Of a DNA stretch of 64,000 nt, positions 1 to 64,000 are shown in pieces; position 1 is the stretch's first letter; each line of letters begins with the position of its first letter. The stretch comes from Methylobacterium brachythecii (GTDB taxonomy: Bacteria > Pseudomonadota > Alphaproteobacteria > Rhizobiales > Beijerinckiaceae), in NCBI RefSeq assembly GCF_014196345.1, contig NZ_JACIDN010000012.1, forward strand, positions 1 to 64,000, in the 5' to 3' direction. Position numbers and translations under genes: made by a program. The notes under the pieces are model-generated. The model was not told where the DNA came from, did not search any database, and saw only the letters and a list, made by a program, of their open reading frames with translations.

Positions 1-92
1 GCGGGCACGGACCTCAGGGGAATACGGTGAGGTTCGCTTCGTCATGGCTCCATCCTCTCAAGAATTAGAGCCTCCGGGAAACCCAGCGCGGT

Positions 93-300
93 TCAATCTG
101 CAGCGACCCGGCAGGTGCATAGGCAACGACAAGCGGCTGCGAGGCAAGATGGACTCGGCGAAGCCGGGCTTCGCCAGATCGAGCAGCACCCGGTCCTGCG
201 GGCGCTTCGGGCCGGCGAGCGAGGGTCCGGCCTCGCCCATGTCGAGCTCGAGCGTGTCGGTGAAGACCGGATCGGGCGTAGTGGCCTTGCGCCACATGCC
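93..300 (-). pseudogene. Aconitase (acnA) remnant with internal deletion
   Basis: Two pieces of an aconitase gene joined out of frame, in the same orientation as the intact acnA in this window. Bases 149-300 align with 6846-6997 of the intact gene and read like its [18 protein letters not shown] segment. Bases 95-148 align with 6344-6397, the [13 protein letters not shown] segment. The offset between the pieces differs by 448 bp, which is not a multiple of three, so the join is both a deletion and a frameshift. Similarity stops abruptly near 300. Many differences fall at third codon positions, so this looks like a decayed paralog or transferred copy, not a recent duplication. It cannot encode aconitase. 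Confidence 0.85.
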
Positions 301-517
301 AAGCTTAGAACCCTTCTAGTTCAGGCTACGGCGAAGCTATAGGCTGGAATACCTGTGTTGGGGGCCGCGCCTTCTTATGGCGTCCGGTTCGCCGTGCACG
401 ATGCGACATAATGCTGGCGCTGCTCTCGGCAATTCCTTCAGATTGCGGCGCGGCGTCTCGTCCCGTTCGTCTAGACAGGCTAGAAGCGTTCTCGGGTTTC
501 GTGTGGAACTGTTGCCG

Positions 518-859
518 ATGGCGAGCTTGAGCATCCGGATCGATCTGGCGCCGGACAATCGTGTCGGCCCCGGCAAGATCCAATTGCTGGAGATGATCGC
601 CGAGCACGGCTCGATCTCGGCGGCGGGCCGGGCGCTCGGCATGTCCTATCGCCGGGCCTGGATGCTGGTGGAGGCCATGAACAAGGGTTTCGGTCAGCCG
701 GTGGTCGAGGCGCAGATCGGCGGCAAGGCCGGGGGCGGGGCCAAACTCTCGACGTTCGGCGCGGATCTCGTTGCGCATTACCGGGCGATCGAGCGGGCTG
801 CCGAGAAAGCCGCCCTGCCCTTCCTGTCGCGGTTGGCTCCCGGGACGGTTCAAGGCTGA
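518..859 (+). CDS. ModE N-terminal-type winged-helix regulator, single domain
   Basis: A 113-residue protein made almost entirely of the LysR-like winged helix-turn-helix found at the N terminus of molybdate regulator ModE. Visible landmarks are GPGKIQLLEMIAEHGSISAA (first helices and recognition turn), GMSYRRAWMLVEAMN and the wing with GGKAGGGAKLS. The C-terminal TOBE/Mop molybdate-binding domains of full ModE (about 260 residues) are absent, so it either binds DNA without sensing or senses through a partner. The ATG at 518 is chosen because homology starts there; 47 upstream codons in frame look non-coding. Two TATA-type inverted repeats nearby (896-917, 2227-2250) resemble ModE boxes and are its obvious candidate targets. 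Confidence 0.85.
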   Translation: MASLSIRIDLAPDNRVGPGKIQLLEMIAEHGSISAAGRALGMSYRRAWMLVEAMNKGFGQPVVEAQIGGKAGGGAKLSTFGADLVAHYRAIERAAEKAALPFLSRLAPGTVQG

Positions 860-895
860 CCCCCCTGGTCAAGTCGGTGCGATTGCGGCAGGTTG

Positions 896-917
896 GCTAT
901 ATCCAAATGGATATAGC
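896..917. promoter_or_regulatory. ModE-box-like perfect inverted repeat upstream of the DUF2325 gene
   Basis: GCTATATCC-AAAT-GGATATAGC is a perfect 9-bp inverted repeat ending 17 bases before the GTG start of the next gene. The right half read on the minus strand is CGCTATAT, which matches the CGnTATA half-site style of known ModE/Mo-box operators. Its position would overlap the promoter or leader and so suits repression. The link to the regulator just upstream is inferred. Confidence 0.65.
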
Positions 918-934
918 GACTGCTGAGAAGCCTC

Positions 935-2170
935 GTGTCTCATACCACCCATCAAGACGGACCGGCCCTGCGTGCCCTCGCCGCGAGCTTCGGCCGTCCC
1001 GCCTTCGTTCCGGCCGATCTCGAGACCGAAGACAGGGCCCGCGACAAGATCTGGGATCTCGCCGAGACGCTGCATTGCTCGATCGTCGGCACCTGTCTGA
1101 CCATCGCCGACGGACGGACCCTGCTCGCGAAGCTCGGCGTGCCGGATGCGCGCACCATCAGCGAGCATCACCTGCACGGGCAGGTCGTGCATCTCGCCGG
1201 GCGCCGTGAGGGCGGTGGCAAGCTGCTCCAGAAACTGCTCGATCGCCGGCACGAGCGCGAGATCCGCCGATTTGATGCCGCGCGCACAAATGCGGAAGTT
1301 CAGGCCCTGTGGCAAGAATCCCTAGAGGGCGGCGAGATTCCGGGCGCTTACTGGGCGGCGATCACGCATCCGGCGACGGATTGGGCGCTGATCCAGGACA
1401 TCTTCGGCGAGGTGCACATGCTCTCGCACCTCGTCGGTCAATCGAACCGGGCCGATATCCGGCGGGTGCGCCAGCTCGAAACCGAGCTCGCTCAGCGCGA
1501 CGAAACCATCACGGCGCAGGAGCAGCGCATCCGTGAGCTAATGGAGCAGCGCGACGGCCTCGGTGCCAGGAACCGGTCGATCGCGGCGCAGCAGGCCATT
1601 GCGGCGGCGGCAGGCCAGACCGTGCGAGAGCCGTTCAAGGCCCCGCGCAGTCTAGAACAGCGCCTGGCGCGCGAGCAGGCGCATGTCGAGGCTCTGGAGC
1701 AGAAGGTGGCGACCCTGGTGCAGGCGTCCGGCCGCCTCAGCTTGGAACTCGAAGCCGAGATCGCGAGACGGCGCGCGGTGGAAACGGAGCTCGCCGCGCT
1801 CGAAACCGCGTTCGAGACGCCCGGCGACGAGGCTGCCGAACCGTCTGTCGCCGCAATGCACCTCGAAGGGCGCACGCTGCTCTATGTCGGTGGACGCCCG
1901 CGGCAGGTGGCGAATCTGCGCCGGTTCACACGCAAACATGGCGGCGAGTTGCTCAGCCACGATGGCGGCGTCGAGGACAGCCTCGGCCTCCTCGCCGGGC
2001 TGGTCGGCCGCAGCGATCTCGTGCTGTTTCCGGTCGAGTGCGTCAGCCACGAGGCGACCGGGTTGGTCAAACGCTTCTGCGAAGCGGGCGGCAAGAGCTT
2101 CTGTCCGGTGCGCAGCGCCAGCTTCGCGAGTTTCGTCCAGGCGGTGATGCCGGCGCGCGTCGGCGGCTGA
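935..2170 (+). CDS. DUF2325 domain protein with coiled-coil middle
   Basis: A 411-residue cytoplasmic protein. The last roughly 95 residues (starting about RTLLYVGGRPRQVANLRRF) form the DUF2325 domain, whose biochemical role is unknown. Residues about 165-285 are rich in Glu, Gln, Arg and Leu and should form a coiled coil. The first 150 residues carry conserved-looking Cys and His (HCSIVGTC, SEHHLHG, GEVHMLSHLVG) that could bind a metal; that is inference. The GTG at 935 follows a purine-rich TGAGAAG and gives a natural N terminus. It lies 75 bp after the ModE-like gene, with a perfect TATA-type inverted repeat between them, so control by that regulator is likely. Confidence 0.75.
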   Translation: MSHTTHQDGPALRALAASFGRPAFVPADLETEDRARDKIWDLAETLHCSIVGTCLTIADGRTLLAKLGVPDARTISEHHLHGQVVHLAGRREGGGKLLQKLLDRRHEREIRRFDAARTNAEVQALWQESLEGGEIPGAYWAAITHPATDWALIQDIFGEVHMLSHLVGQSNRADIRRVRQLETELAQRDETITAQEQRIRELMEQRDGLGARNRSIAAQQAIAAAAGQTVREPFKAPRSLEQRLAREQAHVEALEQKVATLVQASGRLSLELEAEIARRRAVETELAALETAFETPGDEAAEPSVAAMHLEGRTLLYVGGRPRQVANLRRFTRKHGGELLSHDGGVEDSLGLLAGLVGRSDLVLFPVECVSHEATGLVKRFCEAGGKSFCPVRSASFASFVQAVMPARVGG

Positions 2171-2226
2171 TCCACACCCGCGCGTTGATGACAGCGACGT
2201 GCGCTGCCGCACCACGCGAGGTGCAT

Positions 2227-2250
2227 CGATATAGTCGAACGGGTATAGCG
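2227..2250. promoter_or_regulatory. Second ModE-box-like inverted repeat, upstream of the SMP-30-like gene
   Basis: CGATATAG and GTATAGCG face each other; both halves read CGnTATA. The two TATA cores are 14 bp apart start to start, exactly as in the site at 896-917. It is flanked by GGTGC and GCACC at 2220 and 2250. It lies 58 bp before the ATG at 2309. The shared spacing makes chance less likely. The assignment to the ModE-like protein is inferred. Confidence 0.5.
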
Positions 2251-2308
2251 CACCAGTTCGCCCTGCGGTTCGACATGAGATCAGTCGGAAGCAGGAGCCT
2301 CACATCCC

Positions 2309-3316
2309 ATGACATCACGTGAGTTCGACGGCCGCAGAGGGACGGCTCGACAGGCCGTGTCTTCGTCTCTCGCCGCGGCGGCCTTTTCATTGGCCTCCGC
2401 AATTCCCGCGACCGCCGCACCCGACACGTCCGCCCTCCCCGGCCAGGCCGTCTTTCCCGAGAGCATCACATCGACTGCCGACGGCACACTCTATGTCAGC
2501 AGCTTCGTCGCGGGCGGCGTGATCCGGGTAAAGCCCGGTGCCAAGGAGGGCGAGGTCTGGATCAAGCCGGCGGCCTTCGGCACGCGCTCGACCTTCGGCC
2601 TGCTCGCCGACGAAAAGTCGAACACGCTCTGGCTCTGTTCGAACGATCTCTCGGCGCTCGGCGTGCAGGGCCCCAACGAGGAGAAGGGCGCGGCGCTCAA
2701 GGGCTTCGACCTGAAGACCGGCGAGGGCAAGTTCAGCGTCCCCCTCCCCGTCTCGCCGGCCATTTGCAACGACATCGCGCTGGGAGCCGACGGCTCGGCC
2801 TATGTCACCAACACGCTGGGCCCGCAGATCTTCCGCCTGAAGCCGGGTGCCAAGGCGCTTGAAACCTGGAAGACCGATCCGCTCTTCGCCATCGAGGGCA
2901 ACGAAGCCGGGCTCGACGGCATCGCTTTCGGAAAGGACGGTAACCTCTACGTCAACACCTTCACCAAGGCGAATTTGTTTCGCATCGGCGTGAAGGACGG
3001 CGAGGCCGGCAAGGTCACGGCCCTGAAGCCTTCGCGTCCCGTCGTGCTGGCGGATGCCCTGCGACCGCTCCCCGATGGCTCGTTCGTGATGGCTGAGGGT
3101 GGCGGCAGCGTCGAGCGGGTGACCTTCGAGGGCGACACCGCGAGGATCGAGACGATCATGGGCGGCGTCGCTGGCGGCGTCACCGGCGTGACCACGGTGG
3201 GCTCGACGATCTGGTTCTCCGAGGGTCAGCTCGCCGTCATCACCGATCCGTCGAAGAAGGGCACCAAGCCTGAGCTGCCGTTCAAGGCGTATTCCGTGCC
3301 ACTGCCGGCGCACTGA
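2309..3316 (+). CDS. SMP-30/gluconolactonase-like beta-propeller protein, exported
   Basis: A 335-residue protein with an N-terminal export signal (Arg-rich start, Ala/Ser/Leu core, cleavage near ATAAPDT). The rest shows repeated propeller strands of the SMP-30/Gluconolactonase/LRE type, for example TADGTLYVSSF, GADGSAYVTNTLG and GKDGNLYVNTF. Members hydrolyse sugar lactones or act as periplasmic propellers; the substrate cannot be told from sequence. An AGGAG at 2293-2297 lies rather far (11 bases) from the ATG. It precedes the sugar dehydrogenase gene by 68 bp on the same strand. A dehydrogenase that makes a lactone plus a lactonase would be a sensible periplasmic pair, but that is inference. 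Confidence 0.75.
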   Translation: MTSREFDGRRGTARQAVSSSLAAAAFSLASAIPATAAPDTSALPGQAVFPESITSTADGTLYVSSFVAGGVIRVKPGAKEGEVWIKPAAFGTRSTFGLLADEKSNTLWLCSNDLSALGVQGPNEEKGAALKGFDLKTGEGKFSVPLPVSPAICNDIALGADGSAYVTNTLGPQIFRLKPGAKALETWKTDPLFAIEGNEAGLDGIAFGKDGNLYVNTFTKANLFRIGVKDGEAGKVTALKPSRPVVLADALRPLPDGSFVMAEGGGSVERVTFEGDTARIETIMGGVAGGVTGVTTVGSTIWFSEGQLAVITDPSKKGTKPELPFKAYSVPLPAH

Positions 3317-3384
3317 TTCAGGCGGCGATCCTTCGAGGGGGCTCGATGGTTTTCCCTGGAACCGAACCTTTGAGGAGAGCGCCC

Positions 3385-5163
3385 ATGCGTTCCGCCCATT
3401 CGTCGACGTCCCACCTCGTTCTTGCCCTGGCGGCCTCTCTTATGACGGGCGTAGCCGCCTCCACCGGAGCGCAGGCTGCCGGGGCAGCTTCCAAATGCTC
3501 CGGCGATAATGGCGGCATCAGCCTGCCGGAGGGTTTTTGCGCCAGCATCTTCGCCGACAATATCGGCCATGCCCGCCAGATGGCGGTGGCGCCTGACGGC
3601 ACGCTCTACGTGAACACCTGGAGCGGCCGCTACTACAAGAACGACACCCCTCCCCCCGGCGGCTTCCTCGTCGCGCTCAAGGACAAGGACGGCGACGGCA
3701 ACGCCGAACTGGTCGAGCGCTTCGGCGAGAGCGTCGCGGATGGCGGCCATGGCGGCACCGGGCTCGCGCTCCACAAGGACGCGGTCTACGCCGAGAGCAA
3801 CGACCGCATCATGCGCTATCCGCTAGCCGAGGGTGAGGTCGCCCCGAAGGTCAAAGGCGAGACGGTGGTCTCTGGCTTCCCGCTGACCGGCGACCACCCG
3901 ATGCATCCCTTCGCCATCACGAAAGATGGCGGGATCCTCTCGGGCATGGGCTCGGCGACCAATGCCTGCGAGGTCAAGAACCGCATGCCGGGCTCGCCGG
4001 GCGTCACGCCCTGTACCGAGAAGGAGACCCGTGCCGGCATCTGGCGCTATGACGCCGCCAAGACCGGCCAAGTCCTCTCGGCCAAGGAGCGCTACGCCGC
4101 GGGCATCCGCAACGGCGAGGGCATCGCCATCGATGCCAAGGGCCGGATCTTCGTGACCCAGCACGGCCGCGACCAGCTGCACGAGAACTGGCCCAAGCTC
4201 TACACGGCGAAGCAGGGCTTCGAGCTGCCCTCCGAGGAGGTGGTCGAGCTGAAACCGGGCGGCGATTACGGCTGGCCGGAATGCTACTACGACCCGACAC
4301 AGAAGAAGCTCGTCCTCGCGCCCGAGTACGGTGGCGACGGCGGCAAGAAGGTCGGGCTCTGCGCCGATCGCCTCGCTCCCGTGGCGGCCTTCCCGGCCCA
4401 CTGGGCGCCCAATGACATGAAGTTCTATACCAGCAAGGGCACCGAGACAGCCTTCCCGAAGGCCTATCAGGACGGCGCTTTCATCGCCTTCCACGGCTCC
4501 TGGAACCGCGCGCCCGGCCCGCAGGGCGGCTACAGCGTGGTGTTCCAGCCCTTTAAGGACGGCAAGGCCTCGGGCGACTACGTCGTGTTCGCGGACGGTT
4601 TCGCCGGCGCGGTCAAGGAGCCGGGCCGGGCCGACCATCGCCCGTCCGGCATCGCTGTCGGGCCCGATGGCGCGCTCTACATCTCGGACGACGTGAAGGG
4701 CCGGATCTGGCGCGTGACCTACCAGGGCGGCAATGCCAGTGCCCCGGTCTCGGCCGCACCGGCTCCGAAGGCCCCGGCCACGGCCTCGAAGGACGAGCTG
4801 CCGCCGGAGGGCGTTCACCCGGATGCCGGCCGCGCGGTCGCCAGCCTTCCGGTTCCCGAGGGGTCGTCGAAGGAGCAGGTCGCGCTCGGCGAGCGCGTCT
4901 TCCATGGCGAGCAGGGGGGCGCCACCTGCGGCGGCTGCCACGGATCCGATGCCAAGGGCTCGCCCGTCGGAGCCGATCTCACCACCGGCCAATGGCTCTG
5001 GAGCGACGGCAGCCTGAAGGGAATCGAGGCCGTCGTCACCAACGGCGTCCCCGAGCCGAAGGCCGCCGGCGGCGCCATGCCGCCGATGGGCGGCGTCGAG
5101 CTGTCGCAAGCCGACCTGAAGGCGGTGTCGGCTTATGTGTGGGCGCTTGGGCAGCAGAAGTAG
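3385..5163 (+). CDS. Sorbosone/glucose dehydrogenase-type propeller fused to cytochrome c
   Basis: A 592-residue periplasmic oxidoreductase. A signal peptide (core LVLALAASLMTGVAAS) precedes a PQQ-type sugar dehydrogenase propeller of the GSDH/sorbosone dehydrogenase family (residues about 40-450; HGRDQLHENWP, GGDYGWPECYY, AFHGSWNRAPG). After an Ala/Pro linker comes a class I cytochrome c domain with the heme motif CGGCH (Cys515, Cys518, His519) and a Met ligand in MPPMGG near 565-568. The fusion suggests oxidation of an aldose or aldehyde with direct electron transfer to the respiratory chain. The ATG at 3385 is preferred to in-frame 3346 because GAGGAGAG sits just upstream. Heme attachment would depend on the Ccm proteins encoded downstream. 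Confidence 0.85.
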   Translation: MRSAHSSTSHLVLALAASLMTGVAASTGAQAAGAASKCSGDNGGISLPEGFCASIFADNIGHARQMAVAPDGTLYVNTWSGRYYKNDTPPPGGFLVALKDKDGDGNAELVERFGESVADGGHGGTGLALHKDAVYAESNDRIMRYPLAEGEVAPKVKGETVVSGFPLTGDHPMHPFAITKDGGILSGMGSATNACEVKNRMPGSPGVTPCTEKETRAGIWRYDAAKTGQVLSAKERYAAGIRNGEGIAIDAKGRIFVTQHGRDQLHENWPKLYTAKQGFELPSEEVVELKPGGDYGWPECYYDPTQKKLVLAPEYGGDGGKKVGLCADRLAPVAAFPAHWAPNDMKFYTSKGTETAFPKAYQDGAFIAFHGSWNRAPGPQGGYSVVFQPFKDGKASGDYVVFADGFAGAVKEPGRADHRPSGIAVGPDGALYISDDVKGRIWRVTYQGGNASAPVSAAPAPKAPATASKDELPPEGVHPDAGRAVASLPVPEGSSKEQVALGERVFHGEQGGATCGGCHGSDAKGSPVGADLTTGQWLWSDGSLKGIEAVVTNGVPEPKAAGGAMPPMGGVELSQADLKAVSAYVWALGQQK

Positions 5164-5169
5164 ATCTGA

Positions 5170-5263
5170 CCGTCATTGCGAGGCGAAGCCGAAGCAATCC
5201 AGGGCCGACGGGTTGACGATGCGCGTGCGGCCCTGGATTGCTTCGCTGCGCTCGCAATGACGG
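5170..5263. repeat. Palindromic intergenic repeat (REP-like)
   Basis: Long imperfect inverted repeat. The left arm starts CCGTCATTGCGAGGCGAAGC and continues to AGCAATCCAGGGC; the right arm is its near complement ending GCAATGACGG. Such palindromes recur between genes in alphaproteobacterial genomes. A decayed second copy is at 61999-62092. It lies directly after the cytochrome-fusion gene. Confidence 0.8.
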
Positions 5264-5283
5264 CGAAGTTCTTAGTTGCCGGT

Positions 5284-5324
5284 ATAAAAAAGCCTCCCGC
5301 GTCGGCGACGCGGGAGGCTTTTCA
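5284..5324. terminator. Bidirectional intrinsic terminator
   Basis: A perfect 13-bp stem, AGCCTCCCGCGTC, with a 3-base loop, is flanked by an A-run on the left and TTTT on the right. It can stop transcription from both the dehydrogenase gene (plus) and acnA (minus), which converge here. Confidence 0.9.
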
Positions 5325-5344
5325 GTTCGGTGTCAGCCGGCAGC

Positions 5345-8044
<2,700 letters not shown>

Positions 8045-8512
8045 GGCGATCGGAACCCTTAGCTGGCGGTTGTCGAACACGCGCAGGCATAACCTGCGCC
8101 ACGAAAGGTGTTCGGCTGGAAACGCTCAAAAAGAGCGCGCGCCGCCCCGGGGGTGCCCGGGTAGGGTGGTGCGCGAGAGGCGATTTGGACGCCCTGGAGG
8201 TCGCGCGGCGCAGCCTGGCCGCCATATAGAACAGTTCGAAACTTCACGCCACCGGGACCGATGACAGCTCGGCTTGGCTGTCGTTCTGATCGGCACCGGT
8301 TTCCGAGGGGATTCGACGCAGCCCGAGAGATTGCGTAGCGAGCCCCGATATTCACAACGCTCCTCACGCTGAGGGCACGCCCGAGCGCTGCTCCGAGGCG
8401 CCCTAGGCAGGTTGGATCGGCGTTGCGCGGTGCTTCGAGGCCGCGGTCGCGGCATCTCGGCATGAAGAGCGTCGGGGGGGCCGGCGGTGGGCAGAATGGA
8501 AACCGGACACGC
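8045..8512. other. Divergent intergenic region between acnA and ccmA
   Basis: Holds the leaders of two divergent genes. A 7-bp hairpin, GCGCAGG-CATAA-CCTGCGC (8081-8099), lies in the acnA leader. No RNA gene or conserved riboswitch was recognised. Several short open frames here lack a start signal or a recognisable protein. Confidence 0.5.
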
Positions 8513-9151
8513 GTGCGCCTGATCGTCCAAAACCTTGCCTGCCGGCGCTCCGGGCGGCGCATCTTCGCGGGGCTCGGCTTCTCGCTCGGCGCCGGCGAGG
8601 CGCTGATGGTCACCGGGCGCAACGGCGCGGGCAAATCGAGCCTCCTCGCCATGCTGTCGGGCCGTCTCAAGCCGGATGCCGGCGTCATCCGCGTCGAGGA
8701 CGTCGGCGAGGCGACGCTCGCCGAATGCCTCCACGTCGTCGGCCATCGCGACGGGCTGAAGAGCGCGCTGACCGCCGAGGAAAATCTCGTCTTCGCCCGC
8801 GACCTCCTCGGCGCGCCGACGGCGAGCCCGCGCGACGCCCTCGAAGCCATGGGCCTCGTCCACGCCCTGCGGTTGCCGGTGGGCTATCTCTCCGCCGGGC
8901 AGCGTCGGCGGGTTGCGCTGGCGCGCCTGCTGGTCTGCCGGCGTCCGCTCTGGTTGCTCGACGAGCCAACGGCCGCGCTCGACACCGCCTCTCAGGCGGT
9001 GCTGTCAGGCCTCATGGCCCGGCACCGCGCCGAGGGTGGCCTCGTCATCGCCGCGACCCACATGCCGATCGGCCTCGACGACGCCCGCGAACTCCGCATC
9101 GCACCACCCTCCCCGGCTCAGCCCGTCGCCGAGACGGAGGACTGGGCATGA
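8513..9151 (+). CDS. ccmA: Heme exporter ATP-binding protein CcmA
   Basis: ABC ATPase of the cytochrome c maturation system I; with CcmB and CcmC it drives release of heme-loaded CcmE. Walker A is GRNGAGKSS, the signature is LSAGQRRR and Walker B is LWLLDEP followed by TAALDTA. From the GTG at 8513 it has 212 residues, close to the family size of about 205. An ATG at 8462 would add 17 residues without family resemblance; neither start has a strong ribosome site, so the N terminus is uncertain. It overlaps ccmB by four bases (ATGA), showing translational coupling. Confidence 0.92.
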   Translation: MRLIVQNLACRRSGRRIFAGLGFSLGAGEALMVTGRNGAGKSSLLAMLSGRLKPDAGVIRVEDVGEATLAECLHVVGHRDGLKSALTAEENLVFARDLLGAPTASPRDALEAMGLVHALRLPVGYLSAGQRRRVALARLLVCRRPLWLLDEPTAALDTASQAVLSGLMARHRAEGGLVIAATHMPIGLDDARELRIAPPSPAQPVAETEDWA

Positions 9152-9816
9152 TCCGCGTCTTCGCCGCCCTCGTCCGGCGCGATCTGCGCCTCGCTTCCCG
9201 CGTGGGCGGCTCGGGCGCGCTGTCGCTCGTCTTCTTCCTGATGATCGTGGCGCTGGTGCCGTTCGCGCTGGGGCCGGATCTCAACCTGCTCTCGCGAATC
9301 GGCCCGGCCATCCTCTGGCTCTCCGCCGTGCTCGCCACGCTGATCGGCCTCGACCGGATCTTCCAGGCCGACGAGGAGGACGGCTCCCTCGACCTGATGA
9401 CCGCCTCCCCGGCCCCGCTGGAACTCGTGGTGCTTGCCAAGGTGCTCGCGCATTGGCTGACCACGGGCCTGCCGCTGGCGCTGGCCTCGCCGCTGTTCGG
9501 ACTTCTGGTCGCGCTGTCGCCGACGGCCATGGCTGCTACGGCCCTGACGCTGCTGATCGGCACCCCTGCGCTGACCTTCATCGGCGCGGTCGGGGCAGCG
9601 CTCACCGCCTCGATCCGCCGCGGCGGCCTGATCCTCGCGATCGTGGTGATCCCGCTGATGATCCCCGTCCTGATCTTCGGAGTGTCGGCAGCCGAGGCGG
9701 CTTTGGGCGGAACGGTGCCCTTCGCGACCCCGCTGACGATCCTCGGTGCCCTGAGCCTAATCGCGGCCGTGGTCGGCACCCTCGCTTCGGCCGCTGCGTT
9801 GCGCTGGTCCGAATAG
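9148..9816 (+). CDS. ccmB: Heme exporter membrane protein CcmB
   Basis: A 222-residue integral membrane protein with about six hydrophobic helices, starting at the ATG that overlaps the ccmA stop. It is the membrane partner of CcmA in the CcmABCD complex. The family N terminus, ALVRRDLRLASRVGG, and the loop FQADEEDGSLD are clear. About 165 bp separate it from the metallopeptidase gene, so the next gene may have its own promoter. Confidence 0.93.
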   Translation: MIRVFAALVRRDLRLASRVGGSGALSLVFFLMIVALVPFALGPDLNLLSRIGPAILWLSAVLATLIGLDRIFQADEEDGSLDLMTASPAPLELVVLAKVLAHWLTTGLPLALASPLFGLLVALSPTAMAATALTLLIGTPALTFIGAVGAALTASIRRGGLILAIVVIPLMIPVLIFGVSAAEAALGGTVPFATPLTILGALSLIAAVVGTLASAAALRWSE

Positions 9817-9981
9817 CCGCGCCGCCGTCCGGCTGCCGATAGTTTGTGCAATCCGGCCGGAGTGAGGGCGATTTCGCCAGATTGCTGATTCCGCTCGATT
9901 TTCGTGATGAACGTCCGAGCCAGTTCGGCATTGTCGGGAGGACGAATGACGGCCGGCTCGCCCGGCGATGCGAGACCCCCC

Positions 9982-11043
9982 ATGAAGCTTTTCCAGTGCC
10001 AGTCCTGCGGCAACATCGTCTATTTCGAGAACCGGACCTGCGGACGCTGCGGTCATCGCCTGGCCTACCTGCCGGAGGCGGCCACGCTCTCGGCGCTCGA
10101 ACCTGCCGGCAACGACAGCTGGACGCCGCTGGCGGCGCCGGAACGCTCGAGCTTCTTCTGTACCAACGCGCAGCATGACGCCTGCAACTGGCTGGTGCCG
10201 GCCGGCTCCACGGACGCCTTCTGCCTCGCCTGCCGCCACAACGGCACCGTTCCGGATCTCACCGTGCCGGAGAACCTGACCCGCTGGCGCGACATCGAGA
10301 CCGCCAAGCACCGGCTGATCTATACACTCAAGCGCTGGAACCTGCCCCTCGTCACCCGCGCCGAGGACCCGGAGCATGGGCTGATCTTCAACTTTCTCGC
10401 CGATCCGCGCGATGCCTCGCAGCAGAAGGTGCTGACCGGCCACGAGAACGGCGTCATCACCATTGCGCTCGTCGAGGCCGACGATGCCGAGCGCGAGAAG
10501 CGCCGCAAGCAGATGGGCGAGCCCTACCGCACCCTGCTCGGGCATTTCCGCCACGAGGTCGGCCATCACTACTGGGACGTGCTGGTGCGCGACGCGGGCA
10601 AGCTCGATGCCTGCCGCGCCGTGTTCGGCGACGACTCGGAGGATTACGGCGAGGCGCTCAAGCGCCATTACGAGCAGGGCACGCCCCCCGACTGGCAGGA
10701 GCACTACGTCTCCTCCTACGCCACCACCCATGCCTGGGAGGATTTTGCGGAGACCTGGGCGCATTACCTGCACATCGTCGACACGCTGGAGATGGCCTCG
10801 GCCTTCGGCATGCAGGTTTCGCCGCGGCTCGATACGAAGGGCGAACTCGCGGGTCGGATCGATTTCGATCCCTACGCGGCGCAATCGATCCAGCAGATCA
10901 TCGACGCCTGGCTGCCCTTCGTCTTCGCGATGAACAGCGTCACCCGCGCCATGGGCGAGCGCGACCTCTACCCCTTCGTGCTCGCGCCGGACGTGATCAA
11001 GAAGCTCGGCTTCATCCACGACCTCGTGCACGGACGGGTCTGA
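9982..11043 (+). CDS. Zinc-ribbon putative metallopeptidase (COG4307 type)
   Basis: A 353-residue soluble protein. The N terminus is a zinc ribbon with CQSCG and CGRCG pairs (residues 6-23); more Cys follow in the next 70 residues (FCTN, CNW, FCLAC). The central region has HEVGHHYWD, an HExxH zincin-like motif, and further on EDFAETWAHYLHIVD, which could give the third metal ligand. This matches the family annotated as putative zinc-binding metallopeptidase; no substrate is known. The ATG at 9982 is chosen because the zinc ribbon begins there. Its place between ccmB and ccmC, all co-directional, is notable, but no Ccm role is established. Confidence 0.8.
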   Translation: MKLFQCQSCGNIVYFENRTCGRCGHRLAYLPEAATLSALEPAGNDSWTPLAAPERSSFFCTNAQHDACNWLVPAGSTDAFCLACRHNGTVPDLTVPENLTRWRDIETAKHRLIYTLKRWNLPLVTRAEDPEHGLIFNFLADPRDASQQKVLTGHENGVITIALVEADDAEREKRRKQMGEPYRTLLGHFRHEVGHHYWDVLVRDAGKLDACRAVFGDDSEDYGEALKRHYEQGTPPDWQEHYVSSYATTHAWEDFAETWAHYLHIVDTLEMASAFGMQVSPRLDTKGELAGRIDFDPYAAQSIQQIIDAWLPFVFAMNSVTRAMGERDLYPFVLAPDVIKKLGFIHDLVHGRV

Positions 11044-11119
11044 GCACGGGCCATGCGTTCACACCCGCGCCGATCGTTCACGTTGCCGCCGTGAGCCCGT
11101 GCGGGATAGAACCATTCGC

Positions 11120-11923
11120 ATGTGGACCGCACTCTGGCACCGCCTCGCCCATCCCGGGCATTTCCTGCGCTGGTCTGGCGCCGCGACGCCCTGGCTCGCC
11201 GGGCTCTCGGCGCTGCTTCTCGCCGCCGGCCTGTATCTGACCTGGTTCGTGGTCCCGCCCGACTACCAGCAGGGCGAGACCGTGCGGATCATGTACATCC
11301 ACGTGCCGGCGGCCTGGCTCGGGGTGTTCTTCTACGGGGCGATGAGCCTGTCGGCGATCGGCACGCTGGTCTGGCGGCATCCGCTCGCCGACGTCGCCCA
11401 GCGCGCCGCCGCGCCGATCGGTGCGGCCTTCACGCTGATCTGCCTCGTCACCGGCTCGCTGTGGGGCAAGCCGATGTGGGGCACCTACTGGGTCTGGGAT
11501 GCGCGCCTGACCTCGATGCTGGTGCTGTTCCTGATCTATTGCGGCATCATCGCCCTGTGGCGGACGATCGAGGACCCGAACCGGGCGGCGCGCGCCATCG
11601 CCATCCTGACCCTCGTCGGCGCCGTGAACCTGCCGATTATCAAGTTCTCGGTGAACTGGTGGTCGACGCTGCACCAGCCGGCCTCGATCCTGCGCATGGG
11701 CGGCTCGACCATCGATCCCTCGATGCTCTACCCGCTGCTGGAGATGATCCTCGCCTTCACCGTGCTTGGGGTGACGCTGCACCTCTATTCCATGCGCACC
11801 GAGATCCTGCGTCGCCGCGTGCGGGTGCTGACCATCCGTGAGGCCGAGCGGCTCGATGCCGGTGCGGCCACCGCTTCCATCGTGACGTCGCCCCGCGCCA
11901 TGACGGTCGGCCAGGGCGCCTGA
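11120..11923 (+). CDS. ccmC: Heme exporter protein CcmC
   Basis: A 267-residue membrane protein with six hydrophobic helices. The heme-handling tryptophan-rich motif WGTYWVWDARLTS, shared by CcmC, CcmF and CcsA, is present, as are periplasmic histidines such as the one in YIHVPAAW. It delivers heme to CcmE. The ATG at 11120 gives the usual length. ccmD starts 10 bp after its stop. Confidence 0.95.
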   Translation: MWTALWHRLAHPGHFLRWSGAATPWLAGLSALLLAAGLYLTWFVVPPDYQQGETVRIMYIHVPAAWLGVFFYGAMSLSAIGTLVWRHPLADVAQRAAAPIGAAFTLICLVTGSLWGKPMWGTYWVWDARLTSMLVLFLIYCGIIALWRTIEDPNRAARAIAILTLVGAVNLPIIKFSVNWWSTLHQPASILRMGGSTIDPSMLYPLLEMILAFTVLGVTLHLYSMRTEILRRRVRVLTIREAERLDAGAATASIVTSPRAMTVGQGA

Positions 11924-11933
11924 GGACAGCATC

Positions 11934-12089
11934 ATGGATCTTGGATCGCATGCCGGCTTCATCGTCGGCGCCTATGCCTTCACTGCGCTCGTGATCGGCG
12001 GCCTCGTGATCGGCGCGCTGCTCGATCAGCGCGCCCAGAAGCGCGCCCTCACCGCCCTCCGGGGCGAAACCGGGGACAGTCGCTCGTGA
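11934..12089 (+). CDS. ccmD: Heme exporter protein CcmD
   Basis: A very short gene (51 residues) between ccmC and ccmG. The protein has a short N terminus (MDLGSHAGFIVGAY), one transmembrane helix (FTALVIGGLVIGALL) and a charged, Arg/Lys-rich cytoplasmic tail, the standard CcmD layout. CcmD is needed to release holo-CcmE from CcmABC. Its stop overlaps the GTG start of ccmG (GTGA), so the two are coupled. Confidence 0.9.
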   Translation: MDLGSHAGFIVGAYAFTALVIGGLVIGALLDQRAQKRALTALRGETGDSRS

Positions 12090-12685
12090 ACGAGTCGCGT
12101 CTGGGCGCGCCGACGGCGCGTCGCTCCCTTCTGGTGATCCTTCCGGTCGTCACCTTCGCCGTGCTCGCCGGCGTGTTCTTCCTGCGCCTGCGCTCGGGAG
12201 CCGATCCGGCGGCCGTCCCCTCCGTGATGATCGGCAAGGCAGCGCCCGGCTTCCAGCTTCCGCCCGTCGCGGAGCTGACGGCGGACGGCAAGCCGGTGCC
12301 GGGCCTGTCGAGCGAGGACTTCAAGGGCAACGTGACCCTGCTGAACTTCTACGCCTCGTGGTGCGCGCCCTGCCAGGTCGAGCACCCGATGTTGATGCGG
12401 CTTGCCCGCGAGTCGGGCTTCCGCGTGGTCGGCATCGACTACAAGGACACGCCGGAGGCGGGCCGACGCTTCCTGGCGCGCAACGGTGTGCCCTACGCGG
12501 CCGTCGGGTCCGACACGAGCGGGCGCGTGGGTATCGATTTCGGCGTCTACGGCGTGCCGGAGAGCTTCATCATCGGACCGGACGGAACGATCCGCGACAA
12601 GCTCGTCGGCATCGTCACGCCGGAGAATTATGCGGGTGTCGTGGCCAAGCTGCGCGCGGCGGGACAGGTCGCTGCAGCAAACTGA
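12086..12685 (+). CDS. ccmG: Thiol:disulfide interchange protein CcmG/DsbE
   Basis: A 199-residue membrane-anchored periplasmic thioredoxin-fold protein. One N-terminal helix (VILPVVTFAVLAGVFFL region) is followed by the active site WCAPC in NFYASWCAPCQVEHP and the CcmG-type GVYGVPESF with its cis-Pro. It reduces apocytochrome CxxCH cysteines before heme ligation. The GTG start overlaps the ccmD stop. ccmE, ccmF and ccmH are not in the window and must lie elsewhere. Confidence 0.94.
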   Translation: MNESRLGAPTARRSLLVILPVVTFAVLAGVFFLRLRSGADPAAVPSVMIGKAAPGFQLPPVAELTADGKPVPGLSSEDFKGNVTLLNFYASWCAPCQVEHPMLMRLARESGFRVVGIDYKDTPEAGRRFLARNGVPYAAVGSDTSGRVGIDFGVYGVPESFIIGPDGTIRDKLVGIVTPENYAGVVAKLRAAGQVAAAN

Positions 12686-12688
12686 GCC

Positions 12689-13303
12689 TCAGGCCTGCTG
12701 CGTCTCGTCCTTGCGCTCGTAGCGCATCAGCAGCGGGGTCTGGGCGAGGGCGAAGACCACGGTCAGCGGCATGATGCCGAACACCTTGAAGCTGACCCAG
12801 AAATCCTCGGTCTGGGTGCGCCAGACCACCTCGTTGAGGACGGCCAGCGCCAGGAAGAACAGGCCCCAGCGGAAGGTCAGCTTGCGCCAGCCCTCCTCGG
12901 TGAGGGCGAAGACCGAATCGAGCACCACCGACAGCAGCGACTTCCGGAACAGCAGGCCGCCGAGCAGCACCAGCCCGAACAGGCTGTTCACGATGGTCGG
13001 CTTCATCATGATGAAGGTCTTGTCCTGCAGCGCCAGGGTCAGCCCGCCGAACACCACCACCACCACGCCCGAGACCAGCGGCATGATCGGCAGGCGCCGG
13101 ATCAGCGCGTAGTGGACACCGAGCGCGACCATCGTCGCCCCGATGAACACGCCGGTCGCCGCGAAGAGCTTCTGATCGGGCGCGATACCGAACTTCTCGG
13201 CATAGGCGTTGCCCAGGAAGAAGATCACCAGCGGGCCAATCTCGAGCACGAGCTTGAGCAGCGGCGGCAAGTGGCGGCGGGGGGGAACGGGTTCGACGTG
13301 CAT
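12689..13303 (-). CDS. Septation protein A (YciB/IspZ family) membrane protein
   Basis: A 204-residue inner-membrane protein with about five hydrophobic helices. Family segments include LEIGPLVIFFLGNAYA near the start and the end region VFALAQTPLLMRYE. YciB-family proteins have been linked to cell envelope and division processes. The ATG at 13303 is chosen because family resemblance begins soon after; the in-frame start at 13354 adds unsupported residues. It converges with ccmG with three bases between stops. It is downstream of ftsY on the same strand. Confidence 0.88.
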   Translation of the reverse strand: MHVEPVPPRRHLPPLLKLVLEIGPLVIFFLGNAYAEKFGIAPDQKLFAATGVFIGATMVALGVHYALIRRLPIMPLVSGVVVVVFGGLTLALQDKTFIMMKPTIVNSLFGLVLLGGLLFRKSLLSVVLDSVFALTEEGWRKLTFRWGLFFLALAVLNEVVWRTQTEDFWVSFKVFGIMPLTVVFALAQTPLLMRYERKDETQQA

Positions 13304-13398
13304 GAATGATCCGGAAGGGCTGCCTTGCAGCAGGAGGGATGTAAGACAGCCCATCGCCCATTCCTAGCGACGGGCGGAGCGACGGGCCGTCTTTCGGT

Positions 13399-14688
13399 TC
13401 AGTCCTTCTCCAACCCCGCGATCGCCCGTGCGAAATCGCGCGCGGCGAACGGCTCCAGGTCCTCCACACCCTCGCCGACACCGATGAAGTGCACCGGCAG
13501 GCCGAACTTGGCGGCGAGCGCAACCAGGATGCCGCCACGCGCCGTGCCGTCGAGTTTGGTCATGACCAGCCCGCTGATCGGCGCGGCCTGGGAGAACAGC
13601 TCGACTTGGCTCAACGCGTTCTGGCCGACCGTGGCGTCGAGCACGAGCAGAGCGGCGTGCGGCGCCTCCGGATCGTGCTTGCGGATCACGCGGACGATCT
13701 TTTCGAGCTCTGCCATCAGGCCAGCCTTGTTCTGCAGGCGGCCTGCCGTGTCGATCAACAGCACGTCGGTGCCGTTCGCCTTGGCCTCCTTTAACGCATC
13801 GAAGGCGAGGCCGGCGGCGTCCGCGCCCTGCTCGCGGCTGATGACGGGCGTGCCCGTGCGCTCGCCCCAGACGCGAAGCTGCTCGATCGCGGCGGCGCGG
13901 AAGGTGTCGCCGGCCGCGAGCATCACGCTGCGGCCCTCAGCTTTGAGCTTGAGCGAAAGCTTGCCGATCGTCGTGGTCTTGCCGGCGCCGTTGACCCCGA
14001 CCATCAGAATCACGAACGGCTTTTTCGTCGCATCGACGACGAGAGGCCTGGCGACCGGCGCCAGCGCGGTCTCGACCTCGCTCGCGAGGATGGCGCGCAC
14101 CTCGTCCGGTGAGATACTCTTCTCGTAGCGGCCCTTGCCGACGGCCTCCGAGATCCGCATGGCGGTCTCGACGCCGAAATCGGCCTGGATCAGCGCGTCC
14201 TCCAGCTCCTCCAGCGTGTCGGCGTCGAGCTTGCGCTTGGTGAAGAGGCCGGTGACGCGGTCGGACAGGGCCGACGAGGTCCGCTTCATGCCCGAGGTCA
14301 GCCGGGTCCACCAGCCGCGCTTCTGCTCGGGTTCGGCCGGCGGGTCGGGCTCGACGTCGAGGGCGGGGACGGCGATGGGCTGAAGATCGAGCGCGGCGCC
14401 CTCGGCGGCGGCGGCCGCGCCCGGCTCGTCGCCCGGCTGCAGATCCGCGCCCTCGATCTCGTCCGGAACCTGATTCCTCCCCGCGTCGTCCTGGGCCGGC
14501 ACGCTCGGCGGCATCGGCACGGAGGCGACGTCGTCCGCGCCCGTGGCAAAGTCGGGCTGACCCTCGGATTGCGAGCCCGGCGAGGCGGGATCGGGGACGT
14601 CCGGATGATCCGTGGTCTCCGGCTCGGCCGCCTCGTCCTTTCGCCCGAACAGGCGTCCGAACCAGCCCGGCTTCTCGTCTCGACTCAT
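13399..14688 (-). CDS. ftsY: Signal recognition particle receptor FtsY
   Basis: A 429-residue SRP GTPase. A long acidic, Pro/Ala-rich N-terminal A domain (about 1-120) precedes the helical N domain and the G domain with P loop GVNGAGKTTTIGKL, LLIDTAGRLQNK and VMTKLDGTARGG. It docks SRP-ribosome complexes at the membrane for co-translational insertion. The gene starts with a clear ATG after a purine-poor leader; septation protein A follows 95 bp downstream. Confidence 0.97.
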   Translation of the reverse strand: MSRDEKPGWFGRLFGRKDEAAEPETTDHPDVPDPASPGSQSEGQPDFATGADDVASVPMPPSVPAQDDAGRNQVPDEIEGADLQPGDEPGAAAAAEGAALDLQPIAVPALDVEPDPPAEPEQKRGWWTRLTSGMKRTSSALSDRVTGLFTKRKLDADTLEELEDALIQADFGVETAMRISEAVGKGRYEKSISPDEVRAILASEVETALAPVARPLVVDATKKPFVILMVGVNGAGKTTTIGKLSLKLKAEGRSVMLAAGDTFRAAAIEQLRVWGERTGTPVISREQGADAAGLAFDALKEAKANGTDVLLIDTAGRLQNKAGLMAELEKIVRVIRKHDPEAPHAALLVLDATVGQNALSQVELFSQAAPISGLVMTKLDGTARGGILVALAAKFGLPVHFIGVGEGVEDLEPFAARDFARAIAGLEKD

Positions 14689-14729
14689 CCGTACTTGCTC
14701 CTGCCGGCGCGTGGCTCTAGCCGGGGTTC

Positions 14730-15422
14730 ATGGTCCCGACTGACATAGGCGTGCGCCTCCTCTACCGCGATGCCCTGATGCTCGTCATCGACAAGCCTGC
14801 GGGTCTACCCGTTCATCCGGGCCCGAAAGGTGGCCCGACGGTCACGGACCACCTCGATGCGCTGCTTTTCGGACTGCCGCGGCGTCCCCAGGCCGCGCAT
14901 CGGCTCGATCGCGATACCTCGGGCTGCCTCGTGCTCGGGCGGCATCCGAAGGCGCTGGCGCGCCTCAACAAGCTGTTTGCCGACGGCCGTGTCGACAAGA
15001 CCTACTGGGCGATCGTCGAGGGCGATCCGTGCGAAGAGGGCGGCACGATCGATCTCGCTCTCGGCAGGCGCTCGGACGATCCGCGCAGTTGGTGGATGAA
15101 GGCGGACCCGGCCGGCGATCCCTCGCTCACCCGCTGGCGCGTGCTCGGCCGCGACGCCGGGCGAACCTGCGCGTGGCTCGAACTGTCGCCCGAGACAGGC
15201 CGCACGCATCAGTTGCGCGTTCATTGCGCCGAGATGGGTTGGCCGATCCGGGGCGACACCGTCTACGGCCATGCGCCGCGCCATGGCGGCCCGGGACTCC
15301 AGCTCCACGCCCGTGCGTTGGAGCTTCCGCTCTATCCAAAGAAGGCTGCGATCAGGATCGAGGCTCCACCGCACGATCACATGTCGGGAGCTCTTGCAAC
15401 TTGCGGCTTCACGCAGCCCTGA
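14730..15422 (+). CDS. RluA-family pseudouridine synthase
   Basis: A 230-residue enzyme that isomerises uridine in rRNA or tRNA. The catalytic motif HRLDRDTSG is present with Asp60; DKPAGLPVHPG near the start and ETGRTHQLRVH are other family blocks. There is no S4 domain, so it is a short RluA-type enzyme; the target RNA position cannot be told from sequence. It is divergent from ftsY, with 41 bp between start codons. Confidence 0.9.
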   Translation: MVPTDIGVRLLYRDALMLVIDKPAGLPVHPGPKGGPTVTDHLDALLFGLPRRPQAAHRLDRDTSGCLVLGRHPKALARLNKLFADGRVDKTYWAIVEGDPCEEGGTIDLALGRRSDDPRSWWMKADPAGDPSLTRWRVLGRDAGRTCAWLELSPETGRTHQLRVHCAEMGWPIRGDTVYGHAPRHGGPGLQLHARALELPLYPKKAAIRIEAPPHDHMSGALATCGFTQP

Positions 15423-15580
15423 GACGTCGCCCGAAGCTTGGGTCACCGAGATTCACCGAGCGCTCGGAAACGCTCCGCCTCGTCCTGGCGGCCCGGAACG
15501 CTTCACGCTAAAGCTCGGCCGTGCACGACGGCCTTCGCATCCCGCACCGGCGTCTGCTGAATTCTTAGCGAGACTTGGTC

Positions 15581-16564
15581 ATGGTGTCGTTCCTGCGCGC
15601 GGCGGTACTCACCGCCGGCCTGCTTCCGATCGTTTCGGCGTTGCCGGCCGCGGCGGCCCAGAGGGAGCCGTTCGAGATGGTGAAGGGCTGGGAGGTCGAA
15701 CGCACCGTCGGCGATACCAGCCCCAATCCCTGCCTGATCAGCAAGACCTACAAGGACAAGGAAGACCACAACCTCGTCAACGGCATCGTCTTCTCGCTCG
15801 AAGGCAGCAACGTGGCTCTGGCCTTCGTCTACCAGGGTTGGGAGTGGGACAAAGGTGACGCGGTCAAGGCGTCCCTCCTGGCCGGCAAGAAGGTCTTGAG
15901 GAAGCAGGCCTCGTGGAACGCGGATGCCCAGGTCCTCGCAGCGGGCTTCCCGAACAGCATTGTGCCCGACCTCCTGGCGACCGAGACGCTTTACCTGAAG
16001 TTCGAGGATGGCGACGCCGATTTCGACATCACTGGCTTCCCGCAGGCCTACGAGTCGCTCCGCCGCTGCGATGCGACCCCCGGCAAGGCCGCGGCGCCGT
16101 CCGCTGCGGCACCGGTCGCCCCCGGCATCTCCGCGGCGACGGCTGCGAAGGCTCCCCCCGCTCCTGCCGCGACACCCGCAACCTCGCCGGTCGTGCCCCC
16201 GCAAGCCCGCATCCAGGCCTACATCCTGGGCGTCATGCTCCAGCAGGTCGTCAAGGAATGCGAGGTGTCGACCAGCGGCAAGCAGCGCTCGGCCCTCGAT
16301 ACCAAGATCGATGGGATGAAAACGGAGATGGCGGCCCTCGACTCGACCGTCCGCGAGCAGGTCGCTAAGCGCCCCGAGCCGCATTGCCCGCCGGCCCAGG
16401 ACGAGCCGAAATTCCAGGCGACCCTGGCGGACTTCCTCGCGAACTCTCCGGAGGATTTTTCGGCCCTGATGGAGAAACGCGGTGCCGAAGAGGCTGCCAA
16501 AGCTCAGGCCAAGACCGAGGCGCCGAAGACCGAGGCTCCGAAAACGGAAACGCCGAAGCCTTGA
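15581..16564 (+). CDS. Secreted protein of unknown function with Ala/Pro linker
   Basis: A 327-residue protein with a signal peptide (SFLRAAVLTAGLLPIVSALP, cleavage near AAAAQ). Residues about 25-165 form a compact domain with two Cys (NPCLIS and RRCDA). An Ala/Pro linker (about 167-207) leads to a helical domain with Cys in VKECEVS and EPHCPP, and a tail of KTEAP repeats. No family was recognised. The ATG at 15581 is preferred to a TTG two codons upstream. A strong terminator follows the gene. Confidence 0.7.
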   Translation: MVSFLRAAVLTAGLLPIVSALPAAAAQREPFEMVKGWEVERTVGDTSPNPCLISKTYKDKEDHNLVNGIVFSLEGSNVALAFVYQGWEWDKGDAVKASLLAGKKVLRKQASWNADAQVLAAGFPNSIVPDLLATETLYLKFEDGDADFDITGFPQAYESLRRCDATPGKAAAPSAAAPVAPGISAATAAKAPPAPAATPATSPVVPPQARIQAYILGVMLQQVVKECEVSTSGKQRSALDTKIDGMKTEMAALDSTVREQVAKRPEPHCPPAQDEPKFQATLADFLANSPEDFSALMEKRGAEEAAKAQAKTEAPKTEAPKTETPKP

Positions 16565-16577
16565 TGACCTGACGGCA

Positions 16578-16616
16578 ACGAAAAACCCGCCGGCCCATGG
16601 CCGGCGGGTTTTTCAT
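16578..16616. terminator. Bidirectional intrinsic terminator
   Basis: Stem AAACCCGCCGGCC with loop CATG and its exact complement, flanked by an A-run and a T-run. It serves the secreted-protein gene (plus) and the converging trcR (minus). Confidence 0.9.
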
Positions 16617-16648
16617 GAGTCGTCGATCGTTTGCCGAACGGCGATGGC

Positions 16649-17335
16649 TCAATCCTCGTCGTCGTCCTCGTGCGGGCGCTGCATCCCCTTGAGCTTGGCG
16701 AACACCGCATCCTGGTCGAGGTCCTCATGCTCCTCGGCTTTCGGAGCCGTCGAGACTTCTGTCGGCAGCAGGGTCGGGCCGCTCTCGGCCGGGACGACGG
16801 CGGGGCGATCCTTGGCAGCCTTGCCGACTTCGAAGTCGAGGTCGATCTGCGAGCACAGGGCGAGCGTGACCGGGTCGAGGGGCTGCAGCGAGCCCGAATT
16901 CCAGTGGCTGCGGTCGCGGATCTGCTGGATCGTCGACTTGGTGGTGCCGACGAGACGGATGATCTGCGCGTCCTTCAGCTCCGGGTGGTTGCGCAGCAGC
17001 CAGAGGATGGCGTTCGGGCGATCCTGGCGGCGCGAGAGCGGGGTGTAGCGCGGACCCTTGGTGGTGCGCTTGACCTCCGGCAGCTTCACCTTCGAGACTG
17101 CGATCTTGAGCTTGTGGTTCGGCGACTTCTGCGCCTTCTCGATCTCCTCGCGGGTCAGCTGGCCAGCGGTGATCGGGTCGAAACCCTTGATCCCGGCCGC
17201 AACCTCGCCGTCGGCGATGCCCTTCACCTCAAGCGGGTGGAGGTGGCAGAAATCCGCGATCTGCTCGAAGGCGAGCGACGTATTCTCCACCAGCCATACG
17301 GCGGTGGCCTTCGGCATCAACGGTCCCTGGGACAT
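16649..17335 (-). CDS. trcR: TrcR-type cell-cycle regulator (DUF1013)
   Basis: A 228-residue protein matching the DUF1013 family, called TrcR in alphaproteobacteria and linked to cell-cycle-regulated transcription. Typical blocks are MPKATAVWLVENTSLAFEQI, PNAILWLLRNHPELKDAQII and the HTH-like GTTKSTIQQIRDRSHWN. The C terminus is very acidic (EDDDED). The gene is monocistronic between a terminator and the PepSY gene. Confidence 0.9.
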   Translation of the reverse strand: MSQGPLMPKATAVWLVENTSLAFEQIADFCHLHPLEVKGIADGEVAAGIKGFDPITAGQLTREEIEKAQKSPNHKLKIAVSKVKLPEVKRTTKGPRYTPLSRRQDRPNAILWLLRNHPELKDAQIIRLVGTTKSTIQQIRDRSHWNSGSLQPLDPVTLALCSQIDLDFEVGKAAKDRPAVVPAESGPTLLPTEVSTAPKAEEHEDLDQDAVFAKLKGMQRPHEDDDED

Positions 17336-17494
17336 CGGGTCGGCTCCAATATCGGATGTATGTGCGTGGAACGCGGTGCCGCGGACGAAGAACCGCTGTC
17401 TCCGGCCTGACCCTTCAGGTCCGGAAATCCCGTCTCACGCTGAATAGGGGAAGCGATCCCTATACAGGCACGCCGGGGGGACGTGCAATCGCGA

Positions 17495-18946
17495 TCACGC
17501 GGCTCGGCGTGCCGAGCGCCGCCTGGGCTTGATGAGGCGGCGCCAGCCGATGATCAGGCCGGTCAAGGCGATGACCGCGGCAAGGCCGTTCAGCAGCCAA
17601 TGCAGCATCTCGCGGACCGGCGGGTGCCTGAGCAGAAGCGGCAGGTCGAACCGGTGAAGGGCCGAGAACAGCCAGCGGTCCAAGCGGCCCGAGCGGTCGA
17701 GCCGATTGAGGATCCGGCCTGTAGCCGGATCGATGTGCAGCCAAGTCGCGGCCTCGTCGTCGAAACGCAGCCGCAGCACCGGCAGAGGCCGGTCGCCGTG
17801 CACGGCGTACCAGTATACATCGTAGGCCGTGAGCCGCTCGACGGCCGGCGGTGTGGTCGTCGGGACCGCGCGGATGGCTGCGCGAAGGATCTCGTCCTCG
17901 CTCAATCCCGCTCCATCGGCGCCGATCACTGGCTTCGACTCCGCTCCGAGCGACTGGATCAACCAGCGGCCGCCGAGGCGGGTGAAGCGCAGGGCCTTCG
18001 CATGAGGTTCCACCAGTTCCCGCAGGCTGGATGGGTCGAGGCCGGTGGGGGCGCCCTCCCCTGCATAGGCCGCGAGCCAGCCGGCCGGCGGCGTCGGCGA
18101 GTTGAACCAGTTGTTCGGGTTCATCGACAGCCAGCCGCTGACGATGAAGGTGGTCAGCGTGAGGCCGCCGACGATCCCGAACAGATGGTGCCAGCGCGCC
18201 GCTCCACGGTAGGGCGTGATGTCGCCGCGGGGGTAGCGCCGGCTCGGCCTGAGCCGCCAGATCCCGAGGATCATGCCGCTGAAGGCGCCGAGGCAAGCGG
18301 GGCCCGAGACCCAGACGACCACATAGTGCCAGAGGTCCGGCCGTGCCCGGATCGGGGTCACGTAGATCCAGTGCACGACCGAGCCGACCCAGTTCCAGCC
18401 GCGCGCGAATCGCGTGGTGGAGAGGGTGACCTCGCCGGTCTTCTCGGAAATGTAGAGCTCGGTGCCGGCGGCATCGCCGAGGGCGACCTTGTGGAAGGGC
18501 CGCAGCCGGTTGTAGCGCTGCGTCACCGTCCACTGGTCGCGCTCGACCCGCTCGACCGTGCCGTGGCCACCGGCCGTGGCGATGGCCTCATCGGAGCTCA
18601 CCGGGCCGAGTGGCCGGCCGGTACTGGCCGAGATCGCCAGCGGTTCTCCCGACGGGGTCGCCAGCCGATAGACCGGCTCGCTGCCGCGCATGTGCAGCTC
18701 GAAGTCGACGGGCGGCGCCAAGCCGGAGGCCGTGAGCGCAGCATCCGGCGAGACCGCGACCCGATCCCAGGCGATCGGTGTCAGATGCGCGAGCCGCTCG
18801 GCTTCCGAGAGGTTCGGGAACGGCACGTAGAGCATCACCAGCCCCGAGCCGATCCACAGGGCGAAGAACAGCCCGAACACGATTCCGAGCCAGCGATGGC
18901 CGAGGATCAGCCACCGCTTGCCGGTCTTCAGGAGGCGTCTCGTCAC
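17495..18946 (-). CDS. PepSY-associated transmembrane protein
   Basis: A 483-residue inner-membrane protein with four hydrophobic helices: GIVFGLFFALWIGSGLVMLY (first), a WVVGS-like pair near 190-225, HHLFGIVGGLTLTTFIVSGW and a C-terminal LNGLAAVIALTGLIIGW. PepSY-like periplasmic segments lie between them. Relatives often accompany TonB-dependent receptors and may reduce or move ferric or cobalt chelates; the exact role is not established. The GTG at 18946 overlaps the receptor stop (GTGA), so the two are translationally coupled, and both lie behind the cobalamin riboswitch at 21310-21485. Confidence 0.85.
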   Translation of the reverse strand: MTRRLLKTGKRWLILGHRWLGIVFGLFFALWIGSGLVMLYVPFPNLSEAERLAHLTPIAWDRVAVSPDAALTASGLAPPVDFELHMRGSEPVYRLATPSGEPLAISASTGRPLGPVSSDEAIATAGGHGTVERVERDQWTVTQRYNRLRPFHKVALGDAAGTELYISEKTGEVTLSTTRFARGWNWVGSVVHWIYVTPIRARPDLWHYVVVWVSGPACLGAFSGMILGIWRLRPSRRYPRGDITPYRGAARWHHLFGIVGGLTLTTFIVSGWLSMNPNNWFNSPTPPAGWLAAYAGEGAPTGLDPSSLRELVEPHAKALRFTRLGGRWLIQSLGAESKPVIGADGAGLSEDEILRAAIRAVPTTTPPAVERLTAYDVYWYAVHGDRPLPVLRLRFDDEAATWLHIDPATGRILNRLDRSGRLDRWLFSALHRFDLPLLLRHPPVREMLHWLLNGLAAVIALTGLIIGWRRLIKPRRRSARRAA

Positions 18947-21189
18947 CAAGCCACCGTGTAGGCGACCTCGAACGAGCGGGGCCTGCCGAGAAGCCAGTTG
19001 GTGCCGACGCCGTTCACGGAGTTGCCGTCGATGGCGTAGGTCTTGTCGAACAGGTTGTAGACGCGGAACGAGGCGCGGGAGCTCGGCGTCACCTGATAGT
19101 CGAGGCCGAGATTGACCAGATTATAGGCCGGCAGCCGCGCGGTGTTGCTGAAGTCGCTGAAGACGCGGCCGACGTTCTGCAGGCCGATCCGGGCCTCCCA
19201 GTCCTTTGCGAAGGCCCAGTTCACCCAGAGATTGGCCACGCGCTCCGGCACGAAGATCGGCTGGTTTCCAGCGTAGGACACCGCGCCCTGCCGGAACTCG
19301 TCGTATTGCGCATGGAGCAGCGCGATGTTGGCATCGATGCGCCAGCCTGCGGGCAGGTTCAGCGACATGGCCGCCTCGACGCCCTGCGAGGATTGCTGGC
19401 CGACCTGGGTCGAGACGGTCGGGTTGCCGGGCACCGCCGAGATCAGGTTGTACTTGGTGATGTGGTAGCCGGCCAGCGTCCATTCGAGGCTGCGGTCGAA
19501 GGCGTAGCCCTTGGCGCCGATCTCGACCTGCTCGCCGGTGGAGAGCTTGAAGCCGGCAAGCGATTGGGAGAGCGTGATCAGGCTGCCGACCGGGTCGGTG
19601 GCGGTGGCGTATTGCGCGTAGAGCGTCGTGTCCTTGGTCGGGTTGTAGAGCAGCGCGAAGCGGTAGCCCAACGCCTGGAAGGATTTGTCGAAGACGCCGC
19701 CGGTCTGCAGGTTCTGGCGGTGGAGCGTCGGCGCGTCGAAGCGGACACCTGTCAGGAACGAGAGCTGGTCGGTGAGCTGCAGCCGGTTTTCCGCGAAGAC
19801 CGAGGCTTGGTTCGTGCTCGTCTGATAGGCCGGGATCGCGCGCGAATTCGGAGGGAAGGTGCCCGGATCGTAGCCGAACAGCGGAACGCTGTAGCCCGGG
19901 ACCGGGTCGCCCGAGGCGGCGTCGGCATTGAAGTTGTTCGTGTGGCGGAAGCTGATGTGGTTGACGTCGAAGCCCGCCGAGAACTGGTTGGCGAGGCCGA
20001 ACAGCTCACCCCTGAAGGTGGCGTCGAGACGATTCCCGATCTGCTCCTGCTGGTGGTAGATCTCGAGGAAATCCGAGCGGTCGACGAGCCCGGAAGCCGG
20101 GTTGAACCGGTACTGCTCGGTCTCCTGCCAATGCCGGCGCGATTGCAGGCGGTAGCTGGTGTTGCGCACGGTGACGTCGGCGCTCGGCGTCCACTCCGTC
20201 TTCAACTGCGTCCAGTTGTCGGCCCAGGCGATCCTAGCGTCGCGGACGTTGTAGTTGTTGAAGCGCGTGCCTTTGAGGATGCGCCCGTCGACGAGCGGCG
20301 TGCCCCAGTAATTTGACGGCTCCTGGTAGCCGAAATCGTGCGAGAGCGTGAAGGACAGGTTCGGCGTGGCCTGGAACAGCAGGGCGCCCGAGATCGCGAC
20401 GTTCTGGAATTCGCCGTGCGGATTGACCCAACCGTCCGAACGGTTGCCGCTGACGTTCAGCCGGTACGCCACCGACTCGCCGATCGGCCCGGTGGTATCG
20501 ACAGCCACGCGGGCCGTGCCCTGGGAGCCGCCGCCGACACGGACCACGGTCTGAGGCGTGAAGAGCGGCTGCTTCGAAACGACGTTGACGATGCCGCCGA
20601 TGGCACCGTCGCCGTAGAGCACTGAGGCCGGGCCGCGCAGTACCTCGATGCGTTCGACGTTCCAGGTGTCGTAGGGGAAGGTCACCGTGCCGGCGCCGAC
20701 GTACATCCGGGTGCCGTCGTACAGCGTCTGGACTGAGCTCGGCCCAGCGAAGCCGCGGCTGGTGAAGCTGCCGATGCCGAAGCCTGCCGAGCCGTAGGAG
20801 GTGATGCCGGTCGCGTTCTGCGAGACGGCATCCAGGACGGAATTCTGGCCGCGAATGCGCGCCGTCTCGCCCGAGACGATGTCGACGCTCGCCGGTGTCT
20901 CCATCGGCGTCAGGCCGAGCCGGCTGCCGCTGCGCGAGGGCGTGTCGAGGTTCAGTCCGACGGGAGAGGAATGCTGGAGACTGACCTTCTGCGCGCCTGC
21001 GCCGGCACCATAGGCCTCGGCCGGCGCGTTCACCGCGAGCGGGGCTTGGCCCTGCACGGCGATTTCGTCGAGCCGTTCGGGCGAGCCCTGAGCCTGCGCG
21101 CCGTGGAGATGGCCGAGAACGGCAAGCGAGGCGATCGAGGCGGGAATGGAGGCTTTGCGCGCGCGGTGGCGGCGGTGTTGGCTCGTCAT
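18943..21189 (-). CDS. TonB-dependent outer-membrane receptor
   Basis: A 748-residue receptor from the ATG at 21189. A signal peptide ends near HGAQAQ. The plug domain includes a TonB-box-like DEIAVQ, NATGITSYGSAGFGIGSF, and ERIEVLRGPASVLYGDGAIG with GIVNVVSK. The barrel ends with VNGVGTNWLLGRPRSFEVAY and a C-terminal Trp, as outer-membrane proteins do. By sequence it resembles ferric-siderophore receptors, but its leader carries a cobalamin riboswitch, so the cargo is more likely cobalamin, a corrinoid or a cobalt chelate. That is inference. It is co-transcribed with the PepSY gene. Confidence 0.93.
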   Translation of the reverse strand: MTSQHRRHRARKASIPASIASLAVLGHLHGAQAQGSPERLDEIAVQGQAPLAVNAPAEAYGAGAGAQKVSLQHSSPVGLNLDTPSRSGSRLGLTPMETPASVDIVSGETARIRGQNSVLDAVSQNATGITSYGSAGFGIGSFTSRGFAGPSSVQTLYDGTRMYVGAGTVTFPYDTWNVERIEVLRGPASVLYGDGAIGGIVNVVSKQPLFTPQTVVRVGGGSQGTARVAVDTTGPIGESVAYRLNVSGNRSDGWVNPHGEFQNVAISGALLFQATPNLSFTLSHDFGYQEPSNYWGTPLVDGRILKGTRFNNYNVRDARIAWADNWTQLKTEWTPSADVTVRNTSYRLQSRRHWQETEQYRFNPASGLVDRSDFLEIYHQQEQIGNRLDATFRGELFGLANQFSAGFDVNHISFRHTNNFNADAASGDPVPGYSVPLFGYDPGTFPPNSRAIPAYQTSTNQASVFAENRLQLTDQLSFLTGVRFDAPTLHRQNLQTGGVFDKSFQALGYRFALLYNPTKDTTLYAQYATATDPVGSLITLSQSLAGFKLSTGEQVEIGAKGYAFDRSLEWTLAGYHITKYNLISAVPGNPTVSTQVGQQSSQGVEAAMSLNLPAGWRIDANIALLHAQYDEFRQGAVSYAGNQPIFVPERVANLWVNWAFAKDWEARIGLQNVGRVFSDFSNTARLPAYNLVNLGLDYQVTPSSRASFRVYNLFDKTYAIDGNSVNGVGTNWLLGRPRSFEVAYTVAW

Positions 21190-21309
21190 GATGTCGGCGG
21201 AGCTCGGGCAACGGCAGTGGCACGTCACCGCGAACGAGGCCTCGGCGCCGGGCGCAGCCCCGCGTCTCGACACCCGCCGGAGCACCCCGCCCGACGCGTT
21301 TCGCGTGTG

Positions 21310-21485
21310 ACCACGACTGACGGCAGGTCTCCTGGCTCGCGGGTCGTTGCCCTCCAACCGTCTTCCCGGGTCGAGAACCCAGTGACATCGGTGGCGGAAG
21401 GCTCGCCGCTTACAGTTGCGGGGGCAGCCGCGGCATCGGGACGAGTCCCTCACCGCATTCCCTATTGATCCCTCTCGGGAACCGT
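21310..21485 (-). ncRNA. Cobalamin riboswitch
   Basis: Read on the minus strand, the conserved blocks occur in order: GGTTCCCGAGAGGGA, AGGGAATGCGGTG, GGCTGCCCCCGCAACTGTAA, CACTGG, GGGAAGACGG and the closing GAGCCAGGAGACCTGCC. These are the standard elements of the adenosylcobalamin riboswitch. It ends about 120 bases before the receptor ATG. By analogy with btuB leaders, bound cobalamin should block expression of the receptor and PepSY gene. Confidence 0.96.
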
Positions 21486-21594
21486 CGGGATCAGCCTGCG
21501 CAGCCCCCCGGGCCAGCGTCAACGCAACGGCCACGCTTCGACTGTGAATGTTGCCGGCGTGTTACTGGCCGGGCACAGCCGAGCCGTCGCCTGC

Positions 21595-22539
<945 letters not shown>

Positions 22540-22690
22540 GTCGGACGTCTCTCGGCACGGGAGGCGCCCGTGGGGCGGGCCGTGGGTCGGCGGCGCTGAT
22601 ACCAGCGGGGGGCGAGCGTCACAATGCCTTCATCCGGATCGGCGCCCAACGCTGCCGCTCCTGCACAGACATCGCCGTCCGATTGGTGAA

Positions 22691-22918
22691 TCAGGGCTCT
22701 AGCAGCCGGTGCAGATGCACGATGAAGTAGCGCGTTAGCGCATTGTCGACGGTGGACTGCGCCTTGGCGCGCCAGGCGATTTGCGCCGAGGCGAAGTCGG
22801 GGAAGATGCCGACGATGTCGAGGCCTTTCACGTCGCTGAAGCGCACGCCGTCGAGGTTTTCCAGTTCGCCGCCGAAGACGAGGTGGAGCTTCTGCGAGCT
22901 GTCGATCGTGGTGGTCAC
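22691..22918 (-). CDS. DUF4170 family small protein
   Basis: A 75-residue soluble protein resembling the DUF4170 family: LHLVFGGELENLDGVRFSDV, then DIVGIFPDFASAQIAWRAKA and a C-terminal YFIVHLHRLLEP. Function unknown. The GTG start is well supported by AAGGAGAG six bases upstream. It lies between xseA and prs on the same strand. Confidence 0.8.
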   Translation of the reverse strand: MTTTIDSSQKLHLVFGGELENLDGVRFSDVKGLDIVGIFPDFASAQIAWRAKAQSTVDNALTRYFIVHLHRLLEP

Positions 22919-23043
22919 GCGTCTCTCCTTGGCGCCCCGGTTACCAGGCCGCTGCTGCCAGAGGCAGGAGCCGTGCCGCGGTTCGCAAAGGCCGTGGCGA
23001 GCGTCAACCCGGGATCACGCGGGAGAGGGCTGCAAACGCAGCC

Positions 23044-24549
23044 TCAGAACAAGGATCCCTGTTTCGCGGCCGGTGGCTTGGCCGGACGAGTCTTGCTGCC
23101 GCCGGGGGGGCGCCTCGCGCTCGGGGACGCAGCGTCTTCCTCCGCTGTCTCGGGCCGGGCCATGACTGCACCGTCGCCGAATTGGAGCTGCAGCCGCGGT
23201 GCGAGCCCCGCCACGGACGCGCTCCGAATGGGTGTCCCGTCCTCGTCGCGCACCAGCGCGTAGCCGCGCGCGAGCACGCCGCGATAGCTCAGGGCACCGA
23301 GCAGGCCGCCGAGCGCTTCGAGCCGGTCGCGACGGCGCTCGATCGTGCGATGCAGCGCCGTGCGCGGGCGGTCATCGATCCGCGAGAGGCTCCCGCGCGC
23401 ATCGGCCAGGGCCACGGCGGGCGAGCGCCGGGAAAGGCGATCTGCCAAGCGGGTCAGGCGCTCACGGTGGTCGCGGGCATTGGCGGCGAGCGCCGGTGCG
23501 AGCCGTGCCTCGGCGAGGTCGAGGCGCTGGCGCTTGGCGGCGAGGAAGCTATCGGGGTCGGGCATGGCCCGGACGAGGGCGCGCAGGTCCAGCCTCTCGC
23601 GCTCGACGCGGCGCAGGATCGTGCCGCGCTGCCGGGCGCCGAGGTCGTGAATCTCGTCGAGCAGGTCAGCACGCACCGGCACTGCCATCTCGGCCGCGCC
23701 CGTCGGCGTCGGCGCGCGGCGGTCGGAGACGAAGTCGATCAGCGTGGTGTCGGTCTCGTGCCCGACGGCCGAGATCAACGGGATCGTGCTCTCGGCGGCG
23801 GCCCGCACCACGGCCTCCTCGTTGAAGGCCCAAAGGTCTTCGATGGAGCCGCCGCCGCGAGCAACGATCAGTATGTCCGGTCGTGGGATTTTTCCGTTCG
23901 GATCCAGTGCGTTGAAACCGCGGATGGCCGCGGCGATCTCGTCCGCCGCGCCCTCCCCCTGCACGCGCACCGGCCAGACCAGCACGGGGCGTGGAAAGCG
24001 GTCCTGCAATCGGTGCAGGATGTCTCGGATCACCGCGCCGGTCGGCGAGGTCACGACGCCGATCACGCGCGGCAGGTAGGGGATCGCACGCTTGCGCTCA
24101 GGAGCGAACAGGCCTTCGGCGGCGAGCAGCCGCTTTCGCTCCTCGAGCAGCGCCATCCAGGCACCGACACCGGCCGGCTCCATTGAGTCGACGATGATCT
24201 GGTAGGAGGACTTGCCCGCGAAGGTCGTGACCTTGCCGGTGACGAGAACCTCCAGTCCCTCTTTCGGCTTCTGACGAAGGCGACCGAGCACGCCCTTCCA
24301 GACGACCGCGTCGATCTTGGCGGTGCCGTCCTTCAGCGAGAAATAGGCGTGGCCCGAGCCGTGCGGCCCGCGATAGCCCGAGATCTCACCGCGGAGCCTG
24401 ACATGGCCGAAGGCGTCTTCGAGCGTCCGCTTCAGCGCGGAGGCGAGATCGCCGACCGACCATTCGGGAGCATTTGACTGGAGATGTGCGGAAGGCGGTG
24501 TCTCCGCGTCGAGCGGGGGGCGCGCCTGGGGCGGAGGGACGAGAGGCAT
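23044..24549 (-). CDS. xseA: Exodeoxyribonuclease VII large subunit
   Basis: A 501-residue subunit of the single-strand exonuclease. An N-terminal OB-fold ([39 protein letters not shown]) is followed by the catalytic domain with [34 protein letters not shown] and [20 protein letters not shown], then long helices. The C terminus has a basic, Pro-rich tail. The small subunit xseB is not nearby. Confidence 0.96.
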
Positions 24550-25140
24550 GCAGGAAGGCTAAAGCCAAGCCCGCGCCAGGGCAATTTCGCGGGCCGTCAG
24601 AACAATCCGGAGAGCAGCACGACCGCACCGAGAGCCGGGGCAGCAGCGATCCCGACGATCCATTGCCAAGCCTGTGAGCCCCGCGGCCGGGGATTGTCGT
24701 TGGCGGGGTGCATGCCGACACGACGCCCGACGACGTAATGCGATACGCGTACCCTCTCCGTCAGCGGATCAACTGTAGGTGGGGGAACGTTGATGCGGCA
24801 GAGGGGCATGGCTTCGGACAACGTGCGAAAGCGTTCCGCCGTTCCGCTGACCCGACCAGATCTTCCGCCGACCACCCGCCCGTTCGGCGGAAGGCGAAAT
24901 CCGGAGGTACCGCTCGAGCCTTTGACGTTGCGCATGGCGTCGTTTCCGTCAGTGGCCGAGGGTGGCGGCAAAGCTCGGCCAGATCTGTGCGAGGCCGACC
25001 AATCCGAGGCTGACGATGAAGACGAAGCGATGCATGGCTCAACATTCCGTGCGGTCAAGCTGAAGACGCGGAAAATGCCCGCAAGTTCCCGCCGCTCGGG
25101 ACATCTTCGCGTCGAACCGTCTCCGGTGCTCGTCGCCGCG
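24550..25140. other. Gene-poor spacer between xseA and the L,D-transpeptidase gene
   Basis: About 590 bp. Apart from the small membrane-protein candidate at 24597-24713, it holds only very short frames. One at 24949-25035 (minus) would give a 28-residue signal-like peptide, MHRFVFIVSLGLVGLAQIW onward, without further support. No RNA motif was recognised. Confidence 0.4.
24597..24713 (-). CDS. Possible small single-helix membrane protein
   Basis: A 38-residue reading: a short polar start containing PANDNPRPRG, a motif common in small Methylobacterium-type proteins, then one hydrophobic helix (WIVGIAAAPALGAVVLL). In-frame starts upstream (24809 or farther) would add residues with no clear character. 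There is no strong ribosome site, so this is a tentative call. Function unknown. Confidence 0.35.
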   Translation of the reverse strand: MHPANDNPRPRGSQAWQWIVGIAAAPALGAVVLLSGLF

Positions 25141-25866
25141 ATGACCCGCATCGTGTCGGCCTGCCTCGCGCTGATCGTGTCTGCGGACGCTCGCGCCTCG
25201 GAAGGTACGTGCCCTGCCTTGCTAGCGAATGCCCGAAACCTCGTCATCGTGACTGCGGAGACGATGGACACGACCCGGGCGTGGCTCAGGGTGTTCGAGC
25301 GGATCGCGTCGTCGGGCGCCTGGCAACCCGTCGGCGGGGCGGAGTCGGCGGTCGTCGGGACGAAGGGGCTTGCGTGGGGCTATCCGTTTCGCGGGCTGGC
25401 GCAGGCGGGCGAGCCGGTGAAGGCTGAGGGCGACCGGCGCACGCCGGCCGGCATCTATCGGGTCGGGAGCAGTTTCGGCTTCGCGCCGAGCGCGCGTCCC
25501 GGGCATCTCGTCCTGCGGCCGGGCCGATCGATCTGCGTCGACGACCCCACGTCGCCAGCCTACAACAGCATCGTGTTCCCCGGCCCCGGCGCGACGCCGC
25601 GCGGAGAGGATATGGGCGCGGAGCCGCTGTATCGGCGCGGCCTCGTTGTCGATTATCCGAGCGATGCAGGCCGGCGCGGCGGCTCCTGCATTTTCCTCCA
25701 TGTCTGGCGCGGCCCGGCGAGCGGCACGGCCGGCTGTGTGGCGCTGCCGGAGGCGCGTGTCGCCGCGCTTCAGGAACTCTCGGGACGCGGCGATGTCGCG
25801 ATTGCGATCTTACCGCGCCATGCCGTCGCCCGGTTCGAAGGCTGCCTGCCCGGCGGCGTCCGTTGA
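25141..25866 (+). CDS. L,D-transpeptidase (YkuD)-like exported protein
   Basis: A 241-residue protein with an N-terminal signal (TRIVSACLALIVSADARA). The domain shows the YkuD-like order: GDRRTPAGIYRVGSSFGF, a central LVVDYPSD, and the catalytic-type FLHVWRGPASGTAGCVALPE with His and the SGTAGC cysteine. Such enzymes cross-link peptidoglycan stems or attach proteins to them. It could also be a non-canonical member, because the usual HG(T)...SHGC spacing is altered. The ATG at 25141 is chosen from the signal peptide. It converges with the caspase-like gene with four bases between the stops. Confidence 0.8.
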   Translation: MTRIVSACLALIVSADARASEGTCPALLANARNLVIVTAETMDTTRAWLRVFERIASSGAWQPVGGAESAVVGTKGLAWGYPFRGLAQAGEPVKAEGDRRTPAGIYRVGSSFGFAPSARPGHLVLRPGRSICVDDPTSPAYNSIVFPGPGATPRGEDMGAEPLYRRGLVVDYPSDAGRRGGSCIFLHVWRGPASGTAGCVALPEARVAALQELSGRGDVAIAILPRHAVARFEGCLPGGVR

Positions 25867-25870
25867 CGGT

Positions 25871-27166
25871 CTACGGTTCGACCGGCGCCCTGCGGCAGCA
25901 GCCGACATACTCGCCGTGCACCCAGCCGATCGGGCCGCCGCGCAGCTTGACGTTTACCCAGACGCCCTGCCGGCCGATCACGCTGAACAGCGAGTCAGGC
26001 CCGAGCTTAGCGATGCGATACCCCGCCTGGCTGCTCGGCAGGCTGCGCAAGGCGACCCAGTTGTCGCCGGTCGGATCGAGCCGGATCGGATGGCTGAACA
26101 TCCCGAAGCGCGCGACCGGCGTCGGCTCGGGCGGCAGCGCATTCGCGACGGATGCCGGTGGCGTGGCCGGCGGACGCATCAGCGTGCTCGCCGGAGGCGG
26201 ATAGACGATCGAGGATGGCGGGTTCTTGATGACCTGCGACGGCTGCGTCTGCGCGGGCGGCGGCAGGATCGCCTGAGGAGGCGTCGGGTCCGGCGGACGC
26301 GCGGCGATCGCGGACGAGACGGCGTGCGGCGGTGGGCTCACCGCCACGGTCGGGACGGGCGCCGCATCCGGGCTCGCGAGCGAAACGAAGCGAGCGCCGC
26401 GCACCTCGTTGTAATAGGCCGGCACCTGTTTGTGAGGCACGGTCTCGGCGAGCTTGGCCACCTCGTCGCGCACGCTCTCGCCGAGATCGATCAGGTTGAG
26501 GCCGGGCTTCCTGATCTGCTGTACGAAGATCCGGGTGAAGACCGAATTCGGGTTCGGGTCTGAGCCTGGCAGCTTCTCCAGGGCCTGCTGGCCCGCCCCG
26601 GCCGCATAGAGCGAGAACACGCCGTCGGCCGGCTCGGTACGGGCGAGGCCCGCATCCTGCCCGATGGCGCGGGTGCCATTCTTCGGGAATGGGTTGTTGC
26701 GGCAGGCGTCGATCACCATCACCACGACCCGTGCTCCGCGCTGGCGCAGGGCAGCGCTGAGATCGGCCTCCGCCAGCGACCGGCTGCGCGCGAGCATTTC
26801 CTGGCCGGCTTCCACCGCCGGGATGTCGGAGGGCAGCAGGTAGTTGGTGCCCTGGATCGCGATGCCATGGCCCGCGAAATAGACGAGCGCCGTGTCTCCC
26901 GCCTGGACCTGATCGGCGAAAATGCTGAAGCGGCGCAAGAAGGTTTCCTGCGTGACGGCATTCGAGAGCAGGGTCACCCGAAAGCCGAGGCCCTGCAGGG
27001 TGTCGCCCACCGCCTGCGCATCGGCCGGCGGCCGCGCGAGCTGTGCGCCCGACCCGAGATTCTGGTAGCTGCCGATGCCGACGACGAAAGCGAGCCGTTC
27101 GGCCGACTGCGCGGCTGCGGACCACAGAAAGAGGGCAAGCAGGCCGACCCGGCCGATTCGACGCAT
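25871..27166 (-). CDS. Caspase-like (peptidase C14) protein with C-terminal SH3-type domain
   Basis: A 431-residue exported protein: signal peptide (VGLLALFLWSAAAQSAE), then a caspase p20-like domain (about 22-250) with the catalytic pair His100 in YFAGHG and Cys155 in IDACRNNPF. A Pro-rich linker (about 265-345) follows, and then a bacterial SH3-like domain with NWVALRSLPSSQAGYRIAKL and GWVHGEYVGCC. The caspase fold suggests a Cys protease with Arg/Lys-type specificity as in metacaspase relatives; the target is unknown. The ATG at 27166 is chosen from the signal peptide. An XRE regulator gene lies 138 bp upstream on the same strand. Confidence 0.87.
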   Translation of the reverse strand: MRRIGRVGLLALFLWSAAAQSAERLAFVVGIGSYQNLGSGAQLARPPADAQAVGDTLQGLGFRVTLLSNAVTQETFLRRFSIFADQVQAGDTALVYFAGHGIAIQGTNYLLPSDIPAVEAGQEMLARSRSLAEADLSAALRQRGARVVVMVIDACRNNPFPKNGTRAIGQDAGLARTEPADGVFSLYAAGAGQQALEKLPGSDPNPNSVFTRIFVQQIRKPGLNLIDLGESVRDEVAKLAETVPHKQVPAYYNEVRGARFVSLASPDAAPVPTVAVSPPPHAVSSAIAARPPDPTPPQAILPPPAQTQPSQVIKNPPSSIVYPPPASTLMRPPATPPASVANALPPEPTPVARFGMFSHPIRLDPTGDNWVALRSLPSSQAGYRIAKLGPDSLFSVIGRQGVWVNVKLRGGPIGWVHGEYVGCCRRAPVEP

Positions 27167-27304
27167 CAACTCCGCTCCGGCACAGCGGCAGGACGGTGTC
27201 ACGATATCCGGTGCTGTCGGCGCTGCCAACGCGAGCTTGGCGGGCTGCGGTCTCGATGTCCCACTGCCGTTCCGGGGCGTCTGAGGCGAACCCGAAATGA
27301 CGGC

Positions 27305-28075
27305 CTAGGCTGGGCAGGCGAAGAACATCGCATACGCATCCTCGCTCACCCGCCCGAGAGCCTCGCGGCAGGTGGAGTAGGACGCGTGGCCCGGCGCGAT
27401 GCGGCCGTAGGAATCCGCGCCAACCGCCACCTCTCGCTCGGGAATCAGCGCCAGTGGACAGGCGGCCGGGGTGAGATGCGAGCCTCGGCCCGAATGCAGG
27501 GTGGTGAGAACGCCGTACATCTCGCCACGAATTGTGGGACGGCACAGCATGGCGATGCGGTACTGACCCTGCCAGTTGGTGACGAGATAGATCTGCCCCG
27601 ACAGATTCGGCACCGAGACGAAGCCGCTCTGCGCGAAAGGCGCGTCGATCCGCTCCGCCTCGCGGAAAGTGAGCCGGGCGGTTTCCGGCTCCCAGGCGAT
27701 CTCGGTGCGGTAGGCGAAGATCGCGTCGGGCGCGCCGAAGGACGGCCGAAGGGTCAGGTAGCGCCCCTCCAGCCATGAGACGCCTTCGCGGGAATAGGCG
27801 CCGAGCTCTTCCGGCGCGTGGCGCGGGGACTCGACGGTGCTCTCTCGCGCTCCGGGCTCGCGTAACGAGACGCCCAATGCCTCTTCGAGCCGGATGGTCG
27901 TGGCCAGCGTGAAGGGGCGACGGCCCGACAGCGCCTTCTCCAGAGTCGAGATGCTGATCCGCGCTTCGTCGGCCAGGGTTTGGCGGGAGATGCGCCTGCG
28001 CGCGAGCGCCTCCCTCACGGCCTGCGCGATGGCCCGACTCTGGGCCTCGGGCAGCTCGGCGTCCGATCCTGACAT
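27305..28075 (-). CDS. XRE-type transcriptional regulator with large C-terminal domain
   Basis: A 256-residue protein. Residues about 10-70 form an XRE helix-turn-helix (AVREALARRRISRQTLADEA, then RISISTLEKALSGRRPF). The remaining 170 residues (from about EGRYLTLRPSF) look like a ligand- or partner-binding domain of unknown type, with several aromatic residues and Cys at AMLCRPT, CPLAL, STCREA and FACPA. The ATG at 28075 is preferred because the domain follows directly. It is upstream of the caspase-like gene, so it may control it; no operator was found. Confidence 0.82.
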   Translation of the reverse strand: MSGSDAELPEAQSRAIAQAVREALARRRISRQTLADEARISISTLEKALSGRRPFTLATTIRLEEALGVSLREPGARESTVESPRHAPEELGAYSREGVSWLEGRYLTLRPSFGAPDAIFAYRTEIAWEPETARLTFREAERIDAPFAQSGFVSVPNLSGQIYLVTNWQGQYRIAMLCRPTIRGEMYGVLTTLHSGRGSHLTPAACPLALIPEREVAVGADSYGRIAPGHASYSTCREALGRVSEDAYAMFFACPA

Positions 28076-28142
28076 GGTCCCCTTCCGGTTGTGCGGACAG
28101 ATCCGCACGAATCCGGACAAGATGGCAAGGTCCGAGGAGCCG

Positions 28143-29717
28143 TCAGCGCGGCGTCGTGTCGGCCAGCGGTGGGGTGCTCAGTGGAGCCCTGCGCTGCCGG
28201 CTCGCCTGCTCGAAGGCGAAGCCGAGCCCGAGCAGCTTGCCCTCCTCCCAGGGCCTGCCGAGCAGATCGACGCCGACCGGCACGCCGAGTGGCGCCTGAT
28301 CGGTCGGGGCAGAGAAGCCGGCGGGGATGTCGAGCGCCGGATAGCCAGTAAGACCGGCAACGATGCCGTTGCGGTCGGACTGGTTCAGCTCGCCGATCGG
28401 CACCACCAGGCGCTTCTGCAGCGGATAGACCAGCGCATCGAGACGCTGCTTGTCGAATACCTCGGCGACATGGGTACGGAAGGCGGCGATGCGTTCGAGC
28501 CGGGCCTTATACTCCGGCTCCTGCATGCCATCGCGGCGCGCCTCGGCGCCGGTGATGAACTTTTCGAGCGCGGCCTTGTGGAACTGCCCGGAGGCGATGA
28601 TGCCGGCGATATCCTTCTGCGGCGCGTTCGGGATCGCGGCGAGATAGGCGTTGATCAGAGGCTTGAACTCGTAGGTCTGGACGTCGTCCTCGGCGTTCAG
28701 ACGGTCGGCCTCGAAGGCGGGATCGTCGATGTCGACGAGTGTTGCACCGGCCTTTTCCAGGGTGGCGAGAGCGCCCTGCATGACGCGGTTGACCTCTGCA
28801 TGCTCGGGCTTCGTCCCAAACAGTGCCTTGACGACGCCGAGGCGCGCGCCCTTGAGGGCGTCGGGCTTCAAGAAGGCCGCGTAGTCCTTCGCGGCCTTTG
28901 CCGAGGCCTCCGCGGTCGCGGGATCGTCGGGGTCTGCGCCGGCCATGACCTGCAGAAGCGCCGCCGCGTCCGCCACGCTGCGGGTGATCGGACCGATGGC
29001 GTCCTGCGTCTTCGAGACCGGCATGATGCCGTTGAGGCTGAGCAGCCCCTGTGTCGCGCGCAGGCCGACGAGATTGTTGGCCGAGGCCGGCGAGCGGATC
29101 GAGTTCACCGTGTCGCTGCCGGTCCCGGCGAGCGCGAGGTTCGCGGCGATGGCCACGCCGGTCCCGCCGCTGGAACCGCCCGGCGTGCGCGAGAGGTCGT
29201 AAGGATTGCGCACCTGTCCGCCGATCGAGCTGACCGAGACGCCGCCGAGGGCGAATTCCTGCATGTTGGTCTTGGCCAGGATGATCGCACCGGCCTTGCG
29301 CAACCGCGCCACGACGAAGGCGTCCTTCGCAGGCCGGGCGCCGGCCAGGGAGGCCGACCCGCCGGTCGTCGGCAACTCGGCGGTGTTGTAGTTGTCCTTC
29401 AGCACCACGGGCACGCAGGCGAGCGGCTCGGCAAGGCGGCCATGGTCGCGGTCGATAGCGTCGGCCTGTGCGAGTGCCCCCTCGTTCAGGGCTCGTATCG
29501 CGGTGAGCGCTGGCCCCTTGGTGTCGTAGGCGGCGATGCGGTCGAGATAGGTCTGGACCAGGCCTCGGCAGGTCAACGTGCCGGCCTTCAGCGCAGCATG
29601 GACGCTCGCGATGCTGGCTTCCTCGATCGAAAAGCGTGTCTGCCCCCGTGCCGGCAAACCCAGGAGCGGAAGGGCCACGAGGCCAACCGCCAAGCTCTGC
29701 TTGATCGAGACGCTCAT
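28143..29717 (-). CDS. Amidase-signature family protein, exported
   Basis: A 524-residue amidase with an N-terminal signal (SLAVGLVALPLLGLPARG). The catalytic triad fits the family: Lys107 in VPVVLKDNYNT, cis-Ser182 in TPGGSSGG and nucleophile Ser206 in GSDTVNSIRSPAS, with the usual 24-residue gap between the two serines. It hydrolyses an amide bond; the substrate is unknown. The signal peptide implies a periplasmic location, unlike GatA. It is not linked to other genes in an operon. Confidence 0.9.
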   Translation of the reverse strand: MSVSIKQSLAVGLVALPLLGLPARGQTRFSIEEASIASVHAALKAGTLTCRGLVQTYLDRIAAYDTKGPALTAIRALNEGALAQADAIDRDHGRLAEPLACVPVVLKDNYNTAELPTTGGSASLAGARPAKDAFVVARLRKAGAIILAKTNMQEFALGGVSVSSIGGQVRNPYDLSRTPGGSSGGTGVAIAANLALAGTGSDTVNSIRSPASANNLVGLRATQGLLSLNGIMPVSKTQDAIGPITRSVADAAALLQVMAGADPDDPATAEASAKAAKDYAAFLKPDALKGARLGVVKALFGTKPEHAEVNRVMQGALATLEKAGATLVDIDDPAFEADRLNAEDDVQTYEFKPLINAYLAAIPNAPQKDIAGIIASGQFHKAALEKFITGAEARRDGMQEPEYKARLERIAAFRTHVAEVFDKQRLDALVYPLQKRLVVPIGELNQSDRNGIVAGLTGYPALDIPAGFSAPTDQAPLGVPVGVDLLGRPWEEGKLLGLGFAFEQASRQRRAPLSTPPLADTTPR

Positions 29718-29961
29718 TCGGTCACCCGAGATAGGGAGTTGCAGCGCGCGCGGCCGCGCGGCGGGCCTGGACTCGGCTCATCGGGCGAAGGCGTGGTCCG
29801 ACAACGGGTTAGAGTTAGATTCGCAGCAATGCAAACGAATTGAATACAGTTTCGAATCCGGCGAGCGCCGCCACTGGATGACAAATTGGGGGGCGCTCCC
29901 CACCTCCGCCGCAGGGGCGCTCGAGAACGGACATGATCCGGCAGGGACCAGCGGCGACGTC

Positions 29962-30987
29962 ATGAAGAAGATCGGCCTTCTATCCTTTGGGCATTGGTCG
30001 CCCAGCACGCAGTCGCAGACGCGCGCGGCCTCGGACATCCTCCTGCAATCGATCGATCTGGCGGTGGCGGCGGAGGAACTCGGGGCCGACGGCGCCTATT
30101 TCCGCGTGCACCATTTCGCCCGCCAACTGGCCTCGCCCTTCCCGTTGCTGGCCGCGGTGGGCGCGAAGACGCGCCGGATCGAGATCGGCACCGGCGTCAT
30201 CGACATGCGCTACGAGAACCCGTTCTACATGGTGGAGGATGCCGGCGCGGCCGACCTGATCTCCGGTGGCCGGTTGCAGCTCGGGATCAGCCGGGGTTCG
30301 CCCGAGCAGGTCATCGAAGGCTGGCGGCATTTCGGCTTCCAGCCACGGGACGGCGAGAGCGATGCCGAGATGGGCCGGCGTCACGGCGAGACGTTTCTGG
30401 AGTTGCTGCGCGGAGAGGGGTTCGCGGAGCCGAACCCGAGGCCAATGTTCCCCAATCCGCCGGGACTACTTCGGTTGGAGCCGCATTCGGACGGGTTGCG
30501 CGATCGGATCTGGTGGGGTGCCGCGTCGGATGCGACGGCCGTCTGGGCTGCCCAGCGGGGCATGAATCTTCAGAGCTCGACCCTGAAGGTGGACGAGAGT
30601 GGCGAGCCGTTCCACATCCAGCAGGCTGCCCAGATCCGGGCCTATCGTGCCGCCTGGCGGGAGGCGGGGCATCGCCGGGAACCGCGCATTTCGGTCAGCC
30701 GGTCGATCTTCCCGATCATGAACGACATGGACCGAGCCTATTTCGGACGCAGCGGGCAGGACGGGGACTCGATCGGCAACATCGAGCCCGAAACCCGCGC
30801 GGTGTTCGGCCGGACCTATGCCGCCGAGCCCCATGTGCTCGTCGAGCAACTGAGGCAAGATCAGGCCATCGCCGAGGCGGATACCCTGCTGCTGACAATC
30901 CCCAACCAACTCGGCGTCGCCTACTGCGCGCATGTGATCGAGGCGATGCTGAAACACGTCGCCCCGGCCCTGGGCTGGCGGTCCTGA
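29962..30987 (+). CDS. LLM-class flavin-dependent oxidoreductase
   Basis: A 341-residue luciferase-like monooxygenase. Features of the (beta/alpha)8 fold include MKKIGLLSFGHWSP at the start, LQSIDLAVAAEELGADGAYF, TRRIEIGTGVIDMRYENPF and a GRLQLGISRGSPEQV segment near the flavin site. It probably uses FMNH2 supplied by a separate reductase; substrate unknown. The ATG at 29962 gives a natural N terminus; earlier in-frame starts have no family resemblance. A 12-bp hairpin follows. Confidence 0.88.
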   Translation: MKKIGLLSFGHWSPSTQSQTRAASDILLQSIDLAVAAEELGADGAYFRVHHFARQLASPFPLLAAVGAKTRRIEIGTGVIDMRYENPFYMVEDAGAADLISGGRLQLGISRGSPEQVIEGWRHFGFQPRDGESDAEMGRRHGETFLELLRGEGFAEPNPRPMFPNPPGLLRLEPHSDGLRDRIWWGAASDATAVWAAQRGMNLQSSTLKVDESGEPFHIQQAAQIRAYRAAWREAGHRREPRISVSRSIFPIMNDMDRAYFGRSGQDGDSIGNIEPETRAVFGRTYAAEPHVLVEQLRQDQAIAEADTLLLTIPNQLGVAYCAHVIEAMLKHVAPALGWRS

Positions 30988-31006
30988 TCGGCCACCCGAC
31001 GATCCC

Positions 31007-31044
31007 GATCACGCCCAGCCGGTCTTCCCGTCCTGGGCGTGATC
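31007..31044. terminator. Possible terminator hairpin between convergent genes
   Basis: A perfect 12-bp inverted repeat, GATCACGCCCAG / CTGGGCGTGATC, with a 14-base loop. It lies between the ends of the oxidoreductase gene and the small secreted-protein gene. There is no clear T-run, so it may be rho-assisted or a stabilising stem. Confidence 0.4.
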
Positions 31045-31054
31045 CGGCGATCGT

Positions 31055-31345
31055 TCAACGCGCCGGAGCGTCGATGCGGGCGCCCCAGACATTCAGGGTG
31101 CGCTGCTCCTGCACCGGTGCGGCCACGACCGGAGCGGCCCGCCGATCGACGAGGTAGTAAGCGTCGGAACCGCGAGCGTTCAGGGCGTTGAAGGCGCGCG
31201 GGGCCGGAACGTCGGAGACCTGCGTGGCGCTTCCGGGAACGTCGAAGACGTGTCCCCAGGCGTTGAAGGTCTGCTGGGCGCTGGCGGGAGTCGCTGCGAG
31301 AGCGGCCAGGGTGAAGGCGGCGAAGGCAGTGTGACGATAGGTCAT
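31055..31345 (-). CDS. Small secreted protein next to MarR regulator
   Basis: A 96-residue exported protein: signal peptide (TAFAAFTLAALAATPASAQQ) and a short mature part with two related motifs, QTFNAWGHVFDVPG and RTLNVWGARIDAPAR, at its two ends. No family recognised. The ATG at 31345 is chosen from the signal peptide. It is divergent from the marR-like gene, and the shared region holds two copies of CTTGATATCAAG, so it is very probably controlled by that regulator. Confidence 0.7.
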   Translation of the reverse strand: MTYRHTAFAAFTLAALAATPASAQQTFNAWGHVFDVPGSATQVSDVPAPRAFNALNARGSDAYYLVDRRAAPVVAAPVQEQRTLNVWGARIDAPAR

Positions 31346-31415
31346 CTCAAGTCTCCTCGATCTCAAAAACCGGCTGCGTGATGCGGGCCATCAGAGCCCC
31401 GCGCTTCCGTAAAAA

Positions 31416-31427
31416 CTTGATATCAAG
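31416..31427. promoter_or_regulatory. Operator palindrome, copy 1
   Basis: Perfect 12-bp palindrome CTTGATATCAAG in an AT-rich patch of an otherwise GC-rich divergent region. The identical core recurs at 31463-31474. MarR proteins bind such palindromes. Confidence 0.75.
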
Positions 31428-31461
31428 CTAAATCAAGGCTTGGCGTGCGCGGGCGCACATA

Positions 31462-31475
31462 GCTTGATATCAAGC
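31462..31475. promoter_or_regulatory. Operator palindrome, copy 2
   Basis: GCTTGATATCAAGC, a perfect 14-bp palindrome sharing its 12-bp core with 31416-31427. The centres are 47 bp apart. Likely operator for the MarR-type gene downstream and the divergent secreted-protein gene. Confidence 0.75.
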
Positions 31476-31568
31476 AATAAAATGCCTATGGTGATCGTGC
31501 CGGAGATGCTGGGCCGAACCTTGCCGAGTTTCCGGCATGGTCGTCACGACGTTCGGGAGGCTGGGATC

Positions 31569-32018
31569 ATGGCTGGGCCACGCGAGATCACCCCGGACCT
31601 CGCGCGGATGGTCGGCGAGGCCTGCATCGGAACGCGGATTCAGCGCGCAGCGCGCAGCGTCAGCCGTGTCTACGATGCAGCCTTCCGCACCGTCGGGATT
31701 TCGGGCTGGCAGTTCACGTTGCTGATGACGCTCGCTGGGCCCGAAACGCCGACGATCAACGAATTGGCGGCACGTCTCTCCCTCGATCCCTCGACGGCGA
31801 CGACCAACCTCAAGGTGCTCGAGCGGCGCGGACTGGTGGCCGTCGGCGTGGACGAGAGCGACAGGCGGGTGCGTCGGCTCACCCTGACGGAAGCAGGCCG
31901 TGCCCTCATCGCGGAGGCGCTTCCGCGTTGGGAGGAGGCGCAGAAGGAGAGTCTCGGACGGCTCAGTGCCGGTGAAATCGGCGTCCTGCGCAAGGCACTG
32001 GCCGCACTTGCCGAGTGA
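31569..32018 (+). CDS. MarR-family transcriptional regulator
   Basis: A 149-residue winged-helix regulator. Dimerisation helices flank the HTH with TINELAARLSLDPSTATTNL and the wing VAVGVDESDRRVRRLTLTEA. Start at the ATG at 31569, supported by GGGAGG eight bases upstream; longer frames begin inside the operator region. MarR proteins usually repress their own and a neighbouring gene until a small molecule binds. Here the twin palindromes at 31416 and 31462 fit autoregulation and control of the divergent secreted protein. Confidence 0.9.
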   Translation: MAGPREITPDLARMVGEACIGTRIQRAARSVSRVYDAAFRTVGISGWQFTLLMTLAGPETPTINELAARLSLDPSTATTNLKVLERRGLVAVGVDESDRRVRRLTLTEAGRALIAEALPRWEEAQKESLGRLSAGEIGVLRKALAALAE

Positions 32019-32060
32019 CGATGGGCGGCGGCCCCGTGCCGGCCGCCACCCGATGGACCG

Positions 32061-32678
32061 TTACGCGGCCTTCTGTGCGCTTTCGGCTGCCAGCGCGGCC
32101 TGCACGGCGTTGCGGGCTGCGACGCGCTGGCTGAACGCGACGAGGTGCGGCCAGGGCGCGAGGTCGACGCCGAGCTTCGGGGCCCAGGTCAGGGTCACGA
32201 ACAGGTAGGCGTCGGCGACGCTGAAGTCCTTGCCGGTGAGGAAGGGGCGCCCGTCTGCGAGCACGGCCTCCACGACACCGAGCTTGCGGCCGAGATTGGC
32301 GAGCGCCGTTTCACGGCTCTCCGGCGACAGCGCCGGGTTGAAGAGCGGGCTGAACCCCTTGTGCAATTCGGCCGAGATGAAGTTCAGGTGTCCGTTCAAC
32401 CGCGCACGCTCCACCGAGCCGGCGAGGGGCGCGAGGCTGCCGGGCGCGTGCTTGTCGGCGAGGTACTGCACGATGGCCGCGCCCTCGGTGAGGACTTCGC
32501 CGTCGTCGAGCTGCAGGGCGGGCACGTAGCCCTTCGGGTTGATCGTGGTGAAATCGGCGCCGGTCTCGGTCTTCTTGCTGCGCAGATCCACGGATTCGAG
32601 GGCGAAGGGCACGCCCAGCTCCCGCAGGACGATGTGAGGCGAGAGCGAGCAGGCGCCAGCGGCGTAGAAGAGCTTCAT
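32061..32678 (-). CDS. Glutathione S-transferase
   Basis: A 205-residue GST of the bacterial beta-like type. The thioredoxin-fold N domain starts MKLFYAAGACSLSPHIVLRE, with the Ser/Cys/Gly region near residue 10 that contacts glutathione, and NPKGYVPALQLDDGEVLTEG as the gamma-glutamyl site. The helical C domain has FLTGKDFSVADAYLF, the N-capping motif. It conjugates glutathione to electrophiles. It is divergent from an HxlR regulator gene, whose operator-like site lies between them. Confidence 0.93.
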   Translation of the reverse strand: MKLFYAAGACSLSPHIVLRELGVPFALESVDLRSKKTETGADFTTINPKGYVPALQLDDGEVLTEGAAIVQYLADKHAPGSLAPLAGSVERARLNGHLNFISAELHKGFSPLFNPALSPESRETALANLGRKLGVVEAVLADGRPFLTGKDFSVADAYLFVTLTWAPKLGVDLAPWPHLVAFSQRVAARNAVQAALAAESAQKAA

Positions 32679-32738
32679 CGGGTGTCTCCGGTTGCGAATG
32701 GCCGGAGCGATAGATCGAAGCGTTACTTATGGAAACCG

Positions 32739-32755
32739 GGTAACTTCCGGTTACC
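32739..32755. promoter_or_regulatory. Operator-like inverted repeat between GST and HxlR genes
   Basis: GGTAAC-TTCCG-GTTACC, a perfect 6-bp inverted repeat with 5-base spacer; another GTTAC is at 32722. It sits in the 135-bp divergent region. A binding site for the HxlR-type regulator is the simple reading. Confidence 0.5.
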
Positions 32756-32813
32756 GCCGTTTTCGGGTATCCTATGGGAAACTAGGTTGCGGTTCGGATC
32801 CCGGTACGACGTG

Positions 32814-33179
32814 ATGGTCTTGAAGCTGAGGAAGAAGGTGCCCCCGCCACCGGGCTGCCCGATGTCAGCCTGCATGAACCTGCTCGGCGGAGCCTGGACG
32901 CCCGACGTCATCTGGAACCTGAGCGAGGGGGCGCGCCGCTTTTCGGAGCTGCGCCGGGCGATGCCGGTGATCTCGGCTAAGGTGCTGAGCGCCCGGCTGA
33001 AGGATCTCGAGGAGCGCGGCGTGGTCTCGCGCTCCGTGCTGGCGACGACCCCGCCGAGTGTGGACTACGCCCTGACCGATCTCGGCGAGGAGCTGATCCC
33101 GGCGATTCGTGCCATCGTCGAGGTCGGCTCGAAGCTGCATCAGCGGACGAGGCTGGAGGCGGCAGGGCGCGCCGCCTAG
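32814..33179 (+). CDS. HxlR-family transcriptional regulator
   Basis: A 121-residue winged-helix protein with the HxlR core: CPMSACMNLLGGAWTPDVIW at the start, RFSELRRAMPVISAKVLSAR as recognition region and a wing ending YALTDLGEELIPAI. Two early cysteines (in GCPMSAC) could sense redox or electrophiles, as in known HxlR members; that is inference. It is divergent from the GST gene and likely controls it. Confidence 0.9.
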   Translation: MVLKLRKKVPPPPGCPMSACMNLLGGAWTPDVIWNLSEGARRFSELRRAMPVISAKVLSARLKDLEERGVVSRSVLATTPPSVDYALTDLGEELIPAIRAIVEVGSKLHQRTRLEAAGRAA

Positions 33180-33640
33180 GCGCCTCGCGGCATCAGGAAT
33201 GCCAGCACGGCGGCGACGATCAGCAGCGCCGGCACGTCGCCGAGGAGGTGCCCCCGGTGCTCCGGCTCGGCCAGCGATTGGGCCGCCATGATGCCGCCAT
33301 GCACGACGCTCGACCAGATCGTGCACCAGATCAGGCTTCGATGGGCGAGCGGATCGCGCGACGCGTAGAGCAGGAAAACGCCCAAGGTCGCGTAGATCCC
33401 GATGATCATCTGCAAATATTGCGACGACCCGCCATGGTGCCAGGCCCAGCGGGACGGCCACAGGATCGTGAGCGGGTAGAACGCCACGAGACAGATCAGA
33501 CCGACGGCGAAGAGGCGATGTGGAGGAGCCTGATGCGCGTTTCGACGGGCATGGCTCCTCTCCTCTTTGCCGCGCGTGAATACAGGTTTCGGCATCCATA
33601 TCGATCGAAATCGGAGATTTCGGCGCTTCTCGTTTGTCAT
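33176..33640 (-). CDS. Four-helix membrane protein (DUF6632-like)
   Basis: A small membrane protein with about four helices: GLICLVAFYPLTIL, YLQMIIGIYATLGVFLLYA, IWCTIWSSVVHGGIMAA and ALLIVAAVLAFLM, with YPL and HGG features of a small family of unknown role. Two in-frame starts are possible. The ATG at 33640 (154 residues) has a TGAGG site; the ATG at 33595 (139 residues) has none. Its stop overlaps the HxlR stop by four bases on the other strand. Confidence 0.7.
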   Translation of the reverse strand: MTNEKRRNLRFRSIWMPKPVFTRGKEERSHARRNAHQAPPHRLFAVGLICLVAFYPLTILWPSRWAWHHGGSSQYLQMIIGIYATLGVFLLYASRDPLAHRSLIWCTIWSSVVHGGIMAAQSLAEPEHRGHLLGDVPALLIVAAVLAFLMPRGA

Positions 33641-33790
33641 GAGTTGCCTCACGCCGAGATCCGGCGCACCGTCATTTGGGATGATGTTGCGACGTGGGTC
33701 GTCGGCGCCAGGAGCGTTTCGTGTGTCCAGCACGTGGGCGCCTCCTGCCGTCGGGGACTCCAGCGCCGCCGGGAGAGCGAGGGGGCGCAC

Positions 33791-34150
33791 ATGGCGGGCC
33801 GCCTTCTGCGATGCAAGCGATGCCGTCAGCCGATCCTCAGCGACGCGCGGTGCTGTCCACACTGCGCGCTGGCGCTCCCCGTTCGACGCTTCAGGGCAAG
33901 CAACGTCCTCATCGCCGTTATCCTCATTGCGGCAGCGGCTTGGCTAGTTCGATCGAACGGTACGACCTTCACCAGCGGTGTGACTTCCGTCATCGGCAGC
34001 GCCACGACGGCGCTCAAGACGGTCGACGGGCCGCCGGACACCTTCTCGGCTGCCTGCTCTAGGCGTGGTGGAACCGTCGTCGAAGCGCGCAGTCGCGACG
34101 GCGTAACGCTTCGGCGTTGCGCGCTCTCATTCGATGACGACGTCAGGTAA
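33791..34150 (+). CDS. Zinc-ribbon, single-helix membrane protein
   Basis: A 119-residue protein. Residues 8-25 form a zinc ribbon (CKRC and CCPHC), residues about 38-53 a transmembrane helix (NVLIAVILIAAAAWLV), and the last 65 residues a likely periplasmic part with two Cys (SAACSRR, RRCALS) that could pair. Function unknown. The ATG at 33791 follows a GAGGGGG site. It partly faces the DUF6632-like gene divergently. Confidence 0.6.
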   Translation: MAGRLLRCKRCRQPILSDARCCPHCALALPVRRFRASNVLIAVILIAAAAWLVRSNGTTFTSGVTSVIGSATTALKTVDGPPDTFSAACSRRGGTVVEARSRDGVTLRRCALSFDDDVR

Positions 34151-34287
34151 TCAGAAACCTTTCCTTCAATGCAACATGCGAGTCGATTTCCTTTCGTCCT
34201 GTGCTAGCAGTAATGAGTATCTGCCGCCTGACAGGAGCACGAAAACTTGTCTCGATGGCTGAGGATGGTCGTTGATGGAGTCGGGGG

Positions 34288-35100
34288 ATGCCCACGGCCC
34301 GGCAAACTCCGCCGAAATCTGCCTTGTCGGAACCGGAAGGCTTCATCTCCGAGACGTGGCAGCGTCGGTTCGTTCGACGGTACGGCTGGCTGATCTGGCT
34401 GACGGGCGCCTGCGGTCTGCTCGGGATCGGGGCGGTGACCTTTCTGGCGAACCGGCAGCGACCGCCGGCCGAGCAGAGCCAGACGGTCGCTCTCCAGAAG
34501 ACGAACGGCCCATCGACGTCCGCCCCTACGCCTGCTCCCGCGCCCGTAACGACTCCTGCCCCTGCCCCTGCTCCGGCACCGGCGAAAAGCGATTTCTGGA
34601 CGCCCTGGAAGGCGGCCGACTACCGCCGGGTCGTCGAAGAGGGCAAGCCCATCCCCGAACAGGTCGTAGATCTGCCGCCCCCGGTGCTCGAGGCGCCGAA
34701 CGAGCCGCCTGCCGCCGCTCCGGAAGACGCTCCTCCCGCCTCGACCGGAACCACGAAGTCCACGGAACAGGCGGACGCCGCGGCGAGCCTCCCGGCCACG
34801 CCCGAGACGACCGGCCCCAGCGGAGAGGATGGGGTTTCCAATACGGAATCGCTGCTGCCCAGCGATAAGATCAAGGAGGCCGACCGCTATCTCGGTCGCG
34901 GCCAGATCACCATCGCGCGCTACATCTACGAGGAAGCCTTCAAGGCAGGCGACGTGCTCGGCGCGATCGGCATGGCGAGGAGCTACGATCCCGCCTACCT
35001 GAAGTCGATCCGCTCACGCGCCGTGGGCCAAACCGAGAAGGCCGCTCTCTGGTATGCCCGGGCTGCCGAGATGAGCGCCCGAGTGCCGAAGCGCCCTTAA
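34288..35100 (+). CDS. Membrane-anchored protein with Pro/Ala linker and Sel1/TPR-like end
   Basis: A 270-residue protein. One transmembrane helix (about 33-54, YGWLIWLTGACGLLGIGAV) follows a short cytoplasmic start. A long Pro/Ala/Thr linker (about 58-195) contains a 12-15-residue APAPVTTPAPAP-type run. The C-terminal 75 residues (ADRYLGRGQITIARYIYEEA, then WYARAAEM) look like Sel1/TPR helices. Probably a scaffold on the periplasmic side; exact role unknown. Its stop overlaps the sortase stop by four bases. Confidence 0.7.
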   Translation: MPTARQTPPKSALSEPEGFISETWQRRFVRRYGWLIWLTGACGLLGIGAVTFLANRQRPPAEQSQTVALQKTNGPSTSAPTPAPAPVTTPAPAPAPAPAKSDFWTPWKAADYRRVVEEGKPIPEQVVDLPPPVLEAPNEPPAAAPEDAPPASTGTTKSTEQADAAASLPATPETTGPSGEDGVSNTESLLPSDKIKEADRYLGRGQITIARYIYEEAFKAGDVLGAIGMARSYDPAYLKSIRSRAVGQTEKAALWYARAAEMSARVPKRP

Positions 35101-35696
35101 TCGGATCGCGCGTCGCCCTGCCCATCGCTTTCCGCCTCCACGATCAGTCGCAGCGGCCCATGCGTGACGGCGTCGAGGGGCCAGCAGGTGGAAAGGGCGA
35201 GGTGGCGCCCCGGTGCCCGAGGGTCGATGCCGGATTCGTCCCAGCGGGCGACGCGGCTGCCGGTGACGCGGAACGTGGCCATCGTGCCGTCGGAGCGGGT
35301 GACGGCGATGGGATCGCCGGGCCTGAGCCGCCCCAGCACCGCGAATTGCGTGTCCCGGTGCGCCGCGTAGACCGCCGTGCCGGGCTCGCCGGCCTCCGGT
35401 GTGCCCTCGACATGGCCGGGGCCGAAGGCCAGCGCTTGGCCGCTGCTGCCGGCCAGCGCGATGTAGCTCTCGCCGCCGAGGCTGAGGCGCGCCTCCGGCA
35501 CCGTATCGGCCCAGGGCCAGGGCTTTTCGGGGTGGCCGCTGGCCAGCGTCCGGGCGAAGGCCCGCTCCAGCAGAACCTGGGCGAAAGCCGCCTTGGCGGG
35601 GATCCAGGCGCCCTGGGCGGTGAGTCCGAGGCCGCAGACGATGAGAACGGCGGCCGCAGCCGCCCTCCCCCTCTTTGGGTTTCGCAGGGCGCGCAT
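35097..35696 (-). CDS. Class GN sortase
   Basis: A 199-residue exported transpeptidase. One N-terminal helix (AAAAAVLIVCGLGLTAQGA) precedes the sortase barrel with the catalytic residues His113 (YAAHRDTQF), Cys171 (LALSTCWPLD) and Arg183 (GPLRL). Gram-negative class GN sortases pair with one dedicated target, here the preceding gene. The ATG shares one base with the stop of the target gene (TGATG), so the two are co-translated. It would cut a target at LPxTA-like sequence and move it to an unknown acceptor. Confidence 0.92.
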   Translation of the reverse strand: MRALRNPKRGRAAAAAVLIVCGLGLTAQGAWIPAKAAFAQVLLERAFARTLASGHPEKPWPWADTVPEARLSLGGESYIALAGSSGQALAFGPGHVEGTPEAGEPGTAVYAAHRDTQFAVLGRLRPGDPIAVTRSDGTMATFRVTGSRVARWDESGIDPRAPGRHLALSTCWPLDAVTHGPLRLIVEAESDGQGDARSD

Positions 35697-37849
35697 CAGG
35701 CGAACCGGCGCGAGCGGGCGACGAGCAGGCCGAGGCCGAGGAGCGTCAGGCCGAGCCAGAGGCGGATCTCGAAATCCGTCGCCGTCTGAGGAAGCGCCAC
35801 GGCGGGAGCGGCGGCTCGGCGGAGTTCGGCACGGCGCTGCACCGGCGGCGGCGCGATCGGGGCGGCCCGCTCGCCGGCGGTCCCGAACACTTTCTCGAAG
35901 TCCCAGCCCGCCGGCAGGTTGAGCGGCAGCTCGGCCGAGCTGAGGCGCGCTCCGGCCGGACGGCGCGGGGTCGCATCGATGGCGACGAGGCTGGTCAGCC
36001 GCGTCATCAGCTTGTGGCCGAGCGCCAGCTCGAGGATCGCCGCATCCGCGCTCTCTGCGGTCATCCTGCCGGTGATGCGCGCGGTCTCGGCATCGCCGAT
36101 CTTGGCCCGTGCCCAGGCCTTCGAGATGCCGGCGCCCTCGGGGGCAGAGGACAGGTCGAGGGTCTGGCTCCAGGGCGTGCCGCCGATCCGGCCGCTCAGG
36201 GTCAGGGTGCCGGTGGCCTGCGGCAGCTTGGCCGAGAGCACAAGCGGCTCGCCGCGATAGAGGTCGGGCAGCAGGCCGGGGGTCACGTCCGCCCCACCCT
36301 CGGAGAAGGTGGCGGTCAGGTCAGTGACGACCGGGCTTTCGAGTTTGGAGAACAGCTCGCGGGTGCGTTCGGCGACCTGATCGATCGTGCTGATGTTGGT
36401 GTAGCTGCCCCGGCCGAGCTCGGCCGCATGCTGCATCAGATGGCCGTTCGGGGCCGAGCCGATGCCGACCATGAAGAGCCGCGAGCGGCCCCTTCCCGCA
36501 GCGATGGCGGAAAAGATCTGGGCCTCGTTGCCGATGGCGCCGTCGGTGAGGAAGACGACCTGGCGGATGCTTTTCGTGTCCTCCGGATTGGTGTCCTTGA
36601 GGGCCGCCTGCAGCGGGGCGAGCATCTCGGTGCCCCCATTGGCCTCGAGGGCAGCGACGTATGCCTTGGCCCGGTCGAGGTTGGCCTGATCCGCCGGCAC
36701 GGAGGCCGGAAACACGCTGTCCATGGTGTGGTCGAAGCGGATGACGTTGAAGCGGTCGTTCGGTCCGAGGCGGTCGAGGGCGGCGAGCAGGCCGGCCTTC
36801 GCCTGGCGGATCGAGGTGCCGCCCATCGAGCCGGAATTGTCGATGACGAAGGTGACGTCGCGCGGCAGGCGCGGGCCGGCCTTGCCCTCGGGCGGGGTCA
36901 GCGCGGCGAGGACGTAGTCCCGGTCGCCGACATGCTCGCGGAACAGGCCGACGGTCGGCGTCACGCTCGGCGCGGGCTTCCAGACCAGCTCGAAATCGCT
37001 GTCGGCCGGAACCGGGCCGTCGGCGAGGCTGATGGTGCGGCTTTGCGGGCCGGCTTCTTCGATGTTCACCTTGTGCGTGTCGCTGCGCAGAGCGCCGAGA
37101 TCGAAGCCGGCCTTCAGGCTGACGTTCACGGTGACCGGATTGACCGGGGCATGCGTCGCGGGATCGAGCACAGGCGGGGTGATGCGGTCGCGATCCGGCA
37201 CCGGATCGGCGCCGCCCGTGGCCGGGCCTTCGCCGACGAGGTTCACGATCGGCGGGGCCGGGTTGTAGCGCGGCGCGACGACGAGGGGCACGCGCAACGA
37301 GTAGCGGTCGCCGGTATGGCGCACGGTCTGCTGGTACTCGATGCGCACCAGAACCGTCTCGCCGGGGCCGATATTGGCGACAGCGTTGGTGAAGACGTTG
37401 GGGCGTTCCTGCTCGGTGAGCGCGGCCGTCTTGCCCTCGCTCTTGGCCGCCTCGTAGTCGCGCTTGGCCTGGGCGCGCTCGCGGATGTCGGCGACCACGA
37501 TGCGCTCACCGATGACGAGCTTCATGCTGTCGACCGCCGCGTCCTCCGGCAGCGGATAGACATAGGTGCCTTCGACCCATTCCTTGGTGGTGTTGCGGAA
37601 GGCCTGGGTGACGACGGCGCGGGCGGTGGGGCCGCTGACGTCGACGGTGACGTCGGTCATCAGGCGCGGCGCCTCGACCGGGGCAGCGTCGTCCGGACCG
37701 CGCAGGACGAGTTCGCCGCTGCCGGGCGGGGGCGTGGCGGCTCGGGTTGCGCCGGGGATGGCGAAGAGGGCGAGGAATCCCAGGAACAGCGGGGCGAGGC
37801 GCGCGGCCCGGGGCCGCGTTCGCGCGAGGGGGAAGGCGAGGACGGACAT
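35696..37849 (-). CDS. Sortase target protein with VIT and VWA domains
   Basis: A 717-residue protein of the marine-proteobacterial sortase target type. A signal peptide and a VIT domain (about 65-190; QAFRNTTKEWVEGTYVYPLP) precede a VWA domain (about 330-500) with the metal-site motif FVIDNSGSMGGTS. At the end are LPQTA (686-690), a hydrophobic helix and the basic tail ARSRRFA, which form the sorting signal. Likely cell-surface or periplasmic protein interaction. The sortase gene follows directly. Confidence 0.93.
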   Translation of the reverse strand: MSVLAFPLARTRPRAARLAPLFLGFLALFAIPGATRAATPPPGSGELVLRGPDDAAPVEAPRLMTDVTVDVSGPTARAVVTQAFRNTTKEWVEGTYVYPLPEDAAVDSMKLVIGERIVVADIRERAQAKRDYEAAKSEGKTAALTEQERPNVFTNAVANIGPGETVLVRIEYQQTVRHTGDRYSLRVPLVVAPRYNPAPPIVNLVGEGPATGGADPVPDRDRITPPVLDPATHAPVNPVTVNVSLKAGFDLGALRSDTHKVNIEEAGPQSRTISLADGPVPADSDFELVWKPAPSVTPTVGLFREHVGDRDYVLAALTPPEGKAGPRLPRDVTFVIDNSGSMGGTSIRQAKAGLLAALDRLGPNDRFNVIRFDHTMDSVFPASVPADQANLDRAKAYVAALEANGGTEMLAPLQAALKDTNPEDTKSIRQVVFLTDGAIGNEAQIFSAIAAGRGRSRLFMVGIGSAPNGHLMQHAAELGRGSYTNISTIDQVAERTRELFSKLESPVVTDLTATFSEGGADVTPGLLPDLYRGEPLVLSAKLPQATGTLTLSGRIGGTPWSQTLDLSSAPEGAGISKAWARAKIGDAETARITGRMTAESADAAILELALGHKLMTRLTSLVAIDATPRRPAGARLSSAELPLNLPAGWDFEKVFGTAGERAAPIAPPPVQRRAELRRAAAPAVALPQTATDFEIRLWLGLTLLGLGLLVARSRRFA

Positions 37850-38011
37850 GATGGATCTCCCGATCGTCCGGCATTGGTGCCGGGTCGATCGAGAGCGTCC
37901 TTCGCGGCGGTCTACGCCGCCACGGGAAGTGTCAGGCTTGTTCGGCCCGGAGCCGGACAGGACGGGTGGCCAGAGGCGGTTCCGTCCGGCCCTTGTGCGT
38001 GGACGTGCGGA

Positions 38012-39685
38012 TCAGGCCGCCCGCACCGTGGCGAGGAAGCGCGAGACCTCGGCGCTGAGCGTCTCGGATTGCAGGGACAGCTCGGAGGCCGATGCCAGCA
38101 CCTGGCTGGCGGCGGCGCCGGTCTCCTCCGCCGAGCCGGCGAGGCTGGAGACGTTGGTGGTGACGTCGCTGGTTCCGGTCGCGGCCTGCGCGACGTTGCG
38201 GACGATCTCCTGCGTCGCGGCGCCCTGCTCCTCGACGGCGGCGGCGATCATCGTCGCCACGTCGCTGATCTCCCCGATGCGCGCAGTGATGTCGCCGATC
38301 GCCGTGACGGCCTCGCCGGTGGCACCCTGGATCCGGGTGATCTGCGATGCGATCTCGTCCGTCGCGCGGGCCGTCTGGCTCGCGAGCGCCTTCACCTCGG
38401 AGGCCACGACGGCGAAGCCGCGTCCGGCATCGCCCGCCCGCGCCGCCTCGATGGTGGCGTTGAGGGCGAGAAGGTTGGTCTGGCCGGCGATCGTCGCGAT
38501 CATCGCGACGACGTCGCCGATTCTCGCAGCCGAGTCCGAGAGCTCCGACACGAGGGTCGCCGTGCGCGAGGCTTCCTCGACCGCCGCGCGGGCGAGGCTC
38601 GACGAGCCGCCGACCTGCCGCCCGATCTCCTGCACCGACGAGCCCAGCTCCTCGGCGGCGGCGGCGACGGTGTTGACGTTGCTGGCAGCCTCTTCCGCAG
38701 CGGCCGCGACCTGTGTCGATTGCGCGGCGGTTCCGCTCGCGGTTCCGGACAGGCTCTTGGCGGTCGCCTGCAACTCGGTGGCCGCCGAGGTGACCGCGCC
38801 GACAATGCCGCCGACGGCGCGCTCGAAGCCGTCGGCCATCTGGCGCATGCCGGTCTTGCGCTGCTCCTCGGCACTGGCGCGGGCGAGCTCGGTTTCCGTC
38901 TCCAGCTCGCGTGTGCGGATGAGGTTGTCCTTGAACACCGAGACTGTCGCGGCCATCGCGCCCACCTCGTCCTTGCGCTCCAGCCCCGGAACGGTGCGCG
39001 TCGCATCGCCAGCGGAGAGCGCCTGCATCATCTCGTTGAGGCGGCCGAGCGGACGCAGGACGCTCACCAGAACGATCGCGAGCGCCAGGATCGTGGCTGC
39101 CGCGCCGAACAGAATGGTGCCGCCGCCGATCCACTCGCTGACGACATAGGCGGCCATGCTCGACTCGTAGGTCGCACCGGCCTCATCGATCTGCAGGTCG
39201 ACGAGCTGTCCCACCGACTCGCTGACGGGGTCGATCACGGCGTAGAGCCGCTCGGTCACGAAGCGATCGAGCCCTGCGCGATCGCCACGGCGCAGGATCT
39301 GGAGAAGATCCGTGACCGCTGCATCCGCATTCGCCATCTGGGCGCTCGTCGCGGCTGCGAGGCGTTGCTCGGCTGGGGTCATGTACGTGGCCGCATAGGC
39401 CTTCCAGACCGTGCCGATGCGGCCCCGGGCCTCCTCGATCGACGCGATGCCCGCAGGCCATGCCAGATTGCCGTTGCGAACCTTGTGAGAGGTATCGACG
39501 ATGTTCACGGCGTACATGTCGGCTACGATTTTCAGCTGCCGGAGCGGCACGACTCGGTCGGCATAGACGGTCTTCATGCCGCTCTCGGCGACGGATGAGG
39601 CATAGATGCCCGCGCCTCCCACGAGGAGCAGGGCGAGGAACAGCGCGCCGATGACGGCGAGCAGGCGGGTCTTGATCGAGTGCAT
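38012..39685 (-). CDS. Methyl-accepting chemotaxis protein
   Basis: A 557-residue chemoreceptor. A first helix ([17 protein letters not shown]), a four-helix-bundle sensor (about 30-190), a second helix ([20 protein letters not shown]) and HAMP domain ([17 protein letters not shown]) lead to the signalling hairpin with [20 protein letters not shown]. There is no recognisable C-terminal CheR-tethering peptide. Ligand unknown. The gene stands alone. Confidence 0.94.
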
Positions 39686-39954
39686 TGCGGATCTCGGAGG
39701 AGGAGGCCGCTAGCGTGTTGTTCTTTAATGGTTAAGCTTAGGTTGGTCCGCGACGTTGGAGGGAACGCGTCTTCGACCAAAGTCGGGTGCATGCTGCGCA
39801 TGGGACCCGCAAATCGGCGGCAGTGTACTCTTTTCGTTCCAACGGCTAGAGAAAGCCGAATGGCCTTGTCCGGATCCTGAGGGACACGACATGGGTTTCA
39901 CGCCGCGCTTGCTGCCGGCGTATTGTTGCGACTTCACGCGAGACTGAGCCCTGC

Positions 39955-42984
<3,030 letters not shown>

Positions 42985-43518
42985 CTCGATTCGAGACGTT
43001 CGAACGGGACTCACGGCCGAGCTTGATTCGTCCCGGACGGTCCGGTCGGCCGTCTGAGCCGGTCCGAAGAGCTAACCTAGCCGCCATCGGCCGGCCGTCA
43101 CTTCGGGCGCGGAAACGGCTCCCTCAGAGTTGTTTGCGCAATCATCCTGCCGCCCCTGCTCGAATTACCTGGTTGGGCAATCTGCGGCAAAGCTTTGATC
43201 GGCATGTTTTATTTTGCTGGAGGCGGCGGCTGAATGGTCGCGGCGCGTCCCCATGGTGCGCCACGCAACTCTCTGTTGCTCTGCCGCAAAAATGCGGCTT
43301 TTGCGCAACGGTGGATCTGCAACTGCCCAGCCTTACGGCAAAGCTCTGTCCTTCCGGATCGGACTGTAGAATAGTTCCCAACGTTGAGACTTGAGGTGGG
43401 GCCGTAAGGGGGCGCCCGGGGCGACCGTACAGAACCCGCGAAGCAAAGCGAGGTACTGACCAAGTCGTTCGGGGGCTACGGGGCGGACGCCTGAAATCCT
43501 TGGGAAGGAATGATAACA
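42985..43518. other. Long leader region between uvrA and the channel-like gene
   Basis: About 530 bp without a supported protein gene. It contains the hairpin at 43283-43302 and the 10-mer CGGCAAAGCT twice (near 43188 and 43338). The downstream gene has a strong ribosome site, so its promoter and a long untranslated leader are expected in the last part. No known RNA family was recognised. Confidence 0.4.
43283..43302 (+). terminator. Possible small intrinsic terminator
   Basis: GCCGCA-AAAA-TGCGGC followed by TTTT. The six-bp stem is short. It lies 300 bp after uvrA and could end a uvrA transcript or a small RNA from this spacer. Confidence 0.35.
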
Positions 43519-44541
43519 ATGTTGAAGAACTGGATCGCCGCGGGAGCGCTCGCGCTTACCGCCGGCATGACGACCACTGCCGCTTTCGCCCAGACCACCA
43601 CCGTTCCCGGTGAGCAGGTCGGTCTCGCCACCGGTGCTCCGCTTCCGGAAGGCGTGTACGCCGTCAATACGTTCCTGTACCGCAGCAACGACTTCAACCC
43701 GGCCAACGCCGGTGTCGATATCGGCATCAACATCCCGATCCTGCTGTGGTCGACCCCGTGGGTTCCGCTCGGTGGTCGCCTCGAGCTCGCCGTTGCTCCC
43801 CCGACCGTGTTCGGCTTCGGTCGTGGTCGCGGCGCCGCTGGCATTCGCGACTTCTCGGTCAACGTCGGCACCTTCGTCGGTGGTCTCTGGGCGTTCGATC
43901 TCGGCAACAACTTCGGTGTCAGCTTCCTCGGCGGCGCCTACCTGAACGAGCTCGATGGCGGCCGCGGCCTCCTCGTGAACAATGCCGGCGTGCCCCTGAA
44001 CCCGCTCGGCGCTGCTCTCGGACAGCTCGCTTCCAACACCTACCGCCTTGGCGTGGCAGGTTCGTACACCGGTGACGGCTGGAACATCACCGGCAACCTG
44101 ACCTACAACTTCTACGACACGCCCGCCCGCTTCCAGAACGCCAACGTCATTGCGCGTTCGTTCGTCTACAACCCGTCCGACGCTCTCAACCTCGACGTGA
44201 CGGTCACGAAGAAGTTCGACCTGTTTAACGAGGGCAAGGCGAAGTTCGAGTTCGGTCTGATCGGTTACGGTACCGTCAACCTCGACACCGGCGCTCGTTT
44301 CGACGGCTTCGGCAACCAGAACAACCCGGCCTTCAACAACCGCGGCTACTTCGCCCTCGGCGGCCTCGTCGGCTACGACTTCGGCCTCTTCACCGCTCAG
44401 GCTTACGTCGCCCACTACGTGGCGTCCGACAGCCGCGCCTACGGCAACGGCGACGTGACCGAAGGTTGGTTCCGCGTGATCGTGCCCCTGTACTCGCCGA
44501 CCCCGGCTGCCGCTCCGGCCCCGATCGTCCGCAAGTACTGA
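43519..44541 (+). CDS. Outer-membrane channel-like beta-barrel protein (MetA-pathway type)
   Basis: A 340-residue exported protein: signal peptide (LKNWIAAGALALTAGMTTT, cleavage near AFAQ), then alternating aromatic strands of an outer-membrane barrel of the PF13557-like phenol MetA-pathway/transporter type, for example YGTVNLDTGARFDGFG and FTAQAYVAHYVA. It probably lets small compounds pass the outer membrane. The ATG at 43519 is better placed behind GGAAGGAA than the ATG at 43510. Highly biased, uniform codon choice suggests strong expression. Confidence 0.82.
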   Translation: MLKNWIAAGALALTAGMTTTAAFAQTTTVPGEQVGLATGAPLPEGVYAVNTFLYRSNDFNPANAGVDIGINIPILLWSTPWVPLGGRLELAVAPPTVFGFGRGRGAAGIRDFSVNVGTFVGGLWAFDLGNNFGVSFLGGAYLNELDGGRGLLVNNAGVPLNPLGAALGQLASNTYRLGVAGSYTGDGWNITGNLTYNFYDTPARFQNANVIARSFVYNPSDALNLDVTVTKKFDLFNEGKAKFEFGLIGYGTVNLDTGARFDGFGNQNNPAFNNRGYFALGGLVGYDFGLFTAQAYVAHYVASDSRAYGNGDVTEGWFRVIVPLYSPTPAAAPAPIVRKY

Positions 44542-44587
44542 TCCAAACCGGGGCGCCCCGCGGCGCCCCGACGGTCAAACCGCAAAG

Positions 44588-44627
44588 AGCCGTCCGACCC
44601 ATCCGGGTCGGGCGGTTTTTCTTTGCG
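44588..44627 (+). terminator. Intrinsic terminator after channel-like gene
   Basis: Hairpin GCCGTCCGACCC / GGGTCGGGCGGT with a 4-base loop, followed by TTTTTC. A second GC-rich hairpin (GGGGCGCC / GGCGCCCC) lies just before it. The remaining bases up to 44872 hold no gene I can support. Confidence 0.88.
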
Positions 44628-44872
44628 CTGCCGACACGGCGCGTCGGCGAAACGTCCTTCGTCCGGTTGCGTGCCGACGAACGTCTATATGGAGATGTCG
44701 GCGGCCGCAGGCGTCGAGGCCAAGGGCGGCGCTACTGCCGGCACCTGCCGCTGCCCAGCCGAGATCGAACGGCGCCCACTCCGCCATCGACGGCGAAAGA
44801 CGGTCCCGATCTGTCGACACGAGCCCGGTTCGGGTGAACCGCTCTCTGGGATGTGATGAGTAGCCCGAGCCG

Positions 44873-45586
44873 TCAGTCTCGGATCAGCTTGCCCGTATAG
44901 ACCACTTGGCCCGTCGGCTGTCCGGTCGGAGAGCCGCCCTGCGGCTCGACCGAGACGGCGATCAAGCCATCACCGGCACCGGTGCCGGGCGGCAGCGAGA
45001 TCCGGGTGGCGCCGGAGCCGATGAGCCCGAGCGTCTTCGGCGACTTGTCGGCTCCGATGTACCAGAGTTCCAGGCTGCGGCCGTCAGGCGCCTTCGCGGC
45101 GACGGGGCGGACCTGCGCCGTGCCGCTGGCCGTGTCGACGCTGACGATCAGTGCCGGCAGGTCGCCCCCGCTTGTGACCACCGCGACGTAGCGCCCCCGT
45201 GCGTCCGGTTCGGACGGACGTGGTCCCAAAGCCAGGAACAAGGCGAGCCCGGCCGCGATCAGCCCGGTCCCGGCGGCAGCCGTCCGCCAGCGCCTGACCT
45301 GGGCCGCGAGGCCGGCGATCCGGTTGTCGTTGGCCGGATGGGTCAGGGCCGAGGGTCCGGGCAGCGCCTGCTGGATCGCGCTCCAGAGGCGCGGAGGCGG
45401 ATTTTCGTCCGGCACGGCGAGGCTCAGCGGCGCGAGGCGCCGTTCCCAGTCGCGCACACGCGCCATCGCCACGGGGTCTCGGCCGAGTTCGGCCGCCATT
45501 GCCGCGCGCTCGTCGACGGGCAGCGTGCCGAGCACGAATTCGGCGGCGCGGAACTCGCTGTCGCTGTGGAAGGGGCCGCCGCTCAT
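44873..45586 (-). CDS. Anti-sigma factor (RskA/anti-sigma K type)
   Basis: A 237-residue membrane protein. An N-terminal zinc-less anti-sigma region (about 1-75; AAEFVLGTLPVDERAAM) precedes one transmembrane helix (TGLIAAGLALFLALG) and an extracytoplasmic RskA domain with APDGRSLELWYIGADKSPK. It should hold the ECF sigma factor encoded just upstream. Its ATG overlaps the sigma stop (ATGA), so the two are made together. Confidence 0.9.
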   Translation of the reverse strand: MSGGPFHSDSEFRAAEFVLGTLPVDERAAMAAELGRDPVAMARVRDWERRLAPLSLAVPDENPPPRLWSAIQQALPGPSALTHPANDNRIAGLAAQVRRWRTAAAGTGLIAAGLALFLALGPRPSEPDARGRYVAVVTSGGDLPALIVSVDTASGTAQVRPVAAKAPDGRSLELWYIGADKSPKTLGLIGSGATRISLPPGTGAGDGLIAVSVEPQGGSPTGQPTGQVVYTGKLIRD

Positions 45587-46134
45587 CGCGCGCCCTCCAG
45601 GCAGCCCTTCAGGCTGGCGAGTGTGCGGTGCAGCCAGGTCTTGATGGTGTTGACGGGCTTGTCGTGGCGGCGCGCCAGCTCTTCGCGGGACCAGCCCTCG
45701 CAGTAGGCCAGCATCACACATTCGGCCTGGACCGCATCGAGGCGGCCGAGGCAGGTTCTCAACGCATCGCGGTCGAGCAACGCCCCTTCGCCGGAGCGCG
45801 GGTCGGCCAACTGCTCCAGCCAATCCTCGCCGTCCTCACGCACGGGACCCTGTACCTCGCTCTTCCGCCGCACTCCGTCGATCGCGCGGTTGCGTGCGAT
45901 GGCGCAGAGCCATGGCAGCGGCCGTCCGTTCTCCGGGACATAGGAACCTGCCGCCTGCCAGACCTTCAGGAACACGTCCTGAAGCACGTCCTCGGCCAAG
46001 CTCCTGTCGCGTTGGATACGCAGGACGATCCCGAATAGTTTCGGGGCGGTGAGATCGTAGAGCACCCGCAGGGCGGATTGGTCTCCGGCGGCGATCTCGC
46101 GCAACAGCCGGGCCAGGGTCGCGTCGTCACGCAC
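45583..46134 (-). CDS. ECF sigma factor (SigK-like)
   Basis: A 183-residue sigma-70 family factor with only regions 2 and 4. Region 2 has AEDVLQDVFLKVWQ and PLPWLCAIARNRAIDGVRRK; region 4 has MLAYCEGWSREELARRHDKP and NTIKTWLHRTLASLK. It pairs with the membrane anti-sigma factor that follows, so it probably answers an envelope or oxidative signal. The start is a GTG at 46134 with only a weak ribosome site. Confidence 0.93.
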   Translation of the reverse strand: MRDDATLARLLREIAAGDQSALRVLYDLTAPKLFGIVLRIQRDRSLAEDVLQDVFLKVWQAAGSYVPENGRPLPWLCAIARNRAIDGVRRKSEVQGPVREDGEDWLEQLADPRSGEGALLDRDALRTCLGRLDAVQAECVMLAYCEGWSREELARRHDKPVNTIKTWLHRTLASLKGCLEGAR

Positions 46135-46461
46135 GAGGGATCACCTGTCGGTCGCGTGACATGGCGCTTTTCGAATCCTGGCCAAACCGTTCGCTCGATG
46201 GAACGTTGCAGCCATCATTAGCCGAGTGGCCGCCGGGATGCCACGGGGTGACGCCTCGGCTGTCCACGGATCACGATCGCGCGGCAGCGGGTGTCGGAAG
46301 GCGCCCCGGCACCTATTTTCCCAGCTAGATCATGCTGCGGCTCGATCGAAGCTGTCGAAACGCAGAAACCTTGATCGTTTCAACGAGTTAGAGCAGGCTT
46401 CGAGCGAAAGCCGATTTTTTCGTGGCCCGCTCGAGCCGCCGATCTCACTGGAGGGAGGCTG
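46135..46461. other. Divergent intergenic region with repeat-like element
   Basis: Separates the sigma gene from the HtrA-like gene. The part at about 46345-46435, with GATCGTTTCAACGAGTTAG and GAGCGAAAGCCG, resembles a decayed copy of an intergenic repeat common in Methylobacterium-type genomes; this is from memory. No gene seen. Confidence 0.35.
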
Positions 46462-47436
46462 ATGGCCGTCCCAGACCTTTTCAGGATTCCAGCCTCCGTG
46501 CAGCCCAAGCCGTCCGATTACAGCTACGATCTCGAGCGCACGCTGACCTCCGTGGTCTCTCTGTCGAGTCGCGTGCCGTCCGAAGCCTTCACGGCCGATA
46601 CGCTCGGCACCGAGCGGGCGGGCAATGGCGTGGTGATCGGCGCGGACGGGCTGGTGCTCACCGTCGGCTACCTGATCATGGAGGCCGAGTCCGTATGGCT
46701 GACGACGCATGACGGCCGCTCGGTGCCGGCGCATGTCGTCGGCTTCGATGCGGCGACGGGCCTCGGTCTGGTGCAGGCGCTCGGCACGCTCGACCTTCCG
46801 GCCCTGAAGATCGGCCGTTCGGACACGCTCTCGATCGGAGACAAGGCTGTGGTCGCGGGCGCGGGCGGCCGCGGCCACAGCGTCGCCGTGGAACTCGTCG
46901 CGCGCCAGGAATTCGCGGGCTACTGGGAGTACCTGCTGGACGAGGCCCTGTTCACGGCGCCCGCTCACCCGCATTGGGGCGGCACCGCGCTGATCGGCCC
47001 GGGCGGCGACCTCCTCGGCATCGGCTCCCTGCAATTGCAGCAGGGCGGTGCCGGCCGGACGCAGGCGATCAACATGGTCGTGCCGATCGACCTCCTGCCG
47101 CCGATCCTCGACGAGCTGCGCCTGCAGGGACGCACCGATGCGCCGCCGCGCCCGTGGCTGGGCCTCTACGCCACCGAGACGGAGGACGGTGTCGTGGTGA
47201 TGGGGCTGGTCGACGATGCGCCCGCCCAGGCGGCGGATCTGCGTGCCGGAGACATCCTCTCGGCCGTCGCGGGCGAGCCCGTCACCGACCTCGCCGGCTT
47301 CTTTCGCCAAGTCTGGGCCCTGGGCGATGCGGGCGCACGCGTGCCGTTGAGCGTCCAGCGCGACGGCACCGAGATCGCGCTGTCGGTGATGTCGGCAGAC
47401 CGCAACGCCTATCTCGTGCGGCCGAAGCTGCACTGA
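46462..47436 (+). CDS. HtrA/DegP-like protein lacking catalytic residues
   Basis: A 324-residue protein with a trypsin-like domain (about 25-200) and a PDZ domain (about 215-310). The position of the catalytic His is Tyr70 (VLTVGYLIM), of the Asp Gly100 (AATGLGLVQ), and the nucleophile region reads PHWGGTALIG, where GNSGGP would be expected, so all three residues are lost. There is no signal peptide. It may act as a chaperone, a peptide-binding scaffold or a regulator of a true HtrA. Preceded by GGAGGG at the start. Confidence 0.85.
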   Translation: MAVPDLFRIPASVQPKPSDYSYDLERTLTSVVSLSSRVPSEAFTADTLGTERAGNGVVIGADGLVLTVGYLIMEAESVWLTTHDGRSVPAHVVGFDAATGLGLVQALGTLDLPALKIGRSDTLSIGDKAVVAGAGGRGHSVAVELVARQEFAGYWEYLLDEALFTAPAHPHWGGTALIGPGGDLLGIGSLQLQQGGAGRTQAINMVVPIDLLPPILDELRLQGRTDAPPRPWLGLYATETEDGVVVMGLVDDAPAQAADLRAGDILSAVAGEPVTDLAGFFRQVWALGDAGARVPLSVQRDGTEIALSVMSADRNAYLVRPKLH

Positions 47437-47502
47437 TCTCGGCGATGATCTCCGCGGGCCTCGGCCGACCGTCCGCACATCGTCGTGACGACGAGGAAAC
47501 GA

Positions 47503-48270
47503 TCACCGACGTTCCAGCACCCAGTCCACTGCTTCCCGCAAATCCGCCAGCGTCGCGGTTGGGGCAGGTTTGATCCGGGTTTCGTCCCCGTCCCGGTACT
47601 TGCCGGTGCGCACCAGGATCCCGGCCATGCCGGCCGCCATGGCGCCCTCGACGTCGGATTCCGCGTCGTCTCCGATCATCACCGTGCTCGCCGCGGGCGT
47701 GCCGAGATCGGCGAGGGCCGAGTCGTAGAAAGCGGCGGCCGGCTTGCCGATGAGGAGAGCCTCGCGGCGGCTCGCATATTCGAGCGCAGCGACGAAGGGT
47801 CCGGCATCGAGGCTCAGAGCGCCATCATCCCGAAACGTGCGGTTCCGGGCCAAGGCGATGAAGGCGGCACCGCCGTCGATCAGACGGAATGCAGCGTTGA
47901 GCGCGTCGAAGGTGAAAGCGCGGCCCGCATCGCCGACGATCACCGCGTCCGGATCGGCGCCGCTCGGCGGATCGAAGTCCTCCAGCAGAGCGGGGTTCAT
48001 CAGGAAATGGGGCGACCAGCCGTGCTCACGCACGAGGCCGCGGGCGGCCGTCGCCGGCGTGAAGATGTGCTCGTCCGAGGCGGCGATGCCGAGGCCCTGC
48101 AGCGTCTCGCGCAGCACCCGCAGCGGCTCCGAGGTGGTGTTGGTGACGAAACGCAGCGCGATGCCATGGGCGCGCAAATCCGCGACGGCCGCGACGGCAT
48201 CGCCGATCGCCGCGCCACTGCTGAACACGACGCCACTGAGATCGAGGAGGACGCCACTCATCCTGGTCAT
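47503..48270 (-). CDS. HAD-superfamily (TIGR01458/LHPP-like) hydrolase
   Basis: A 255-residue HAD IIA-type phosphatase. The first motif is LLDLSGVV, where the second Asp of DxD is Ser as in LHPP-like proteins; later blocks are RFVTNTTSEPLRVL, LLIGKPAAAFYDSAL and MIGDDAESDVEGAMAAGMAG. LHPP acts on phospholysine, phosphohistidine and pyrophosphate; the substrate here is unknown. The ATG at 48270 gives the domain directly. Confidence 0.87.
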   Translation of the reverse strand: MTRMSGVLLDLSGVVFSSGAAIGDAVAAVADLRAHGIALRFVTNTTSEPLRVLRETLQGLGIAASDEHIFTPATAARGLVREHGWSPHFLMNPALLEDFDPPSGADPDAVIVGDAGRAFTFDALNAAFRLIDGGAAFIALARNRTFRDDGALSLDAGPFVAALEYASRREALLIGKPAAAFYDSALADLGTPAASTVMIGDDAESDVEGAMAAGMAGILVRTGKYRDGDETRIKPAPTATLADLREAVDWVLERR

Positions 48271-48592
48271 CGACGGTACCTTGCTCCTCGGCCAATCCAG
48301 ACTCAAGCGAACACCGTGCCGCGCCGCTGGTCGACATAGCGCTACGAGTGATGGCGAGGAGGAGACCTTCGAGTGGCGCTCGTGCTGGAAATTCGACGCT
48401 CGGTACCGGTCGCGAGCGTCCATCAGGGGCGGATTTTTGCCGGACTACTTTCGGGAAAACATCACGAGATCAGACGGTGGTCTGGATGCCGACAAGCGAC
48501 CGCTCCGCGCCTGTATCGGCGGCCCCGCCAGCATGAGCATGGCACGCAAGGCGGCCCGATGTTGAAGGCCGCCTCAACCCTTGACGTGCTTG
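48271..48592. other. Intergenic region between HAD and MddA-like genes
   Basis: About 320 bp with no supported gene. It has an 8-bp hairpin AGGCGGCC / GGCCGCCT at 48549-48574 with a 10-base loop and no T-run, which may help end the methyltransferase transcript. Confidence 0.4.
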
Positions 48593-49378
48593 TCAGGCGT
48601 CAAGCGATCCCAGCGAAGCGTTAGACTTTGCGGAGGTTCGATTAGACGCCGGCCGAAAGCGCGGCACCAGCATACCGACCTCATCGCGGTAGCGGCGATA
48701 GCGATCGCCGAAGACCGTCAACAGATCTCGTTCTTCGAGCTGGATGCCCACGAGTATGTAAACAGTCGTGACTGCAGCGAACAGAAAGTGGCCGACGCTC
48801 ATCGCCGGAGAAGACCAGAAGGCTATGACGAAGCCGACATAGATCGGGTGACGCACATACCGGTACAGCATCGGCGCCTTGAAGACAGCCTCGCCACTCG
48901 CATTGACCGTTCGACGAGCAAAGGTCTGCTTCAGCCCGAACAGATCAAAATGGCTGATCATGAAGGTGCTCGTGACCACGATGAGCCAACCGAGCCAAAA
49001 CGCGGCTTTTATAGCGCCAGCCATAAGTGGTTTTTCGATGCTCCACACAGATGCTGTGAGAGGCTGCCACTGCCAGAACAGCAGCAGCAGAGCCGCGCTC
49101 GCAAGCAGCACATAGGTGCTCCGCTCGATGGGCTGCGGCACGTACTTGGTCCACCATGTCTTGAAACCAGGTCGCGCCATGACGCTGTGCTGGACAGCGA
49201 AAAGGCTCAGCAGCCCAAGATTGGCGACCATGGCCGCGGGCCAAGGTAGATCGGGGAGTCCGTCGTCGATGCCCTTCGGTACGAGGATGCCGCCAGTGAA
49301 GCCGACAGCATAGAGAAATGTCACCGAGAAAATCAGGTAGGCAAAGAGGCCGTACATCATCGCCGCCACGCGGGTCAT
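48593..49378 (-). CDS. mddA: Methanethiol S-methyltransferase-like protein (MddA)
   Basis: A 261-residue membrane methyltransferase with about five helices. The sequence matches MddA: QHSVMARPGFKTWWTKYVPQ, then STYVLLASAALLLLFWQW, and the SAM/active region YRYVRHPIYVGFVIAFW with AVTTVYILVGIQLEERDL. MddA methylates methanethiol to dimethyl sulfide. The ATG at 49378 is preferred, with GGGAG upstream; a GTG at 49399 is also in frame. An isoprenylcysteine-methyltransferase-like function is the alternative. The next gene upstream is 300 bp away. Confidence 0.85.
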   Translation of the reverse strand: MTRVAAMMYGLFAYLIFSVTFLYAVGFTGGILVPKGIDDGLPDLPWPAAMVANLGLLSLFAVQHSVMARPGFKTWWTKYVPQPIERSTYVLLASAALLLLFWQWQPLTASVWSIEKPLMAGAIKAAFWLGWLIVVTSTFMISHFDLFGLKQTFARRTVNASGEAVFKAPMLYRYVRHPIYVGFVIAFWSSPAMSVGHFLFAAVTTVYILVGIQLEERDLLTVFGDRYRRYRDEVGMLVPRFRPASNRTSAKSNASLGSLDA

Positions 49379-49678
49379 GAGCCGCTCCCAAGCTGTCACC
49401 TCTGCACGCCAGAGGCTTCAGACTCATGGAGACATCGCTTCTGGCCTTCCGTGACCCTGATCACAGATGGATGGTGCTTCGAAGACTGTCCGCTTGGCTG
49501 CGACCCGAAAAACTTGCCCAGGCGAGACAAGATCAAGCCTGATCGTCCATCACCGCCATGAGTCGAAAGCGCATAACGATGTGGGACCGTCTGCGAAGAG
49601 ATCGCCGAATGCGCCGGCGGCGGATGCTGCCTCTTCGCGCCCGTTGATCGGCGAGGGGGCGATCCGCTATTCCGGCGC
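49379..49678. other. Divergent intergenic region before trmFO
   Basis: Exactly 300 bp between divergent genes. I see no additional gene, hairpin or known regulatory RNA in it. Confidence 0.4.
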
Positions 49679-51103
49679 ATGACCGGAATTGATCCCATCC
49701 ACATCGTCGGCGGCGGGCTCGCGGGCTCGGAGGCGGCCTGGCAGATCGCCGAGGGCGGCCATCGCGTCGTGCTGCACGAGATGCGGCCCGTGCGCGCCAC
49801 CGACGCGCACCAGTCCCAGGATCTTGCCGAGCTCGTCTGCTCGAACTCGTTCCGTTCGGACGACGCCAACGGCAACGCCGTCGGCCTGCTGCATCAGGAG
49901 ATGCGCACGCTCGGATCGCTGATCATGCGGGCGGCGGATGCCAATCAGGTGCCGGCGGGCGGCGCGCTCGCGGTCGACCGGGACGGGTTCGCCGCCGCCG
50001 TCACCGCGGCGCTCGAAGGCCATCCCAACGTCACGATCGTCCGGGAGGAGGTCGACGGCCTGCCGCCCGCCGAATGGGGCGACGCCATCGTCGCCACCGG
50101 ACCCCTCACCTCCCCGGCCCTGGCCGATGCGATCGCCCGGGTCACCGGCGCGGATTCGCTCGCCTTCTTCGATGCCATCGCGCCGATCGTGCATCGCGAC
50201 TCGATCGACATGGACAAGGCCTGGTTCCAATCGCGCTACGACAAGGCCGGCCCCGGCGGCACCGGAGCCGATTACCTCAACTGCCCGATGAACCGGGAGC
50301 AATACGACGCCTTCATCCAGGCGCTGATCGAGGGCGAGAAGACGAGCTTCAAGGAATGGGAGGCCTCGACCCCCTATTTCGACGGCTGCCTGCCGATCGA
50401 GGTCATGGCCGAACGCGGCCCGGAGACCCTGCGCCACGGCCCGATGAAGCCGGTCGGCCTCACCAACCCGCATGATCCGACCGTGAAGGCCTGCGCCATT
50501 GTCCAGCTCCGCCAGGACAATGCGCTCGGCACGCTCTACAACATGGTCGGCTTCCAGACGAAGCTGAAGCATGCCGAGCAGGTCCGGGTCTTCCGCACGA
50601 TTCCCGGCCTGGAGAACGCCGAATTCGCGCGCCTCGGCGGCCTCCACCGCAACACCTATCTCGACAGCCCCCGCCTGCTCGACGCGACCCTCCGGCTGAA
50701 GGCCGCGCCGCGCCTGCGCTTCGCCGGCCAGATCACCGGCTGCGAGGGCTATGTCGAGAGCTCCGCCATTGGATTGATGGCCGGCCGCTTCGCCGTCGCC
50801 GACCGTGCGGGGACGCCGCTGGCCCCCCTGCCCCAGACTACGGCGCTCGGCGCGCTGATCGCGCACATCACCGGCGGCCACATCCTCACCGAGGAGGAGG
50901 CAGGCAAGCCGCGTTCGTTCCAACCGATGAACGTGAATTTCGGGCTGTTTCCGCCCCTCGACCACGCGCCGCGCAACGAGACCGGCAAGCGCCTGCGCGG
51001 ACCCGAAAAGGCTGCACTGAAGCGGCGCGCCCTGACCGACCGGGCGCGGGCGGATCTCGCCGCCTGGCTGGGCGACGATGCTCCGCGAGTGGCCGCGGAA
51101 TGA
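49679..51103 (+). CDS. trmFO: tRNA (uracil-5)-methyltransferase TrmFO
   Basis: A 474-residue FAD- and folate-dependent enzyme that methylates U54 of tRNA. The FAD loop is [12 protein letters not shown]; family blocks include [27 protein letters not shown] and [17 protein letters not shown]. Full length with a clear ATG. It overlaps the MFS gene by four bases (ATGA). Confidence 0.97.
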
Positions 51104-52425
51104 GCGGGCTTTCGCACGGGCAGGCGTCGGCATCGACGCTCGGCGCGATCCTGCGCGTCACCTCCGGGAATTTCCTGGAGATGTTCGATTTCTTCCTGTT
51201 CGGCTTCTACGCGAACCACATCGCCGCGGCGTTCTTCCCGGCCGAGAGCGCCTTCGCCTCGCTGATGCTGACCTTCGCCACCTTCGGGGCGGGCTTCCTG
51301 ATGCGTCCCCTCGGCGCCGTCGTGCTCGGGGCCTTCACCGACCGGGTCGGCCGCCGTCAGGGCCTGATCCTGACGCTGGCGATCATGGCGATGGGCACCG
51401 TCCTGATCGCCTTCGTGCCATCGTACGCCACCCTCGGTCTCGCGGCCCCGCTCCTGGTGCTGACTGGGCGCCTGCTCCAGGGTTTTTCGGCGGGCGCCGA
51501 GCTCGGTGGCGTCTCGGTGTATTTGGCGGAGCTGGCCAAACCCGGTCGCGAGGGCTTCACGGTCGCCTGGCAATCGGCGAGCCAGCAAGTCGCGGTGATG
51601 GCCGCGGCGGCCATCGGCTTCGTGCTCAACCGCGCGCTGTTGCCCGAGCAGATGGCTCATTGGGGCTGGCGCATCCCGTTCCTGCTGAGCTGCCTCCTGG
51701 TGCCGTTCCTGTTCTACATCCGCGCCTCGCTGCAGGAGACGGAGGTCTTCGCCAAACGGAAGCATCACCCGGAGCTCGGCGAGAGCCTGCGCAAGCTGCT
51801 GGAGAACCGCCGGATCGTTCTGCTCGGCATGCTGCTCGTCGCGATGACGACGATCAGCTTCTACGCGATCACGGTCTACACGCCGACCTTCGGCCGGACG
51901 GTGCTGGGCCTGAGCGATACCGACAGCCTGATCGTCACCTTCCTCATCGCCGCCTCGAACTTCTTCTGGCTGCCGGTGATGGGAGCGCTCTCCGACAAGA
52001 TCGGCCGCAAGCCCATCCTGCTCGTCTTCTCGACGTTGACACTGCTCACCGCCTACCCGGCGCTCTCCTGGCTGACCGGCCATGCGAGTTTTTCGGCGCT
52101 GCTCGGCATACTGCTGTGGTTCTCGTTCCTCTACGGCAGCTACAACGGCGCCATGGTCGTGGCGCTCACCGAGATCGTGCCGGGTGAAGTCCGCACGGCC
52201 GGCTTCTCCTTGGCCTACTCGCTCGCGACGGCGCTTTTCGGCGGCATGACGCCGATTGTCTCGACCTGGGCCATCAAGGAACTCGGCGACAAGGCAGCGC
52301 CTGGCCTCTGGATGGCCCTGGGGGGCGCCTGCGGTCTCGCGGCGACGCTGCTCGTCTATCGGGCTCCATCGGGCCGCGCTGCCGCCCGTGAGGCCGCCAT
52401 GCCGGATGCCACCGGACGCCCCTGA
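51100..52425 (+). CDS. MFS transporter (metabolite:H+ symporter type)
   Basis: A 441-residue, twelve-helix transporter resembling citrate/proton and dicarboxylate symporters. The loop motif between helices 2 and 3 reads [13 protein letters not shown], and a second copy, [13 protein letters not shown], is in the second half. [14 protein letters not shown] opens the first helix. Substrate probably an organic acid. Its start overlaps trmFO (ATGA) and its 3' end overlaps the GNAT gene by 70 bp on the other strand. Confidence 0.9.
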
Positions 52426-52970
52426 GGTACGTCGCGGATATCCCAGACCATGAGCTGGCGGCCCGGGCGTTTGCCGCCGTCTCCGGTCGGGCGAAAGCCG
52501 AGCTTGTGCAGCATCTGCCATGAGGCGACGTTCTCGGGCCGGCACTCGGCGACGATGGCCCGGCGCGGATAGGCTTCCGCCAACGCTCGCACGATGGCCC
52601 CGACGCCCTCGCCGCCATATCCACGACCGCGCGCTCCGCCGCCGATCCAATAGCCGATCTCGATGGCCTCGAGCGCGCGAAGATGCGCGCCGACGATTCC
52701 GACGAGGCTGCGGTCCTCGCGCTCGACCAGGCCGAGGAAGACGTCACGGCCGGTCGATGCGGCCCGGATCAGACTCCGGGCATCGGCCAATCCGAAGCGC
52801 TCGGGCAGAAAGTCGACCGCGCTGGTGACGGCGGGATCGTCGGTCAGGCGGCGCACCTCCTCCGCCATGTCCGCGTGCAGCGGCGCGATGGCGAGGCGCT
52901 CGGTCTCGATGATCGGGAGGACGAGGCGTTCCCAGCGGGTGCCTCGCAAGATGCGGGAGAGAATGCCCAT
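52356..52970 (-). CDS. GNAT-family N-acetyltransferase (RimJ-like)
   Basis: A 204-residue acetyltransferase: [14 protein letters not shown] opens the domain, and [18 protein letters not shown] carries the acetyl-CoA loop; [16 protein letters not shown] is the typical last helix. The substrate may be a protein N terminus or small molecule. The last 70 bp of the gene overlap the 3' end of the convergent MFS gene, so the last 23 residues are encoded there. Confidence 0.88.
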
Positions 52971-53034
52971 GGACTCAAGGTGGGCGCGCCGCGGCGCATG
53001 GGAAGGGATCGACGGCGCAAAGCCACTGCAGCGT

Positions 53035-53073
53035 AAACGAAAAGGCCGCCCCGGATCATCCGGGGCGGCCTGA
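53035..53073 (-). terminator. Intrinsic terminator after lactate permease gene
   Basis: A perfect 14-bp stem, AGGCCGCCCCGGAT with its complement, and TTTTCGTTT on the minus-strand side. Fits termination of the lldP transcript. Confidence 0.9.
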
Positions 53074-53094
53074 GGATCGGGTATGACGGACCGA

Positions 53095-54834
53095 TCAGTG
53101 AGCGGCAGGTGCCGTCACGGCCGGGTGGATCACCATCTCCGTGAAGGGCGGCACATAGGCCTGCAGCATCACCAGGAGGCCGACGAGGCAGGCCAGCGCG
53201 ATCGAGTGCCAGAACACGAAGCGCAGGATCTTGCCTTCCTGTCCGAAATACCCGGTGGCGGTGGAGGCCACGACGATCGACTGCGCGTCGATCATCTTGC
53301 CCATCACGCCCCCGGACGAGTTCGCCGCGGCCATCAGCACGCCGGACAGGCCGAGCTGTTCCGAGGTGATCCTCTGCAGGCCGCCGAACAGCACGTTCGA
53401 GGCCGTGTCCGATCCCGTCAGCGCCACACCGAGCCAGCCGAGCAGCGTGCCGAAGAACGGGTAGAGGATGCCGGTTCCGGCGAAGGCGAGACCCAGCGTG
53501 GCGTCGACGCCGGCGTAGCGAGTGAGCACGCCCAGAGCGAGCATCGCCGAGATGGTGATGAGCGAGTAGCGCAGCACCCAGATCGTCTCGATGTAGGCGG
53601 TGATCAGGCGCCACGGCGAGAAGCGCATGATCAGGCCCGAGATGATCGCGGCGATGAGTACGCCGGTCCCCGTATAGGACATGTAGGTGAACAGGAAGAC
53701 CGCGCCTTCGGGGATGGGCTTGGCCACCACCGGGGGCACCTTCATGATCATGTTGTGAAGGCCCGGCACCTCGTATTTCCAGGTGAAGATCGGGTTCACG
53801 ATGGCCTTGAACCAGCCGGTCCCCCAGATCGCCACCACGATCGAGAGGATGATCCACGGCACCCAGGCCATGAACAGCTGGCCCTGCGAGGCGGTGCGGT
53901 CGCCGGTATGGACCTTCGGCATGTCGCCAGGGACGCCGGCGCCGAGAGCGACCGGGCGGGCTTCGCCGTAGCCGATCGAAGGATCGTTCCCACGCAGGGC
54001 CGGAGAGGTCCAAACCTCGGCCGGCTTCCAGAACTTCAGGAAGAGCACCAGAGCGCCCATCGAGAAGAGCGAGGCGCCGATGTCGACGATCCAAGGGTTC
54101 ACGTAGTTCGAGATCGCGAACTGGGCGATCGCGAAGGAGGCGCCGGTGACCAGGATCGGCGGCCACACCTTGATCATGCCGCGGAAGCCCGCGAAGACCC
54201 AGATCAGCCAGAACGGCACGATCAGCGAGAAGAACGGAAGCTGGCGGCCGATCATCGCGCCGAGGATGTTCGGATCGTAGCCCGTCACCGAGGCGAGGCC
54301 CTGGATCGGGGCGCCGAGCGCGCCGAAGGCAACCGGGGCGGTGTTGGCGATCAGCGAGAGGCCCGAGGCGGCGAGCGGCGAGAAGCCGAGGCCGATCAGG
54401 ATGGCGCCGGTCACGGCGACCGGCGTGCCGAAGCCGCCGGCACCCTCGAAGAAGGCACCGAAGGCGAAGGCCACGAGCAACAACTGGATGCGGCGGTCGG
54501 ACGTGATGCCGGCCACCGATTGCTGCAGGATCGCGAACCAGCCCTTCTCCACCGTCAGGCGGTAGAGGAAAATGACGTTGAGGATGATCCAGCCGATCGG
54601 AAAGAAGCCGGTGACCATGCCGAGGATGGCGGCGCGTCCGGCGAGGCCCGTCGGCATGCCGAACCCGACAATGGCGACGACGAGGGCGATGACGAGGGCG
54701 ATGACGGCGGCGATATGCGCCTTGATCTTGCCGCTCGCGATCATCGCGAGCAGGGCGATCACGGGGAGCGAAGCCGCGATGGTCGATAGCCACGCGTTCC
54801 CGAAGGGATCGTAGACCTGATTCCAGGGTTGCAT
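53095..54834 (-). CDS. lldP: L-lactate permease
   Basis: A 579-residue membrane transporter with twelve to fourteen helices, of the LctP family. Conserved stretches are SIGAFFEGAGGFGTPVAVT-like FGAFFEGAGGFGTPVAVTGA, IANTAPVAFGALGAPI and, near the end, SNVLFGGLQRITSEQLGL. It takes up L-lactate and possibly D-lactate or glycolate with protons. The C terminus ends in a small helix and an Ala-rich tail. No lactate dehydrogenase gene is adjacent. Confidence 0.95.
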   Translation of the reverse strand: MQPWNQVYDPFGNAWLSTIAASLPVIALLAMIASGKIKAHIAAVIALVIALVVAIVGFGMPTGLAGRAAILGMVTGFFPIGWIILNVIFLYRLTVEKGWFAILQQSVAGITSDRRIQLLLVAFAFGAFFEGAGGFGTPVAVTGAILIGLGFSPLAASGLSLIANTAPVAFGALGAPIQGLASVTGYDPNILGAMIGRQLPFFSLIVPFWLIWVFAGFRGMIKVWPPILVTGASFAIAQFAISNYVNPWIVDIGASLFSMGALVLFLKFWKPAEVWTSPALRGNDPSIGYGEARPVALGAGVPGDMPKVHTGDRTASQGQLFMAWVPWIILSIVVAIWGTGWFKAIVNPIFTWKYEVPGLHNMIMKVPPVVAKPIPEGAVFLFTYMSYTGTGVLIAAIISGLIMRFSPWRLITAYIETIWVLRYSLITISAMLALGVLTRYAGVDATLGLAFAGTGILYPFFGTLLGWLGVALTGSDTASNVLFGGLQRITSEQLGLSGVLMAAANSSGGVMGKMIDAQSIVVASTATGYFGQEGKILRFVFWHSIALACLVGLLVMLQAYVPPFTEMVIHPAVTAPAAH

Positions 54835-54981
54835 GACGCGGTAATCCTCCCTCGGCTCGGTCTATTGCCGGCCTGAAGCATATCGCTAGCAGAGCCAGCG
54901 TATCGGCTCAACGCGGTGTAATCATGTATTCAGAGGGTGTTGCACACACGTTCCGGCAAGGCGGATGAAGTGCTGCCGCCG

Positions 54982-55863
54982 TCAGCTCCGCCTTGCCGTC
55001 CACCACAGCCGCCAGACCTTCCGCCAGCGTGGCAGCTCGATCATCGTGTTGAGCGGGTCGTAGTTCGATCGATCCATCGCCGAGAGGTAGCCCTCGACGA
55101 GGGCGACGGGCAGGAAGGCTGGGCGCGCGGCCGGGGCGATGGTGCCGCTGGCGGCTTGGTAGGCCTCGAGGTGCCGTCGAGCGAGCGCGCGCAACTCGGC
55201 GCAGCTGCGCACGAGGCCCGGGCCGCCGCGGCCGGTGACGACGTCTTCGCGGGTGACGCCGTTCTGCCGGAGCAGGTCGGCCGGCAGGTAGACCTGTCCG
55301 TTGCGGGCATGCCACGGCATTGCGCGCAGGAGGCCCGTCACGCCGAAGGCGACGCCGGCATGGCCGGCGGCAGCCGCACCGCCGGGCTCGGCGCCGTCGG
55401 CCAGGATGAGGCCACCGAGGCGGATCAGGGCGGAAGCGGTCTCGCCGCAATAGCCTTCGAGATCGTTCACCCGCGGCATCGGATCTTCGTAGAGGTCGAA
55501 GACGCGGGCATCGATCAGGTCGACGAAGGGCTGGCGACCGAGCCGGCGTGCGACGATGGCATCGTCGAGGGCCGCGGCGACGGGGTTTGCCTTCACATCT
55601 CCCCTCGCCTCACCCTGCAAAGCGTCGCGCCACCATTGCAGGCGGATCTCTCCGGCCATCGGGTTCGAGACGGCATCGCGGACGCGCGCGATGGTCAGGC
55701 TGAAGGCGGCCAGTGCGAAGAGATGGGGCCGGAACGCGGCGGGCGCGAAGAGCGTGGCGAGGTAGCGGTCCGGATCACCCTCGCGGACCAGCGCCTCACA
55801 ATGGCGGAAGGCGAAGTCCAGGCCTTCGCCGGCGGGTTCGAGCTTGCTCTCCGTGCGGGTCAC
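54982..55863 (-). CDS. Squalene/phytoene synthase family protein
   Basis: A 293-residue all-helical protein with the isoprenoid synthase signature: EALVREGDPDRYLATLFAP at the start, DLYEDPMPRVNDLEGYCGET as the Asp-rich region and a later LLRQNGVTREDV. Because it is at the end of the yajC-secD-secF-Mth938 operon, it may be an NDUFAF6-like assembly factor instead of a true synthase; sequence alone does not decide. The start is a GTG, ten bases after the previous stop. Confidence 0.82.
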   Translation of the reverse strand: MTRTESKLEPAGEGLDFAFRHCEALVREGDPDRYLATLFAPAAFRPHLFALAAFSLTIARVRDAVSNPMAGEIRLQWWRDALQGEARGDVKANPVAAALDDAIVARRLGRQPFVDLIDARVFDLYEDPMPRVNDLEGYCGETASALIRLGGLILADGAEPGGAAAAGHAGVAFGVTGLLRAMPWHARNGQVYLPADLLRQNGVTREDVVTGRGGPGLVRSCAELRALARRHLEAYQAASGTIAPAARPAFLPVALVEGYLSAMDRSNYDPLNTMIELPRWRKVWRLWWTARRS

Positions 55864-55873
55864 GCGGGCCTCG

Positions 55874-56257
55874 TCATGCCACCGCGATCAGGGCGGCCGC
55901 GACCTTGCGGTTTTCGCCGAGCAGGATGTTGTAGGTCCGGGCGGCAGCGCCCGTCTGCATCGCGTCGAGGCCGATCCCGGCCTCCTTGAGCCGCCGCCGC
56001 AGGGGCTCGGGGAACGGCGCGATGTCGATTCCGGTACCGACGAGCAGGAGTTCGATGCGCTCGCTCTCGTCGAGGACCGGCCGCAGGCTGGCGAGGTCGA
56101 TCGCGCCGGGTGCGGTCACGTCCCAGGCCTTGATCCCCGAAGGCAGCATCAGGATCGAGCCGCGATGCGACATATCCGCGAAGCGGAAGCCGCCATTACC
56201 GTAGGAATCGATCCCGAAGCGGCCGGGGACGAACCCGTCGTGAAGGCGCCCGTCCAT
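55874..56257 (-). CDS. Mth938-like (DUF498/NDUFAF3-type) domain protein
   Basis: A 127-residue protein of the Mth938 fold. The family pattern GFRFADMSHRGSILMLPSGI followed by LLLVGTGIDIAPFPEPLRRR is clear. Homologs include the complex I assembly factor NDUFAF3; bacterial function is not settled. The ATG at 56257 is 8 bp after secF, so it is in the sec operon. It pairs by position with the squalene synthase-like gene downstream, which recalls NDUFAF3/NDUFAF6. Confidence 0.88.
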   Translation of the reverse strand: MDGRLHDGFVPGRFGIDSYGNGGFRFADMSHRGSILMLPSGIKAWDVTAPGAIDLASLRPVLDESERIELLLVGTGIDIAPFPEPLRRRLKEAGIGLDAMQTGAAARTYNILLGENRKVAAALIAVA

Positions 56258-56265
56258 TCGGGTCC

Positions 56266-57207
56266 TTACTCGGCCGGCTGCGGCACGCCGCTCTCGCGTT
56301 GCGCCGACTTCGCACCCGAGAGCATGAGTCCGATATAGATCAACGACGGAGTCGAAACGAAGATCGCCGAGTAGGTGCAGATCACGACGCCCGCGAGCAT
56401 CACCACCGCGAAGCCGTGGATCGCCTCCCCGCCGAACAGCACCAGCGAGAGCAGCGCCAGCGACGACGAGATCGAGGTCATCACCGTGCGCGACATGGTC
56501 GAGTTGATCGAGAGGTTGAGCAGCTCGACGGTGGGAATCGTCTTGTAGCGGCGCATCAACTCGCGGGTCCGATCGAACACCACGACCGTCTCGTTCAACG
56601 AATAACCGACGATCGTGAGGATCGCCGCGATCGAGGTCATGTTGAACTCGATGCGGGTGATGATGAAGATGCCGACGGTCAGCACGATGTCGTGCAGCGT
56701 CCCGACGATGGCGCCGAGCGCCAACTCGCGCTCGAACCGGAACCACAGATAGAGCAGCACCGCGACGACCGAGAGCACCACGCCGACGGTGCCCGACTGG
56801 ACGAGTTCGCCCGAGACGCGGGGGCCGACGGTCTCCGTGCGGCGGAAGTCGTAATCCTTATCGAAGGCGGCGTGCGCCTTCTGCATCACTGCGGTCTGGC
56901 CCTGCTCACCGGCCTGGAGCGGCAGCCGCACCAGCACATTGCCCTGGCCGCCGAGCTCTTGCACCTCGGCCTCGCCGAACCCGAAGCCGTTCGCCGTGGT
57001 GCGGATCGTGGCGACGTCGGCCTGACCGGATTTCGCCTGCAACTCGACCAGCGTGCCGCCCTTGAAGTCGATGCCGAAATTCAGCCCGATCGTCAGGAAC
57101 AGCGCCACGGTCGCGAGCGACATCAGCGCCGAGAGCGGGAAGGACAGCCGGCGAAATCGCATGAAGTCGAAATGCGATTCATCGGGCCAAAGGCGGAGCA
57201 GGCGCAT
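56266..57207 (-). CDS. secF: Protein translocase subunit SecF
   Basis: A 313-residue membrane protein with six helices. The first helix region leads to GLNFGIDFKGGTLVEL, the SecF signature, then the periplasmic domain and helices with ILTIVGYSLNETVVVFDRTRE. With SecD it uses the proton gradient to help protein release from SecYEG. An in-frame ATG at 57162 would shorten it by 15 residues. Confidence 0.96.
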   Translation of the reverse strand: MRLLRLWPDESHFDFMRFRRLSFPLSALMSLATVALFLTIGLNFGIDFKGGTLVELQAKSGQADVATIRTTANGFGFGEAEVQELGGQGNVLVRLPLQAGEQGQTAVMQKAHAAFDKDYDFRRTETVGPRVSGELVQSGTVGVVLSVVAVLLYLWFRFERELALGAIVGTLHDIVLTVGIFIITRIEFNMTSIAAILTIVGYSLNETVVVFDRTRELMRRYKTIPTVELLNLSINSTMSRTVMTSISSSLALLSLVLFGGEAIHGFAVVMLAGVVICTYSAIFVSTPSLIYIGLMLSGAKSAQRESGVPQPAE

Positions 57208-57276
57208 GGTCTGTCTCGATACGGCGTTCGTGTCGGTCGCGTTCGAAGCGGCTTCGCCTCGAAACGGCGTGGACGT

Positions 57277-58878
57277 CTAGAATGGCAGGGTCTTGGGCTT
57301 CGCGTACTTGTACCACAGCGCGATCATCATCCGCGTGAGCGTCACTGCCGTGATCACCGTGGTGAGGATGCCGAGGATGAACACGACCGCGAAGCCCTTC
57401 ACCGGGCCGGAGCCCATGAAGAACAGGATCAGCGCGGCGATCGCCATCGTGGAGTTCGAGTCGATGATGGTGGCGAAGGCCCGGTCGAAGCCGGCCTGAA
57501 GCGCAGAGACCAGCGAGCGCCCGGCCCGCTGCTCCTCGCGCATGCGCTCGTAGATCAGCACGTTCGAATCCACCGCGGTGCCGATAGTGAGCACGATGCC
57601 GGCGATGCCGGGCAGCGTCATCGTCGCTTCCAAAACCGACATCAGGCCGAGGATCAGGCCGACGTGGACGGCGAGCGCGATGTTCGCGAAGAAGCCGAAG
57701 GTCCCGTAGGTCGCGAACATGAAGATCACGACGAAGATCGCGGCGAACAGCGTGGCGTGCTTGCCAGCCTCGATCGAATCCTTGCCGAGGCCCGGGCCGA
57801 CGACGCGGCGTTCGACGACGTTCAGCTTCGCCGGCAGCGCACCGGCGCGCAGCAGAACCGACAGGTCGTTCGCGTCCTTGACGCTGAAATTACCGGTGAT
57901 CTGGCCCGAGCCGCCGGTGATCGCGCTGCGGATGACCGGTGCCGAGACGACCTCGTTGTCGAGCACGATGGCCATGCGGCGGCCGACATTCTCCGCCGTC
58001 GCCTGGCCGAATCTCTGAGCGCCCTTGAGGTTGAACTTGAAGCTCACCATTGGCTCGTGCGTCTGCGGGTCGAAGGCCGGCTGCGCGTCCGTCAGATCGC
58101 CGCCATCGGCCATGACGCGGCGCTCGACGGGGACTTTGGCACCTTTCTCGTCCTTCGACGGCAGCAGATCGACGTCACCCGACGGGCTGTCCGACAGCAT
58201 GCGGAACTCGAGCTTGGCCGTCTTGCCGAGCTGATCCTCCAGTTGCTTCGGATCCTGGAGGCCGGGGACCTGCACCAGGATACGGTCGGTTCCCTGCTGC
58301 TGGATCGAGGGCTCTTTCGTGCCTCCGAAATCGATACGGCGGCGGATGACCTCGATGCCCTGGCTCACGGCGCGCCGGGTGCGTTCGGTGAGGCCCGCAT
58401 CCGTGAAGGTGAGCTGGATCGTGCCGTCGGGCTGTTCCGCGACGTCGAGCGTGCCGGTGCCGGCGGCGGCGAGGCTCTGGATCGGCTGCGACAGCTCCCG
58501 CAGCTTCGGCATGATCTTGGCGCGTCCAGCCGCATCCGAGATGCGGATCTGCACGCCGCGCTTGAGCGTCTGAATGCCGCCGTCGGCGCGTACGTTCTCA
58601 TGCTGTAGGGCTCGCCGCACGTCGTCGCGCAGGCCCTTGACCAGTGAGGCCAGCAGATCGTTCTGGTCGACTTCGAGCAGGAGTTGCGAGCCGCCCTGCA
58701 GGTCGAGGCCGAGCACGATCGCCCGCTGCGGAATGATCCAGTGCGGGATGAAGCTCGGCAGGGAGGCCATGAAGCCCTTGCGCTGCTCGGGCGAGAAGAA
58801 GCTCGGGATGGCGAGGCTCAGCCCCAACAGGATGACGGCGAGCGTCCCGATGATCTTGGACTTCGAAAAGCGCAGCAT
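57277..58878 (-). CDS. secD: Protein translocase subunit SecD
   Basis: A 533-residue membrane protein: LGLDLQGGSQLLLEV near the start, a large periplasmic domain (P1) and six helices at the end with LTIGTAVDSNVLIYERMREE. It follows yajC by 67 bp and precedes secF by 69 bp on the minus strand. Confidence 0.97.
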   Translation of the reverse strand: MLRFSKSKIIGTLAVILLGLSLAIPSFFSPEQRKGFMASLPSFIPHWIIPQRAIVLGLDLQGGSQLLLEVDQNDLLASLVKGLRDDVRRALQHENVRADGGIQTLKRGVQIRISDAAGRAKIMPKLRELSQPIQSLAAAGTGTLDVAEQPDGTIQLTFTDAGLTERTRRAVSQGIEVIRRRIDFGGTKEPSIQQQGTDRILVQVPGLQDPKQLEDQLGKTAKLEFRMLSDSPSGDVDLLPSKDEKGAKVPVERRVMADGGDLTDAQPAFDPQTHEPMVSFKFNLKGAQRFGQATAENVGRRMAIVLDNEVVSAPVIRSAITGGSGQITGNFSVKDANDLSVLLRAGALPAKLNVVERRVVGPGLGKDSIEAGKHATLFAAIFVVIFMFATYGTFGFFANIALAVHVGLILGLMSVLEATMTLPGIAGIVLTIGTAVDSNVLIYERMREEQRAGRSLVSALQAGFDRAFATIIDSNSTMAIAALILFFMGSGPVKGFAVVFILGILTTVITAVTLTRMMIALWYKYAKPKTLPF

Positions 58879-58945
58879 CCGCCGGTTCCAGCTCTTCTTC
58901 TTCTCTGGGAGGCCGGGTCCGAGCCCGGCTCTCGCGGTGCCGCCT

Positions 58946-59281
58946 TCAGGCCGCTTTGACCGGGGCGCCCTTGACCCGGACCTCGGAGATCATGCTGCGC
59001 ACGATCTTCACGCGAACGTTCGGGGCGATCTCGACCTCGACCTCGGCCCCGTCGTCGGTGACCTTGGTGACGCGACCGACTAGGCCGCCATTGGTGACGA
59101 TGGTGTCCTCGCGGCGCAGGTTCTTCATCAGGGACTGGTGGTCCTTGAGCCGGCGCTGCTGAGGCCGCAGGATCAGGAAGTACATGATCACGAAGATCAG
59201 CGCGAACGGCACCAGCTGGATCGCGATGTCGCTGCCGCTGGACGCACCGGCGGCTTGCGCGAAGGCGGGGGTGATCAGCAC
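58946..59281 (-). CDS. yajC: Preprotein translocase subunit YajC
   Basis: A 111-residue membrane protein: one helix (QLVPFALIFVIMYFLIL), then the typical RPQQRRLKDHQSLMKNLR and DTIVTNGGLVGRVTKV. It binds SecDF. The start is GTG, with AGGAG five bases upstream. First gene of the operon. Confidence 0.96.
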   Translation of the reverse strand: MLITPAFAQAAGASSGSDIAIQLVPFALIFVIMYFLILRPQQRRLKDHQSLMKNLRREDTIVTNGGLVGRVTKVTDDGAEVEVEIAPNVRVKIVRSMISEVRVKGAPVKAA

Positions 59282-59655
59282 GAAAACTCCTGATGGTACG
59301 ACGACCCGCGCCGCGGCACGTCCGGGCGATGGGTAGGCTTTGGCCTGTCGAAAAGCGCGCGGACTATAGCCACGGGCGACCCGAAAGCAACGGTGCCTGT
59401 TGAGGTTGCGTCATCGTGGCGATGGCGCCGATCGTCGGATGCCGGCGGCCTGCCTCCGCGGCAGGCATGCGCGAATAATAGACGGCGATCCAGTTTTAAG
59501 CTCACGTTCAGGGAGCCGGCGAAAAGACTGGTCGTCGGCTCAGGTCCTGCCCAGGTCGAGCCGCATTGGAGCCAACACGTCGTCGCGATCACTGGCGACA
59601 TCTGCACGCGAAGGCCGGACAACGGCCCGATCACGAGGGACAGGACCCAAGTATT
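59282..59655. other. Intergenic region upstream of yajC
   Basis: About 370 bp, divergent between yajC and the small protein at 59656. The promoters of both should lie here. I see no supported gene, no tRNA and no strong hairpin. Confidence 0.4.
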
Positions 59656-59868
59656 ATGTATTCCGATCATCGGAGCCAGGACGATGCATCCCGAGCCGTC
59701 GCGCGCGGGTCGGATGAAGGCCGGATTCGCGAGAGCTTCCGTCCCGTAGCGCTACCCGCACTCGCCGCCGCCGTCCACGTCAACCGTGAGGCCGCCGAAG
59801 CCGCCCGTGTCCGGCTCGCGGCGCGCCGCACGGCGCGGATCGTCCACGAGGACGAGCCGGTCGTCTGA
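59656..59868 (+). CDS. Small basic protein of unknown function
   Basis: A 70-residue protein: polar start MYSDHRSQDDASRAVARGSD, a middle with VALPALAAAVHVNREAAEAA and a short Arg-rich end. GAGGGACAGG upstream of the ATG is a plausible ribosome site. No family recognised; it ends 31 bp before the phosphoesterase gene, so they may be co-transcribed. Confidence 0.55.
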   Translation: MYSDHRSQDDASRAVARGSDEGRIRESFRPVALPALAAAVHVNREAAEAARVRLAARRTARIVHEDEPVV

Positions 59869-59899
59869 CCGTTCGCCGCACTGGGGCGAGGGTCCGTCC

Positions 59900-60811
59900 G
59901 TGCTGATCCTGCCGAGCCGGCGTCAGGTGCTCACCGGGCTTGGCGCGAGCACCCTCGCCGCCGGTGCGACGGGCACCTACGCCTTTGCCGTCGAGCCGCG
60001 CTTCCGGCTCGACGTCACGCGATATGCGCCCAAGCTCGCGGGCTGGACGCCGGGATTGATCCTGCGGATCGCGGCCATCGCCGACGTTCACGTCTGCGAG
60101 CCCTGGATGCCGCTCGACCGGGTCGCCGAAATCGTCGACGCGACGAACGCGCTCAAGCCCGACCTGATCCTCCTGCTCGGCGACTATCCAGCCGGCAGAC
60201 GGGTGACCTGGAAGCCCGTCGCCCTCTCCGAGTTCGCCCGCGTCGCCGAGGGCCTCAGCGCCCCGCTCGGCGTCCACGCCATCCTCGGCAACCACGATTG
60301 GTGGGAAGACGAGGCGGCGCTCGATGCCCGGAAGGGGCCGGTCGAGGCGCGCCGGGTGCTGGAGGCGCGCGGCATCCCGGTGATGGAGAACGATGCCGTC
60401 CGCCTTGTGAAGGACGGCAGGCCGTTCTGGCTCGCCGGACTGGCCGACCAGCAGCCGTTCTGGATTCGGCGCGACCGTCGCAGCCTCGCCGACATCCCCG
60501 GCACGCTCGCCAAGCTCACCGATGATGCCCCGGCGATCCTGATGGCGCACGAGCCGGAGATTTTTCCCAAGATCCCCGACCGCTTCGCCCTGACGCTGGC
60601 CGGCCACACCCATGGCGGTCAGGTCCGCATCTTCGGCCACTCCCCGTTCGTCGCCGGCTACCACGACCCGCGCTACGTCTATGGGCACATCGTCGAGGGT
60701 CGGCGCCAGCTGATCGTTTCCGGTGGTCTCGGCGTGAGCAACGTCGCCGTGCGCTTCGGCGTGCCGCCTGAGATCGTGCTCGTCGAGCTCGGGACCACGG
60801 ATCAGGCCTGA
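59900..60811 (+). CDS. Metallophosphoesterase with Tat signal
   Basis: A 303-residue exported phosphoesterase. The start LPSRRQVLTGLGASTLAAGA has a twin-arginine motif (SRRQVL), so folded export with bound metal is likely. Metal-binding blocks are IADVHVCEPW, LLLGDYPAG, ILGNHDWWED, LMAHEPEIF and AGHTHGGQV. It resembles membrane-associated UDP-sugar or phospholipid-type phosphoesterases (YaeI-like); substrate unknown. The GTG at 59900 has GAGGG in front. Confidence 0.9.
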   Translation: MLILPSRRQVLTGLGASTLAAGATGTYAFAVEPRFRLDVTRYAPKLAGWTPGLILRIAAIADVHVCEPWMPLDRVAEIVDATNALKPDLILLLGDYPAGRRVTWKPVALSEFARVAEGLSAPLGVHAILGNHDWWEDEAALDARKGPVEARRVLEARGIPVMENDAVRLVKDGRPFWLAGLADQQPFWIRRDRRSLADIPGTLAKLTDDAPAILMAHEPEIFPKIPDRFALTLAGHTHGGQVRIFGHSPFVAGYHDPRYVYGHIVEGRRQLIVSGGLGVSNVAVRFGVPPEIVLVELGTTDQA

Positions 60812-60918
60812 CACAACCTGTGCGGACGGGCACGGCGCTTGATCGGCACTCGCTGCAATGGTTCATCCCGATGGGCACCGCGCGGCTTCGGCGGTGCTGC
60901 GAATCGGGGAGCCGATCG

Positions 60919-61473
60919 ATGCCTGCCCTCATCCTCGCCGCTGCCGTGCTCGGCGGCGCCTTGTTCTGGATCCTCCGCGCCCACGGCACCGTGCGTCAGC
61001 TACGGGAAGTCGATCAAGACACGAAGGGACTGCAGCGCCGGGCCAAATCCGTCCTCGAAGACATCATCGGCACGCCGCTCGGCCGCGTGCGCGACGTGCG
61101 CCTCGCCGCAACGATCCTCATGATCCAGCTCGTGCGCACCGGAAGCCCGGTCACCGCCGCCGAGAAGACGCAGATCCTGGAGCTGATGGAAGATCCGCTT
61201 CAGGTCGAGAACGTCTCGGCGATGTTCGAACGGGCGTGGGGCTACACGCAGGCGCGCCGCCCCTTCTCCCTCGTCGCGGACGAGCTGCTGCCGCTCCTGC
61301 GAGAATCCCTGACGGAGGCCGAACGCCAGCAATTCGTCACCATGCTGACCAGGGTCGCTGCCGCGCATTCGAGCCCGAGCGACCTGCAACGCGAGGCCGT
61401 CGCCCGGCTCAAGCGCCGGCTCCTGTCCGGCAAGCCCGAACTGAAGGTCAGCCGCTCCGGCGATTTCGGCTGA
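60919..61473 (+). CDS. Membrane-anchored TerB-like protein
   Basis: A 184-residue protein: one N-terminal helix (PALILAAAVLGGALFWIL) and a helical domain of TerB/DjlA type, with LAATILMIQLVRTGSPVTAA and a repeat of a similar pattern at LTEAERQQFVTMLTRVAAAH. TerB-like domains bind metal or act as scaffolds; the role here is unknown. The ATG at 60919 is chosen for the anchor helix. Confidence 0.65.
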   Translation: MPALILAAAVLGGALFWILRAHGTVRQLREVDQDTKGLQRRAKSVLEDIIGTPLGRVRDVRLAATILMIQLVRTGSPVTAAEKTQILELMEDPLQVENVSAMFERAWGYTQARRPFSLVADELLPLLRESLTEAERQQFVTMLTRVAAAHSSPSDLQREAVARLKRRLLSGKPELKVSRSGDFG

Positions 61474-61531
61474 CGCCCGGCGGCGCGACGCCGCGCTCGT
61501 CACCGACCGTGCTGCGCCCTAGACTTGCGGG

Positions 61532-61990
61532 ATGATCCTGTACCGCCTCCTCCCGATCCTCGCCGTCGTCACCGCCTTGTCGCAGCCGGCGCTGGCCGAT
61601 TCCTGCGGCGACCTCGCCATCAAAGTTGGGGTCGAGACCGGGGCCGCGATCGGCGAGCGCATCGAGGATTTCGTGCGCTTCGCGGCTGGGGCGGACATGA
61701 CTCTCTCGCTGTCCTGCGGCGGCAGCTACCCCTCCTCGGTCGGAGCCCAGTTTCGCGGCGAGACGCCGCCGGCCGAGTATTACGCTCTCTTCGGCAAGGC
61801 CGGCCACGCGGTGACCGGCATCGCGGCCGATATGCTGAGCGATGCCGCCCGCAAGGCGCAGGCCGAGGCCCAGACCCGACGGCACAGCAAGGTGCCGGCC
61901 GGCGGAGTCCAGGTCACCTGCTCCTTCACGAAATCGGACAAGGGCACGCTGACCATGTGCGCCGCGATCGAGCAGGCCGACCGGAGCTGA
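61532..61990 (+). CDS. Secreted protein of unknown function
   Basis: A 152-residue protein with a clear signal peptide (YRLLPILAVVTALSQPALA). The mature part has Cys at DSCGDL, LSCGGS, VTCSFT and TMCAAI, possibly two disulfide bonds, and a Ser-rich middle. No family recognised. The ATG at 61532 fits the signal peptide. A decayed palindromic repeat follows. Confidence 0.7.
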   Translation: MILYRLLPILAVVTALSQPALADSCGDLAIKVGVETGAAIGERIEDFVRFAAGADMTLSLSCGGSYPSSVGAQFRGETPPAEYYALFGKAGHAVTGIAADMLSDAARKAQAEAQTRRHSKVPAGGVQVTCSFTKSDKGTLTMCAAIEQADRS

Positions 61991-61998
61991 GCTGGTAC

Positions 61999-62092
61999 CC
62001 GCACTGCGAGGCGAAACGGAAGCAGTCCAGGGTCGATGCGCCGATGGTGCGGGTGCGGCACCGGATCGTTTCCCTGAAGTTCGCGACGACGG
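61999..62092. repeat. Decayed copy of the palindromic intergenic repeat
   Basis: Aligns over its length with the repeat at 5170-5263, for example CACTGCGAGGCGAAACGGAA against the left arm, then AGCAGTCCAGGGTCGATGCG. The inverted-repeat pairing is largely lost on the right side. Confidence 0.65.
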
Positions 62093-62200
62093 CGAGCGCC
62101 GTTTGATTGATTTTCGAGAGTTTCGTTCGGCCCGAACGCTGTCCGAGGCGTCCCGATCGCCTATGGTGATCTTTGCGGATGCACCGGGACAACGCCTGAC

Positions 62201-62497
62201 ATGTTGAAAAAGCTTACTCTTATCTTATTCTTTGTTTTTGGTGCGCCGAGTATCGCCGAAGCGCGGCTGACCGTCACCGACAAGCTCAGCGCCTACCGCC
62301 ACGCGAGCAGCGCGGATCGGATCGACCTCGCCACGCGGCTCGGCAAGTCGTTCTCCGCCCTCTCGCCGGGTCTCACCCGTGACTACTTCATCAAGTGCCT
62401 GGAGGAGACCGTGAACATCGGCGACCCCCGCGACCTCGAACTCGACGAGGCCGTCAGGCTCTGTGTCGCGGCTCAGCGGGGCGCGGGGGAGGAGTAG
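62201..62497 (+). CDS. Small secreted protein of unknown function
   Basis: A 98-residue exported protein. The signal sequence (LKKLTLILFFVFGAPSIAEA) is encoded by unusually AT-rich codons (TTA, CTT, ACT, TTT, GTT), while the mature part returns to the GC-rich usage of the window. The mature chain is charged and helical, with two Cys (IKCLEE, RLCVAA). No family recognised. Confidence 0.65.
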   Translation: MLKKLTLILFFVFGAPSIAEARLTVTDKLSAYRHASSADRIDLATRLGKSFSALSPGLTRDYFIKCLEETVNIGDPRDLELDEAVRLCVAAQRGAGEE

Positions 62498-62588
62498 GTG
62501 TCGTCTGTCATCCCGGGTTCGCCGTCGGCGCCCCCAGGATGACACCGGAGGGTTTCGTCACCCTCCGATGCCAAGCGTCGAAAAAAAC

Positions 62589-64000
62589 CTACAGCGGAAT
62601 GTTGTCGTGCTTCTTCCACGGCTGCTCCATCTCCTTGGAGCGGAGCATCCCGAGGGCGCGGGCGATGCGCTTGCGGGTCGAGTGCGGCATGATCACCTCG
62701 TCGATGTAGCCGCGCTCGGCGGCGACGAACGGCGAGAGGAAGTGCGTCTCGTACTCTGAGGTGCGCTCGGCGATCTTGTCCTTGTCGCCCATCTCGGCCC
62801 GGTAGATGATCTCGACCGCGCCCTTGGCGCCCATCACGGCGATCTGAGCGGTCGGCCACGCGTAGTTGAGATCCGCGCCGACATGCTTCGAGGCCATGAC
62901 GTCGTAGGCGCCGCCGAAGGCCTTGCGGGTGATGATGGTGACAAGCGGCACCGTCGCCTGGCTGTAGGCGAAGAGCAGCTTGGCGCCGTGCTTGATCAGA
63001 CCGCCATATTCCTGCGCGGTGCCCGGAAGAAAGCCCGGTACGTCCACGAAGGTGACGATCGGGATCGAGAAGGCGTTGCAGAAGCGCACGAACCGCGCCG
63101 CCTTACGCGAGGCGTCGGAATCGAGAACGCCGGCGAGCACCAGCGGCTGGTTGGCGACGAAGCCGACCGTCCGGCCCTCGATCCGGCCGAAGCCCGTGAT
63201 GATGTTGCGCGCGTAGGTCGCCTGGATCTCGAAGAAATCCTCCTCGTCGACGACGCGGCGGATCAGCTCACCCATGTCGTAGGGCTTGTTCGGGTTGTCC
63301 GGGATCAGGGTGTCGAGACCCTTGTCGAGCCGGTTGACGTCGTCGAAGCTGTCGAGCTCCGGCACGCCGTCGATGTTGTTCGCGGGCAGGAAGTCGAGCA
63401 GGCGGCGAATCTGCAGCAGCGCCTCGACGTCGTTCTCGAACGAGCCGTCGGCGATCGAAGACTTGGTGGTGTGGACCTTGGCGCCGCCGAGCTCTTCAGC
63501 AGTCACCACCTCGTTGGTCACGGTCTTCACCACGTCCGGGCCGGTGACGAACATGTAGCTCGTGTCGCGCACCATGAAGATGAAGTCGGTCATGGCCGGG
63601 GAGTAGACGTCTCCGCCCGCGCACGGCCCCATGATGACGGAGATCTGCGGTATCACGCCCGAGGCCGCGACGTTGCGCCGGAACACCTCGCCATAGCCAC
63701 CGAGCGCCGCGACGCCCTCCTGGATGCGCGCGCCGCCGGCATCGAAGATGCCGATGATCGGGGCGCGCATCTTCAGGGCCATGTCCTGGACCTTGATGAT
63801 CTTCTGCGCGTGCGTCTCCGAGAGCGAGCCGCCGAACACCGTAAAGTCTTTCGAGAACAGGAAGACCGTGCGGCCATTCACGGTGCCCCAGCCGGTGATG
63901 ACGCCGTCACCGGGGATCTTCTGCTTCTCCATGCCGAAATCGGTGGAGCGGTGCTGCACGAACATGTCGAACTCTTCGAACGACCCGTGGTCGAGCAGGA
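62589..64000 (-). CDS. pccB: Acyl-CoA (propionyl-CoA) carboxylase beta subunit, 5' end outside the window
   Basis: The window holds about 470 codons from the C-terminal side; the start lies beyond 64000. The open frame continues to the edge, upstream of [16 protein letters not shown], with [11 protein letters not shown]. Carboxyltransferase features are [57 protein letters not shown] and [20 protein letters not shown]. With a biotinylated alpha subunit encoded elsewhere it carboxylates propionyl-CoA to methylmalonyl-CoA, used in the ethylmalonyl-CoA pathway of methylotrophs. The C terminus ends [17 protein letters not shown], as in PccB. Confidence 0.93.

Follow-up and report, generated by a model that had tools for sequence, protein, structure and literature searches.

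A putative ModE-type molybdenum-limitation regulon with a DUF2325 gene among its candidate targets in Methylobacterium

The window analysed here, a stretch of 64,000 nucleotides that forms the start of contig 12 in a 5.40 Mb genome, carries a gene for a one-domain regulator of the ModE type (ModES), a DUF2325 gene, a pair of further genes and two inverted repeats (Table 1). This arrangement raises the question of whether the DUF2325 protein is one half of a metal- or redox-responsive switch, as had been proposed in a reading made from the letters of this DNA (hereafter the sequence-only reading), or whether its gene is one of those that the regulator controls. Judging from sequence comparisons, we consider the locus to belong to a ModE-type molybdenum-limitation regulon, with a probability of roughly three in four; ModES would act on Mo-boxes, and the DUF2325 gene, the SGL-like and GSDH genes and a LysR-formate dehydrogenase (LysR-FDH) operon elsewhere in the genome would be genes of molybdenum shortage.

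Table 1. Coordinates of the features discussed, in positions of the window
Feature	Coordinates	Strand	Description
modES-like gene	518..859	+	one-domain ModE-type winged-helix regulator, 113 aa; HTH_1 and TIGR00637 matches
Mo-box 1	895..918	no strand	near-perfect palindrome of 24 bp; 16 bp separate its end from the start codon of DUF2325
Long-form DUF2325 protein	935..2170	+	411 aa, GTG start; PF10087
Mo-box 2	2227..2250	no strand	no mismatch to CGNTATA-N10-TATANCG; separated by 58 bp from the gene that follows
Beta-propeller-like protein (resembles SGL, Vgb and ScyE, none above cut-off)	2309..3316	+	alternative start 2390 possible
Glucose/sorbosone-dehydrogenase-type (GSDH) protein with C-terminal cytochrome c domain	3346..5163	+	PF07995 and PF13442 above cut-off; alternative start 3442 possible

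The DUF2325 label of the first reading is borne out by the domain score (54.5 bits against a Pfam cut-off of 33.6), and the closest named relatives of the gene are from Methylobacterium. Named bacteria that carry the cluster include Methylorubrum thiocyanatum DSM 11490, Methylorubrum rhodesianum and Methylobacterium sp. C25. The "sugar-lactone" label of the following gene has to be given up: both SGL (21.9 bits, cut-off 26.3) and Vgb_lyase (30.4 bits, cut-off 50) remain under their cut-offs, and the SGL score led us to drop its assignment as an SMP-30/gluconolactonase; we refer to it as SGL-like. For the next gene, labelled a sugar dehydrogenase, the designation holds, with a predicted GSDH domain at 31.7 bits (cut-off 25) and a C-terminal cytochrome c domain at 36 bits (cut-off 27). 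These two genes likely form one operon, after which the opposite strand carries a gene at 5345-8080 that we take to be acnA.

Geometry and rarity of the two palindromes

Site 1 reads GGCTATATCCAAATGGATATAGCG, with TATA cores starting at 898 and 912, and site 2 reads CGATATAGTCGAACGGGTATAGCG, with cores starting at 2230 and 2244, so that the 14-bp spacing initially claimed is exact in both. The half-site CGnTATA proposed at the same time holds for three of the four halves, the left half of site 1 being GGCTATA; site 1 accordingly has one mismatch to CGNTATA-N10-TATANCG, and site 2 none. In the excerpt of PMC545781 that deals with it, the Escherichia coli ModE consensus is given as ATCGNTATATA-N6-TATATANCGAT, with half-sites identical to those of the window's sites and in the same 14-bp register. 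Because this geometry is that of the published consensus, the palindromes of the window are Mo-boxes and not the novel element that they had been taken for. The E. coli-type ModE differs in carrying molybdate-binding domains and in having other targets. In relatives, the matching palindrome is found before modA or modABC (L095, L108, L110), before moeA and before modES. Both the ModES regulator and the Mo-box are therefore of known kinds.

Sites were scored with two matrices: the first draws in part on sites near DUF2325 genes and on sites of relatives from other genera; the second, independent matrix was trained on 34 sites that lie near modA or modES in relatives, to the exclusion of all DUF2325 sites and of the window. 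With the independent matrix, site 1 scores 32.8 bits and site 2 scores 26.8 bits, the runner-up in the 64 kb reaching 5.3 bits. When up to two mismatches to CGNTATA-N10-TATANCG are allowed, the same two sites are the only matches in the 64 kb, where shuffled sequences lead one to expect 0.14. Over the 5.40 Mb genome, zero or one mismatch is found at four places (two for a reversed-pattern control): both window sites, one place before the LysR/formate-dehydrogenase operon, and one (C2:269820) inside a 398-aa reading frame. The last of these was rejected as a Mo-box on account of its location and its scores of 3.1 and 8.1 bits; the same 24-mer, or its complement, also occurs in G003, G008 and G033. 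At up to two mismatches there is no genome-wide excess (35 sites against 36 for the reversed-pattern control), which means that few sites stand out in this genome. Of the two half-sites before its modA gene, one is good and the other has decayed (13-14 bits), and a search of the 517 bp upstream of the window's modES gave no box; the standard target is thus weak in this genome.

The probability that the palindromes are a product of chance or a repeat artefact is practically nil. Such an origin would agree with genome-wide sites at up to two mismatches being no commoner than in the control, but two sites were found where 0.14 were expected, both of them at one locus, and the box is retained by every scorable DUF2325 copy of the genus. 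Shuffles, matrix scores and conservation together rule out chance palindromes.

Boxes before orthologous genes

Within the genus, a gene copy was counted as boxed when a site of at least 16 bits lay within about 400 bp upstream, with one count per gene copy; both matrices return identical counts. Boxes precede DUF2325 in 24/24 copies, MoeA in 9/9, a second ModA-type protein (ModA2) in 9/10, an Ahr-type aldehyde reductase in 15/17, ModES in 24/47, ModA in 15/37, the LysR of the LysR-FDH operon in 8/14, SGL-like in 4/10 and ModB in 1/11, against a background of 9/409 for other genes of the same loci. An own box is missing from 22 of the 37 ModA copies, 23 of the 47 ModES copies and 6 of the 14 LysR leaders. 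No own box was found in the genus loci before GSDH (0/7), Mop (0/22), FDH (0/14), HPP (0/5) or ModC (0/5), as is expected for inner operon genes. The DUF2325 count takes in two remnants (L091, L092) and the two-copy genomes G021 and G116; left out are L076, which has less than 150 bp upstream and yet a 30-bit site within them, and L172, L178 and L180, where the start is missing.

Conservation upstream of orthologues had been set beforehand as the refuting test of the proposed ModE-like regulon, whose two sites share one geometry. It was found at all 24 scorable DUF2325 copies, and a counterpart of site 2 precedes the SGL-like gene of G110 (23 bits) and that of G004 (19 bits), so that this proposal, insofar as it concerns sequence, stands. 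The SGL-like count of 4/10 includes the single G004 gene twice (L082, L182); own boxes are accordingly confined to three genus genomes, those of the window, G110 and G004. The equivalent of site 2 at L177 occupies the same position and scores 23.2 bits with the first matrix. A reading in which site 2 is a recent or non-functional box, and the operon behind it (SGL-like/GSDH) has nothing to do with molybdenum economy, is unlikely. The restriction of own boxes to three genomes would fit this, as would the fact that the enzyme activity of the SGL-like and GSDH proteins is a prediction only; however, site 2 reaches its 26.8 bits with a matrix independent of it, boxes also stand just before SGL-like genes of Beijerinckia (L205, 25 bits; L207, 22 bits), and in the six genus loci where SGL-like lacks an own box the gene lies after DUF2325, whose box may serve both.

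Boxes are also kept beside DUF2325 remnants in G027 (30 bits), G016 (36 bits) and G019 (23 bits; all with the first matrix), which suggests a recent loss of DUF2325 in parts of the genus.

Beyond the genus, a collection of named genomes searched with the alignment of DUF2325 yielded 346 relatives; the 80 best-scoring ones were used, so that the sample leans to the close subfamily. About 424 bp upstream of each DUF2325 match were scanned with the independent matrix. Among these best 80 of 346, boxes of at least 16 bits precede DUF2325 at 21/21 Methylobacterium-group loci and at 53/59 other alphaproteobacterial loci (55/59 at 13 bits or more), the latter including Rhizobium, Bradyrhizobium, Tardiphaga, Azospirillum, Reyranella, Rhodopila, Beijerinckia, Ancylobacter and Hyphomicrobium, among others. 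Permuted matrices reached 16 bits in 0/420 and 1/1,180 scans of the two groups, respectively. Elsewhere in these loci, 400-bp windows hold such a box in 18/196 and 28/554 cases, as these loci are rich in further Mo-boxes. Within the fetched flanks of the 59 non-Methylobacterium loci, a ModE-type HTH is present at 22 and a molybdenum-related gene (at most 7 kb away) at 43.

The box is not a property of DUF2325 genes at large. In a sample of the order (397 genomes), 44 match the DUF2325 alignment model, and a box precedes only 4 of the 32 full-length copies besides the window's; in a sample of the class (385 genomes) there are six matches, the window's included, and of the other six loci L264 alone is boxed. 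A tree of 115 DUF2325 copies, inferred by a quick search after 14 partial rows had been dropped and labelled as boxed at 13 bits or more with the first matrix, places 80 boxed copies in one branch of 83 rows (SH-aLRT 97) and none among the 32 rows outside it. From this split, the predicted Mo-box control belongs to one DUF2325 subfamily, in which nearly every locus examined, from Methylobacterium, Rhizobium, Bradyrhizobium, Azospirillum, Reyranella, Rhodopila and others, carries the box. The three rows of the branch in which no box was found in the scanned stretch are L229, L240 and L244; at L223, unboxed with the independent matrix, a 35-bit site lies about 480 bp upstream, beyond the scanned stretch. 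The open-licence literature searched yielded no link between DUF2325 and molybdenum. Judged against it, what appears to be new is the target set, above all DUF2325, which we did not find described there.

ModES and DUF2325: partner or target

The regulator scores 32.6 bits against HTH_1 (Pfam cut-off 26.6) and matches the ModE_repress model TIGR00637 with an E-value of 1.3e-27 and 95.8 bits, slightly under the cut-off of 98.5 bits, which none of the 111 genus genomes reaches either. It is 44-87% identical to 12 relatives, with 28 invariant columns. Domain profile scans of the 113-aa protein matched no TOBE/Mop molybdate-binding domain, and its earlier description as a ModE-type regulator lacking the molybdate-binding part is hence confirmed. 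A one-domain ModE (ModES) of Agrobacterium tumefaciens was reportedly described by Hoffmann et al. in 2016; it is said to read cofactor status, and the gene upstream of it is said to be dispensable. The two regulators are alike in being alphaproteobacterial, in consisting of a DNA-binding domain only and in having Mo-boxes at target promoters, but differ in that the neighbours and strongest targets are here DUF2325 and SGL-like/GSDH, not modABC. One-domain ModE proteins are also on record in the excerpt of PMC545781, and the notion that a sensor-less ModE was undescribed does not survive. The Desulfovibrio ModE treated in that excerpt likewise has a single DNA-binding domain, with a sensing mechanism called "not clear" there, and differs in its predicted operator, CGGTCACG-N14-CGTGACCG (PMC545781).

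Among the 111 genomes of the genus, ModES is present in 78 and DUF2325 in 23. ModES accompanies DUF2325 in 22 of these 23; in the remaining one (G030) the DUF2325 gene starts at a contig edge, and the codons right at that edge resemble the last ones of ModES. The two genes lie at most 5 kb apart in 19 of the 23 DUF2325-bearing genomes. Conversely, a DUF2325 match is lacking from 56 of the 78 ModES-bearing genomes. ModES can thus exist without DUF2325, which behaves as a dependent target; on this co-occurrence we reject it as an obligate partner of ModES.

The same figure tells against the two-part switch of the sequence-only reading, according to which DUF2325 would supply the metal or redox sensing absent from a one-domain ModE and both proteins would act together. 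Several observations would suit such a switch: the proximity of the genes in 19 of 23 genomes, the invariant His and Cys residues of DUF2325, the box just before its gene, and the adjacency of another DUF2325 branch to NikR. Yet most ModES genomes of the genus do without DUF2325, and in other genera the box is kept at 53 of 59 loci whereas a ModE-type HTH occurs in the flanks of only 22. Moreover, NikR carries its own nickel site, and the Agrobacterium ModES, from what is reported of it, senses cofactor status with its upstream gene dispensable. We therefore hold the switch to be improbable. A feedback between DUF2325 and ModES may nevertheless operate in genomes that have both.

It might also be asked whether the palindromes are owned by another regulator of similar specificity, the adjoining ModES being incidental. 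Boxed DUF2325 genes without a nearby ModES do exist (in G070, G078 and many loci of other genera), and no box was found before the window's modES. However, the matching palindrome, which equals the ModE consensus, stands before modA, modABC, moeA and modES in relatives, and all DUF2325-bearing genomes of the genus but the contig-edge case of G030 have ModES, which makes such an owner very improbable and favours ModES itself.

Predicted molybdenum sparing and the DUF2325 protein

From the boxes, their conservation, the gene identities at the cut-offs given and the co-occurrence of the genes, we infer that ModES binds the Mo-boxes. When molybdenum or molybdenum cofactor is sufficient, ModES would most likely repress by covering the promoter start region, and would thereby keep silent the DUF2325 gene and the SGL-like/GSDH-cytochrome c operon at the window and, elsewhere in the genome, the LysR-formate dehydrogenase operon and, weakly, modA. 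ModE is also capable of activation; repression in the presence of molybdenum is the direction assumed here, and probably the right one. When molybdenum is short, these genes would be switched on and molybdenum-free enzymes would replace molybdoenzymes, an example being a metal-free NAD formate dehydrogenase in place of the Mo/W enzyme. The DUF2325 protein, predicted to bind metal through His and Cys, would serve as an effector when metal is short, and the box that its gene carries in many other bacteria suggests that it helps cells to cope with scarce molybdenum.

The genome of the window encodes both formate dehydrogenases of the proposed swap. Its third good site (19.6 to 20.3 bits) precedes genes for a LysR regulator, an NAD formate dehydrogenase and an HPP protein on C5; this formate dehydrogenase is of the metal-free type (NF005750/PRK07574, 707.8 bits against a cut-off of 329), and a Mo/W-type formate dehydrogenase is present as well (TIGR01591, 928.9 bits). 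Across the genus, 14 of 111 genomes encode the metal-free enzyme. DUF2325 is present in 11 of these 14 (Fisher p 7e-7, a value that ignores shared descent), and in 9 of the 14 the enzyme gene lies within 5 kb of ModES. At L164, L171 and L176 a 510-aa frame diverges from ModES with a box in between, the frame of L164 being an aldehyde dehydrogenase by domain scan; L106 and L142 have exact-match boxes before mobB-moeA or a neighbour of it, and also before a 106-aa frame that precedes Mo-FDH genes. Taken together, the box targets of the genus (moeA, the aldehyde reductase, modA and the metal-free FDH operon) suggest a molybdenum-sparing response.

A comparable logic is known for alternative nitrogenases. 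In Rhodobacter capsulatus, MopA and MopB repress anfA, so that a molybdenum-free back-up enzyme is repressed through a Mo-box under molybdate, as far as the excerpt of PMC6925177 goes. The back-up there is the Fe-nitrogenase, whereas here it would be a metal-free formate dehydrogenase together with a GSDH/cytochrome c protein; our data suggest methylotrophs that swap a molybdenum FDH for a metal-free one by means of a molybdenum regulator. With this, the uncharacterised DUF2325 family becomes a testable member of a molybdenum response, and DUF2325 a concrete candidate in the matter of how a one-domain ModE reads molybdenum, the point described as "not clear" for Desulfovibrio in the excerpt of PMC545781.

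The DUF2325 protein comprises a helical His/Cys domain (about 34-178), long helices (about 150-293), which are likely a coiled coil, and a C-terminal Rossmann-like domain (315-403). Across 18 full-length copies, the invariant positions of the first part include H47, C48, C54, H81, H145, H161 and H165, and those of the DUF2325 domain include H342, D343, C369, H372 and C382; among 49 sequences of the first part, H47, C48, C54, H81, H161 and H165 are still invariant. By inference from this pattern, the His and Cys residues would bind metal. Modelled alone, the His/Cys domain is all-helical (pLDDT 93, pTM 0.87), and the model of the whole protein has a pTM of 0.42. A PDB fold look-up with the whole model gave no match at E <= 0.001, its matches being confined to the Rossmann-like part at about 309-410 (Z up to 9.7); that with the His/Cys domain likewise gave nothing at E <= 0.001 (best Z 3.7), which speaks neither for nor against a new fold. 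A search of solved structures by DUF2325 sequence returned no relative, merely coiled-coil or weak matches, and a Pfam scan of 49 members of the His/Cys domain returned scattered weak matches and no family.

Outside the boxed branch, DUF2325 genes are found in other metal settings, which supports the metal link proposed for DUF2325 at the outset. In 9 of the 12 rows of family f11, nikR lies in the fetched stretch, with a DUF4198 protein; the NikR of L296 scores above its curated cut-offs, and upstream of the nik-type DUF2325 operon no clear NikR operator was found (3-5 mismatches). Single loci of the unboxed branches have as neighbours ferritin (L291, L308), Fur (L267) or TonB-ExbB-ExbD (L080); at several other loci outside the boxed branch, the short stretch inspected contains no metal gene. 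From its gene neighbourhood, a general role for DUF2325 in metal shortage is plausible. It is a more tentative idea, and a doubtful one as yet, that long-form DUF2325 proteins, with their helical His/Cys domain, long helices and Rossmann-like domain, constitute a new metal-shortage family that is placed under varied metal regulators according to branch (ModES and Mo-box, NikR, Fur and ferritin neighbours) and that reports or acts on metal-cofactor status, possibly feeding back on its cognate regulator. A DUF2325 protein under a metalloregulator is also found in Campylobacter, where Cj1384, a Cys-rich protein, is controlled by PerR and encoded beside catalase, according to the excerpt of PMC9426514. 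Cj1384 differs in its oxidative-stress setting and in its length of 104 aa (PMC9426514), which leaves no room for the helical His/Cys domain or the long helices.

Candidate control elements at the modA and DUF2325 promoters

In the modA promoter of the window's own genome, one half of the ModE-type palindrome (Mo-box) is intact and the other is decayed, the site scoring 13-14 bits. Because of this decayed half, molybdate uptake in the strain may have escaped control by ModES, the one-domain ModE-type regulator. A CTGGYCAAG-like stretch lies ~25-30 bp upstream of the Mo-box preceding the DUF2325 gene. When promoters from relatives were compared by eye, a similar stretch was recognized at the equivalent position in most of the 9 DUF2325 promoters, and it is kept in two loci where the upstream gene is not ModES (L173, L169); it is perhaps part of the promoter.

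Locations of the features considered in this section and the next
Feature	Location	Strand	Identity
modA promoter Mo-box	L129:8029-8052
CTGGYCAAG-like stretch	window ~862-870
acnA-type remnant	window 10-300	-	55.7% across 97 aa (to acnA-type gene)
acnA-type gene	window 5345-8080

Gene remnants

The window opens with a remnant resembling its acnA-type gene; no second acnA-type match was found in the corresponding loci L177 and L183. In three other loci (L091, L092, L093) the Mo-box is kept and DUF2325 is reduced to remnants. In L092 the start of DUF2325 leads straight into the end of the glucose/sorbosone-dehydrogenase-type gene, a junction that looks as it would after a deletion.

Genomic neighbourhoods

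Downstream of ModA and Mop, the Mo-box cluster encodes a conserved protein of ~169 aa, designated c11 (L077, L078, L079, L081, L165 and others), which by eye looks exported; the L078 copy has no matches in Pfam or NCBIfam. DUF2325 copies lacking a Mo-box adjoin ferritin (L291, L308), Fur (L267) or TonB-ExbB-ExbD (L080). In family f11 (L295-L306), nikR adjoins the DUF2325 gene in 9 of the 12 rows, and the pair is preceded by an unknown protein of 180 aa, followed by a DUF4198 protein. A stretch upstream of this nikR/DUF2325 operon is well conserved and carries inverted TCAAGT-type arms. Across several families, a gene for an ABM-type monooxygenase is located close to DUF2325 (L287-L290, L286, L316-L319, L085), and the DUF2325 genes near it include short forms hardly longer than the DUF2325 domain itself.
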